A stretch of DNA of 38,960 bases from a virus. Positions 1-38,960 of this stretch are shown here, in pieces. The position numbers were made by a program, and so were the translations under genes. The stretch lies in IMG/VR virus record IMGVR_UViG_3300027782_005250, positions 1 through 38,960 of that record; one strand, written 5' to 3'. A model generated the notes under the pieces. The model was not told the DNA's origin. It searched no databases and saw only the letters and a program-made list of their open reading frames with translations. Position 1 is the stretch's first letter. The number at the start of each line of letters is the position of its first letter.

Positions 1-2
1 AT

Positions 3-401
3 GCTGGAATGCTTTTTGAAAAGAGAGCTATTCAACAATATACCATAGATAAAAAATATCCACCTAATCCATATAATTACAAAAATGAAGAAGAGTGGAA
101 GGAAGATTTTGCAACAGTATTCAAACATTGTATAGATATTGGATACAGTCAAGTAACAGAAAAAGATTATGATTTTTGGGTTGTTGCATTTCACAACGAC
201 AAAGATGAAACATTGTTTAGAAAAGATTCTGACAAAAATGAAATTGATGGATATTTTAGAGATCCTGATAACTATTGTAAAGTATGGCGAGAATTTCAAA
301 CAAAAGAAATGCCATCATATTGGGTAGTTTGGCCACACTCGGAATCAAAAGGATGGTGTGATAGGATAACAGGTCAATTAAATCATAATGCTGTGAGTTA
401 A
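3..401 (+). CDS. C-terminal part of an unrecognised protein (5' end probably off window)
   Basis: The frame is open from the window edge, and the first ATG inside it is at 9, so this is probably the tail of a longer gene; a start at 9 would give 130 residues. I recognise no family. The sequence is rich in aromatic and charged residues, with several tryptophans (for example DYDFWVVAFHND and YWVVWPHSE), and has no signal peptide or membrane segment. It ends 11 bases before the FkbM methyltransferase gene and runs in the same direction, so it belongs to the same sugar/methyl-transfer operon. A role in glycan synthesis is inferred from position only. Confidence 0.6.
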   Translation, partial: AGMLFEKRAIQQYTIDKKYPPNPYNYKNEEEWKEDFATVFKHCIDIGYSQVTEKDYDFWVVAFHNDKDETLFRKDSDKNEIDGYFRDPDNYCKVWREFQTKEMPSYWVVWPHSESKGWCDRITGQLNHNAVS

Positions 402-412
402 ATTTATAAAAT

Positions 413-1024
413 ATGGATTTAAATACTATAAAGAAATATTTTACACCCGAATCAATTTTAGACATTGGTGCCAATATAGGTCAATTTTATAATGAGTGTA
501 AAATTACGTTTCCTAATTCTTATTATTATTTAATTGAGGGTAATATTAAATGTGATGATGTTTTAAAAACATTAAATGTTGATTATAGTTTAGAAATTTT
601 AAGTGATGAGGTTAAAGAGGTCACTTTCTATAAAACAACTTATGATGAAAAATGTACGGGTAATTCTTTATATAGAGAAAAAACATCTTTTTATGATGAT
701 GAACATATTATCACTGAACGTAGAAATACTACAACTTTAGAAAAAGTTTTATCAAAAAAAAATTTTGATTTAATTAAAATAGATGTTCAAGGATCAGAAT
801 TAGATATTATTAAAGGTGGTTTGGATATTGTTAAAAATTCAAAAGGGATAATACTTGAGGTATCATTAATAGAATATAATCAAGACTCACCAACAAAGGA
901 TGAGGTTTATGAATTCATGTCTTCAATAGGATTTAATCACTCTGAAATTGTTGGGTACATTAACCATCCATTAACTCACGAGTTAATACAACACGATGTT
1001 TTATTCGTCAAACAAAACAATTAA
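413..1024 (+). CDS. FkbM-family SAM-dependent methyltransferase
   Basis: A 203-residue protein predicted to move a methyl group from S-adenosylmethionine, in this family usually to a sugar hydroxyl. The SAM-binding glycine motif ILDIGANIGQ lies at residues 15-24. The FkbM signature follows: TTLEKVL at about 107-113, then DLIKIDVQGSELDIIKG at 119-135 and ILEV at 147-150. The length is normal for the catalytic domain alone. There is no signal peptide, so it is cytoplasmic. It starts 11 bases after the upstream gene and ends 2 bases before the PLOD-type glycosyltransferase, which suggests co-transcription. It may cap or decorate the glycan made by the neighbouring transferases; the acceptor cannot be read from sequence. 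Confidence 0.9.
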   Translation: MDLNTIKKYFTPESILDIGANIGQFYNECKITFPNSYYYLIEGNIKCDDVLKTLNVDYSLEILSDEVKEVTFYKTTYDEKCTGNSLYREKTSFYDDEHIITERRNTTTLEKVLSKKNFDLIKIDVQGSELDIIKGGLDIVKNSKGIILEVSLIEYNQDSPTKDEVYEFMSSIGFNHSEIVGYINHPLTHELIQHDVLFVKQNN

Positions 1025-1026
1025 TT

Positions 1027-1719
1027 ATGATTAATACCGCTTTAATGACCGTGTTATTTGATTACCCCGATTACTATCAACCAACTTTTTATAAAAATGC
1101 ATTAAAATATTTTAATGAAGAAAATATACATATTGTAAGGTTAAGTAATTTAATTAATGATGGAAGTTATTACGATAAACTTTTTTATTATAAAGTTATT
1201 GGGTTATTAGAATACATTGAGAAAAATATTCTTGGTAAATACGAATATATATTGTTTTTAGATGCCACAGATACAAATTTCATCTCTTCCCCTGAAGATA
1301 TTATTACAACATTTAAAGAACATGATTGTTCAGTATTATTAGGTGCAGAATATGGTTTATGGCCGGTAACTAATTACACTCATTTGTATGATGAAAAATC
1401 AAAATTATCGGACAAATTTTATTTAAATTCTGGAACATATATCGGTTATACAGATAAGATTGTGTTTCATTTAAAGGATATTATTGAAAAGAAATATCAA
1501 GAAGGTATTGATGACCAAGGAAGATGGTCAATTCAATATCTTTTAAATAATGATATTAAAATAGATCAAGAATGTAAGGTTTTTTTTAGTACATATCTTT
1601 CAAAAAAAGACGTTTTAATAGACAACAATGTTGTAACATTAAAAAATATAACTGCTTGTATTATACATGATAACGGACCTTATGGTGATGATACTATCAA
1701 ATTAACAAATTTATTATAA
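1027..1719 (+). CDS. PLOD-type (procollagen glycosyltransferase-like) GT
   Basis: A 230-residue GT-A glycosyltransferase resembling the sugar-transfer domain of lysyl hydroxylase LH3/PLOD. Visible landmarks, in family order, are the metal-binding DxxD in YILFLDATD (D79 and D82), GAEYGLWP at about 106-113, the NSGTYIGY loop at 134-141, and DDQ at 162-164. In animals and giant viruses this domain transfers galactose or glucose to hydroxylysine or to the sugar on it. The phage substrate is unknown. The protein is short, with no hydroxylase domain and no signal peptide. It sits 2 bases after the FkbM gene and 5 bases before a methyltransferase gene. The family call is strong; the donor sugar is not determinable. 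Confidence 0.85.
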   Translation: MINTALMTVLFDYPDYYQPTFYKNALKYFNEENIHIVRLSNLINDGSYYDKLFYYKVIGLLEYIEKNILGKYEYILFLDATDTNFISSPEDIITTFKEHDCSVLLGAEYGLWPVTNYTHLYDEKSKLSDKFYLNSGTYIGYTDKIVFHLKDIIEKKYQEGIDDQGRWSIQYLLNNDIKIDQECKVFFSTYLSKKDVLIDNNVVTLKNITACIIHDNGPYGDDTIKLTNLL

Positions 1720-1724
1720 AATAT

Positions 1725-2249
1725 ATGACAAGATATTTACATGTTGGTTGTGGTGATGTTATACTACCACCCCCATTTGAGAATTTAGATGGTAGGAATA
1801 TAGATGGTGTTGACTATATCTCATCAGTATACCCATTACCATTTGAGAATAACAGTTTTGATTTAGTTTATTCTTCTCACGTTTTAGAACATTTTCATAG
1901 AAATGAGACACTAAATGTGTTAAAGGAATGGGTTAGAGTTTTAAAACCTGATGGTATTTTAAGAATTTCAGTTCCTTCTTTTGAAAATATCATAAAGATT
2001 TATGAATTAAGTGATGGTGATATTGAATCAGTTACAGGTCCTCTTATGGGGGGTCAAACATATGACACTAATTTTCATTATAATGTTTTTAATAAAAAAT
2101 ATTTAACTAAATTAATGGAAGAATCGGAATTAATTGCGATTCATACTTGGGATTATAGAAGAACGTCTCATTCAAAATATTTTGATTTTTCTCAGGCAAT
2201 TACTTGGGAAATCCCAATATCTTTAAATTTAGAAGGGAGAAAAAAATGA
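1725..2249 (+). CDS. class I SAM-dependent methyltransferase
   Basis: A 174-residue single-domain methyltransferase of the Methyltransf_11 type. It shows a shortened motif I, YLHVGCGD (residues 4-11), the LVYSSHVLEHF block (47-57), and EWVRVLKPDGILRISVP (68-84), which is the usual motif III region. N-terminal compactness with motif I at residue 7 is common in glycan-cluster methyltransferases that act on nucleotide sugars or on the ends of polysaccharides. Its TGA stop overlaps the ATG of the epimerase gene (ATGA at 2246-2249), a typical translational coupling. The target is unknown. Confidence 0.85.
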   Translation: MTRYLHVGCGDVILPPPFENLDGRNIDGVDYISSVYPLPFENNSFDLVYSSHVLEHFHRNETLNVLKEWVRVLKPDGILRISVPSFENIIKIYELSDGDIESVTGPLMGGQTYDTNFHYNVFNKKYLTKLMEESELIAIHTWDYRRTSHSKYFDFSQAITWEIPISLNLEGRKK

Positions 2250-3298
2250 AGATAGCAATAGTGACAGGATGTTCAGGTTTGATTGGTTGTCAATCAGTAA
2301 AATTTTTAACTGAAAAAGGTTTCTTGGTAGTTGGAATTGATAACCATATGAGGGGATATTTTTTTGGTGAAAGTTCATCAACTAAAGATATTACTGAACA
2401 ATTATTAGTTGATTATCCTTCTTTTGTTTTTGAATTTTGTGATATTAGAGATTACCATACTTTAGAAACTATTTTTAAAAAATATAGTACCGATATTGAT
2501 TTAATAATTCATACGGCCGCCCAACCATCTCACGATTGGGCCTCAAAAGAACCAATAACTGATTTTACAATAAATGCCAACGGCACTTTAAATTTATTAG
2601 AGTTAACCAGACAAAATTGTCCAAACGCAACATTCATTTATACCTCAACTAATAAAGTATATGGGGATAGACCAAATACCTTAAATTTGATTGAAACAGA
2701 TACAAGATATGAATTTTATGAAAATAATAAATTGTCAAACGGTATTAATGAAACTATGTCAATTGATAATTCAATCCATTCATTATTTGGGGTATCAAAA
2801 ACGTCTGCCGATTTATTATGTCAAGAATATGGTAAATATTTTAATTTAAAAGTTGGGATTTTTAGAGGTGGTTGTTTAACGGGACCAAATCATAAAAGTA
2901 CGGAATTACACGGATTCTTATCTTATTTAATAAAATGTGTTGTGACAGATAAAAAATACACTATAATTGGGTATAAAGGTAAACAAGTTAGAGATAATAT
3001 TCATTCGGAAGATTTATTAAATGCTTTTTGGATGTTTTATCAGAACCCCAAATATGGTGAAATATATAATATCGGAGGGGGTAGAAATAATTCAATATCA
3101 ATTATTGAGGCAATTAATTTAACAAATGAAATATTATCTAAAAATTGGAATAACTACGAGTTTAATGAAGATAATAGAATTGGTGACCACATTTGGTACA
3201 TTACCGATTTATCTAAATTTAAAAATGACTACCATGAGTGGGAAATAAAACACGATTTGACATCAATAATAAAACAAATAATAAAACAAAATATATGA
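2246..3298 (+). CDS. NAD-dependent sugar-nucleotide epimerase/dehydratase
   Basis: A 350-residue extended short-chain dehydrogenase/reductase, probably changing the stereochemistry of a nucleotide-activated sugar for the transferases around it. The NAD-binding loop VTGCSGLIG is at 6-14, an acidic ribose-binding residue at D32, HTAAQPSH at 89-96, and the STN serine/threonine region at 134-136. The YxxxK site reads SLFGVSK, so phenylalanine 181 stands where tyrosine is usual, with K185 kept. RGGCLTGPNH and ELHGFLSYL further on resemble CDP-paratose 2-epimerase-like proteins. I chose ATG 2246 because an in-frame TTG at 2204 would put 14 unrelated residues before the Rossmann strand, and AGAAGGGAG lies just upstream of 2246. 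It overlaps both neighbours by 4 bases. Confidence 0.88.
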   Translation: MKIAIVTGCSGLIGCQSVKFLTEKGFLVVGIDNHMRGYFFGESSSTKDITEQLLVDYPSFVFEFCDIRDYHTLETIFKKYSTDIDLIIHTAAQPSHDWASKEPITDFTINANGTLNLLELTRQNCPNATFIYTSTNKVYGDRPNTLNLIETDTRYEFYENNKLSNGINETMSIDNSIHSLFGVSKTSADLLCQEYGKYFNLKVGIFRGGCLTGPNHKSTELHGFLSYLIKCVVTDKKYTIIGYKGKQVRDNIHSEDLLNAFWMFYQNPKYGEIYNIGGGRNNSISIIEAINLTNEILSKNWNNYEFNEDNRIGDHIWYITDLSKFKNDYHEWEIKHDLTSIIKQIIKQNI

Positions 3299-3987
3299 TA
3301 ACAGAATGGTTATATGAAAATAATAGAGACTCTTCGATTTGTCGACAAAAAGTTAAACAAATAATTAGAGAAAATAATTACACATCAATTGATGTTGGTG
3401 CTGGAGTGAATTATTGGAGCTATCCCGAATGTACGGTTGTTGCCGACATATTAAACTTAGAAAATTTTTCACATTATAATAAAACCGAAACTCATATAAA
3501 AAAAGTTTTTAACCTTAATTTACAAAACCCATCCACTTGGGGTGAATTATTATCTTATGTGGAAGAAAACGGTAAATTCGATTATTCTATTTGTTCTCAT
3601 ACTTTGGAAGATATTGTTAATCCATTTGAAGTAATAAGATTGTTAATTAAAATATCTAAAAAAGGATTTATTGCAATACCTAGTAAATTTGATGAATTAA
3701 CATTTCTTTATGGAAATTATTATAGAGGTAATCCTCATCACAAATACATTTTTGATGTAATAAAAAACGAATTATGTATTTTTCCAAAGCCAGGATTTTT
3801 AGAAAAAAATGAACAATCAGATGAAATCTCGATGTTTGGTTATTTAGGCCACCAACTTTGTATTTTTTGGGAAGACAACATCGAGTATAATATTTTTGGT
3901 GATAACGTACATTATAGCGACCAAGAATTGATAAATAATTATTATAACACTCTTAAACACAATTTATCATATGAAACCACAAATTAA
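3295..3987 (+). CDS. class I methyltransferase-like protein
   Basis: A 230-residue protein with a Rossmann methyltransferase outline: SIDVGAGVNYW at 31-41 as motif I, FDYSICSHTLEDIVNP at 95-110 (compare the D-x-H-x-LEH block of Methyltransf_11), and KKGFIAIPSK at 122-131. The second half, with RGNPHHKYIFD at about 144-154, is not a standard part of the fold and may bind substrate. ATG 3295 was chosen over an upstream in-frame start at 3238 because it forms an ATGA overlap with the epimerase stop and the extra residues look like read-back of that gene. The next gene starts 17 bases inside its 3' end. The substrate is unknown. Confidence 0.7.
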   Translation: MITEWLYENNRDSSICRQKVKQIIRENNYTSIDVGAGVNYWSYPECTVVADILNLENFSHYNKTETHIKKVFNLNLQNPSTWGELLSYVEENGKFDYSICSHTLEDIVNPFEVIRLLIKISKKGFIAIPSKFDELTFLYGNYYRGNPHHKYIFDVIKNELCIFPKPGFLEKNEQSDEISMFGYLGHQLCIFWEDNIEYNIFGDNVHYSDQELINNYYNTLKHNLSYETTN

Positions 3988-4936
3988 AATAACAAGAACA
4001 AATTTTCCAAATCAATCTATGTTATATTGGATGAGTTATTTTTCTAATATATTAGAAAAAAAATATGAGGTGGTAATAGACAATGAAAACCCTGATTTAG
4101 TTTTCTGGACTAATGTGTACTCATCGTCATCACAAATTGATTCCTATACAAATGAATTAGCAAAAAGTCATACGGATTTTCCTAATGCAAAAAAAATATA
4201 TTGTTCTTGTGAAATAACACCAAGTCATTTAGTTATTGTTGAGTTAGGTGATGACCATTACGCAATTGGTCCCGAACCTTTAGTTCATGATAGATATCTA
4301 CATTTACCAATACACAATACCACCGCCGCTTGGGGTTTATATGATGAATCAAAACTATTTGAATCACCTTATGATTGGTTAACAAAACCAAGAGACGGTA
4401 GAAAAATTCTAAATGAAAAAAAATATTTTTGTGGAGTGGTCCAAAATTCAACAATTCTTTTAAGGGCCGAATATTTTGAAAAATTATCAAACTATAAATT
4501 TGTTAGAGCATCAGGTCAATGGATTACAAATGTACCCCCCAATGAAGCAACTATAAGTCACCCAAGGATTGATGGTGAAGGATATTTGAGTAAAATAAAC
4601 TTTTTAAATAATTGTAAATTTTCATTACAAATACAATCAAATGTTTTGCCACATTTAACGGTTGAAAAAATAATTCAAGCTTATGCCGCAAACACTTTAC
4701 CAATATATTACGGAAATGAATTAGTTCTTGAGGATGGGTTTAATCCAAACGCATTTATTAATTGTCATGAATTTAATTCAGTTGATGATGTTGTTAACGA
4801 AATAATAAAAATAGATACTGATGATAAATTATATATTAAAATGATGAGTGAACCAATTTTTGTTGGGAACAAGTTACCTGATTATTTTAATCATGATTAT
4901 GTTTTAGGTTTCTTAGATAAAATAATAAATAACTAA
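3971..4936 (+). CDS. GT10 (fucosyltransferase)-like glycosyltransferase
   Basis: A 321-residue GT-B-type transferase resembling alpha-1,3/1,4-fucosyltransferases, which move fucose from GDP-fucose to an oligosaccharide. The family's nucleotide-sugar region is visible: FCGVVQNSTILLRAEYF (153-169) with YKFVRASG (175-182), then KINFLNNCKFSLQIQSN (208-224), VEKIIQAYAANTLPIYYGN (231-249) and NPNAFINCHEF (258-268). The E-K-x-x-x-A-Y...P-x-Y-x-G pattern is the most telling GT10 feature. There is no membrane anchor. It starts 17 bases inside the previous gene and ends 7 bases before the next. Another deoxy-sugar donor is possible. Confidence 0.77.
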   Translation: MKPQIKITRTNFPNQSMLYWMSYFSNILEKKYEVVIDNENPDLVFWTNVYSSSSQIDSYTNELAKSHTDFPNAKKIYCSCEITPSHLVIVELGDDHYAIGPEPLVHDRYLHLPIHNTTAAWGLYDESKLFESPYDWLTKPRDGRKILNEKKYFCGVVQNSTILLRAEYFEKLSNYKFVRASGQWITNVPPNEATISHPRIDGEGYLSKINFLNNCKFSLQIQSNVLPHLTVEKIIQAYAANTLPIYYGNELVLEDGFNPNAFINCHEFNSVDDVVNEIIKIDTDDKLYIKMMSEPIFVGNKLPDYFNHDYVLGFLDKIINN

Positions 4937-4943
4937 TAATAAT

Positions 4944-5735
4944 ATGAAATACTTTCACACAACACTTGCAATAAACGAACCGTACCTAAAAAATAGTTTG
5001 GATTTTTTTACTTCATTACATGACAAAACTGAAAATGGGTACTATAATATAACCACTAGTAAAGAAGATTTAAATAATTTTTTTAATAACACCGGATTAA
5101 CCATAGATGAATTTAAAAAAAAATATCCTAAAATTTTAATAACAACGGTTGAGGATTTAAATTCTCGTTTTAAATTTCCATTAGAAATGGAGGGCAACGG
5201 ATTTATTTTTAATTTAAATTTAAAAGTGTTATCAATTAAGGCAGCTCTTATGTCAAATATTGATTTTGAATATTTAATATTTTCAGATGGAGATTGGGGT
5301 ATCTATGACGGATTTGAAGAGGATAAATTATTCAATATGTTCCAATATATGGAAGATAACAACATTGATTTTGGATTTGAAAGACCGGCAAAAATTGGTG
5401 ATTATAAAAAAAATAATTATCAAGATTGTTTTTTTTATGAAAAAATAATTGATTATGGGGTTGATAAACATGATTTGTGGGACGAAGCGGAAGTTGTTAA
5501 TGAACAATTTTTAGTATTTAAAAACAACTCTAAATTAATGGTGTTTGAACAAAAATGGGAACAAATGCTTTGGTATAGCATTGCAAATAACATTAGAAAT
5601 TACCCTGATGGGTTTGAAATAGGTGTTTCTGCGTTAGAATCTAAAATGGTAAACAGTATTCATCCACTTAGAATATTAACAAATTGTTTTTATTTCTACC
5701 CAAAATATACAGAAACTAAACATATAAGATTTTAA
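4944..5735 (+). CDS. probable GT-A-fold glycosyltransferase
   Basis: A 263-residue protein of uncertain family. The clearest sign is LIFSDGDWGI at 111-120, a DxD motif at the end of a hydrophobic strand, preceded by a helix (LKVLSIKAAL, 93-102) as in GT-A transferases that bind a metal and a nucleotide sugar. The N-terminus (MKYFHTTLAINEPYLKNSL) opens with a short hydrophobic strand typical of such domains. There is no signal peptide. It lies 7 bases after the GT10-like gene and 5 bases before a methyltransferase gene, so function by association supports the call. Donor and acceptor are unknown. Confidence 0.55.
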   Translation: MKYFHTTLAINEPYLKNSLDFFTSLHDKTENGYYNITTSKEDLNNFFNNTGLTIDEFKKKYPKILITTVEDLNSRFKFPLEMEGNGFIFNLNLKVLSIKAALMSNIDFEYLIFSDGDWGIYDGFEEDKLFNMFQYMEDNNIDFGFERPAKIGDYKKNNYQDCFFYEKIIDYGVDKHDLWDEAEVVNEQFLVFKNNSKLMVFEQKWEQMLWYSIANNIRNYPDGFEIGVSALESKMVNSIHPLRILTNCFYFYPKYTETKHIRF

Positions 5736-5740
5736 AAAAA

Positions 5741-6376
5741 ATGAATATACAAGAAAATATAACAAGATTTACAGATCTTGCATCTAACGATAGCTTATCA
5801 TCATTTAAAGGTCATACATCCCAACAATTTCATGGGGCTTATGAAGTTTTTTATAACTTTATTAAGGAGGTTAAACCAAACAGAATTCTTGAAATTGGTA
5901 CTGCCTTGGGTGGGTTTACCACATTTTTAAAAATAATTTGTGATGAATTAAATTTAGATATAAATATTAGAAGTTACGACATACATAAACATCCTTGGTA
6001 TGACACTATTATTAATATGGGTATTGATATACGAGTGGAAAATATATTTACAGAAAATTTTGTTGATATGTTCGATGAAGTTAAAGAATACATTAACCAA
6101 CAAGGTGTTACTATAGTTCTTTGTGACGGCGGATGGAAAGTGGGGGAATTTAATTTAATTTCAAAATATATTAAAGAGGGAGATTTTATATTAGCTCACG
6201 ATTATGCCGAAAATAGAGAAATTTTTGATGAAAAAATATACGGTAAAATATGGAATTGGCTTGAAATTCAAGAGTCCGATATCGAAGAGTGTTCAATAAA
6301 AAATAATTTAATCCCATACAAAAAAGAAACTTTTGAAAATGTGGCTTGGGTTTGTAAAAGAAAAGAAAAAATTTAA
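5741..6376 (+). CDS. class I methyltransferase (CmcI-like)
   Basis: A 211-residue SAM-dependent methyltransferase-like protein. RILEIGTALGG at about 48-58 is motif I and SYD at 78-80 supplies an acidic ribose ligand. CDGGWK at 128-133 and ILAHDYAEN at 150-158 match the late D-G-x-H...D-Y pattern seen in cephalosporin hydroxylase (CmcI)/rhamnosyl O-methyltransferase-like and Methyltransf_24-like proteins. The product is probably cytoplasmic and may methylate a sugar. It is separated from its neighbours by 5 and 6 bases. The exact subfamily is uncertain. Confidence 0.72.
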   Translation: MNIQENITRFTDLASNDSLSSFKGHTSQQFHGAYEVFYNFIKEVKPNRILEIGTALGGFTTFLKIICDELNLDINIRSYDIHKHPWYDTIINMGIDIRVENIFTENFVDMFDEVKEYINQQGVTIVLCDGGWKVGEFNLISKYIKEGDFILAHDYAENREIFDEKIYGKIWNWLEIQESDIEECSIKNNLIPYKKETFENVAWVCKRKEKI

Positions 6377-6382
6377 CTATAA

Positions 6383-7309
6383 ATGAAAACAAAATTTGTT
6401 ACGTCATATTACATGGATGTCTCAGAATTCACTAACTATAAGTGGATTGGTAGTTATGCTAGTAGGAAACCAAGGTATTTGTCATCGTTAATTAACCATT
6501 GCAAAAATTTCTCTTCGTACGATATTGTTTGTTATACGCATCAAATTAATTATGATGAATTATTAAAAATTAAAAACGATTACGAATTAAATAATTTAAC
6601 AATTAAAGTTAAAGAATTAGATGACATAAAATACACCGAAAAAATTAATAAAGTAGTTAACAATGTTCCTGACTATATGGAAAAATTTGGTATAGCTGGT
6701 AGGCCTCCACAGGTTATGTGGGGTAAATTTGATTTGATTAGGTTAGAATGTACAAATGATATTGATAATATCTATTGGATTGATGCAGGACTGCAAGCAA
6801 TTCAATTATTTCCTAAAAGATATAATCCGTATATGAATGATTCTGATATATGGACAAATATAGAAAAAACAGGTAATTTTAATTTATTATTTAATGAAAC
6901 TTTAATTAATAAATTAAATTACATGATAGGAGATAATTTTTTTAATATTATGTGTAGTACCATGCAAAGTATGGTACATTCATTTAATGATTATAATCCA
7001 ATAAATGGTTATTATCCAATTGGTGGTTTTTTTGGTGGTAACCTTAGTTCGGTTTTACATTATTGTGATATTTTTGACGATGCAGCCAACAAGCATTTAG
7101 ATAATAATATTCTATGTTTTGAAGATTCAATTATGAAACAAGTTACAGATAGATACCCTAAAGAAAAATTATACACATTAGAGTGTAATACACATCAAAA
7201 TGGTTTAAATGAACAAGAGTTTCATTATGATGAATGGGATTTTAATAAAAATCTACCAAAACCAATATGGAGAATTTGGGAAGAGATACGTGATAATAAT
7301 CAATATTAA
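6383..7309 (+). CDS. HtrL/YibB (WlaTC)-family glycosyltransferase-like protein
   Basis: A 308-residue protein of the HtrL/YibB/WlaTC type, found in lipopolysaccharide and capsule loci and presumed to be glycosyltransferases. It carries IYWIDAGL (130-137), a D-containing motif after a hydrophobic strand, and IGGFFGGN (213-220), which together are diagnostic. An acidic FEDSI at 246-250 lies where the family has its E-x-x-x segment. The N-terminal VTSYY strand also fits. It is paralogous to the first half of the next gene, which repeats the same two motifs. It starts 6 bases after the previous stop. Confidence 0.75.
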   Translation: MKTKFVTSYYMDVSEFTNYKWIGSYASRKPRYLSSLINHCKNFSSYDIVCYTHQINYDELLKIKNDYELNNLTIKVKELDDIKYTEKINKVVNNVPDYMEKFGIAGRPPQVMWGKFDLIRLECTNDIDNIYWIDAGLQAIQLFPKRYNPYMNDSDIWTNIEKTGNFNLLFNETLINKLNYMIGDNFFNIMCSTMQSMVHSFNDYNPINGYYPIGGFFGGNLSSVLHYCDIFDDAANKHLDNNILCFEDSIMKQVTDRYPKEKLYTLECNTHQNGLNEQEFHYDEWDFNKNLPKPIWRIWEEIRDNNQY

Positions 7310-7314
7310 AAAAA

Positions 7315-8991
7315 ATGAGTAATATAACACTAGTAACAGGTATTTGGGATATTGGAAGAGGTGACTTATCTGAAGGATGGTCAAGACCATATCAACATTA
7401 TTTAGATAAATTTGAAAAACTTTTAGAAGTTGATAATAATCTTATCATTTTTGGAGATGAAGATTTAAAAGAATTTGTTTTCAAAAAAAGAAAACCTGAA
7501 AATACTCAATTTATTTTAAGGCCTTTAAGTTGGTTTAGAAATAATGAATTTTTTGATATGATTCAAAAAATTAGAACTAACGAATCTTGGTATAATCAAG
7601 TTGGTTGGTTGAAAGAATCAACACAAGCAAGATTGGAGAATTATAATCCACTTGTAATGTCTAAAGTTTTTATTCTTAACGACGCTAAAATTATGGACCA
7701 GTTTAATTCAGAATATATGTTTTGGATTGACGGAGGATTAACTAATACGGTTCATCCTGGTTATTTTACGCACGATAAAGTTTTAGAAAAATTATCAAAA
7801 TATATTAATAAATTTTCATTTATCTGTTTTCCTTATGAATCTGAAAGCGAAATTCATGGATTTAATTCTGAAAAAATAAATTCATATGCGGGTAAAAAAA
7901 TAACTAAAGTTGCAAGAGGTGGATTTTTTGGTGGGCCTAAAGATTCTATTAGTGATATTAATGGGATTTATTATGGATTATTAAAAACAACTTTGGAAGA
8001 TGGATATATGGGTACTGAAGAATCAATTTTTAGTATTATGTTATATAAACATTCCGATTTAATTAATTATTTTGAAATTGAAGATAATGGGTTAATTGGT
8101 AAATTTTTTGAAGATTTAAAAGATGAAAAATTACAAGTAAAATCTGAAACGTCTATTAAAATTAATCAATCTAATTTAGATATTAATAAAGTTGGATTAT
8201 ATGTTATAACTTTTAATAGTCCAAAACAATTTGAAACTCTCATAAAATCTATGGAAGTGTATGATATGGATTATTTGAATAAAACTAAAAAGTTTTTATT
8301 AGATAATTCAAGTGATGAATCTACTTATGAAAGGTATAGTGAATTATGTAGAGAACATAATTTTGAACATATTAAAAAAGATAATTTAGGTATTTGTGGT
8401 GGAAGACAATGGATTGCCGAACATTTTGAAGAACAAGATTTAGATTTTTATTTATTCTTTGAAGATGATATGTTTTTTTATCCTAAAGAAGGTGAAATAT
8501 GTAGAAATGGATTTAACAGGTATGTTAAAAATTTATTCACCAAATCAATTGAAATTGTTAAAAAAGAAAATTTTGATTTTCTTAAATTAAATTATAGCGA
8601 ATTTTTTGGGGATAATGGTACACAATGGGCTTGGTATAATGTTCCTCAACATATTAGAAATCAATTTTGGCCAGGTAAACCAAGACTTCCTGAAATGGGA
8701 TTAGACCCAAATGCCCCAAAAAGTTTATTTACCAATGTTTTAAGTCATAAAGGATTACCTTATGCGATAGGTGAAGTTTATTATTGTAATTGGCCTCAAA
8801 TAGTTACAAAAGAAGGAAATAAAAAAATGTTTTTAGACACAACTTGGGCACACCCTTTTGAACAAACATGGATGAGTCATATGTATCAGTTAGTTAAAAA
8901 AGGAGAATTATATCCTGGTATATTACTTTTAACTCCAACTGAACACAATAGATTTGAACATTACGATAGGGGGTTGCGTAAAGAGTCATAA
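7315..8991 (+). CDS. bifunctional HtrL-type / GT2 glycosyltransferase fusion
   Basis: A 558-residue two-domain protein. Residues 1 to about 275 repeat the HtrL/WlaTC layout of the preceding gene, with FWIDGGLTN (136-144), GGFFGG (202-207) and TEESIFSIML (234-243). Residues about 290-480 look like a GT2 family transferase: VGLYVITFNSP (293-303) as the opening strand, FLLDNSSDES (327-336), DNLGICGGRQW (356-366) and YLFFEDDMFFYP (379-390), the last giving an EDD in the DxD position. Two sugar-transfer sites in one chain suggest sequential addition. A C-terminal tail of about 80 residues is unassigned. It begins 5 bases after the previous stop and is the last gene of the glycan operon. Confidence 0.77.
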   Translation: MSNITLVTGIWDIGRGDLSEGWSRPYQHYLDKFEKLLEVDNNLIIFGDEDLKEFVFKKRKPENTQFILRPLSWFRNNEFFDMIQKIRTNESWYNQVGWLKESTQARLENYNPLVMSKVFILNDAKIMDQFNSEYMFWIDGGLTNTVHPGYFTHDKVLEKLSKYINKFSFICFPYESESEIHGFNSEKINSYAGKKITKVARGGFFGGPKDSISDINGIYYGLLKTTLEDGYMGTEESIFSIMLYKHSDLINYFEIEDNGLIGKFFEDLKDEKLQVKSETSIKINQSNLDINKVGLYVITFNSPKQFETLIKSMEVYDMDYLNKTKKFLLDNSSDESTYERYSELCREHNFEHIKKDNLGICGGRQWIAEHFEEQDLDFYLFFEDDMFFYPKEGEICRNGFNRYVKNLFTKSIEIVKKENFDFLKLNYSEFFGDNGTQWAWYNVPQHIRNQFWPGKPRLPEMGLDPNAPKSLFTNVLSHKGLPYAIGEVYYCNWPQIVTKEGNKKMFLDTTWAHPFEQTWMSHMYQLVKKGELYPGILLLTPTEHNRFEHYDRGLRKES

Positions 8992-8996
8992 CAATA

Positions 8997-9003
8997 TATT
9001 TAT
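8997..9003 (+). promoter_or_regulatory. TATTTAT candidate promoter core
   Basis: The TATTTAT core lies 4 bases before ATG 9008, inside a perfect inverted repeat (AACAATA at 8990-8996, TATTGTT at 9001-9007) that overlaps the stop of the GT fusion. It is one of a recurring set of such elements. The very short distance would give a leaderless or nearly leaderless message. Confidence 0.35.
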
Positions 9004-9007
9004 TGTT

Positions 9008-9385
9008 ATGGAATTTTATATTAAAAAAAACGCAACATTGCCTGTTTTAAAAATGCAAGTTGTTAAAGATGGTAGATCTGGGTATCAACAATTGATGGAA
9101 GATCTTGAAGTATCTTCAATATACTTTACAATGATTGATGTTGAGACTGGTGTTCCAAAAATTGTTTCCGCGCCTTGTAGTATTGTTTCTCTTATATTAC
9201 CTGAAGGAGCAACACCTGAATATTATATTTATTTTCAATTTACAACAAGGGGTACAAACACTCCAGGAAGATATCAGGGTCAATTTTTAATTAAAAATGA
9301 TGAAGGAAATTTAATTTTACCTATTAGAGAAGAACTTTATATTAATATACAAGAAAGTTTTATAGCCGAAAGCCCATGTTGCTAA
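9008..9385 (+). CDS. small beta-rich protein, probably virion appendage
   Basis: A 125-residue protein I do not recognise by name. It looks like an all-beta module: alternating hydrophobic strands, an N-terminal IKKNATLPVLKMQVVKDG stretch, and a cysteine pair near the C-terminus (ESPCC). The layout recalls N-terminal domains of phage baseplate upper or fibre-attachment proteins. ATG 9008 is preferred over an in-frame start at 8954, which would lie inside the preceding gene. It is the first of three same-strand genes up to 10800, set apart from the glycan operon by a TATTTAT element. The appendage role is inferred. Confidence 0.65.
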   Translation: MEFYIKKNATLPVLKMQVVKDGRSGYQQLMEDLEVSSIYFTMIDVETGVPKIVSAPCSIVSLILPEGATPEYYIYFQFTTRGTNTPGRYQGQFLIKNDEGNLILPIREELYINIQESFIAESPCC

Positions 9386-9392
9386 TATTTAT
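9386..9392 (+). promoter_or_regulatory. TATTTAT candidate promoter core
   Basis: A TATTTAT core followed by TATAAAATAAAG, 15 bases before ATG 9408. It has the same core as elements before the sheath, tube, tape-measure and polymerase genes. It overlaps the junction immediately after the previous stop. Confidence 0.35.
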
Positions 9393-9407
9393 TATAAAAT
9401 AAAGTAA

Positions 9408-9707
9408 ATGGCTTGTTCAAAATATTCAATAATAAATACAGGTTCTACAATTGTCACATTTAATTACAGAAGATGTGATGATGCAATGTGGGAATATCAG
9501 GTTGAAATAACTCCTGGAGAAACAAAAAATATATGGTTAATTAGCGACACATTTTCAATTGCATCATCATTTAACCAACAAATATCGGTTGATAATCAAG
9601 GTGTATTTCCTCCAATAACTCCGGGACCAACACCAACACCAATTCCATCAAACGATTTAAGTGATTTGATCATACCTAATGATGATGTAACTTATATAAT
9701 ACTATAA
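9408..9707 (+). CDS. small protein with proline/threonine linker
   Basis: A 99-residue protein of unknown function. Residues 1 to about 65 look like one small beta domain (IINTGSTIVTFNYRRC, then VEITPGETKNIWL). It is followed by a Pro-Thr linker, PITPGPTPTPIPSN, at about 68-82 and a short acidic hydrophobic tail. A compact domain plus a PT linker is common in phage fibre and decoration proteins that attach to a larger structure. There is no signal peptide or membrane segment. It sits between two other appendage-like genes with A/T-rich spacers of about 22 bases. The structural role is inferred from context. Confidence 0.65.
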   Translation: MACSKYSIINTGSTIVTFNYRRCDDAMWEYQVEITPGETKNIWLISDTFSIASSFNQQISVDNQGVFPPITPGPTPTPIPSNDLSDLIIPNDDVTYIIL

Positions 9708-9729
9708 ATTAAAATTAAAATAAAATAAA

Positions 9730-10800
9730 ATGGCAATAGGAGCAAGAATTTTAAGTACCAATTTAAGTGGAAAGACAGCAAATGTTACTTTCCTTCCAGC
9801 ATCTGGAGGTACTATTGATTTGGGTACACAAACAATCCCATTTAATTATATGACACCAAACCCTTATGGTGAATATGATTTATTTGTTACGCAATATCAA
9901 ACAGGATATACTGTAACGATACCAATTCCACCACCAGCACAATCGGCTTATACTGAAACGGTTAATTTAACTTTTTCAGGATCTGTTTTATCTAGTTCTT
10001 GGGGTTCATATACTACAGAGTATATACAATCATTAGGATTTGTTCCTGAAGATATTGTTTATGCCGAAGGAATTTGTTCTGATGATGTCGACGCACCAAT
10101 ATTTCAAGGTTTTAATAACATTGGACAATTTCCAACCTCAACAAATGCTTTTCTTGGACCATTTATGTCAGGAGGCCTAGCAGGTTATCCATTTGTTGGT
10201 CAAGTAGGTTTAGGTGCTTGGGCTAGTCATATTACAACAGGTACAACAAGTTCAGGAGGAACATTATTTATATCAAGTACACCACACATTGGTATTACAC
10301 TTGACGGTGATGTTGGTTATATCTACCGTAAAGGTAATGTTAGTGGTACTACTTTATCATCAACTTGTGGAGCGGTTGCAGGTGCAATAGCTCAAGTTAT
10401 TTCAACAGGAGCAACACAACCAAATTTCTCAACATGGTCAGGAAGTGGAGATTATGAATTTTATTATCTTCAAGATATTTTGTGGTCTGAAAGAGAAACT
10501 TTGTCAGGAATGACATATGGCGATAGAATGGCATATGCAACAAGAGTAATTAGAGATAGATCAAAAGATTTTTTACTTGGTGCTTTACCTGCAGCAATTA
10601 CTGGTGGAACATTATCTGCTTTAGGTTATGTTAGTGAAAATCCAGTTTATTTCTGTAATGGTCTTTTTATAAATACAGATTATGGTTATGAGTCTTATGT
10701 GCAAGTTGATGGATTTTCTGCTTGGACATGGAACAACATAACATCTGCGGGTACATGGAATGATTTAACTTCTGATTATCTTTTAGGTCTTTTACCTTAA
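9730..10800 (+). CDS. protein with LCIB-type beta-carbonic anhydrase domain
   Basis: A 356-residue protein in two parts. Residues 1 to about 90 are beta-rich and resemble a virion attachment module. Residues about 95-335 match my recollection of the LCIB/LCIC (limiting CO2-inducible) family, a variant of beta-carbonic anhydrase. It has GICSDD with a C-x-D pair (C116, D118), FVGQVGLGAWASH (155-167), PHIGITLDGDVGYIYRKG (185-202), STCGAVAGA (211-219) and, near the end, PVYFCNGLFINTD (305-317). The expected zinc ligands Cys, His and Cys would be C116, H186 and C213. This family interconverts CO2 and bicarbonate, although some members are inactive in vitro. It is the last gene before a strong terminator. 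Spacing from the previous gene is 22 A/T-rich bases. The family call rests on motif memory, not on a search. Confidence 0.72.
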   Translation: MAIGARILSTNLSGKTANVTFLPASGGTIDLGTQTIPFNYMTPNPYGEYDLFVTQYQTGYTVTIPIPPPAQSAYTETVNLTFSGSVLSSSWGSYTTEYIQSLGFVPEDIVYAEGICSDDVDAPIFQGFNNIGQFPTSTNAFLGPFMSGGLAGYPFVGQVGLGAWASHITTGTTSSGGTLFISSTPHIGITLDGDVGYIYRKGNVSGTTLSSTCGAVAGAIAQVISTGATQPNFSTWSGSGDYEFYYLQDILWSERETLSGMTYGDRMAYATRVIRDRSKDFLLGALPAAITGGTLSALGYVSENPVYFCNGLFINTDYGYESYVQVDGFSAWTWNNITSAGTWNDLTSDYLLGLLP

Positions 10801-10820
10801 AATAAAATTAAAATAATAAT

Positions 10821-10850
10821 AAAAAACCCTCAAAAATGAGGGTTTTTTAT
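10821..10850 (+). terminator. Rho-independent terminator
   Basis: A perfect 12-base-pair stem (AAAAAACCCTCA at 10821-10832, TGAGGGTTTTTT at 10837-10848) with an AAAA loop and a T run. It lies 20 bases after the LCIB-like gene. The A/T symmetry would let it act in both directions, but no opposing gene ends here. Confidence 0.9.
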
Positions 10851-10884
10851 TTTATAAATTTTGATTTTAGATCTTAAATTTTTA

Positions 10885-10891
10885 TATTTAT
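10885..10891 (+). promoter_or_regulatory. TATTTAT candidate promoter core for DNA polymerase
   Basis: TTTATATTTATTTAGG lies just after the terminator and 58 bases before the polymerase ATG. This is the longest leader among the TATTTAT elements. It leaves room for the AGGAAGG stretch (10894-10900) and the downstream hairpin. Confidence 0.4.
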
Positions 10892-10904
10892 TTAGGAAGG
10901 TAAA

Positions 10905-10921
10905 TTTCACATTGTGTGAAA
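10905..10921 (+). promoter_or_regulatory. inverted repeat in DNA polymerase leader, possible operator
   Basis: TTTCACA and TGTGAAA form a perfect 7-base inverted repeat around TTG, ending 28 bases before the polymerase start. In T4-like phages the gp43 polymerase represses its own translation through a leader hairpin. This repeat could serve that role or bind a DNA-binding repressor. It is too short and lacks a T run for a terminator. Confidence 0.4.
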
Positions 10922-10949
10922 GCTAATAGACCACTTAAAAAAATATAGT

Positions 10950-13733
10950 ATGATCTCAAACGAAGAAATAGAATCGTTCCTTCACGGTAACGATCCTGAA
11001 GAATTTATAGTTGCAATAGAGTTTGACTACGCTTCAAACTCAATCTACAAAATCAAAGAAATACCTGGTAAAGGAAAAGATATCCGTAAAGATACATTCA
11101 TCCCATTCGCGTGGGTCGGAGATCTTAAAGGGATGAAGTTTTACAATGATTCCAAAGCTGTTCAAAAAGAAGCAATGACAAAATATGGGATTATGATTGA
11201 AAAATTAGAAACTCATAATAATGAACGACTTGAAAAAGGTTTAACTTATATGGTTAAATCTCTTAAAGGATATAGAGAATTAATACAGTTCTTTAGAGAT
11301 GGTGGTTGTGATCCTTGGGGTGAGAAGGCAAAAAGTAAAATAATGATTTTACCTCCTGTTGAACAATACTTAATCTCAAAAGAAAAAAGATTGTTCAAGG
11401 GATTTGAAGATTATAATCAGGTGACTCGTCTTGTATTTGACTTGGAAACGGATGCTTTAGATCCAAAGGATGGTCGTATCTTTATGATTGGAATAAAAAC
11501 TAACAAAGGATATCATAGAGTTATCGAATGTCTTGATGAATCAGAAGAAAAGAATGCAATCGTTGAATTCTTCAATGTGATCAATGAAATAAAACCAAGT
11601 ATTATTGGTGGATACAATTCGGCAAACTTCGATTGGCATTGGATATTTGAGAGATCAAAAATATTGGGAATTGATGTTAGAAAGGCTTGTAAATCTTTAA
11701 ACCCCAATCATTCTTTCACAAGAAAAGATAGTATGTTAAAATTGGCCAATGAAGTTGAAGAGTATGTTCAGACTTCAATTTGGGGTTATAATGTAATTGA
11801 TATTATACATGCGGTTCGTAGAGCTCAAGCTATCAATTCAAGTATTAAAGCTGCAGGTTTGAAATATATAACAAAATTTATTAACGCTGAAGCGGCAGAT
11901 CGAGTTTATATTGATCACGAAAACATTGGTAAAATGTATCGTGATAAAGAAGAATATTGGTTAAATGTTCAAAATGGTAAGTATAAAAAGGCATCTGAAT
12001 ATAAAGATTTGGACCTAAAGTTTCCTGGTGTTTATATTAAAACAACAGGTGATAATATTGTGGAGAGATACCTTGATGATGACTTGGATGAAACCCTTAA
12101 GGTAGATCAAGAATTTAATCAAGGATCGTTTCTTCTAGCCGCAATGATCCCCACCACATATGAGAGAGTTTCTACAATGGGAACCGCAACTTTATGGAAG
12201 ATGTTGATGTTGGCTTGGTCATACAAAAATGGACTTGCAATTCCTGATAAAGAATTCAAGACAGACTTCGTAGGAGGTCTTTCTAGACTACTTAAGGTCG
12301 GGTATAGTAAGAATGTTCTTAAGCTCGATTTCTCGTCTCTATACCCCTCCATTCAGCTCGTACACGATGTTTTCCCTGATTGTGATGTGACGGGTGCAAT
12401 GAAAGGAATGTTAAAGTGGTTTCGTGATACTCGTATCAAGTATAAAGAGTTGGCGGAACAATATTATGAGACAGACAAAAAGAAATCAGAATCATATGGT
12501 CATAAACAATTACCGATCAAGATATTCATCAATTCAATGTTCGGAGCATTGTCAGCACCTCAAGTTTATGCTTGGGGTGAGATGAACTCTGGTGAAAAGA
12601 TTACTTGTACTGGAAGACAATATCTTCGTCAGATGATCAAATTCTTCATGTCTCGTGGTTATACCCCACTTGTAATGGATACGGATGGTGTAAACTTTTC
12701 AAGTCCTGATGATGCCAATGATAGAAAGTATATTGGTAGAGGATTGAATTGGAAAGTTAAAGTGGGTAAAGAATATACGGGACCTGAAGCCGATGTTGCA
12801 GAATACAACGATATCTTTATGAGAGGTGAGATGGCTCTTGATACTGATGGTATTTGGCCTTCTTGTATAAACCTTGCAAGAAAAAACTATGCGGTAATGG
12901 ACGCCAAAGGAAAGATAAAGTTGACGGGTAATAGTATTAAATCTAAAAAGTTACCAGTGTATATTGAAGAGTTTTTGGACAAGGGTGTGAAATTATTATT
13001 GGAAGGAAATGGAAAGGCTTTTGTTGAATACTATTATGAATACATACAAACAATAGTTGATAAGAAGATTCCTCTTGGTAAGATAGCACAAAAAGCTAAA
13101 GTCAAATTGTCAATTGATGACTACAAGAAAAGATTAACAACAAAAACAAAGGCGGGAAATAGTATGAGTCGCATGGCACATATGGAACTCGCAATACAAG
13201 AAAACTTAAGTGTGAATTTGGGGGATGTTATAATGTATGTTAATAATGGTACAAAGGCTTCACAGGGGGATGTTCAGAAAATGACGGTAAAACAAATTAA
13301 AGATACAAACGCTGTGAACACATTTAGCAATCCAAAAGCAAAGTTAATTACTGACGGTGTTATGATTAATTGTTATATGTTAGATAAAAATATATTAGAA
13401 AATAATCCAAATTTGACTGGTGATTACAATGTTCCAAGAGCAATGTCGACATTTAATAAAAGAATCGAACCCTTATTAGTTGTTTTCAAAGAAGAAGTTA
13501 GGAAAGGTTTAATTGTTGAAGATCCTAAAGAAAGGGGTATATTTACAACATCTCAATGTGAATTGATTAATGGTGTACCGTTTGAAGAAAGTGATCAAGA
13601 TACCTTAGAAGAAGTCATGACTTTATCTGAAGGAGAATCAAACTTTTGGAACAGAGTAAATCAAAGCGAAAATCATATGTATGAATTAGCGGAAGAAGGA
13701 TGGGAAAAATATATTAAAACTATGACTGTTTAA
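10950..13733 (+). CDS. family B DNA polymerase, T4 gp43-like
   Basis: A 927-residue replicative polymerase with proofreading exonuclease, close in size to T4 gp43 (about 900). Exonuclease motifs: VFDLETD with D164 and E166, YNSANFDWHW with D228, and YLDDD with Y374 and D378. Polymerase motifs: A is LDFSSLYPSI with D460, B is KIFINSMFGAL with K524, N528 and G532, and C is VMDTDGVNF with D577 and D579. All catalytic acids are present, so it should be active. ATG 10950 is the only reasonable start, since TGA closes the frame at 10917. It follows a terminator and a TATTTAT element. Codon use seems less extreme in A/T than in the glycan operon. Its 3' end overlaps a minus-strand gene by 14 bases. 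Confidence 0.95.
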   Translation: MISNEEIESFLHGNDPEEFIVAIEFDYASNSIYKIKEIPGKGKDIRKDTFIPFAWVGDLKGMKFYNDSKAVQKEAMTKYGIMIEKLETHNNERLEKGLTYMVKSLKGYRELIQFFRDGGCDPWGEKAKSKIMILPPVEQYLISKEKRLFKGFEDYNQVTRLVFDLETDALDPKDGRIFMIGIKTNKGYHRVIECLDESEEKNAIVEFFNVINEIKPSIIGGYNSANFDWHWIFERSKILGIDVRKACKSLNPNHSFTRKDSMLKLANEVEEYVQTSIWGYNVIDIIHAVRRAQAINSSIKAAGLKYITKFINAEAADRVYIDHENIGKMYRDKEEYWLNVQNGKYKKASEYKDLDLKFPGVYIKTTGDNIVERYLDDDLDETLKVDQEFNQGSFLLAAMIPTTYERVSTMGTATLWKMLMLAWSYKNGLAIPDKEFKTDFVGGLSRLLKVGYSKNVLKLDFSSLYPSIQLVHDVFPDCDVTGAMKGMLKWFRDTRIKYKELAEQYYETDKKKSESYGHKQLPIKIFINSMFGALSAPQVYAWGEMNSGEKITCTGRQYLRQMIKFFMSRGYTPLVMDTDGVNFSSPDDANDRKYIGRGLNWKVKVGKEYTGPEADVAEYNDIFMRGEMALDTDGIWPSCINLARKNYAVMDAKGKIKLTGNSIKSKKLPVYIEEFLDKGVKLLLEGNGKAFVEYYYEYIQTIVDKKIPLGKIAQKAKVKLSIDDYKKRLTTKTKAGNSMSRMAHMELAIQENLSVNLGDVIMYVNNGTKASQGDVQKMTVKQIKDTNAVNTFSNPKAKLITDGVMINCYMLDKNILENNPNLTGDYNVPRAMSTFNKRIEPLLVVFKEEVRKGLIVEDPKERGIFTTSQCELINGVPFEESDQDTLEEVMTLSEGESNFWNRVNQSENHMYELAEEGWEKYIKTMTV

Positions 13734-14055
13734 GACCGTCACTAGATAAAATATACCAATTACCTGCGGCAAATCTGAATTCAACACAAGCGTATCTATC
13801 CATCACAATTTCATCATAATCTTCGTCAATTTTACCAACATCGGGTTTCACTGTTATTGGAACCATTGCTTTAACTACAATGTGATCAGTTGTTTTGGAG
13901 TTTAATGTTATTGTAGATTGTGAGATGTTTCTAATTACAATACAGGATTCACCATTTGTTTGATATTCTGATTCTGAAATTATTGAAACTTCTGAAGTTT
14001 CAATTAAAAGACCATTAATAATTCTTTGTGTAGGAATTGTTCTTACTATTGCCAT
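13720..14055 (-). CDS. small beta-rich protein, probably virion component
   Basis: A 111-residue protein of unknown family. It is predominantly beta, with repeated I/V/T strands (SCIVIRNISQSTITLNS) and an aromatic C-terminal hairpin, FRFAAGNWYILSSDGLK, of a type often seen in phage decoration and fibre modules. There is no signal peptide or membrane segment. It follows the 374-residue structural protein on the same strand after 4 bases and ends convergently inside the last 14 bases of the DNA polymerase gene, leaving no room for a terminator between them. The virion assignment is inferred. Confidence 0.65.
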   Translation of the reverse strand: MAIVRTIPTQRIINGLLIETSEVSIISESEYQTNGESCIVIRNISQSTITLNSKTTDHIVVKAMVPITVKPDVGKIDEDYDEIVMDRYACVEFRFAAGNWYILSSDGLKQS

Positions 14056-14059
14056 AAAA

Positions 14060-15184
14060 TTAAATTACATATATTTGTCTTGGGAAAGCGTGGAACTTAA
14101 GTTGTTTATTTAAATTTTCCGCAATTAAAGCTTCCCTTTCCATAACTTTTTCTGGTCTTAATCTGGTTAACCAACCTTCTGCACCAATTAATTCTTCCAA
14201 TAATTTAGATTTTTCATCTTTGGATTCAGTTAATAAACTTTGGTAATCCATAATTATTTCTGAATCGGGTGTTTTTAAATTACCACTATATTTTCCTCTG
14301 ACTCTTGCTAAAGTTTCTTTTACATATGCGGTAAACCATCTTCTCACCCATTGTTTTCCTGGTACATTTAAATCACTCCAAGTAAGTTCTTCTATTGGAA
14401 CATCTGTTGGAAGTTTAATAATATCTGGGTTTGATTTTAAACAATCGGCTCTATCATCTGCACCTACATCATAATACCAATACCACACAGCATGACCATT
14501 ATAAAGACTATAATTACTCCAACTAAACCTACCACCAGGTGTATTGTAAAGAAATATATTTTTCTTTCCATCAGGTAATCCTGTTATTCTATAAGTTAAG
14601 GATCCCCCTAATATTCTATTTAAAATATTGGCTTCCTGCATTCTGATTAGATAATCAAATCCTGACATCATAAAATATGATCCTTGATATCCCATTTGTG
14701 CGTATCCTGCTTCATTGGCACCCAAACCAATACCACCAAATCCACCACCAACACCACCAAGACCAAAAGCTGTCCAAGGTTGATTACTAAACCATAGTAA
14801 TTCATTTACTTCTCTTCCCGCAGGAATTTCATAGTTTTGAACTCCACCACTTAATATAAAATAATCTTTTTTTAATACCCAAGGACCTACTGTTTGTAGT
14901 CCAACGATTTTTGAATATGAGTATTGAAATTGTTGTTCAAAATCCATTGTTCTTGTTACAAGAGCTCTGGCCACAGATTTTTCTGTCATATTTAAATTAA
15001 CAAGGTTAACCCATTGAGAATCAATTAACCATTGTAGGATATACTCTTCGTAGTCCCCAATCGCTAATTCCATAAGAGAATCCATCATTTCATCTTCAAC
15101 CTCAACACTTCGTAGTGGGGCACCTAACAGATGTTTAATTCTGGTATAAATTTTCGATCTTTCTGGTTCTGGAATAACTGCCAT
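14060..15184 (-). CDS. virion structural protein, possible neck/connector
   Basis: A 374-residue protein. Its N-terminus (residues 1 to about 60) is helical with RIKHLLGAPLRSVEVEDEMM and IGDYEEYI, a layout common at the start of phage head-tail connector and neck proteins. A glycine-rich loop fills about 141-168, followed by aromatic-rich beta sequence (FLYNTPGGRFSWSNY). The C-terminal third is helical and charged, with WVRRWFTAYVKETLARVRGK. I cannot place it in a named family with certainty; a gp13-type neck role is one option. A minus-strand TATTTAT element lies 6 bases before its ATG, and the 111-residue gene follows after 4 bases. Confidence 0.7.
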   Translation of the reverse strand: MAVIPEPERSKIYTRIKHLLGAPLRSVEVEDEMMDSLMELAIGDYEEYILQWLIDSQWVNLVNLNMTEKSVARALVTRTMDFEQQFQYSYSKIVGLQTVGPWVLKKDYFILSGGVQNYEIPAGREVNELLWFSNQPWTAFGLGGVGGGFGGIGLGANEAGYAQMGYQGSYFMMSGFDYLIRMQEANILNRILGGSLTYRITGLPDGKKNIFLYNTPGGRFSWSNYSLYNGHAVWYWYYDVGADDRADCLKSNPDIIKLPTDVPIEELTWSDLNVPGKQWVRRWFTAYVKETLARVRGKYSGNLKTPDSEIIMDYQSLLTESKDEKSKLLEELIGAEGWLTRLRPEKVMEREALIAENLNKQLKFHAFPRQIYVI

Positions 15185-15190
15185 AATAAT

Positions 15191-15197
15191 ATAAATA
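15191..15197 (-). promoter_or_regulatory. TATTTAT candidate promoter core (minus strand)
   Basis: Read on the minus strand, ATATTTATATTATTATGG places TATTTAT 6 bases before the ATG of the 374-residue structural gene. It lies in the 19-base gap after the SOD-fusion gene and has the same core and orientation as the others. Confidence 0.35.
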
Positions 15198-15203
15198 TTG
15201 TGA

Positions 15204-16742
15204 TTATTCTATTTCGTATAAAAGCGAATCTATATTAAATATATATTGATCTGAAGACTCAATAGGGTTATTTTTAAATATTAAAGTTTTTTCAGTTTTT
15301 GGGTTCGAAAAAATTATCCAATCTACATCATATTGTTTAACATTTCCGGTATCCAATAATTCAATTCTATTTTTTAAAATTGAATAGGTTGAATATGGTT
15401 TAACTTGGGCGGTCATTGTTTTATCTCCCATTGTTATTTTAAGATCAATTCCTTTGAAAGCGTCTTTCTTTTGTCCATGACCTGATATTTTTTCAACTGT
15501 CGCTTCTCCTTTAAAAAAATTGTCTATTTTCTTTGCAGCACTATCTTCAGATTTTTCACCCCTATCCCAAAGTTTTTTTAATACTTTGATAATGTTTATG
15601 AAATCTTCATTATTTTTTGTGAATATATCTTTTTTAAAATGTTCTAATGCGTTAATAAATCTTTTTGTTTCTGTTACGGTTCTTTTTTCTTTATTAGAAA
15701 AATCAAATATTTTTTCAGGTTTTCCAATGTTTTCAATTTCTTTATTAACAGCTTTAACCAACAAACAAAAAGTATTAAAATTTGTATTCAAATTATTTAA
15801 AATTGATCTACCTTCTTTAGATTCAATACCATAAAAACCTGACATTTCGTTTGTATTCCCCTCTACCCAAAATTGATGAAAAACTTTTTTTAATACATCC
15901 ATTACTCCGTCTTGATATACTCTTTTAATTTTTGAATTATTAATTAATTCTTTATAAAATAAAATTTCATTTGGATTACAAAATTCTGCGTTTTTTGATT
16001 CGTTTAAAATACCAACAAATCTTTCCGATTCCATAAGTTTTGTTTCGGTTTTCATTTCATACATCTTGGATACAAAATCCCAATTTACAACTTTCCAAAA
16101 GTTTTTGATGTATTCATCTCTTTTGTTTCTGTATTTGAGGTAATAAGCGTGTTCCCACAAATCAAGTCCCAATAACGGAAATCCCCCACCTTCAATAACA
16201 TTCATAAGTGGATTATCTTGATTTTCTGTTGACATAATTTTAAGTCCGTTTTTTGCTGTAAGGACCAACCAAACCCAACCAGATCCGAATCTATCTTTGG
16301 CAATTGCTTCAAATTTCTTTTTGAAATTTGTGAAAGAACCAAATTCTTTTATGATTTTGTCATTAAGTTCTCCCTTTATTTTTTGTGGTGTTGGTGTCAA
16401 CATATTCCAAAACAATGCGTGATTAAAAGCACCACCGGCATTATTTCTGATTGTTTTATCAAATTTACTGATAGTCTTGATAATCTGTTCTAAATCAAGA
16501 TCACCTCGTTTTTTCTTTGCAAGAGCATCGTTTAGTTTATCCACATAACCTTTATAATGTTTGTTGTAGTGGAAATCCATCGTTTCAGGATCAATAAATT
16601 GTTTGAGGGCGGTATAGGAGTAAGGTAATTTTTCTATTCCTATTTTTTTCATTTCTGTAATCAACAACTCTTTTTCTTTTTTCACATGTTCCTCAAGTAT
16701 CTGTGTTTCAAGTTGTATGATTTTCTTTTCTATTTTTATCAT
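15204..16742 (-). CDS. Fe/Mn superoxide dismutase fused to nuclease-like domain
   Basis: A 512-residue fusion. Residues 1 to about 35 are a charged helix, possibly a coiled coil. Residues about 38-230 are a complete Fe/Mn superoxide dismutase. All four metal ligands are in place: H58 in FHYNKHYKGYV, H108 in FNHALFWNML, and D194 and H198 in LDLWEHAYYLKY, with GSGWVWL (153-159) also conserved. Such enzymes turn superoxide into peroxide and oxygen. Residues about 235-512 are a different domain. Near its end, GIDLKI with D433 followed by TAQVKPYS with Q446 and K448 resembles the D...(E/Q)xK site of PD-(D/E)xK nucleases. The start follows a minus-strand TATTTAT by 21 bases. It lies downstream of the SNF2 gene. 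The SOD part is certain; the nuclease reading is tentative. Confidence 0.88.
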   Translation of the reverse strand: MIKIEKKIIQLETQILEEHVKKEKELLITEMKKIGIEKLPYSYTALKQFIDPETMDFHYNKHYKGYVDKLNDALAKKKRGDLDLEQIIKTISKFDKTIRNNAGGAFNHALFWNMLTPTPQKIKGELNDKIIKEFGSFTNFKKKFEAIAKDRFGSGWVWLVLTAKNGLKIMSTENQDNPLMNVIEGGGFPLLGLDLWEHAYYLKYRNKRDEYIKNFWKVVNWDFVSKMYEMKTETKLMESERFVGILNESKNAEFCNPNEILFYKELINNSKIKRVYQDGVMDVLKKVFHQFWVEGNTNEMSGFYGIESKEGRSILNNLNTNFNTFCLLVKAVNKEIENIGKPEKIFDFSNKEKRTVTETKRFINALEHFKKDIFTKNNEDFINIIKVLKKLWDRGEKSEDSAAKKIDNFFKGEATVEKISGHGQKKDAFKGIDLKITMGDKTMTAQVKPYSTYSILKNRIELLDTGNVKQYDVDWIIFSNPKTEKTLIFKNNPIESSDQYIFNIDSLLYEIE

Positions 16743-16763
16743 AATTTTGGATTATCTATCTTT

Positions 16764-16770
16764 ATAAATA
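16764..16770 (-). promoter_or_regulatory. TATTTAT candidate promoter core (minus strand)
   Basis: On the minus strand, GATTATTTATAAAGATAG carries TATTTAT 21 bases before the ATG of the SOD fusion. It lies in the 40-base gap after the SNF2 helicase stop, suggesting a separate promoter for the fusion gene. Confidence 0.35.
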
Positions 16771-16782
16771 ATCCGTATTTCA

Positions 16783-19662
16783 TTAATTTCGCAAATTATT
16801 GATTCTTTGTAATATTTCTTCCACATAATCTGCCGAATCTATATGATCACCCATCACTGTAGCAATCACTTGTTTTTTATTATTTAATATGTCATAGATA
16901 ATCCCCTCAATTGTATTTTCAAATAAAGGGTAATACACTAACACATTATTTTTTTGACCATATCTATATGCTCTATCTTCTGCTTGTGCATGATCTGAAG
17001 GTAAAAATGATAGGTCGTTGAAGATAACAGATTCTGCGGATGTTAGAGTGATACCAACACCTGCCGCTTTTATATTACCAACAAATACTTTTACTTTATC
17101 GTTTTCTTGGAATTGATCTACGCTGTTTTGTCTTTCTATCTTGGACATTGACCCGTCTAATCTAACCGCAACTTTTCCAAAATGTTCAACAATTCTGTTT
17201 AAAGATTCTGTAAAATTACAAAATATAATAACTTTCTTATCTTGTTCTATTATATTTTCCGCAAGTTCGATTGTTTGATTTATTTTTTCGTTTGCAATAA
17301 TTTGTCTGACTTTAGTGAGTTTGGTAAATTGAACTGTAAGAGATTTTGATTCTTCAGGATTCTTATCATACCAATCATAATAATCTCCCATTACTTCTTC
17401 ATATTCTTTTGATTTTAATTTCAAATAAACAGGAGTGATAATTTTGTCAGGTAAATCCAATACATTTTCTTTTAATCTTCTTAAGATGGTTGCAGATGTT
17501 CTGTCTCTTAATTCTTCCAAATTAGATGCACCCATCACATTCCATACTTTACGAAACCCCGCTTTAAATTGATATCCAGCACAATATCGAATAACATAAG
17601 CCATCCAATTTTTAGCCACGGGAGAATCAACCAAACTTAATAAATTATAATAGTCTATTGGTCTGGAGGTCATTGGGGTTCCTGTTAATAACCATAGACG
17701 ATCAATGTCTTTAACAAAATCGTTTATAAGTTTTGTTCTTTGGGCTTGGGCATTTTTAATGTAATGAGCCTCATCAACAATTACCAAATCAAAGTTTGAT
17801 TCATTTATTAATGATTTACCATTTTTTTTGGTTTCGTGGAAATTCTTTATGATATCATAATTTATGATAACAAAATCGTGATCAGCTGAAAAATTCTTAC
17901 CTTCAGAAATATAAATGGATTTATCAGAATAATTTTCAATCTCTCTTTTCCAATTTATCTTTAAAGTGGCGGGACAGATAATTAAAACTTTTTTAACTTT
18001 GGCTTCCAAAGCGGCAATAATTGTTGAGGTTGTATTGTGGGTAACAATACAATGTTCAGCAACATATAATTTATCAGGTGAATCAACGGATATACATACC
18101 GCATCACCCTTTCTTTCGAATTCAATATTTTTTATATATCTTCCAACTTTATATTTTTGTGGCGAATTATATAAGTTTTTTTTCCTTTCCATTCTAAAAG
18201 GATTCATATCACCTTGTAATTTAATGTTTACACGATATGCTCTTTTCCCTTCTTGTTTTATACCTTTATATGTGTATTTTGGTATTCTACTTGATTTACG
18301 AGCAATTCCACCTAAACTATGTACAATTTCAATTACATCATCAACTAATTTTTCAGATATTGAACAAAATTCAGTTCCAGAAAATTCATTATTTTTTCTT
18401 GATTTATTACAAAAACCATCAGTATCCATTAAACCTTGTAATATACTTAACCTATCTTCAACACTACTAAATTTATATATTTCAGGAATAAATTTATCAA
18501 TTGAAGTACATCCCATTAATCCTAATTCTTTTAAATTATTAGTTAGAGAATTTTTTCTTCCCATTTTAGTTACAATAGAATAATCACAATTATCTCCTTT
18601 AACTTTAGTTATTTCTAAATCTTCAGTTATTATTTCTTTTATATAATTAATAATTTCATTATCAACACTACTAAATCGTATAGATTTACCTGAAATGCCT
18701 CCGTCACCAATTAATAACCCAAGTAAATAAGGGTTGATTGGCAATTTATTTAAATTATTAAAATTTATTGGTTTAACAATTGGTATTTGCCATTTTAGTT
18801 GACCGTTTTTTGAAATATAATATGTCGGTTGTAACTTATTGTTTTTTCCTTCAATTCTTTTTATTTGTAAGTCTTTATCTAATAATTGTTTTATTGTTAA
18901 ATCAATTGTTAACGTTTTTCTTAAATTACTATTATTACCGTTGGCGCCTGTTGATACTGACCAAATATGTTCATCGCAGCATAAAATAGAATATCCATCA
19001 TTAAATGTAACTCTATATAAATCTTTTGTCCCTTGTGGATACACTCCAATTACATTATAGGGATTACCATCACTACCAATTACTTTTTCGCCAACGGTAA
19101 GTTCACCAATTTTTTTAGTTCCACTCGGTGTATAAATTTTAGTATTACTTTCTAAAGCCTTTCCAAGACCCATATCGTCGGCTAATATAAACCTTTTATT
19201 CTCAACCAATTTTTGGATTGCTTCTTTTTGGTGATCCAATGGAGGTCTATGAGAATATTTTTCATAATTAATCACAACATCTTTTACCGTATTGTCTTTT
19301 ATGATTGATGCTTTAGGTAACCAAAAATGATGAAGTTGTTCGTTTTCAAGAACTTTACCCCAAATATGAAACGCCTTTTCTTTATCAGCCAAAAGTTTTT
19401 CTACCCAAACTTTTTGTGGAACTTCGGTGTATAGTTTATCGTCAGCAAGTTTTTGAGCAAAATAAGCATCAAGTGTTACCCATTTTTTTGCAACCTTTGG
19501 TTGTTTGTTGTGGTTGGTAATAATGTATTCCGATTGACTTCTTGTAGGGTAGAATTTCTTATTGATTTGGGATTTTCTTTTTAATTCCAAAATATAATTA
19601 TTCCCTCCTTCATAAGTTTCAAGGATTGATAATGCTTTAGATTCTAAACTCAATTCACTCAT
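16783..19662 (-). CDS. SNF2-family helicase/translocase interrupted by an intein
   Basis: A 959-residue precursor that yields a 584-residue SNF2-type ATPase after the 375-residue intein is removed. The motif I loop is split after GLGK (165-168) and resumes with TTS (544-546). DEAH is at 630-633, LLTGTP at 658-663, GSMSKIERQ begins the second RecA domain at about 837-845, and QAEDRAYRYGQ (893-903) is the SNF2 motif VI with its arginine fingers. The N-terminal 140 residues are a phage-specific lead-in. Such proteins are double-stranded DNA translocases that remodel forks or strip proteins; T4 uses the related helicase UvsW in recombination and origin control. Activity should depend on splicing because the ATP site is cut. 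The ATG overlaps the SET-gene stop by 1 base (TAATG). Confidence 0.93.
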   Translation of the reverse strand: MSELSLESKALSILETYEGGNNYILELKRKSQINKKFYPTRSQSEYIITNHNKQPKVAKKWVTLDAYFAQKLADDKLYTEVPQKVWVEKLLADKEKAFHIWGKVLENEQLHHFWLPKASIIKDNTVKDVVINYEKYSHRPPLDHQKEAIQKLVENKRFILADDMGLGKALESNTKIYTPSGTKKIGELTVGEKVIGSDGNPYNVIGVYPQGTKDLYRVTFNDGYSILCCDEHIWSVSTGANGNNSNLRKTLTIDLTIKQLLDKDLQIKRIEGKNNKLQPTYYISKNGQLKWQIPIVKPINFNNLNKLPINPYLLGLLIGDGGISGKSIRFSSVDNEIINYIKEIITEDLEITKVKGDNCDYSIVTKMGRKNSLTNNLKELGLMGCTSIDKFIPEIYKFSSVEDRLSILQGLMDTDGFCNKSRKNNEFSGTEFCSISEKLVDDVIEIVHSLGGIARKSSRIPKYTYKGIKQEGKRAYRVNIKLQGDMNPFRMERKKNLYNSPQKYKVGRYIKNIEFERKGDAVCISVDSPDKLYVAEHCIVTHNTTSTIIAALEAKVKKVLIICPATLKINWKREIENYSDKSIYISEGKNFSADHDFVIINYDIIKNFHETKKNGKSLINESNFDLVIVDEAHYIKNAQAQRTKLINDFVKDIDRLWLLTGTPMTSRPIDYYNLLSLVDSPVAKNWMAYVIRYCAGYQFKAGFRKVWNVMGASNLEELRDRTSATILRRLKENVLDLPDKIITPVYLKLKSKEYEEVMGDYYDWYDKNPEESKSLTVQFTKLTKVRQIIANEKINQTIELAENIIEQDKKVIIFCNFTESLNRIVEHFGKVAVRLDGSMSKIERQNSVDQFQENDKVKVFVGNIKAAGVGITLTSAESVIFNDLSFLPSDHAQAEDRAYRYGQKNNVLVYYPLFENTIEGIIYDILNNKKQVIATVMGDHIDSADYVEEILQRINNLRN
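18034..19158 (-). other. class 3 intein with LAGLIDADG homing endonuclease
   Basis: This element covers residues 169-543 of the helicase precursor. It begins with alanine instead of cysteine or serine (ALESNTKIYTPSG) and ends ...CIVTHN before a threonine at +1. Block B reads DEHIWSV (W234), block F AVCISVD (C523), and block G has T541, H542 and N543. This W-C-T set plus Ala1 is the signature of class 3 inteins, which start splicing from the block F cysteine. LLGLLIGDGGI (313-323) and ILQGLMDTDG (407-416) are the two LAGLIDADG motifs of an embedded endonuclease; both acidic residues are kept, so homing may be active. The DNA looks more A/T-rich in third positions than the helicase around it. 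Insertion is directly after the Walker lysine. Confidence 0.9.
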
Positions 19663-20060
19663 TAAATCACATTAGTGTTTGATCTTCCATCAGCCCAATA
19701 TGAGTTGTCACCATAATAGACCAATATTTCTTCATCAGGGTTTATGTCTTTAACACAATAAAATTCAAAGGTTTGATTTTCCAAATTAGATCTCCATAAT
19801 GCGTTCGGAGTTATAGAATGATTATATAATGACCCATACCCCCAAGCAAGAACTTGTTTTTCCCAATTTTCGTGGGTTTGAGGCCAATTGAATCTGTAAT
19901 CGATTAAAACAGGAGAACTATGACCGAATGGAATATTCAAATCGTAGATTGGACATTCTTCTATAATTTCTCCTTCATATATTTTTTCTGAAGCAAAAAC
20001 ACCCATTCCTTGTATTTGACTATGAGATATATAAATTTTTGTTGGCGGTTTGATTTTCAC
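19662..20060 (-). CDS. SET-domain protein
   Basis: A 132-residue single SET domain, a fold that transfers methyl groups from SAM to lysine side chains. The three motif regions are visible: SQIQGMGVFASEKIYEGE (14-31), GYGSLYNHSITPNA (74-87), which forms the knot with the NHS core, and DINPDEEILVYYGD (105-118). There is no pre-SET or post-SET zinc cluster. The start is GTG at 20060, and no better ATG exists before the first motif. Its stop overlaps the SNF2 helicase ATG by 1 base, so the two are probably co-translated. The target could be a phage or host protein; none is visible in sequence. Confidence 0.85.
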   Translation of the reverse strand: MKIKPPTKIYISHSQIQGMGVFASEKIYEGEIIEECPIYDLNIPFGHSSPVLIDYRFNWPQTHENWEKQVLAWGYGSLYNHSITPNALWRSNLENQTFEFYCVKDINPDEEILVYYGDNSYWADGRSNTNVI

Positions 20061-20097
20061 AAAAAAACTTTTAATGTAATTATAAGTGAAAATAAAG

Positions 20098-20104
20098 TAT
20101 TTAT
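20098..20104 (+). promoter_or_regulatory. TATTTAT candidate promoter core
   Basis: AAAGTATTTATCAATGATG places TATTTAT 2 bases before ATG 20107 and 5 before ATG 20110, in the gap between divergent genes. The position argues against the in-frame GTG at 20086 as the start, because that codon lies upstream of the element. Confidence 0.35.
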
Positions 20105-20106
20105 CA

Positions 20107-20622
20107 ATGATGCAAAATTTAGTTCCAATAACAAGATTAGGTAAGTTTTTTGGTGGAGAAGATTATTCTTTGGATATTGGTATGGGGGAAGAGTGGTTGA
20201 TTGGGGATATGAACTTCACAGTAATTCTTTATCGTGTTGATAGGACTAAAACAAAAACCGATGATGTTTATGGTGAAGTATTAGAAAACGGAATTCAATT
20301 TTTATCTCCTATAGAACTAAAAGGATATGTTCAAGTTAGTGCTCCACAAGAAAAATTATTGGGAGGTTCTAAAATTATTCAAAAAGAACCTGGTAATATG
20401 AAGTTCTCAATTTATAAACAAACTCTTGCGGATCTTGAAGTGGACATAAACATAGGTGATTATCTTGGGTATTACGAAACTGAAGATTATGTTAGATACT
20501 ATACGGTTGTTGATGATGGATTGGTTGTGTCGGACTTAAAACATACTTACGGGGGGTATAAACCTTTCTATAGAACAATAACGGCTACTTGGGTTAGCGA
20601 AAATGAATTTAAAGGAATATAA
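20107..20622 (+). CDS. virion protein, possible neck/head-completion (gp14-like)
   Basis: A 171-residue protein, mostly beta. The segment RTKTKTDDVYGEVLENGIQF followed by ELKGYVQV recalls the region of T4-like gp14 neck proteins that has a short D-x-x-(F/Y)GE motif before an E/G-Y-V strand. The later IGDYLGYYETEDYVRYYTVVDDG looks like a beta sandwich. It is shorter than T4 gp14 (about 256 residues), so the assignment is weak. Order supports it: it stands ahead of a gp15-like gene and the sheath, as gp14 does in T4. I chose ATG 20107 over GTG 20086 because of the element at 20098. It ends 6 bases before the next gene. Confidence 0.72.
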   Translation: MMQNLVPITRLGKFFGGEDYSLDIGMGEEWLIGDMNFTVILYRVDRTKTKTDDVYGEVLENGIQFLSPIELKGYVQVSAPQEKLLGGSKIIQKEPGNMKFSIYKQTLADLEVDINIGDYLGYYETEDYVRYYTVVDDGLVVSDLKHTYGGYKPFYRTITATWVSENEFKGI

Positions 20623-20628
20623 TATATT

Positions 20629-21042
20629 ATGAAAATTGTTATTAACGAATCTCAATTTGATTCTTTATTTATTGGTAAAAAGGTTATGGTTTATTATAAT
20701 CTACATAAACATACTTTTTCAGTGACATATGATGGTAAAGTTATTATGCATGCCGATTATGTTAAACTTGGTGATGTTGAATTTAGAGTTAGACAAGGAG
20801 GTAAAGAAAAAGTTAGGAATGAAAAAAGTAAAAATGTACACGCATTTGTAATAGGTAAGCTATTGGATTATTGTGAGTTTCCTTGTGAGGATTTGCCAGT
20901 AAAACCATTTGGAAAAGCCGTAACATACGACCCTTATAAATTTGATACTTTTGTGTATAAAACTACTCAAGAACCAGTTTATAATGCTAATGAAGTTGAT
21001 ATGATAAATTCTAAAGATAAAATCTTTGTAACTGAAAGTTAA
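20629..21042 (+). CDS. conserved-looking phage protein of unknown function
   Basis: A 137-residue protein I cannot name. The first residues, MKIVINESQFDSLF, form a strand then a helix. They are followed by VYYNLHKHTFSVTYDGKV (about 22-39), HADYVKLGDVEFRV, and a basic helix ending KNVHAFVIGKLLDY. The Y-x-N-L-H-K and K-N-V-H-A-F-V combination looks like a small module I associate with large phages, where it occurs alone or in structural proteins. The sequence after about residue 90 appears extended. It lies 6 bases after the neck-like gene and 1 base before the gp15-like gene, so it is probably co-expressed with them. Confidence 0.65.
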   Translation: MKIVINESQFDSLFIGKKVMVYYNLHKHTFSVTYDGKVIMHADYVKLGDVEFRVRQGGKEKVRNEKSKNVHAFVIGKLLDYCEFPCEDLPVKPFGKAVTYDPYKFDTFVYKTTQEPVYNANEVDMINSKDKIFVTES

Positions 21043-21043
21043 T

Positions 21044-22081
21044 ATGGGATTTCCAAAGCAAATAAAAAAAACATTACCTTTAGTTCCAAAAAAGACTCTT
21101 TCTGCAAGAAGAGAACAATTGTTGGAGTATATAAACAAAGACGGGACTTATCTACCAAAATCAGTATTACATGCGGATTTAGATAGAGGTATGTTAGATT
21201 TTGTTAAAAATGATTTAGAAGTAGTCGTTGCTGGATCAAAAGTTCCTATGATTGATATTCTTATTACCACTCAAAACTGGTCCCAATATGTTGAAACCGC
21301 TTTGTTTGTAGATTTGGATTATAACCCCACCCCACCTTTTATTACGGTGGTAAGAAGCCCCGAAGTTAAATACGGAACAAACCCATCACTTCAATATACA
21401 ATTCCAAATAGAAAACAATTCTATTATGCTTCCGTTCCTACTTGGAATGGTAATGAACAAGGTATGGATATATACACAATTCCACAACCAGTTCCTGTTG
21501 ATATCAACTATAGTGTAAAAATTATTTGTAATAGAATGAGGGAATTGAATGAATTGAATAAAATTGTAATGCAAAAATTTTCTTCAAGACAAGCATATAC
21601 TTTTATCAAAGGACAATATGTTCCAATCGTTATGACTAATATTTCAGATGAATCTCAATTAAATTTAGATTCAAGAAAGTATTATATACAATCATATGAT
21701 TTTACAATGTTAGGATATCTTATTGATGAAGATGAATTTGAAGTAAAACCTGCGATACAAAGATCGGTTCAATTATTTGAGTTTGATGCAACATCAAGTA
21801 GAGGAAGAAAGAAAACGGGCGAAGTTGATAATAGTTTTGAAAAAAACTTTTTATTTATAAATTCAAATGATGTTTTGTCTGATAGAATAGATTTTACCGC
21901 AGACATGAGTTTAATTTCTTCTAACAATATCAACACATACGATGTTTATATAAATGGAGATTACTATGGATCAGATGTCCAAAAAATTCAAATAACAACT
22001 AATGATATTTTAAGAATTGAAGTTATAAAAAATACTTCGGGGGAAGATGCTAATATTTTGTTTGATAACAGGTTAGTTTAA
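21044..22081 (+). CDS. tail completion/terminator-like protein (gp15-like)
   Basis: A 345-residue protein. PVPVDINYSVKIICNRM (149-165) with the helix after it is the core seen in T4-like tail completion proteins (gp15/gp3 type), which cap the tail tube and sheath at the head end and help them join the neck. An N-terminal helix and the segment ILITTQNWSQYVE (72-84) precede it. Residues about 260-345 form an extra beta domain (NTYDVYINGDYYGSD), absent as far as I know from T4 gp15 (272 residues), which may reach into the neck. It lies between the neck-like gene and the sheath gene, matching T4 order. Its stop overlaps the small minus-strand gene. Confidence 0.68.
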   Translation: MGFPKQIKKTLPLVPKKTLSARREQLLEYINKDGTYLPKSVLHADLDRGMLDFVKNDLEVVVAGSKVPMIDILITTQNWSQYVETALFVDLDYNPTPPFITVVRSPEVKYGTNPSLQYTIPNRKQFYYASVPTWNGNEQGMDIYTIPQPVPVDINYSVKIICNRMRELNELNKIVMQKFSSRQAYTFIKGQYVPIVMTNISDESQLNLDSRKYYIQSYDFTMLGYLIDEDEFEVKPAIQRSVQLFEFDATSSRGRKKTGEVDNSFEKNFLFINSNDVLSDRIDFTADMSLISSNNINTYDVYINGDYYGSDVQKIQITTNDILRIEVIKNTSGEDANILFDNRLV

Positions 22082-22239
22082 TTCTCTCCATATATATCTT
22101 TCTTCTCTTTACACTTTTCGTAAATTAAATTTTCCAAGAATTTATAAATTTTTATACCCCTCTTATCACAGTATTTTTTGAGGATATCGTGGGCTTCAGG
22201 GGATATTTTTAGATTTTTAATCTGTTTCTTTATTTTCAT
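22078..22239 (-). CDS. ribbon-helix-helix-like small DNA-binding protein
   Basis: A 53-residue basic protein on the opposite strand to its neighbours. IKNLKISPEAHDILKKYC followed by DKRGIKIYKFLENLIYE has the strand-helix-helix pattern of ribbon-helix-helix (Arc/MetJ-like) repressors, with a short basic strand that would enter the major groove. ATG 22239 was chosen over an upstream one at 22269 because the longer form adds only a non-conserved hydrophobic lead. A minus-strand TATTTAT lies 35 bases before it. Its 3' end overlaps the gp15-like gene by 4 bases. It is read divergently from the tail sheath and may regulate that shared promoter region. Confidence 0.68.
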   Translation of the reverse strand: MKIKKQIKNLKISPEAHDILKKYCDKRGIKIYKFLENLIYEKCKEKKDIYGEN

Positions 22240-22274
22240 AGGCAGAAAAAAGGTAGAATTTATTCTCACCGTTT

Positions 22275-22281
22275 ATAAATA
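22275..22281 (-). promoter_or_regulatory. TATTTAT candidate promoter core (minus strand)
   Basis: On the minus strand GTATTTATAAAC stands 35 bases before the RHH gene ATG, almost the same spacing as for sheath and tube. On the plus strand the same bases read TATAAATA, identical to the T4 late promoter core, so either direction is possible. Confidence 0.35.
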
Positions 22282-22318
22282 CATATCAAAAAGTCAAGTT
22301 TTTTCGTTCTTTATCGAA

Positions 22319-22325
22319 TATTTAT
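22319..22325 (+). promoter_or_regulatory. TATTTAT candidate promoter core for tail sheath
   Basis: CGAATATTTATCATTAAAAT carries TATTTAT 34 bases before the sheath ATG. Spacing closely matches that of the tube gene (33 bases), which supports a shared late-type promoter. Confidence 0.45.
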
Positions 22326-22359
22326 CATTAAAATAAATCTGCAATAGAATAATTAAATA

Positions 22360-25300
22360 ATGGCAACATCACAAGCAAATCAAAAAGTTTATGTATCACC
22401 TGGAGTATACACATCTGAAACGGACTTATCCTTCGTAGCACAGAGTGTGGGTGTTACCACATTAGGTTTAGTGGGAGAGACAATTAAAGGTCCCGCATTT
22501 GAACCAATTTTTATCACAAATTATAATGAGTTTCAAACTTATTTTGGGGGTACTGAACCAACAAAATTTGTTAATACTCAAATCCCTAAATATGAAGCTG
22601 CATACATTGCAAAATCATATTTACAACAATCCAATCAATTGTTTGTAACAAGAGTTTTAGGATTGTCAGGATATGATGCAGGACCATCTTGGAGTTTAAA
22701 ATTAATTGCAAATGTAGATCCTACGACAATTGGGTTAGAACCTAGTGTTGGAACTGTTTGGTCCGCCAATTTTACGGGGAGTTCAACAGGAAATACTGTA
22801 TCATTTTTAAATCCTGGAAATTTACCTCCAAGTGTTGAACAAAATCTAAATGTACAATATAGATTACAGGACGGAAGTGTTTCTACTCTACAAAAAGATT
22901 TTAATAGTTATCTTGATAATATCATGGATGCTCCTAGTTTGTCAGGAACAAATGCTATTATATATGGATCAATACCAAATAGTGATTGGGACAGTTTAGA
23001 TTCTTCCTATTCAGCAATAACAAATGCTTATAAAACATATAATACTAATTTGTATTATAATGATTTGACGGCATCATCAAATGATCCTTGGTATTATGCT
23101 AATTTTGAAATTTCTTCAGTAAATAATTATAGTGGATATTCTTTTTACTATGATGTAACCGCTCTTACTTCTGGTGGAACTATAAGTAATCCAACATTTT
23201 CAGGAACAGTTTCAGGTAAGTATTATACATTTACCGGTACGGCTTATACCGATTATAATAATATGGTCGTTGCTACATTGAGGTCAAGAGGAATTTCACT
23301 TTATAGTAATAGTTCATCTAGTGATAATCACGGACCAATTTATGAAGTTACCGGACTAACTGATGTTAGTTTAATTTGTACTGATCAATATTCTAATATA
23401 GATAAAAATCCTTACGCAACATTTTTAATAAGTGGTGTTACTAAAAATAATTCAACATTCCAATTAGAAACTTCTTTATTGGCGTCCTCATCAAAATATA
23501 TGACAAAAGTTTTTGGAATTGATAACTTTGGTAAATCAAGAACTCAAGTTCCTTTGTTTGTTGAAGAAATTTATCAAGGATCATTAAATTACGCATATAA
23601 TAAAGGTTATATTCGTGGTTTGGTTTGTGATTTAATTGCTTTACCTGATGCAAGAAGTGAAAATCCTTCATCAATAGCTTGGAATTTGGAAAAATATCAA
23701 TCACCTGAAACCCCTTATTTGGTTTCCGAGTTGAGAGGTAATAAGGTATACAATCTTTTTAGATTCATATCAATTTCTGATGGTGATGCTGCAAATACTG
23801 AAGTAAAAGTTTCAATTGCAAATTTATCATTTAATAATATGACTTTTGATGTGTTAGTTAGAAACTTCTATGACACAGATGCAAATCCTATAGTTCTTGA
23901 GAAATTTACTAATTGTACTCTTGATCCTTTAACCAATAGCTTTATAGGTGTTAAAATAGGAACATCTAATGGGGAATACGCTTTAATTTCAAGATATATA
24001 ATGGTTGAAATGGCAGATAATGCACCGGTAGACGCGTTACCTTGTGGATTCCGTGGGTATACTCAAAGGGAATATGAATCAGTTGAAAATCCTTCACCAA
24101 TGATTGTTTTTAAAACAAAATACTATTATCCTGGTGAGACAATTTATAACCCTCCTTTCGGAACTTCTTCTGGTGGTTCCAATACTGTTGAATCTGGCGG
24201 AGATGTTGTAAGAAGAACTTATTTAGGATTTTCAAGTCAATTTGGTATTGATGATTCTTTCTTGGGTTATAAAGGTAAACAAAACCCAATAACTGATTGG
24301 GCTGACGCAACCGATTCAATTCCTTGGAACTATTTGAGTAAAGGATTTCATATGGACTCTGGAGCAACTGTAGTAACAATTGCAAACGCATTCCAAACAA
24401 GTGGTCAAACCGCATTTGAATGTGGAGTTGCTGACTTTAGAAATGATCCAGAAACTCAAGAAAACCCCTATTACTTTATTTATTCAAGAAAATATACTGT
24501 ATGTTTTGCAGGTGGATTTGATGGATGGGATATCTATAGAGAATATAGAACTAACCAAGACAGATTCCAATTAGGATCTTCAGGTTATTTGGCAGGAGCA
24601 GCACCATCACAAAGATATCCAAACGCAACTGGAACTGGATTGTTTAAGAGAATTGTGGTACAAAATAACACACAAGATTTTGCAAATACTGACTATTACG
24701 CTTACCTACTTGGTATCTTAAGTTTCAGAAATCCTGAATCAACAAATATCAATGTATTCGCAACATCAAGTATTGATTATGTGAATAACTCAAACCTTGT
24801 TGAAGAAGCGATTGATATGATTCAATATCAAAGAGCTGACTCGGTTTATATCGCAACAACTCCTGATTACAATATGTACACTCCTGACGGAACAAGTCAA
24901 TATGATGTAATATATCCTCAAGAATCTGTTGATAATCTTGATAATACAGGAATTGATTCTAACTATACGGCAACTTATTATCCTTGGATACTTGTAAGAG
25001 ATACTGTGAATAATACACAAATATATCTTCCACCAACAGGTGAGGTTTGTAGAAACTTGGCATTAACTGATAACATTGCATTCCCTTGGTTCGCATCAGC
25101 GGGTTACACAAGAGGTCTTGTAAATTCAGTTAAGGCAAGAGTTAAACTAACTCAAGAAGATAGAGATACATTGTATCAAGGTAGAATCAACCCAATTGCA
25201 ACTTTCTCTGATGTGGGAACTGTAATTTGGGGAAACAAAACTCTACAAGTTGCTGATTCGGCACTTAATAGATTGAATGTTAGAAGATTATTACTACAAG

Positions 25301-25578
25301 CTCGTAAGTTGATTTCAGCAGTTGCAATAAGATTGTTGTTTGAACAAAACGACCAAGTCGTTAGACAACAATTCTTGGATAGTGTAAACCCAATCCTTGA
25401 TTCAATCAGAAGAGATAGAGGTCTTTATGATTTCCGTGTAACTGTATCATCTTCACCTGAAGATTTGGATAGAAATACACTAACAGGTAAAATATATCTT
25501 AAACCTACGAAGGCGTTAGAATTCATTGATATTGAGTTCTTTATCACACCAACAGGTGCTTCGTTTGAAAATATCTAA
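22360..25578 (+). CDS. tail sheath protein, T4 gp18-like
   Basis: A 1072-residue contractile sheath subunit that forms rings around the tail tube and contracts on infection. The N-terminus shows the family opening, VYVSPGVYTSETDLS, then GLVGETIKGPAFEP and YFGG. The conserved C-terminal domain (about 905-1072) has LVNSVKARVKLTQEDRD, the long LNVRRLLLQARKLISAVA helix, and a final beta strand pair, VTVSSSPEDLD and FIDIEFFITP, which lock neighbouring subunits. It is longer than T4 gp18 (659 residues); the excess lies in the middle (about 150-400), where Ser/Thr/Tyr/Asn-rich beta sequence suggests domains displayed outside. A TATTTAT element lies 34 bases upstream and a terminator follows directly. 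Confidence 0.95.
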   Translation: MATSQANQKVYVSPGVYTSETDLSFVAQSVGVTTLGLVGETIKGPAFEPIFITNYNEFQTYFGGTEPTKFVNTQIPKYEAAYIAKSYLQQSNQLFVTRVLGLSGYDAGPSWSLKLIANVDPTTIGLEPSVGTVWSANFTGSSTGNTVSFLNPGNLPPSVEQNLNVQYRLQDGSVSTLQKDFNSYLDNIMDAPSLSGTNAIIYGSIPNSDWDSLDSSYSAITNAYKTYNTNLYYNDLTASSNDPWYYANFEISSVNNYSGYSFYYDVTALTSGGTISNPTFSGTVSGKYYTFTGTAYTDYNNMVVATLRSRGISLYSNSSSSDNHGPIYEVTGLTDVSLICTDQYSNIDKNPYATFLISGVTKNNSTFQLETSLLASSSKYMTKVFGIDNFGKSRTQVPLFVEEIYQGSLNYAYNKGYIRGLVCDLIALPDARSENPSSIAWNLEKYQSPETPYLVSELRGNKVYNLFRFISISDGDAANTEVKVSIANLSFNNMTFDVLVRNFYDTDANPIVLEKFTNCTLDPLTNSFIGVKIGTSNGEYALISRYIMVEMADNAPVDALPCGFRGYTQREYESVENPSPMIVFKTKYYYPGETIYNPPFGTSSGGSNTVESGGDVVRRTYLGFSSQFGIDDSFLGYKGKQNPITDWADATDSIPWNYLSKGFHMDSGATVVTIANAFQTSGQTAFECGVADFRNDPETQENPYYFIYSRKYTVCFAGGFDGWDIYREYRTNQDRFQLGSSGYLAGAAPSQRYPNATGTGLFKRIVVQNNTQDFANTDYYAYLLGILSFRNPESTNINVFATSSIDYVNNSNLVEEAIDMIQYQRADSVYIATTPDYNMYTPDGTSQYDVIYPQESVDNLDNTGIDSNYTATYYPWILVRDTVNNTQIYLPPTGEVCRNLALTDNIAFPWFASAGYTRGLVNSVKARVKLTQEDRDTLYQGRINPIATFSDVGTVIWGNKTLQVADSALNRLNVRRLLLQARKLISAVAIRLLFEQNDQVVRQQFLDSVNPILDSIRRDRGLYDFRVTVSSSPEDLDRNTLTGKIYLKPTKALEFIDIEFFITPTGASFENI

Positions 25579-25588
25579 AAAAACAATG

Positions 25589-25613
25589 GGGATACGAAAG
25601 TATCCCTATTTTT
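25589..25613 (+). terminator. Rho-independent terminator after tail sheath
   Basis: GGGATAC and GTATCCC pair around a GAAA tetraloop, followed by TATTTTT. It lies 10 bases after the sheath stop and 8 before the HAD gene start, so it should lower read-through into that gene. Confidence 0.8.
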
Positions 25614-25621
25614 AGCCAAAT

Positions 25622-26446
25622 ATGAGAATGAGAATATTAGAAGGATTTAAAGGTGAAGGAACACCAGATATGAAATATTATGCTTTTGATTGGGATGATA
25701 ATATTGTTCATATGCCAACAAAGATAATAGTTAAAACTGAAGATGGCGAGGAAATAGGAATGAGTACTGATGATTTTGCTGAGTATAGAAGTGAAATTAG
25801 TAAAAAACCTTTTGAATATAAAGGAGAAATAATAACAGGATATGCTGATAATGCGTTCAGAAATTTCAGAACTTCTGGTGATAAAAATTTTCTTATTGAT
25901 TCGATGACGGCAAAACAAGGTCCTGCTTTTGACGATTTTAAAGAAGCGATAAATAATGGGTCAATATTTGCAATCATTACAGCCAGAGGACACAATCCTA
26001 ACACAATTAAGAAAGCCATTTATAATTACATAATGAAGGGTTTTGGTGGTATAGATAAAAACGAATTAGTTAAAAATTTAAAAAAATATAGAACTTTTGC
26101 TGATGAAGACGATGCATCAGACAATGAGTTGATCCAATCGTATTTGGAGATGAACAAATATCATCCCGTTTCATTTGGTGAAGATTCAGGTGCTTCAAGT
26201 CCCGAAGAATTAAAAGTTAGAGCAATGCAAGATTTTGTAGAATATATTAGAGGTCTTGCAGGAATCCTACATAAAAAGGCTTATTTAAAAAATGATATAA
26301 GTAATAACTTTATTCCTGAAATGCCTATAATAGGATTTTCAGATGATGATATTAAGAATGTAGAAGTAATGAAGAAATATTTTAAAGATAAACCAATAGT
26401 TAAAACTTATTCTACTGCTGGAGGAATTAAGCGGGAATATAAATAA
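25622..26446 (+). CDS. HAD-superfamily phosphatase-like protein
   Basis: A 274-residue protein with all four haloacid dehalogenase motifs: FDWDDN with nucleophile D23 and acid D25, IITARG with T120, a lysine in SPEELKVRAMQDF (K198), and IIGFSDDDIKNVE with D241 and D242. This family removes phosphate from small molecules or nucleic acid ends; the layout recalls the phosphatase domain of phage polynucleotide kinases, but no kinase domain is present. A large cap fills about 40-115. The start is uncertain: ATG 25622 gives 16 extra residues before MKYYAFDWDDN, which could begin at ATG 25670. It lies between sheath and tube genes, yet has no obvious structural function. Confidence 0.82.
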   Translation: MRMRILEGFKGEGTPDMKYYAFDWDDNIVHMPTKIIVKTEDGEEIGMSTDDFAEYRSEISKKPFEYKGEIITGYADNAFRNFRTSGDKNFLIDSMTAKQGPAFDDFKEAINNGSIFAIITARGHNPNTIKKAIYNYIMKGFGGIDKNELVKNLKKYRTFADEDDASDNELIQSYLEMNKYHPVSFGEDSGASSPEELKVRAMQDFVEYIRGLAGILHKKAYLKNDISNNFIPEMPIIGFSDDDIKNVEVMKKYFKDKPIVKTYSTAGGIKREYK

Positions 26447-26497
26447 TGAATAATTTTTTATAAAAAAAAGTAAATAGAAATATTTTTCAGATTACTA

Positions 26498-26504
26498 TAT
26501 TTAT
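26498..26504 (+). promoter_or_regulatory. TATTTAT candidate promoter core for tail tube
   Basis: ACTATATTTATAATATATAAAC has TATTTAT 33 bases before the tail tube ATG, with an A-rich leader. Spacing is nearly identical to that of the sheath gene. Confidence 0.45.
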
Positions 26505-26537
26505 AATATATAAACAAAAAAATTAAAAAATAATAAT

Positions 26538-27026
26538 ATGGCGGATTTATTAATGAAAATGCCGATACCTTACGAACCAAAGCGTCAGAATCGATTTATT
26601 GTAAGGTTTCCATCAAGTCTAGGAATTAACGAATGGTTTGTAGAGACAGCAGCAAGACCATCAATAAAAATAGCCGCTGTAGATATTCCATTTTTGAATA
26701 CATCAACTTTTGTCGCGGGAAGATTTAACTGGGATCCTATCTCTGTTAAATTTAGAGACCCAATTGGTCCATCTGCGGCTCAAGCATTAATGGAGTGGGT
26801 TCGTTTACACGCTGAATCTGTAACAGGTCGTATGGGATATGCAGCAGGATACAAAAAAGATATTGATCTTGAGATGTTGGATCCTACGGGAGTTGTTGTT
26901 GAAAAATGGATTCTTTATGGAACATTCTTAACTGATGTTAATTTTGGGTCATTGGGATATTCAACAGACGCACTTGCTGATATCACTTGTAGTTTGAGAA
27001 TGGATCGTTGTGTATTGGTTTACTAA
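26538..27026 (+). CDS. tail tube protein, T4 gp19-like
   Basis: A 162-residue tube subunit whose hexamers stack to form the inner tail channel inside the sheath. Its length agrees with T4 gp19 (163). Family traits are the N-terminal PKRQNRFIVRFPSSLGI, the following helix-free PSIKIAAVDIPF strand, DPISVKFRDPIG in the mid-domain, and a C-terminal strand, DALADITCSLRMDRCVL, of the kind that forms the inner barrel. It has its own TATTTAT element 33 bases upstream and a terminator 34 bases downstream, allowing high expression independent of its neighbours, as expected for an abundant virion protein. Confidence 0.95.
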   Translation: MADLLMKMPIPYEPKRQNRFIVRFPSSLGINEWFVETAARPSIKIAAVDIPFLNTSTFVAGRFNWDPISVKFRDPIGPSAAQALMEWVRLHAESVTGRMGYAAGYKKDIDLEMLDPTGVVVEKWILYGTFLTDVNFGSLGYSTDALADITCSLRMDRCVLVY

Positions 27027-27060
27027 TACTATATACAAAAAAACAAATTTAATTATATTT

Positions 27061-27094
27061 AACCGTAAAGCATAAACTTTACGGTTATTTTTTT
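27061..27094 (+). terminator. Rho-independent terminator after tail tube
   Basis: AACCGTAAAG and CTTTACGGTT form a perfect 10-base-pair stem with a CATAAA loop, followed by ATTTTTTT. It stands directly before the next start at 27098, so it may also shape translation of that gene. Confidence 0.88.
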
Positions 27095-27097
27095 ATT

Positions 27098-27847
27098 ATG
27101 AACGATCAATCAGCACAATACGGACAAATGAATTTTAGTTTACCACATGATGTGGTCCCACTTCCATCAGGAGGAATTTTTTATAAAAATAAAAAGAAAT
27201 CAATAAAAGTTGGTTATTTAACTGCTTCAGATGAAAACATATTAATGGCTGGAGGAGATGATCTTACAACAAATCTATTAAGATCCAAAATTTACGAACC
27301 AGATGTTAAAATTGATGAGTTAATGGAAGGTGATGTTGAGGCAATTCTTCTATTTTTAAGAAATACATCTTTTGGTCCTGAAATGACAATTAATACAACT
27401 GATCCAGCAACACAAAAACCATTTCAAACAACTGTAAGATTAGATGAAATATCAATAATTAAAGGACAAGATCCAAGTGAAGATGGGACTTATACAATTC
27501 AATTACCAAGATCACAGTCAACAGTAAAAATTAGACCATTAAATTATGGTGAATTAAATGAACTATCTAAATTAGGTGATATGTATCCTGCAGGTAGAGT
27601 TGTTCCTAAAGTAACTTGGAAACTTCAAAAAGAAATTATAGAACTTGATGGGTCAAACGATAAATTAGAAATTTCAAAATTTGTGGAACAAATGCCAATT
27701 ATTGATTCAAAGTACATTAAAAAATTTTTGGATGAAAACGAACCTAAACTTGATTTGAGAAAAGTTGTACTTACCCCATCAGGAGAAAAACTAACGGTGA
27801 ATGTTGGTTTTGGGGTTGACTTTTTTCGTCCTTTCTTCGGATTATAG
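27098..27847 (+). CDS. gp26-type baseplate/tail assembly chaperone
   Basis: A 249-residue protein of the T4 baseplate protein family (gp26-like). The N-terminus HDVVPLPSGGIFYKNKKKSI, the SDENILMAGGDDLTTNLL helix (about 46-63), and VKIRPLNYGELNEL (about 145-158) are typical of these proteins, which help build the baseplate hub and tail. Its position just before the tape-measure gene is that of tail assembly chaperones, which bind the tape measure while the tube polymerises. It ends VDFFRPFFGL. A second frame opens inside its last 47 bases (27801-27847), giving a partner protein, as in the G/GT chaperone pairs of other tailed phages. A terminator lies right before its start. Confidence 0.8.
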   Translation: MNDQSAQYGQMNFSLPHDVVPLPSGGIFYKNKKKSIKVGYLTASDENILMAGGDDLTTNLLRSKIYEPDVKIDELMEGDVEAILLFLRNTSFGPEMTINTTDPATQKPFQTTVRLDEISIIKGQDPSEDGTYTIQLPRSQSTVKIRPLNYGELNELSKLGDMYPAGRVVPKVTWKLQKEIIELDGSNDKLEISKFVEQMPIIDSKYIKKFLDENEPKLDLRKVVLTPSGEKLTVNVGFGVDFFRPFFGL

Positions 27848-27980
27848 AAAAAATCAATTAGATGAATTTTTTTATTTAAACACATTACTTAAAATTTCTT
27901 ATTCTGATTTTGAAAAAATGCCAATTTTCATTAGAAAATATCTTTTGGATAAATGGATTGAAGATAATAAAAAGGACTGA
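27801..27980 (+). CDS. small +1-frame partner of the tail chaperone
   Basis: A 59-residue reading frame, +1 relative to the gp26-like gene, starting with ATG at 27801 immediately after an in-frame TGA and overlapping that gene by 47 bases. The part beyond the overlap reads SDYRKNQLDEFFYLNTLL then SYSDFEKMPIFIRKYLLDKW. The helix plus MPI-x-x-R-x-x-L pattern is what I know from the T half of phage tail chaperones. It may be made as an extension by a +1 (or -2) ribosomal shift in the T-rich 27815-27845 region, or initiate on its own. A hairpin over its stop closes the unit. The coding call is good; the mechanism is open. Confidence 0.7.
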   Translation: MLVLGLTFFVLSSDYRKNQLDEFFYLNTLLKISYSDFEKMPIFIRKYLLDKWIEDNKKD

Positions 27981-27994
27981 TTTTTCAGTCCTTT
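27971..27994 (+). terminator. hairpin at end of chaperone unit, possible terminator
   Basis: AAAGGACTGA and TCAGTCCTTT form a perfect 10-base-pair stem around TTTT and include the TGA stop of the small partner gene. Only a short T run lies in the stem's right arm and none follows, so it may be a weak terminator or an mRNA-stabilising hairpin. Confidence 0.6.
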
Positions 27995-27996
27995 AA

Positions 27997-28003
27997 TATT
28001 TAT
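27997..28003 (+). promoter_or_regulatory. TATTTAT candidate promoter core for tape measure
   Basis: TTTAATATTTATAATATATTATG places TATTTAT 8 bases before the tape-measure ATG and just after the hairpin at 27971-27994. Confidence 0.4.
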
Positions 28004-28011
28004 AATATATT

Positions 28012-29871
28012 ATGCAAAAAGCTGGAAACGAAAAAATGGGTAGTGCAAGCGATGAAGTAAAAAAAGTTGTTGAACAAACCGCTGGATTTACTGAAGCAAT
28101 TGACCAGATGTTAGAAGGAACTCAACAGTTAAATAAAACTTTTGGTCAAGCTCGCCAAAGAGCAACAGAAATAATGAAAGAGGTCTCTGACGCCGCATTA
28201 CAAATTGTAAGATTGGGTGGGGACATGAAAGATGTTTATGAGACAATGAACGATGTTGCAAGAGCAACAGGAAAAAATGTGGTGATAAATGCAGACGTTG
28301 CGGGAAAAATATTTGCAACTTCAAAAGTTTTAGGTCAAGATGTTGAGAAATTAGTAAATAGTTTTGCTGATGTAGGAATACAGTTTTCGAAAATTGACGA
28401 CATGATGGCGGACTCAACCAAGTATGTTAGGGATATGGGGTTGAATACAAAAGAAGTAATGGACAAAGTTATTACTAACTTTGATAAGTTAAATAGATTT
28501 AATTTTGAAGGTGGTGTACAAGGAATGACAAAAATGGCGGCAAAAGCAGCAATGTTTCGTATTGATATGGGAGAAACTTTTAGTTTGGCTGAAGATGTTA
28601 TGAAACCTGAAAGAGCAGTTGAAGTGGCGTCGGCCTTTCAAAGATTAGGAGTTGCTGCAGGTAACCTTGTAGATCCATTTGCTTTAATGAATGCATCAAT
28701 AAATGATCCTGGAGCATTACAAGATGCTATTGTTAATATAGGAAAAGAATTTACTTATTTTGATGAAAAAACCAAGTCGTTCAAAATTAACCCTCAAGGA
28801 ATGCTGACTTTGAGAGAGTTGTCTAAAGAAACGGGAGTAAGTTATGAAACATTAACAAAGGCAGGATTGGCAGCGTCAGAACTGGATAAAAGATTGTCAC
28901 AAATAAGCCCATCAGTTAAATTTGAAAAAGAAGAAGACAAACAATTTTTAAGTAATATTTCTCAAATGGGGGATGATGGAACATATAAAGTTACTTTAGA
29001 GGACGGAACTAAAAAAGACCTTTCAGAATTAAATCAAGAGGAGTTTGATAGATTGATTAAAGTACAAAAAGAAACTCCAAAAGATATGGAAGAAATTGCC
29101 AGAAAACAACTTGGAGGTATAGAACTAATGCGTGCAGATCTAAGAGCTATTGCAGAAACTGTAACCAGAGGGTTTGCATCAACTGAAACAATAAGAAAAG
29201 GAGCAGAAGGCGCTAGAAATATATCAGATAAAGTGTTAGGTACAATTTCTAAAGAATTTATTAATAGTGATGTTGTTGGAAAAAATGCGAATGTTGTTGC
29301 AAAAGAAATTAAAGATCAACTTATAAAATATTCTGCAGGAGGAAAAGTTGATAAAGAAGAACTTGAAAAAAATCTTAAAAGTAGCTTTGGAACTTTTGCA
29401 AAAGAAGGGGCGGATCTTATTGCAAAAGCAACTGAAAAAGCAGGTAAAGAATTGAAAATTCCTGGAAAAATAATGGACAACAGTGCAATAAAATTTGCTG
29501 TAGATAAAGCAACAAAAGAACTCGGAAGTGTTTTAGGAGTAGATGTTAATGAACTTTTAACAAAGGCTAAATCAACGGCAAATACCGTAAAGGGGAACAT
29601 AACTTCAACAAGTGAGTCGGCATTATCAGGAGGACTTTCGGATAAAGTTGCAGATGCTAAAAAAGGTGCACAAAGTTTAATCGATAAAGTTAGTCAATCG
29701 CTTAATGTAGATGGTACAATTACAATTAAAATAGATGCTCCTCCTGGAGTTACCACACAACAATTACAAGAATATGTCAATAATGATGACCTTAAAAGAA
29801 GTTTTTGGAATTTTGTACAAAAACAAATGGTTGATAGTGGAATGCAAAAAACTAAGACATTAGGAAAATAA
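28012..29871 (+). CDS. tape-measure / tail length determinator, gp29-like
   Basis: A 619-residue, strongly helical protein rich in Lys, Glu, Ala and Asp, with few aromatics. The N-terminal half has long amphipathic helices (for example QARQRATEIMKEVSDAALQ), and the C-terminal part has an A/K/T-rich stretch before a final DGTITIKIDAPPGV strand. Its place right after the tail chaperone unit is that of the tape measure, which sets tube length and is carried inside the tube with the baseplate hub. T4 gp29 is 590 residues, so tail length should be close to T4's; at about 0.15 nm per residue this predicts roughly 90 nm. The name rests on position and composition, not on a specific motif. Confidence 0.75.
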   Translation: MQKAGNEKMGSASDEVKKVVEQTAGFTEAIDQMLEGTQQLNKTFGQARQRATEIMKEVSDAALQIVRLGGDMKDVYETMNDVARATGKNVVINADVAGKIFATSKVLGQDVEKLVNSFADVGIQFSKIDDMMADSTKYVRDMGLNTKEVMDKVITNFDKLNRFNFEGGVQGMTKMAAKAAMFRIDMGETFSLAEDVMKPERAVEVASAFQRLGVAAGNLVDPFALMNASINDPGALQDAIVNIGKEFTYFDEKTKSFKINPQGMLTLRELSKETGVSYETLTKAGLAASELDKRLSQISPSVKFEKEEDKQFLSNISQMGDDGTYKVTLEDGTKKDLSELNQEEFDRLIKVQKETPKDMEEIARKQLGGIELMRADLRAIAETVTRGFASTETIRKGAEGARNISDKVLGTISKEFINSDVVGKNANVVAKEIKDQLIKYSAGGKVDKEELEKNLKSSFGTFAKEGADLIAKATEKAGKELKIPGKIMDNSAIKFAVDKATKELGSVLGVDVNELLTKAKSTANTVKGNITSTSESALSGGLSDKVADAKKGAQSLIDKVSQSLNVDGTITIKIDAPPGVTTQQLQEYVNNDDLKRSFWNFVQKQMVDSGMQKTKTLGK

Positions 29872-29897
29872 CATTACAATAAAAATTTACTTTAACC

Positions 29898-29904
29898 TAT
29901 TTAT
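29898..29904 (+). promoter_or_regulatory. TATTTAT candidate promoter core
   Basis: TAACCTATTTATATAAAAAC has TATTTAT 13 bases before the ATG of the 1654-residue baseplate protein, in the 46-base gap after the tape-measure gene. Confidence 0.4.
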
Positions 29905-29917
29905 ATAAAAACATTAG

Positions 29918-32900
29918 ATGGGTAGTCCATTAGATTTTATAAATTCAGAAGGGTTCAGAAAAAAACTCATTACAAGAAACTTGAGTCCTTATCAAAAGGC
30001 TCCTAATAGACCTACGCCACCAAACAACTACGAATATATTCAATCTGATACATCAGTATTAGATAGTCCTGATAGTTTAATAGACGAACCTTCATTTGCA
30101 AATAAACTATATCCCTTAAACCAATACGGTAATGAGGGAGGATATGAACAAGCACCTGATCCTGTTGGACTTTCAAATTCAAAATCAAACGAAGGAGAAT
30201 ATGGATTTCAAGATGCTCACATATTAGATCAGGCAGTACCTGAATCACAAAAATGGAAAGCGTTAAATGCTTTTTCAAGCGGAACACAATTACCTTTAGA
30301 TAGTGCACCATTTTTTGAATCTTTAAATTTAATACCGCAACAAGTAATAGGTGCTAATAATCAACCATATCCGTCAACATTTGTTCCTTCTTTTTATGGT
30401 CCAGCATCAATACTTTTAAGTAAAGACCCCCAAGGATCTGATGGGTTGTTAAGTCAAGACTCGTTTATTGCTAGATTAGGTGCAGATACTTTAAGAAGAG
30501 GTTTTGAAGAAAGAATTGCCACTCAAATTAAAAGACAAACAACAGGTAGAATAAACTTGTTTAGTGTTGATAGCGGAACTGATGTTTTAAATTTAGTGAC
30601 AGGTAGAGTTCCTTTAATTGAACCAAATTATACAATTACGATTCCGGCAAATCCAATATTGGCTGCTGCGGATTTTGCATTAAGATTGGCGGGGTCTATC
30701 ATACCTGTTTCTACTATTCCGGGTTCTTATTTTGATTCGAGTATAAATACAAGACAGCCAACAACAATTCAACAATTAACAAATGCGTTTAAAAAGACTG
30801 CGGTTGGAAAGGCATTTAATAGAGTATTAGGTTCTCAAACAGGATCTGAATTATTTTTAAACAATACAGGAGCAGGTCAAAAAGCCAGACTTTTTGGTAA
30901 TTTAGATTATAACAAATATAAACCAAGTTATGATAGAACTCTTTTTGATAGATTGGCTGGTGCAATTGTTGGAAGTACAACAAACAATAGTAACTACTAT
31001 GTTGGATCTAGAAATTCGGATCCCTCAAGAATATTTTCTCCAGGAGGAGATATACCTGTAGACAGTTATGGTAGAGAAGTACAATCTCCGGTTTATGGAC
31101 CGCAGGAACTAGCCCAACTATATGAAGGACCAAGTAAAGATGTTAGGTTGGGTGCCAATGGTCCAACATATAGTGATGGAGGAGGAATTGAAGGTGGATT
31201 TACTTGGGTATCACCAAAATACAAAGGTAATGCCGGTAAAAAGGCCGGTATTGGAGGATTAATTGCAAACCAAGATCAAGACTACAGACCATCATCATAT
31301 AACACAACGGAATCGACAAATAGAACATTTAGAGAAGGTTCAATACTTGACGACACCCAAAGAATTATCGATAGTCAACCCCAAGGAGGAAGAAGATTAC
31401 AACATGTAGGTAATGCCATTGATCAAGTGAGTAAGGTCTTTAATGATGGGTATAAAGAACTTACAAAGGGTTCTAGAGTGTTGAGTTATGTCGGAGCAAT
31501 AGGACAAGAGGTGGGATCTGAATATTGTCGTGTTTTTGCCAAAGATGTTCCGTATCTTCAATATAACGATTTACAAAAAACAGATGGTATAACAACAGAA
31601 GGTAGAAGGTTCGCTTGGTCTGTCCTTGACAAGACATATAATTTAAATATGTATCCAAACAAACAAGAAGGCGGACAAGATTCAACAAATTTGATTGGTA
31701 GTTCAAATGAGTCTTATGCTAAAAAATATATGTTCTCTTTGGAGAATTTAGCTTGGAGAACCTCAAGTAAACCTGGATATACTGTAAGTGATTTAGCCAT
31801 TTGTGAGAGGGGTCCTAATGGAGGGAGGGTAATGTGGTTTCCTCCTTATGGTTTAACTTTTAATGAAAACGTAAGTACGAATTGGAAAACTACTGATTTT
31901 ATTGGCAGGCCAGAACCTGTGTATACATATGTTAATACTTCAAGAAGTGGATCAATAAGCTGGAAAGTTGTTGTCGATCATCCGTCAGTTTTAAATTTAA
32001 TTGTTAATAAAGTAATGAAAAACGAAGTTAACAAAACAAGGATTGATAGTATTATGGAATCATTTTTTGCGGGATGTAGAAAATATGACATATATGAGTT
32101 AGCAAAAAAATACTATACAATAGATCCTCACGACCTTTATGAGCTGCAACAAAAGATTACTTCTGGCACTATGACTCAAGAACAATTAACCTATGCGGTA
32201 AAAACAGAACAAACTGGAAAAGATTCTACAAACGGTGCTAATCAGCCAACCGCACCTCAAGTACAAACAAATCCTTTTGAAAAATACAATAATTTTGCTT
32301 TTTATTTTGATAACGATATACCTAAAAAAAATTCTTCAGTAACATCGTATGAGAATTATTATAGTTCATATGTATCTGACACAAATAAAACAACTTATGT
32401 TAATAATGCTCCGGATGTAACAACTCCATATAATAGTAATAAAGAAGGGGTGGGTAATTTTTTTCCTAATGTTATTCAAAGTAATTTTAGTGGATTAGAA
32501 AAAATGAAGACAGAAATATCTAATTTTTTGAGCACAAATCCAGACGCATCAGTCACCGTTAATTTGGTTGGTAGTGCTTCTGCACCACAGTCAATCGCTT
32601 ACAATGAACAACTTTCAGGAAGAAGAATTGATTCTGTTACAGAATGGTTTTATCAAGATCCAATACTTAAAGGAAAGCACGATGATTTCCCAAGAAAGTT
32701 TGACATAAAATCAACTCCTGTGGGAGAACAAACAGTTGCCGCAGTAATATCTGGCGGTACCGCTGGATTAAATTATGGTTGTACCGATAAAGATAGTTTA
32801 ACTCCATCCAAGCAAGTATATACTGTAAATGCTATGGCATGTAGACGAGTGGCGGTTACCGTTACAACAAAAATTCCACAAGAACCACAAAAACCTGCAG

Positions 32901-34882
32901 AACCTGTTCCACAGCAACCACAACAAAACAATCTTGTTGGAACAATACAACCTGTATCAGTACCAACACAAAAAATTGAAACCAATTGGGTTGAAAAAGA
33001 TAATATTACAAAAAGAGTGTTAAGAAAATTATTGTCAGAGTGTGATTATTTTGAAACAATTAAAGAAGAAACACCGATGGTGTTTGATAATTTAAGAGAC
33101 AAATTAAAATTCTTCCAACCCGCATTTCATTCAATGACACCAGAAGGGTTAAACACTAGATTAACTTTCCTTCAACAATGTATGAGACCGGGAGACACAA
33201 TCCCAACAGTTAAGCAAACAGCGCCTGGTGGAAAAGTTGAATTACAATATAACAACGCAATCAATACGGCTTTTGGAGCACCTCCAGTATTAGTTTTAAG
33301 AATTGGTGATTTTTATAATACAAAAATTACACCAACTTCTTTGGCAATAACATATGAAGATCTTGATATAAATCCTGAAGGTATTGGTGTTCAACCAATG
33401 ATTGCTAATGTTACTATGGGCTTTAATTTTATCGGAGGTAGTGGATTAAAAGAATCTGTTGATAAATTGCAAAACGCATTAACTTTTAATTATTACGCAA
33501 ATACTGAAATCTATGATGATAGGGCAGATGTCACAGATCAAAGTTATCAAGTCATAGATAAACAGTTCTTAAATGCAATTGGTGCCCAACCGCCAGGACC
33601 AACCTTAAATCAAACACAAAATACCAACGGACAAAATAACAATACATATATTGGTCAACTTATTGTAAGTTCTACAACTGGAGGAACAATACAATATAAA
33701 ACATTTATGGATAGTTTTGTTGCGGCGACACAAACATATTTTACGAACAGCTTTAATAAAACAAGAGAAGTATTCAGTCAATATAATAATGCAATGTTAC
33801 AAAATTGGACTGTACAGAGAAATTATACCCAAGGAAATTTTGCGGCTGATGAAACTCCAACAACAGAAATAATAGGTAAACCACAAAATCTACAGGCCAA
33901 TATAGATAATGTATTTGCCAATTTCATTGATAATATTGAAAGTAATAATAAAGATACTCAAGACAGGTTTATTAATTATATTGATGGAAAAAACTTTAAT
34001 AATAAAATTATTAGACAACTTAAAGCCAATTATAAAGCATTCGTTACTGAAAAAAAAGGATCTTATTTAAATCCAATCACTAAATCAATTCAAGAGTTAT
34101 CGATTGCCCAACAAACTTATATTCAATATTTAAGTAGAGTTAATACATTAGTTTTTAATCCAACAGCAGGATTAGGTACTGATGGTTTACAAGCGGCAGA
34201 TGGAAGTGTTACAATTATTGATTTATCAGGAACAACATCATATAATGAATTAAAAGATGATATTAAAAAAATACAAGCATCAATCCAAGCATTTTATTTG
34301 GCGGTAACAACAGCAACAACATTTAATTATGGAAGTAATAAATACGATGGAAAATTAATTTGGGGTGAATATTCACAAAATACAGACGCAAAAACACTTT
34401 TACCACAAGTATTTGTCCCCTTTATAACTCAAGAATTAATGTCAATTGCATCATTCAAAAGAGCATATATGATTCTTTCTAATGACATTTTAGATGACAA
34501 AAAATATCAGGTTTTCAAAACCGCATTAATTGGAAACATTATAAATAATGCAAGTTTAAATACATCAGGAGAGTCAAACTTGGAATTTGAATTTGATAAA
34601 TGGTGGAAAGGAACCGCGGCTCCGGAGTTTAAACAAGAAAATGATGCAACAAATACTTTTTTAAATGATATAGAAAAAGGAAAATTGAAGGACTTTTTGA
34701 AATATACACCTACTTTAGTTAAAAGTGAAAGAGTTTTTGATTTTGTAAAATCACAATCTCCAAGCAATGAACAGAAGAAATTAATAACATCATTAAACGC
34801 TCAAACAGATAATTTACAAACTCAAACTAAATGGAACAACAAAGAAGGTTCTGTATACATATCAAAAGCAAAACTTAATTAA
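29918..34882 (+). CDS. giant baseplate/tail protein with internal OmpA-like domain
   Basis: A 1654-residue protein. Residues 1 to about 480 are low-complexity, Asn/Pro/Gly/Tyr-rich sequence. At about 640-695, WFPPYGLTFNENVS and GRPEPVYTYVNTSRSG, then VVDHPSV, look like the core of a tail-tube-end or baseplate hub protein. Residues about 790-985 resemble an OmpA C-terminal domain: FAFYFDNDIP strand, a helix, VTVNLVGSAS, YNEQLSGRRIDSVTEWF and a closing strand. The Asp that binds diaminopimelate in the classic G-H-T-D position is missing, while the Arg after LS is kept. A Pro/Gln linker follows (about 987-1005), then more hub-like sequence to the end. It lies between the tape measure and gp53-like genes. 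A baseplate role is likely; domain borders are rough. Confidence 0.78.
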   Translation: MGSPLDFINSEGFRKKLITRNLSPYQKAPNRPTPPNNYEYIQSDTSVLDSPDSLIDEPSFANKLYPLNQYGNEGGYEQAPDPVGLSNSKSNEGEYGFQDAHILDQAVPESQKWKALNAFSSGTQLPLDSAPFFESLNLIPQQVIGANNQPYPSTFVPSFYGPASILLSKDPQGSDGLLSQDSFIARLGADTLRRGFEERIATQIKRQTTGRINLFSVDSGTDVLNLVTGRVPLIEPNYTITIPANPILAAADFALRLAGSIIPVSTIPGSYFDSSINTRQPTTIQQLTNAFKKTAVGKAFNRVLGSQTGSELFLNNTGAGQKARLFGNLDYNKYKPSYDRTLFDRLAGAIVGSTTNNSNYYVGSRNSDPSRIFSPGGDIPVDSYGREVQSPVYGPQELAQLYEGPSKDVRLGANGPTYSDGGGIEGGFTWVSPKYKGNAGKKAGIGGLIANQDQDYRPSSYNTTESTNRTFREGSILDDTQRIIDSQPQGGRRLQHVGNAIDQVSKVFNDGYKELTKGSRVLSYVGAIGQEVGSEYCRVFAKDVPYLQYNDLQKTDGITTEGRRFAWSVLDKTYNLNMYPNKQEGGQDSTNLIGSSNESYAKKYMFSLENLAWRTSSKPGYTVSDLAICERGPNGGRVMWFPPYGLTFNENVSTNWKTTDFIGRPEPVYTYVNTSRSGSISWKVVVDHPSVLNLIVNKVMKNEVNKTRIDSIMESFFAGCRKYDIYELAKKYYTIDPHDLYELQQKITSGTMTQEQLTYAVKTEQTGKDSTNGANQPTAPQVQTNPFEKYNNFAFYFDNDIPKKNSSVTSYENYYSSYVSDTNKTTYVNNAPDVTTPYNSNKEGVGNFFPNVIQSNFSGLEKMKTEISNFLSTNPDASVTVNLVGSASAPQSIAYNEQLSGRRIDSVTEWFYQDPILKGKHDDFPRKFDIKSTPVGEQTVAAVISGGTAGLNYGCTDKDSLTPSKQVYTVNAMACRRVAVTVTTKIPQEPQKPAEPVPQQPQQNNLVGTIQPVSVPTQKIETNWVEKDNITKRVLRKLLSECDYFETIKEETPMVFDNLRDKLKFFQPAFHSMTPEGLNTRLTFLQQCMRPGDTIPTVKQTAPGGKVELQYNNAINTAFGAPPVLVLRIGDFYNTKITPTSLAITYEDLDINPEGIGVQPMIANVTMGFNFIGGSGLKESVDKLQNALTFNYYANTEIYDDRADVTDQSYQVIDKQFLNAIGAQPPGPTLNQTQNTNGQNNNTYIGQLIVSSTTGGTIQYKTFMDSFVAATQTYFTNSFNKTREVFSQYNNAMLQNWTVQRNYTQGNFAADETPTTEIIGKPQNLQANIDNVFANFIDNIESNNKDTQDRFINYIDGKNFNNKIIRQLKANYKAFVTEKKGSYLNPITKSIQELSIAQQTYIQYLSRVNTLVFNPTAGLGTDGLQAADGSVTIIDLSGTTSYNELKDDIKKIQASIQAFYLAVTTATTFNYGSNKYDGKLIWGEYSQNTDAKTLLPQVFVPFITQELMSIASFKRAYMILSNDILDDKKYQVFKTALIGNIINNASLNTSGESNLEFEFDKWWKGTAAPEFKQENDATNTFLNDIEKGKLKDFLKYTPTLVKSERVFDFVKSQSPSNEQKKLITSLNAQTDNLQTQTKWNNKEGSVYISKAKLN

Positions 34883-34884
34883 AA

Positions 34885-35208
34885 ATGGCATTTCCGTATT
34901 ATAATAGATATAGTGAATTTTTAATAAATGGTGGACAAACTGTTGTGCCGTATGTTACATTACCACAAAAGCCTTCGGATCAGACTTATATATACAAAAT
35001 AGCCATGAGTAGACTAGATAAAGTTTCTCAAGAATTTTATAATTCACCATATTTTTCATGGTTAATTTTACAAGCGAATCCTCAATTTGGAGGATTAGAA
35101 AATTATATATATGATGGTGCAGTATTGATTATTCCATTTCCTTTAATAGCATCTTTACAAGATTATAAAGCAGCATTAGATAATCATTTTTATTATTATG
35201 GCAGGTAA
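34885..35208 (+). CDS. baseplate wedge protein, gp53/LysM-like
   Basis: A 107-residue protein that resembles the LysM-like part of T4 gp53, a wedge protein that joins wedges to the hub. SRLDKVSQEFYNSPYFSWLI (about 42-61) followed by ANPQ and IYDGAVLIIPFP (75-86) gives the helix-helix and DG-x-x-L-x-IP pattern of that fold. T4 gp53 is larger (196 residues), so only the core is present. It starts 2 bases after the preceding giant gene and its last 11 bases overlap the next one, so the three are probably translated as a unit. Confidence 0.78.
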   Translation: MAFPYYNRYSEFLINGGQTVVPYVTLPQKPSDQTYIYKIAMSRLDKVSQEFYNSPYFSWLILQANPQFGGLENYIYDGAVLIIPFPLIASLQDYKAALDNHFYYYGR

Positions 35209-38200
35209 TTTACAGGCAGACAATAGTGGGAACATATTAGTTGAATTTGACTATAACAATATCATTATTGTTGATCCAAATAAAACAATTGATGCGCAAG
35301 GTAATATTGCAGAAAGATTGGTTGATCAAGAAAATTTAGTAATGTTTGCAAATCTTGAAGCCGAATTATTACCAAGAACAAAATTGGCGGTTGGTGCAAG
35401 TCCGGAGGACAGAATCAGAACAATATCGATTGCCAAAATAAATTTCCTGAAACCCACCAAAAACAATTACATGGGTACAGGATATTACGATGAATTTACT
35501 GGAAAAGATACAACGGCAAAGAAAGGAGTAAATCAGCCAAAAGAAATGCCCGTCATTCCTAAAAATGGAGATAAGCCATATGTAAAAAATACTGTTGTTG
35601 ATCAACAAAATGTTATTGATAACGGTCTTTTAGGAATGACCTCAATTGAAATAAAAACCAGTACTTCATTTATTCCAACAGTAACCATTAGACTTGAAGA
35701 TGTACAAGGAAAAGCGTTATTTCAACTAGGTAATGAATCACCATATGCGGCATTTTTTAATTTACCCTACCCTCCTTTTTATTTAACACTTAAAGGATAT
35801 TATGGACAAGCGATTAGGTATCAATTGAATTTAGAAACATTTAATGCTAGTTTTAATTCGTTCAGTGGAAACTATCAAGTCACTCTCCAATTAAAAGGAT
35901 ATAAGTTTAATATATTAAATGAAATATCAATGGCTCAGTTACTGGCAACTCCACATATGTATTCGACAACTTACACTCAAACACAATCGCCAACAACGGG
36001 AGAAGGTAAAGGACAAGCCAAAGCAACTTCAGTAGATCCAAGTGTTGCACAAGGTACAACAAGTACTAATAATGTTAGTACAACAGTAATTTCTGAAAAG
36101 GGATATCAAAAAATTGTTGAAGTTTATAGTGAATATAAATCTAAATTATTAATACCACCAGATTTTCCTGAATTAACTCTTGTTCAGTTAATGAACAAAC
36201 TTCAAAATTTTATAAATGGAATTACAAACAGTTATATTAAAGTTGATGTTGAGCCATTAACCAATATAAGAAATTATAAAGATTTACTTAAAAGATATTT
36301 TGAAAGGGTTAAAGGTGATCAAGTATCTTGGTTTAAAGATTATTTGGATCCAAAACCAATAATATTAGAAAACGAACAAAAAGTATATTTTTTTAAACAA
36401 ATTAGTGATGGAGAAAAGGCGGATGCTAAAAAAGAATTAGAAACATCTATAATTAAAGTTTTTAATGACGAATTAGCAGCGAACCCTACATTGGGTAGCA
36501 AAGGAACATCTCCAATAACAAATCAAATAACATATGACAAAATTTTAATAAGTATTGATGCGTCTAAAGTTGATTGGAAAAAAACTGTCAGAGAACAGAC
36601 AGGAATAATTCAACCAACCACGGCCCAAACAAAAGATGCAATTTTTAAAATATTAAAAACAATAAACCAAAAAACTTTTGATGTTAAATTTGATAATGGA
36701 GTTCCTAACATAACAAGTATAATTCTACCTGATTTTTTTGTTTTTGAGGGGGAGTCAAGATTTAGTAATCTAATTTCAATTATGGAGGCTGAAGCCAACA
36801 AAAAATTATCTCAAACTGAACAAAAACTCACATTAGAGTTGGCTTCTAAAATTGAAGATAAATCAACAGGGATTGGATTTAAACCAACAGTAAGAAATAT
36901 AACCGCAGTTATTATGGCATCTGCGGAAGCCTTTATTCGTTTAATGGATGATGTTCATACTAATTCTTGGAATCAAAAATATAATCCTATTAGAAAAAAT
37001 GCTATATTGGATAATCCATCATCAGCGCCTGGAACAGATACAACAAAAAATGTTAAAATTGATCAAACAACTTTAAATGGAGATAATCAATATGCAAATT
37101 CGCAAGAACCTGTTTACCCTTGGCCACAATTTTTTGTTGAAACACCTGAAGATAAAAAGGGTAGATTTCAATTAAGGTATATTGCAGATCCAACCGTTGT
37201 TGATTTAACTCAAGGATATAATTATGTGGCATGGCCTGAAGTAGAGTTTGTTGAAGAGTTTATGAAAGGATTAACACAAAAATTAAATCCACCAATAGCA
37301 CAACCGCCAACAGATTCAGAATCAACAACAATAATAACTAATATAAATGCAATAGAATTTCCAAATTCTGGAATAGCATATGTTAACAAAGAACAACTTA
37401 AATTTTTCTATGAGATTTGGGAAAGACAGTTTTTATCTTCATTTTATTCTGGATTTATAAGGACAACAAATAATACAGATCAAGTTCAAGATATAACAAA
37501 GTTAAATACACAAGTAGATGGTTCTAACATAGTAAATAGTTTAGGAGTAAGTTCACCATATTTGGCTTTGTCCTTAAAAGAATATAATTTTACGGCACAA
37601 AATTACAAACAATACTTAAGTAATTTTTCAAATCAAGGAACCGGTAGATCATACCAAGATTTTATTAGAGATTTTTTTGTTACACCGTATATTAAAACTT
37701 TTACAGAAAACTCTTTTAGTATTTTAAATTTAAATGATTTAGGTAAAAATCCTGAAAAATTAGATTCAAAGTATATTGAAACACTAGAAAAAATAGTTAA
37801 ACAAACAATTAATGAACCATTCATAGTTGATACAATACCTTTTACAGATTATGGTTGGAATCAAAAAAACTTAAGCTCTTCAAATAAAAGTGTTAATCAA
37901 GAAGTATATAATACAAATAAAGTATTAAAAGTCATTCCATCTAGAAGTGTAATTTCAAATTTTAATGACATTTCTAATTATACAACAAATAGACCAGTTA
38001 CTAATTTTTCATATTTAAATGTTAAAAATCCTATTGATGTATTATCAAATACAAATTTACAAGGATTTTATTTAACAAGAGAACCAAAAGATTTTGTTCC
38101 AACTGAAGGGTATATAGAACAAACAGTTCCTAGCGGACCTTTACTATCAAAATTAACTACTTCAATTTTAAACACACCATACTTCATAAATGCAATTCAA

Positions 38201-38960
38201 AATGGTGTTTATAATTGGAGAAAAAAAGACCAATACCCTTATGTTCAAGCAGCATACCTTTTTGTAAATTCATTACCATTGGCTTCTTTAAGAGAAAGGT
38301 ATAAGACCTATAATAATTCAACAACAACAGAATTAGATTATATCGCATCTTGTTTCAAAAAATTCGGAGCTATTCATAAAATGCCATACGCTTGGGTTTT
38401 AAAAATGGGATCAATTTGGCATAGATATAAAAAATATAAAGAATCAAATATTGATATTTTAACAGGTGTTTGGGATAACTTTGATTACACAACAAATTAT
38501 GATCCTATAACTAAATCTAAAACTAAAGAATATAGTTTTAAGACAAAAGAAAATACCAAGGAGTTTTCATATAATATCGTTTTACAAAATGAAGCTGTAA
38601 GTGGGATTACCATACAAACAGGATTTTATCCAAAAGTGATAAATGATTTTAATGTTTTTTATAATGGATATGATCTTTATATAAATTATAGTAATGAAGA
38701 AATTCAAAAAAGTGTAAACAATGGAATGGTTCCATATTCTTTATCACAAATAAATGGAACACAACAAGGTAAAAATTTTCAATTACAGGCATATTCAGTT
38801 TTACTAAAAGATCAAATTAATGATACATTGACAACGAGCAATCTTTGTACACCGGTAAATGCTACTGATGGTGTTGAATATTTTATGGTACCTTCATTAG
38901 GTGCTAAAATAAATCAAACAGAATATGAATGTCTTGTGAATGGTGCTACGGTTATCGATG
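35198..38960 (+). CDS. giant tail/baseplate structural protein (3' end off window)
   Basis: An open frame of at least 1254 codons starting at ATG 35198, which overlaps the gp53-like gene by 11 bases, and running past the window edge; I followed the frame to 38960 without meeting a stop. The first 250 residues carry strands such as SIEIKTSTSFIPTVTIRLED, SPYAAFFNLPYPPFYLTLKG and NYQVTLQLKGYKFNIL, resembling the barrel domains of baseplate hub or wedge proteins. The middle is rich in Asn/Lys/Thr with helical stretches, and later parts contain alternating aromatic strands. No enzyme motif is seen. The position after gp53 suggests a wedge or hub component. I cannot name the family. Confidence 0.8.
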   Translation, partial: MAGNLQADNSGNILVEFDYNNIIIVDPNKTIDAQGNIAERLVDQENLVMFANLEAELLPRTKLAVGASPEDRIRTISIAKINFLKPTKNNYMGTGYYDEFTGKDTTAKKGVNQPKEMPVIPKNGDKPYVKNTVVDQQNVIDNGLLGMTSIEIKTSTSFIPTVTIRLEDVQGKALFQLGNESPYAAFFNLPYPPFYLTLKGYYGQAIRYQLNLETFNASFNSFSGNYQVTLQLKGYKFNILNEISMAQLLATPHMYSTTYTQTQSPTTGEGKGQAKATSVDPSVAQGTTSTNNVSTTVISEKGYQKIVEVYSEYKSKLLIPPDFPELTLVQLMNKLQNFINGITNSYIKVDVEPLTNIRNYKDLLKRYFERVKGDQVSWFKDYLDPKPIILENEQKVYFFKQISDGEKADAKKELETSIIKVFNDELAANPTLGSKGTSPITNQITYDKILISIDASKVDWKKTVREQTGIIQPTTAQTKDAIFKILKTINQKTFDVKFDNGVPNITSIILPDFFVFEGESRFSNLISIMEAEANKKLSQTEQKLTLELASKIEDKSTGIGFKPTVRNITAVIMASAEAFIRLMDDVHTNSWNQKYNPIRKNAILDNPSSAPGTDTTKNVKIDQTTLNGDNQYANSQEPVYPWPQFFVETPEDKKGRFQLRYIADPTVVDLTQGYNYVAWPEVEFVEEFMKGLTQKLNPPIAQPPTDSESTTIITNINAIEFPNSGIAYVNKEQLKFFYEIWERQFLSSFYSGFIRTTNNTDQVQDITKLNTQVDGSNIVNSLGVSSPYLALSLKEYNFTAQNYKQYLSNFSNQGTGRSYQDFIRDFFVTPYIKTFTENSFSILNLNDLGKNPEKLDSKYIETLEKIVKQTINEPFIVDTIPFTDYGWNQKNLSSSNKSVNQEVYNTNKVLKVIPSRSVISNFNDISNYTTNRPVTNFSYLNVKNPIDVLSNTNLQGFYLTREPKDFVPTEGYIEQTVPSGPLLSKLTTSILNTPYFINAIQNGVYNWRKKDQYPYVQAAYLFVNSLPLASLRERYKTYNNSTTTELDYIASCFKKFGAIHKMPYAWVLKMGSIWHRYKKYKESNIDILTGVWDNFDYTTNYDPITKSKTKEYSFKTKENTKEFSYNIVLQNEAVSGITIQTGFYPKVINDFNVFYNGYDLYINYSNEEIQKSVNNGMVPYSLSQINGTQQGKNFQLQAYSVLLKDQINDTLTTSNLCTPVNATDGVEYFMVPSLGAKINQTEYECLVNGATVID

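Follow-up and report, generated by a model that had tools for sequence, protein, structure and literature searches.

An LCIB-family beta-carbonic anhydrase domain joined to appendage-like anchor modules in uncultured phages

Enzymes carried by phage particles are usually regarded as hydrolases of the cell envelope or of polysaccharides. The nearest described parallel to the architecture reported here is provided by phage receptor-binding proteins (RBPs) with swappable N-terminal anchors, such as the Klebsiella RBPs (PMC8262889), in which a conserved attachment module is combined with varied C-terminal heads, some of which are enzymatic and most of these polysaccharide depolymerases. Carbonic anhydrases encoded by viruses have been noted as auxiliary genes in viral metagenomes (PMC3474794) and in a giant virus (PMC13037468), and the predicted viral structure library BFVD includes a carbonic anhydrase from Pandoravirus. 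The locus described below shares the conserved attachment module and varied heads of the swappable-anchor RBPs, but the head in question is a carbonic anhydrase and the anchor module of the protein matched no phage record searched. Like the auxiliary genes it is a virus-encoded carbonic anhydrase, whereas for the LCIB type and for its fusion to an appendage anchor no report was found. In comparison with the LCIB/LCIC family itself (PF18599; PtLCIB4, 6kfs, CrLCIB/LCIC), the fold, the order of motifs and the active-site residues are alike; however, the viral domains form a separate, long-branched clade with an NIGQ/GxP insert and a W..DLT..Y..GL tail, and an N-terminal module or extension comes before them. 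Our search of the literature, which covered only openly licensed papers and might have missed a report, found none of LCIB in phages, of an appendage-anchor fusion or of this phage group; the family is a known one, and its inferred setting on a phage appendage appears to be new.

The locus was found in a virus record of 38,960 bases (IMGVR_UViG_3300027782_005250), the whole of which was analysed and is called the window below. The gene of interest and its two principal modules are as follows:

9730..10800, + strand: LCIB-fusion gene, 356 aa with an ATG start, comprising an N-terminal anchor module and an LCIB-type beta-carbonic anhydrase domain (open reading frame, Pfam, model with pLDDT 89)
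9730..9924, + strand: type A anchor module, residues 1-65, a six-strand beta domain common to appendage-like proteins without LCIB (model, homologues)
9997..10710, + strand: LCIB_C_CA domain (PF18599), residues 90-327 (Pfam match)

The PF18599 profile matched residues 90-327 of the 356-aa protein with an e-value of 1.6e-28 and a score of 100 bits, the curated cut-off being 25; ten diverse viral relatives passed this cut-off too. This strong match establishes the membership in the LCIB/LCIC family that had been claimed in an earlier note on this DNA. A single-sequence search of the PDB with the fusion protein recovered 6kfs as the top hit (E = 5e-17), and PtLCIB4 with E = 9e-12. The residues and motifs named in the earlier note, namely C116, D118, H186, R200, C213, FVGQVGLGAWASH (155-167), PHIGI (185) and NGLFIN (310), were found at exactly the positions given; its list of active-site residues was correct but incomplete, for H167, the equivalent of PtLCIB4 H88, had been named merely as a part of a motif and belongs on the list. 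A chance match of motifs is ruled out by the Pfam, profile and fold evidence.

A first structural model built from phage sequences alone attained a pLDDT of only 67 and was too poor around the active site; it was replaced by a model of the monomer, whose alignment included bacterial LCIB relatives and extra anchor modules, with a pLDDT of 89 and a pTM of 0.83. This model superposes on 6kfs with a Z-score of 27.4 (2.2 A over 243 residues), on PtLCIB4 with 27, and on the Chlamydomonas LCIB and LCIC with 20.9 and 20.3; the Z-scores against classical beta-carbonic anhydrases, at about 12, lie far below those for the LCIB structures. The superposition on LCIB/LCIC structures, which had been proposed earlier as a check, hence predicts an LCIB fold with the zinc and catalytic residues at matching positions (atom-to-atom distances were not read). 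Neither the profile search nor the predicted structure thus gave the outcome that the earlier note would have taken as a refutation. By sequence, fold and active-site residues the product of the gene at 9730-10800 is an LCIB-family beta-carbonic anhydrase. By analogy with other LCIB proteins, its C-terminal domain is probably a dimer.

The alignment with LCIB proteins locates the active-site residues and an insert as follows:

10075..10083, + strand: C116 (zinc Cys), S117 (counterpart of PtLCIB4 S47) and D118 (Asp of the beta-CAs)
10117..10134, + strand: NIGQFP insert (residues 130-135) specific to the phage clade, following the C-x-D loop and preceding GGLAG
10228..10230, + strand: H167, equivalent of PtLCIB4 H88
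10285..10287, + strand: H186, zinc His of PHIGI
10327..10329, + strand: R200, conserved active-site Arg
10366..10368, + strand: C213, second zinc Cys of STCGA

Six of these residues (C116, D118, H167, H186, R200 and C213) show no variation among the 62 distinct viral and 56 bacterial homologues, wherever the position is covered and gaps apart. Profile mapping with the same alignment as used for the model equates C116-S117-D118 with the CSD of PtLCIB4, H167 with its H88, R200 with its Arg, H186 of PHIGI with the His of SHVGV and C213 with the Cys of CCGS; the numbering C46-S47-D48 of PtLCIB4 follows that of its deposited mutants S47R and H88A. The six residues align with 6kfs too. The serine position corresponding to S47 holds Ser in the phages, with Ala in 6%. 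The insert, with the form N130-I-G132-x-x-P135, is found only in the viral clade, where N130, G132 and P135 are invariant, and is absent from the bacterial homologues. In close pairs the LCIB domain displays a dN/dS of 0.05-0.22, usually lower than that of the anchor, which shows that it is under purifying selection. A decayed or pseudo-enzyme is ruled out at the sequence level by the invariance of the active-site residues. However, an intact site is no guarantee of activity: LCIB homologues from algae that have zinc sites proved inactive when purified (PMC5876011). In the Chlamydomonas LCIB and LCIC the lack of activity was blamed on the disorder of His162/161 and Arg194/193 (PMC5876011), which we match with H167 and R200 on the strength of near-equal spacing (32 residues there and 33 here).

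Scans of IMG/VR drew in 10 close relatives at first, and then at least 73 viral loci or contigs with an LCIB domain. In a tree, 60 viral sequences fell on one side of a branch with an SH-aLRT support of 100, and 52 bacterial sequences, mostly from Bacteroidota and Balneolota, on the opposite side. The bacterial homologues are stand-alone proteins of about 230-290 aa, while the viral LCIB domain is preceded by at least 7 different, unrelated N-termini. Misassembly or a one-off fusion is ruled out because the same fusion recurs in many contigs from different metagenomes. No match was obtained when LCIB proteins from three clades were searched against 50,697 GenBank phage records, nor did these records match three anchor modules, the conserved neighbour at 9008-9385 or an upstream 731-aa protein; BFVD likewise gave no confident match. 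In five loci (L184, L185, L182, L192 and L202) we observed two LCIB genes in tandem whose N-termini differ, which suggests that a single phage displays two heads or that the products form a heteromer.

The earlier note had described the N-terminal module as beta-rich, and the model indeed predicts six strands in it (residues 4-7, 16-23, 29-35, 38-41, 47-53 and 58-64). Comparison of the anchor fold with known structures gave merely weak Ig-like matches. The same module is found on the adjoining gene in relatives, and over 50 further open reading frames, all distinct and without LCIB, have it as well. Most of these have long P/T-rich stalks, and the other heads that follow the module include LamG, Fib_succ_major and papain-like domains as well as DUF285 repeats. 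One record of 272 kb has six copies of the anchor, one of them in the LCIB gene, and a cluster of anchor-module genes was located between the terminase and portal genes. The anchor was detected without an LCIB hit in 29 records; on this count, though many of the records are fragments, the LCIB domain is optional in anchor-bearing phages. Neighbouring genes without LCIB also encode the N-termini of two other types of LCIB proteins, those of L189 and L203, and the L203 type leads there into a T-rich stalk. The appendage-like character of the protein, which had been no more than a guess, thereby gains independent support, both from the mobility of the N-terminal module and its presence on stalked adhesin-like proteins, and from the two further anchor types on neighbouring genes. 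Judged from its distribution among sequences, the type A module is an interchangeable anchor. Two individual proteins with the module were also noted. In L054 (8414-9799) it is followed by a papain-family protease domain, possibly a further enzyme head displayed by the same means; in L207 (11885-15004) a protein with the anchor module, encoded between terminase and portal, has a C-terminus resembling the Hint/intein type (...NVDVNNSNLYFANNVLTHNK).

The surroundings of the gene contain three further elements:

9008..9385, + strand: conserved neighbour (MEFYIKKNATLP...), also found ahead of the LCIB gene in related phages (open reading frame 8954-9385, likely start 9008)
9408..9707, + strand: neighbour of 99 aa with a second anchor type (MACSKY...) and a short PT linker (open reading frame, homologues)
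10818..10851, no strand assigned: terminator-like palindromic stem-loop, either strand of which has a T-run; it separates the LCIB and DNA polymerase genes (sequence)

Both upstream neighbours had previously been called appendage-like. This holds for 9408-9707, whose anchor is of an appendage type and is present on 50 other distinct open reading frames, many with long PT stalks; the protein of 8954-9385, while conserved, had no match among PHROGs, phage records or other families. Throughout the group this MEFYIKKNATLP... protein is conserved in the vicinity of LCIB and appendage genes, and it is a candidate docking partner. The terminator placed earlier after the LCIB gene is present as the stem-loop with T-run at 10818-10851. 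T4-type late promoters (TATAAATA) were not enriched over chance in the AT-rich window. The window contains T4-like structural genes for a head-tail adaptor, terminase, tail sheath, tail tube and baseplate hub. In its own clade the LCIB gene belongs to an appendage cassette that lies outside the tail block, with glycosyltransferase genes on one side and the DNA polymerase gene on the other; in several relatives the LCIB gene adjoins the latter. This context is compatible with a structural protein but is no proof by itself. Elsewhere the gene follows the head-tail connector genes and directly precedes the tail sheath and tube genes (L189, L193), is near the major capsid gene (L155), or is flanked by fibre-like genes, one of which matches a tail-protein family (L162).

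We propose, at a probability of roughly 0.6, that the protein is a catalytically competent LCIB carbonic anhydrase that a virion appendage carries as an interchangeable head. In such a scheme the N-terminal beta module would dock the protein to the particle, as it may do for the stalked adhesin-like proteins of the phage; zinc would be bound via C116, H186 and C213, with D118, H167 and R200 in support; and the C-terminal domain would interconvert CO2 and bicarbonate. Borne on the virion, the enzyme would work within the unstirred layer that surrounds a respiring host and could shift the bicarbonate and pH found there in the course of attachment or of ejection. The data establish the family, the fold, the conserved residues, the sharing of anchors and the purifying selection. 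Display on the virion is strongly inferred, there being no virion proteomics for these uncultured phages; zinc binding and the hydration of CO2 are inferred, and a benefit at the host surface from altered bicarbonate or pH is speculative. The broader proposition, that widespread large uncultured phages display an active LCIB carbonic anhydrase whose domain was joined to different anchors several times, and that by this means virions either modify the CO2, bicarbonate and pH around the host surface or react to the flux of CO2 from an active host, we hold only tentatively, at somewhat less than an even chance.

The main rival to a catalytic head is the reuse of the fold for binding, with the LCIB domain recruited as a receptor-binding or adhesin head and its zinc site kept for structure or for a ligand rather than for turnover. 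Most of the other recognisable heads on the same anchor (LamG, Fib_succ_major, DUF285) do look like binding or surface domains, purified algal LCIB members can be inactive (PMC5876011), and an insert specific to the phages lies between the C-x-D loop and GGLAG. However, a mere binding role sits poorly with six active-site residues that are invariant across a very divergent clade, with a domain under purifying selection, where host-recognition tips often diversify, and with the retention of Ser at the S47 position in all but the 6% with Ala; we regard it as unlikely, while deserving to be kept in mind. The protein could alternatively remain inside the cell as an auxiliary metabolic enzyme, supplying bicarbonate for nucleotide and fatty-acid synthesis or adjusting pH, as might be supposed from the auxiliary carbonic anhydrase genes of viral metagenomes (PMC3474794) and giant viruses (PMC13037468) and from the adjacency to DNA polymerase in several relatives. 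Yet a soluble enzyme has no need of an anchor common to PT-stalked surface proteins, several unrelated kinds of anchor precede the LCIB domain, and some copies are situated within tail and head gene blocks; because of the anchors a purely intracellular role is the less likely one, and we consider it distinctly improbable.

Other enzymes with the beta-carbonic anhydrase fold hydrolyse COS and CS2. A displayed enzyme acting on such a small molecule, with access to the site changed by the insert, could be entertained in view of the invariant N130, G132 and P135 seen in the viral clade only, but there is no direct evidence for it, the residues of the CO2 site are all of the LCIB type, and we give it hardly any credence. 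If the LCIB protein is indeed displayed as a carbonic anhydrase head, phage biology would gain a small-molecule gas enzyme, infection would be tied to the host's respiration or to inorganic carbon, and a family known from algal CO2-concentrating systems would be extended to virus particles. The anchor module further points to a whole set of unexplored displayed heads.

The matches of the sheath to Microcystis phage Mel-JY01 (32%) and of the DNA polymerase to Salinibacter phages (24%) are too distant for a host to be assigned; Bacteroidota are a candidate that has only weak support. Several other genes of the window have unusual features of their own. In the open reading frame that matches the large terminase subunit (16786-19662, - strand), a long internal part with matches to phage families of helicases, primases and methyltransferases, together with an intein-like stretch (SGTKKIGELTVGEKVIGSDG...), suggests that the terminase contains an intein. 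The tail sheath (22360-25578, + strand) is a protein of 1072 aa in which the matches to the sheath family are mainly confined to the last 220 residues, leaving a large extra N-terminal part. A glycan-modification cluster (3971-8991, + strand) encodes a fucosyltransferase-like glycosyltransferase of family 10, a product weakly matching methyltransferases, and a protein of 558 aa that combines HtrL_YibB with a weak TAGT or glucosyl-HMC transferase-like part. Finally, an open frame of about 1260 codons (35180-38959, + strand) runs past the end of the window.

Follow-up and report, generated by a model that had tools for sequence, protein, structure and literature searches.

What kind of insert interrupts the ATP-binding loop of the SNF2-family helicase gene carried by this viral DNA, and is it a functioning, mobile element or a remnant of one? 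Throughout, we use the term window for the whole stretch of 38,960 nucleotides that was analysed. From comparison with related sequences, we consider it very likely that the window carries a full-length class 3 intein that spreads by homing and lies in the codons for the P-loop of an SNF2-family helicase of a phage, and that this intein is probably active. Here, we describe the insert and its host gene, the evidence that assigns it to class 3 and the traces of its movement between phages, before turning to known inteins of this type and to a residue that proves less constant among its relatives than the class signature would have it.

The insert and its host gene

The insert sits in frame between ...DDMGLGK and TTS..., dividing the Walker A motif of a protein with both the SNF2_N and Helicase_C domains of an SNF2 helicase (Table 1); Pfam matches on the precursor are SNF2 (6.5e-28), Helicase_C (2.3e-18) and, within the insert, LAGLIDADG_3 (9e-9). 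The intein begins with ALESNTKIYTP and ends with CIVTHN. The boundaries set by the original prediction prove exact, as L021, a near-identical phage contig, holds an exact intein-free allele that lacks precisely 1125 bp, and its placement of the insert between GLGK and TTS is upheld as well. Also present, as it had described, are the Ala start, the THN end before Thr+1 (Thr544, in keeping with the Ser or Thr expected of class 3 at this position) and the complete class 3 triplet, Trp at B:12, Cys at F:4 and Thr at G:5, here Trp66, Cys355 and Thr373. The apparently intact endonuclease is likewise borne out: the insert has two LAGLIDADG motifs, retains both catalytic Asp residues and has the matching fold, with a dN/dS of 0.125 and a modelled resemblance to PI-SceI, both given below. 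Because these Pfam matches are joined by PDB intein structures that match the insert (E down to 6e-14) and by a contig 94-98% identical that lacks exactly that segment, the insert is not a chance resemblance. From the split Walker A motif it can soundly be inferred that the helicase would bind ATP only once spliced, and we infer that the insertion would have made the helicase dependent on splicing.

Table 1. Positions of the intein, its host gene and neighbouring genes in the window
Feature	Position	Strand	Remark
Intein-containing SNF2 helicase precursor, 959 aa	16783..19662	(-)	ORF and Pfam; N-extein 168 aa, intein 375 aa, C-extein 416 aa
Class 3 intein (very likely) with LAGLIDADG homing endonuclease, 375 aa	18034..19158	(-)	Precursor residues 169-543
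Residue 1, Ala	19156..19158	(-)	Variable position among relatives
Block B His64-Ile-Trp66 (B:10, B:12)	18961..18969	(-)	Within DEHIW
Block F Cys355 (F:4)	18094..18096	(-)	Precursor Cys523; predicted first nucleophile
Block G Thr373-His374-Asn375 (G:5-G:7)	18034..18042	(-)	
LAGLIDADG motif 1, LLGLLIGDGG	18697..18729	(-)	Asp152
LAGLIDADG motif 2, ILQGLMDTDG	18415..18444	(-)	Asp247
Walker A 5' half (G-L-G-K)	19159..19170	(-)	
Walker A 3' half (T-T-S)	18025..18033	(-)	First Thr is the +1 nucleophile, precursor Thr544
SET-domain protein gene	19662-20060	(-)	Pfam 1.5e-12; directly upstream of the SNF2 gene, start overlapped by one base
Protein with Fe/Mn superoxide dismutase domain, 512 aa	15204-16742	(-)	Domain at residues 36-226
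Tail sheath protein, 1072 aa	22360-25578	(+)	Sheath domains confined to last ~280 residues

Several observations concern annotation. With the NCBIfam model intein_Nterm (TIGR01445) the window intein reaches about 19 bits, below the cut-off of 24.5; this standard model misses it, and annotation pipelines could overlook it in the same way. Some of the PHROG 'terminase' and 'primase' matches of the precursor fall on the intein, which suggests that inteins are included in those families. An antisense open reading frame at 17966-18583 (+) was considered as a gene and set aside, there being no sign of one beyond the open frame. Among the neighbours, the SET-domain protein has homologues in at least 43 related loci, just upstream of SNF2 in those listed, and a SET and SNF2 pair in one phage gene run looks unusual. 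The superoxide dismutase-domain protein has homologues in at least 69 related loci and a C-terminal half without assignment, and the long N-terminal part of the tail sheath protein gave no family match.

Class assignment and predicted splicing route

The class of the intein was examined by phylogeny, fold and residue conservation. In a FastTree tree of the splicing blocks, 59 class 3-type and 20 class 1 inteins split without exception (SH 0.967), the class 3 side being the less independent since its members were gathered by similarity to class 3 sequences, whereas 18 of the 20 class 1 inteins were found in whole genomes with the NCBIfam N-terminal intein model, independently of the window, and two (L193 and L198) were found by similarity to the window yet fall on the class 1 side. 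Dropping residue 1 together with the W, C and T columns leaves the split in place (SH 0.923), and with or without these signature columns the window intein lies on the class 3 side; phylogeny, which the original prediction had proposed as the check between a class 3 and a class 1 grouping, thus joins motif, fold and comparative tests in supporting its class 3 assignment. An AlphaFold2 model of the intein, built from a 31-sequence alignment (pLDDT 88.9, pTM 0.89), resembles PI-SceI over the whole chain (Z 26), and its splicing domain matches the class 3 M. smegmatis DnaB intein 6bs8 (Z 18.0, rmsd 1.4 Å over 123 residues) with gp41-1 just behind (Z 16.9), a difference too small to be taken as proof of class.

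Residue conservation was followed in 91 distinct inteins that share an identical insertion point, D[DE]MG[LV]GK/T (the slash marking the insertion). All 91 have Cys F:4, Thr G:5, His B:10, His G:6, Asn G:7 and Thr+1, and B:12 holds Trp in 79 of them and Phe in the other 12, while residue 1 is variously A (38), F (17), G (14), C (12), S (4), M (4) or L (2). When further near-site members are added, giving 95 in all, parsimony places 22 changes on the tree at residue 1, 3 at B:12 and none at Cys355, Thr373, His64, His374 or Asn375. A class 1 mechanism would fix residue 1 and a class 2 mechanism would leave Cys F:4 unfixed; a free residue 1 beside a fixed Cys F:4 is the pattern expected if Cys F:4 were the first nucleophile, and supports class 3 chemistry for the site group as a whole. 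Class 3 inteins with Ser1 or Cys1 were reportedly already admitted by Tori and Perler in 2011.

These data bear directly on the two other classes. Two class 1 inteins, L243 (Cys1) of an Acidobacteria genome and L193 (Cys1, Gly at F:4) of a Jerseyvirus helicase, do occupy the same SNF2 site, which might suggest that the window carries a class 1 intein with a substituted first residue, but those cases fall outside the class 3 split of the tree, residue 1 is something other than Cys, Ser or Thr in 186 of 206 distinct relatives with Cys F:4, and the Ala1 of the window stands where class 1 needs one of those three residues; we consider this reading exceedingly improbable and reject it on residues and tree alike. 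Ala1 would, for its part, suit a class 2 (KlbA) intein, the group that the original prediction called 'class 1 Ala1 (KlbA-like)', a label since replaced by class 2 (PMC4031507). Class 2, however, is described by a KlbA host and Cys+1 (PMC4031507) and has no Cys at F:4, whereas the window has an SNF2 host, Thr+1, Trp B:12, Thr G:5 and a Cys F:4 that is invariant across 95 SNF2-site inteins, and it clusters with class 3 in the tree, which leaves a class 2 identity with next to no credence.

For the class 3 intein that we favour, the chemistry known for the family would run as follows. With His64 assisting and Trp66 and Thr373 holding it in position, Cys355 would attack the Lys168-Ala169 peptide bond to give the block F branched thioester, from which the N-extein would be transferred to Thr544. 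Cyclisation of Asn375 would then release the intein, and an acyl shift would link GLGK to TTS and so restore Walker A; Ala1 would have no chemical part in splicing.

Movement of the intein between phages

Homing would begin with the LAGLIDADG domain cutting the intein-free P-loop sequence, after which repair off the intein-bearing allele would copy in the intein plus a short flank, a view of mobility that comparison with relatives backs. The window and L021 are 98.3% identical downstream of the insertion (in the coding sense) and 94.0% identical upstream, and 7 mismatches, all silent, are concentrated in the 30 bp from -24 to +6 around the junction, whereas the remaining 770 bp of the comparison hold 24 (p = 3e-5). 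This excess of silent differences fits a short co-converted flank from the donor, although the tract could also stem from the opposite recombination, a loss of the intein in L021. Movement over larger distances is seen with L020, whose intein is 95% identical to that of the window at the amino acid level (dS 0.22) and whose helicase extein is only 50% identical (dS 1.4, near saturation, over the 218 residues available), and with L009 (intein 87%, extein 55%); the inteins are far more alike than their host helicases, which shows that the intein has travelled from one distant phage to another. The search for intein-free alleles in related phages, suggested by the original prediction, yielded 60 besides the exact allele in L021, so that among the best 80 of 385 loci together with the window 20 are filled and 61 empty, a ratio that is not a population frequency.

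Against this background, the insert could still be class 3 by descent but with its splicing lost or reduced, a decaying element like the Arth_1007 intein of Arthrobacter FB24. Signatures alone are no proof of activity, and that relative is an inactive class 3 pseudogene (PMC3196547), but in the window every catalytic residue is intact, the host frame is open, the extein is nearly the same as in intein-free L021, and dN/dS against L020 is 0.08 for the splicing domain and 0.125 for the nuclease domain, which makes decay a very unlikely account. Purifying selection acts on the nuclease domain. In a few relatives one catalytic Asp is gone, a sign that decay does happen in other members of the group.

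Known class 3 inteins and variation in the signature

The original prediction had held an SNF2 host to be uncommon for a class 3 intein, a claim that does not stand. The Deinococcus radiodurans Snf2 intein is among the founding, experimentally shown class 3 inteins (PMC3196547, PMC7664689, PMC11219805), its block F branched intermediate having been found by experiment (Brace 2010, as cited by PMC3196547 and PMC7664689). Like the window intein it interrupts an SNF2 helicase, although in a bacterial host, the comparison being by published description. Class 3 inteins are also described in mycobacteriophage P-loop ATPases, where Lys/Thr insertion in the P-loop is termed 'classic' (PMC5050341): those of the TerL proteins share with the window a phage genome, this site and a homing endonuclease, and differ in their terminase ATPase host, and cleavage of intein-free alleles has been tested for them in two phage pairs (PMC5050341). 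The class 3 mini-inteins M. smegmatis DnaBi1 (6bs8) and M. chimaera DnaB1 (6rix) resemble the window intein in the fold of the splicing domain (Z 18) and the WCT residues but lack an endonuclease and reside in DnaB. Class 3-type inteins with a nuclease in bacterial SNF2 genes, those of Hymenobacter (L109, L111, L113 and L123) among them, have the same D[DE]MGLGK/T site, WCT and a LAGLIDADG region, yet are about 37% identical and lie on bacterial contigs, whereas the Jerseyvirus intein, inserted at this P-loop position in an SNF2-like helicase of a phage, is class 1, with no Cys at F:4. L243, in genome G005 (Acidobacteria-type), likewise lacks Cys F:4 and lies at DDMGLGK/T of an SNF2-like gene, so the site has served inteins of class 1 as well as class 3.

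Among the 208 distinct inteins collected, 110 have SNF2-like exteins, mostly with intact nuclease motifs, 13 of these on contigs of the bacterial genome collection, and at least 600 viral stretches match class 3 patterns. Class 3 inteins in SNF2 helicase genes were known before and turn out to be common. Some relatives depart from the usual arrangement: L092 (5980-8400) has two class 3-type inteins inside one frame, L090 has two in separate frames of the same contig, and one in L104 (1393-2451) ends Thr-Cys-Asn before Cys+1, its penultimate His being replaced by Cys.

The one unexpected feature, found in relatives, is Phe in place of the 'invariant' Trp at B:12, in 14 distinct inteins overall and by 3 changes on the tree (loci L002, L004, L252, L253, L254, L256-L259, L261, L349, L352, L355, L371 and L378). 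It is notable because three class 3 mini-inteins no longer spliced once this Trp was changed to Ala (PMC5222942). In the Phe forms the frames stay open, Cys F:4, Thr G:5 and both nuclease Asp residues are retained, and dN/dS of 0.12-0.24 in the four pairs computed points to purifying selection. On balance, we incline to the view that class 3 homing into the P-loop is still going on in this group of environmental phage SNF2 genes, and that the signature of the class allows more than has been stated: A, F, G, C, S, M or L may stand at residue 1, and Phe may take the place of Trp at B:12.

By itself, the window intein adds one to the class 3 inteins of a host family that was already known. What it belongs to is a natural series: dozens of alleles share one site, the filled phage gene of the window has a near-identical empty counterpart in L021, residue 1 varies freely, B:12 can be Phe, and a few alleles have lost a catalytic Asp. 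The rules of class 3 and of homing can therefore be tested on natural variants. If the 'FCT' forms splice, the WCT signature would become (W/F)CT.
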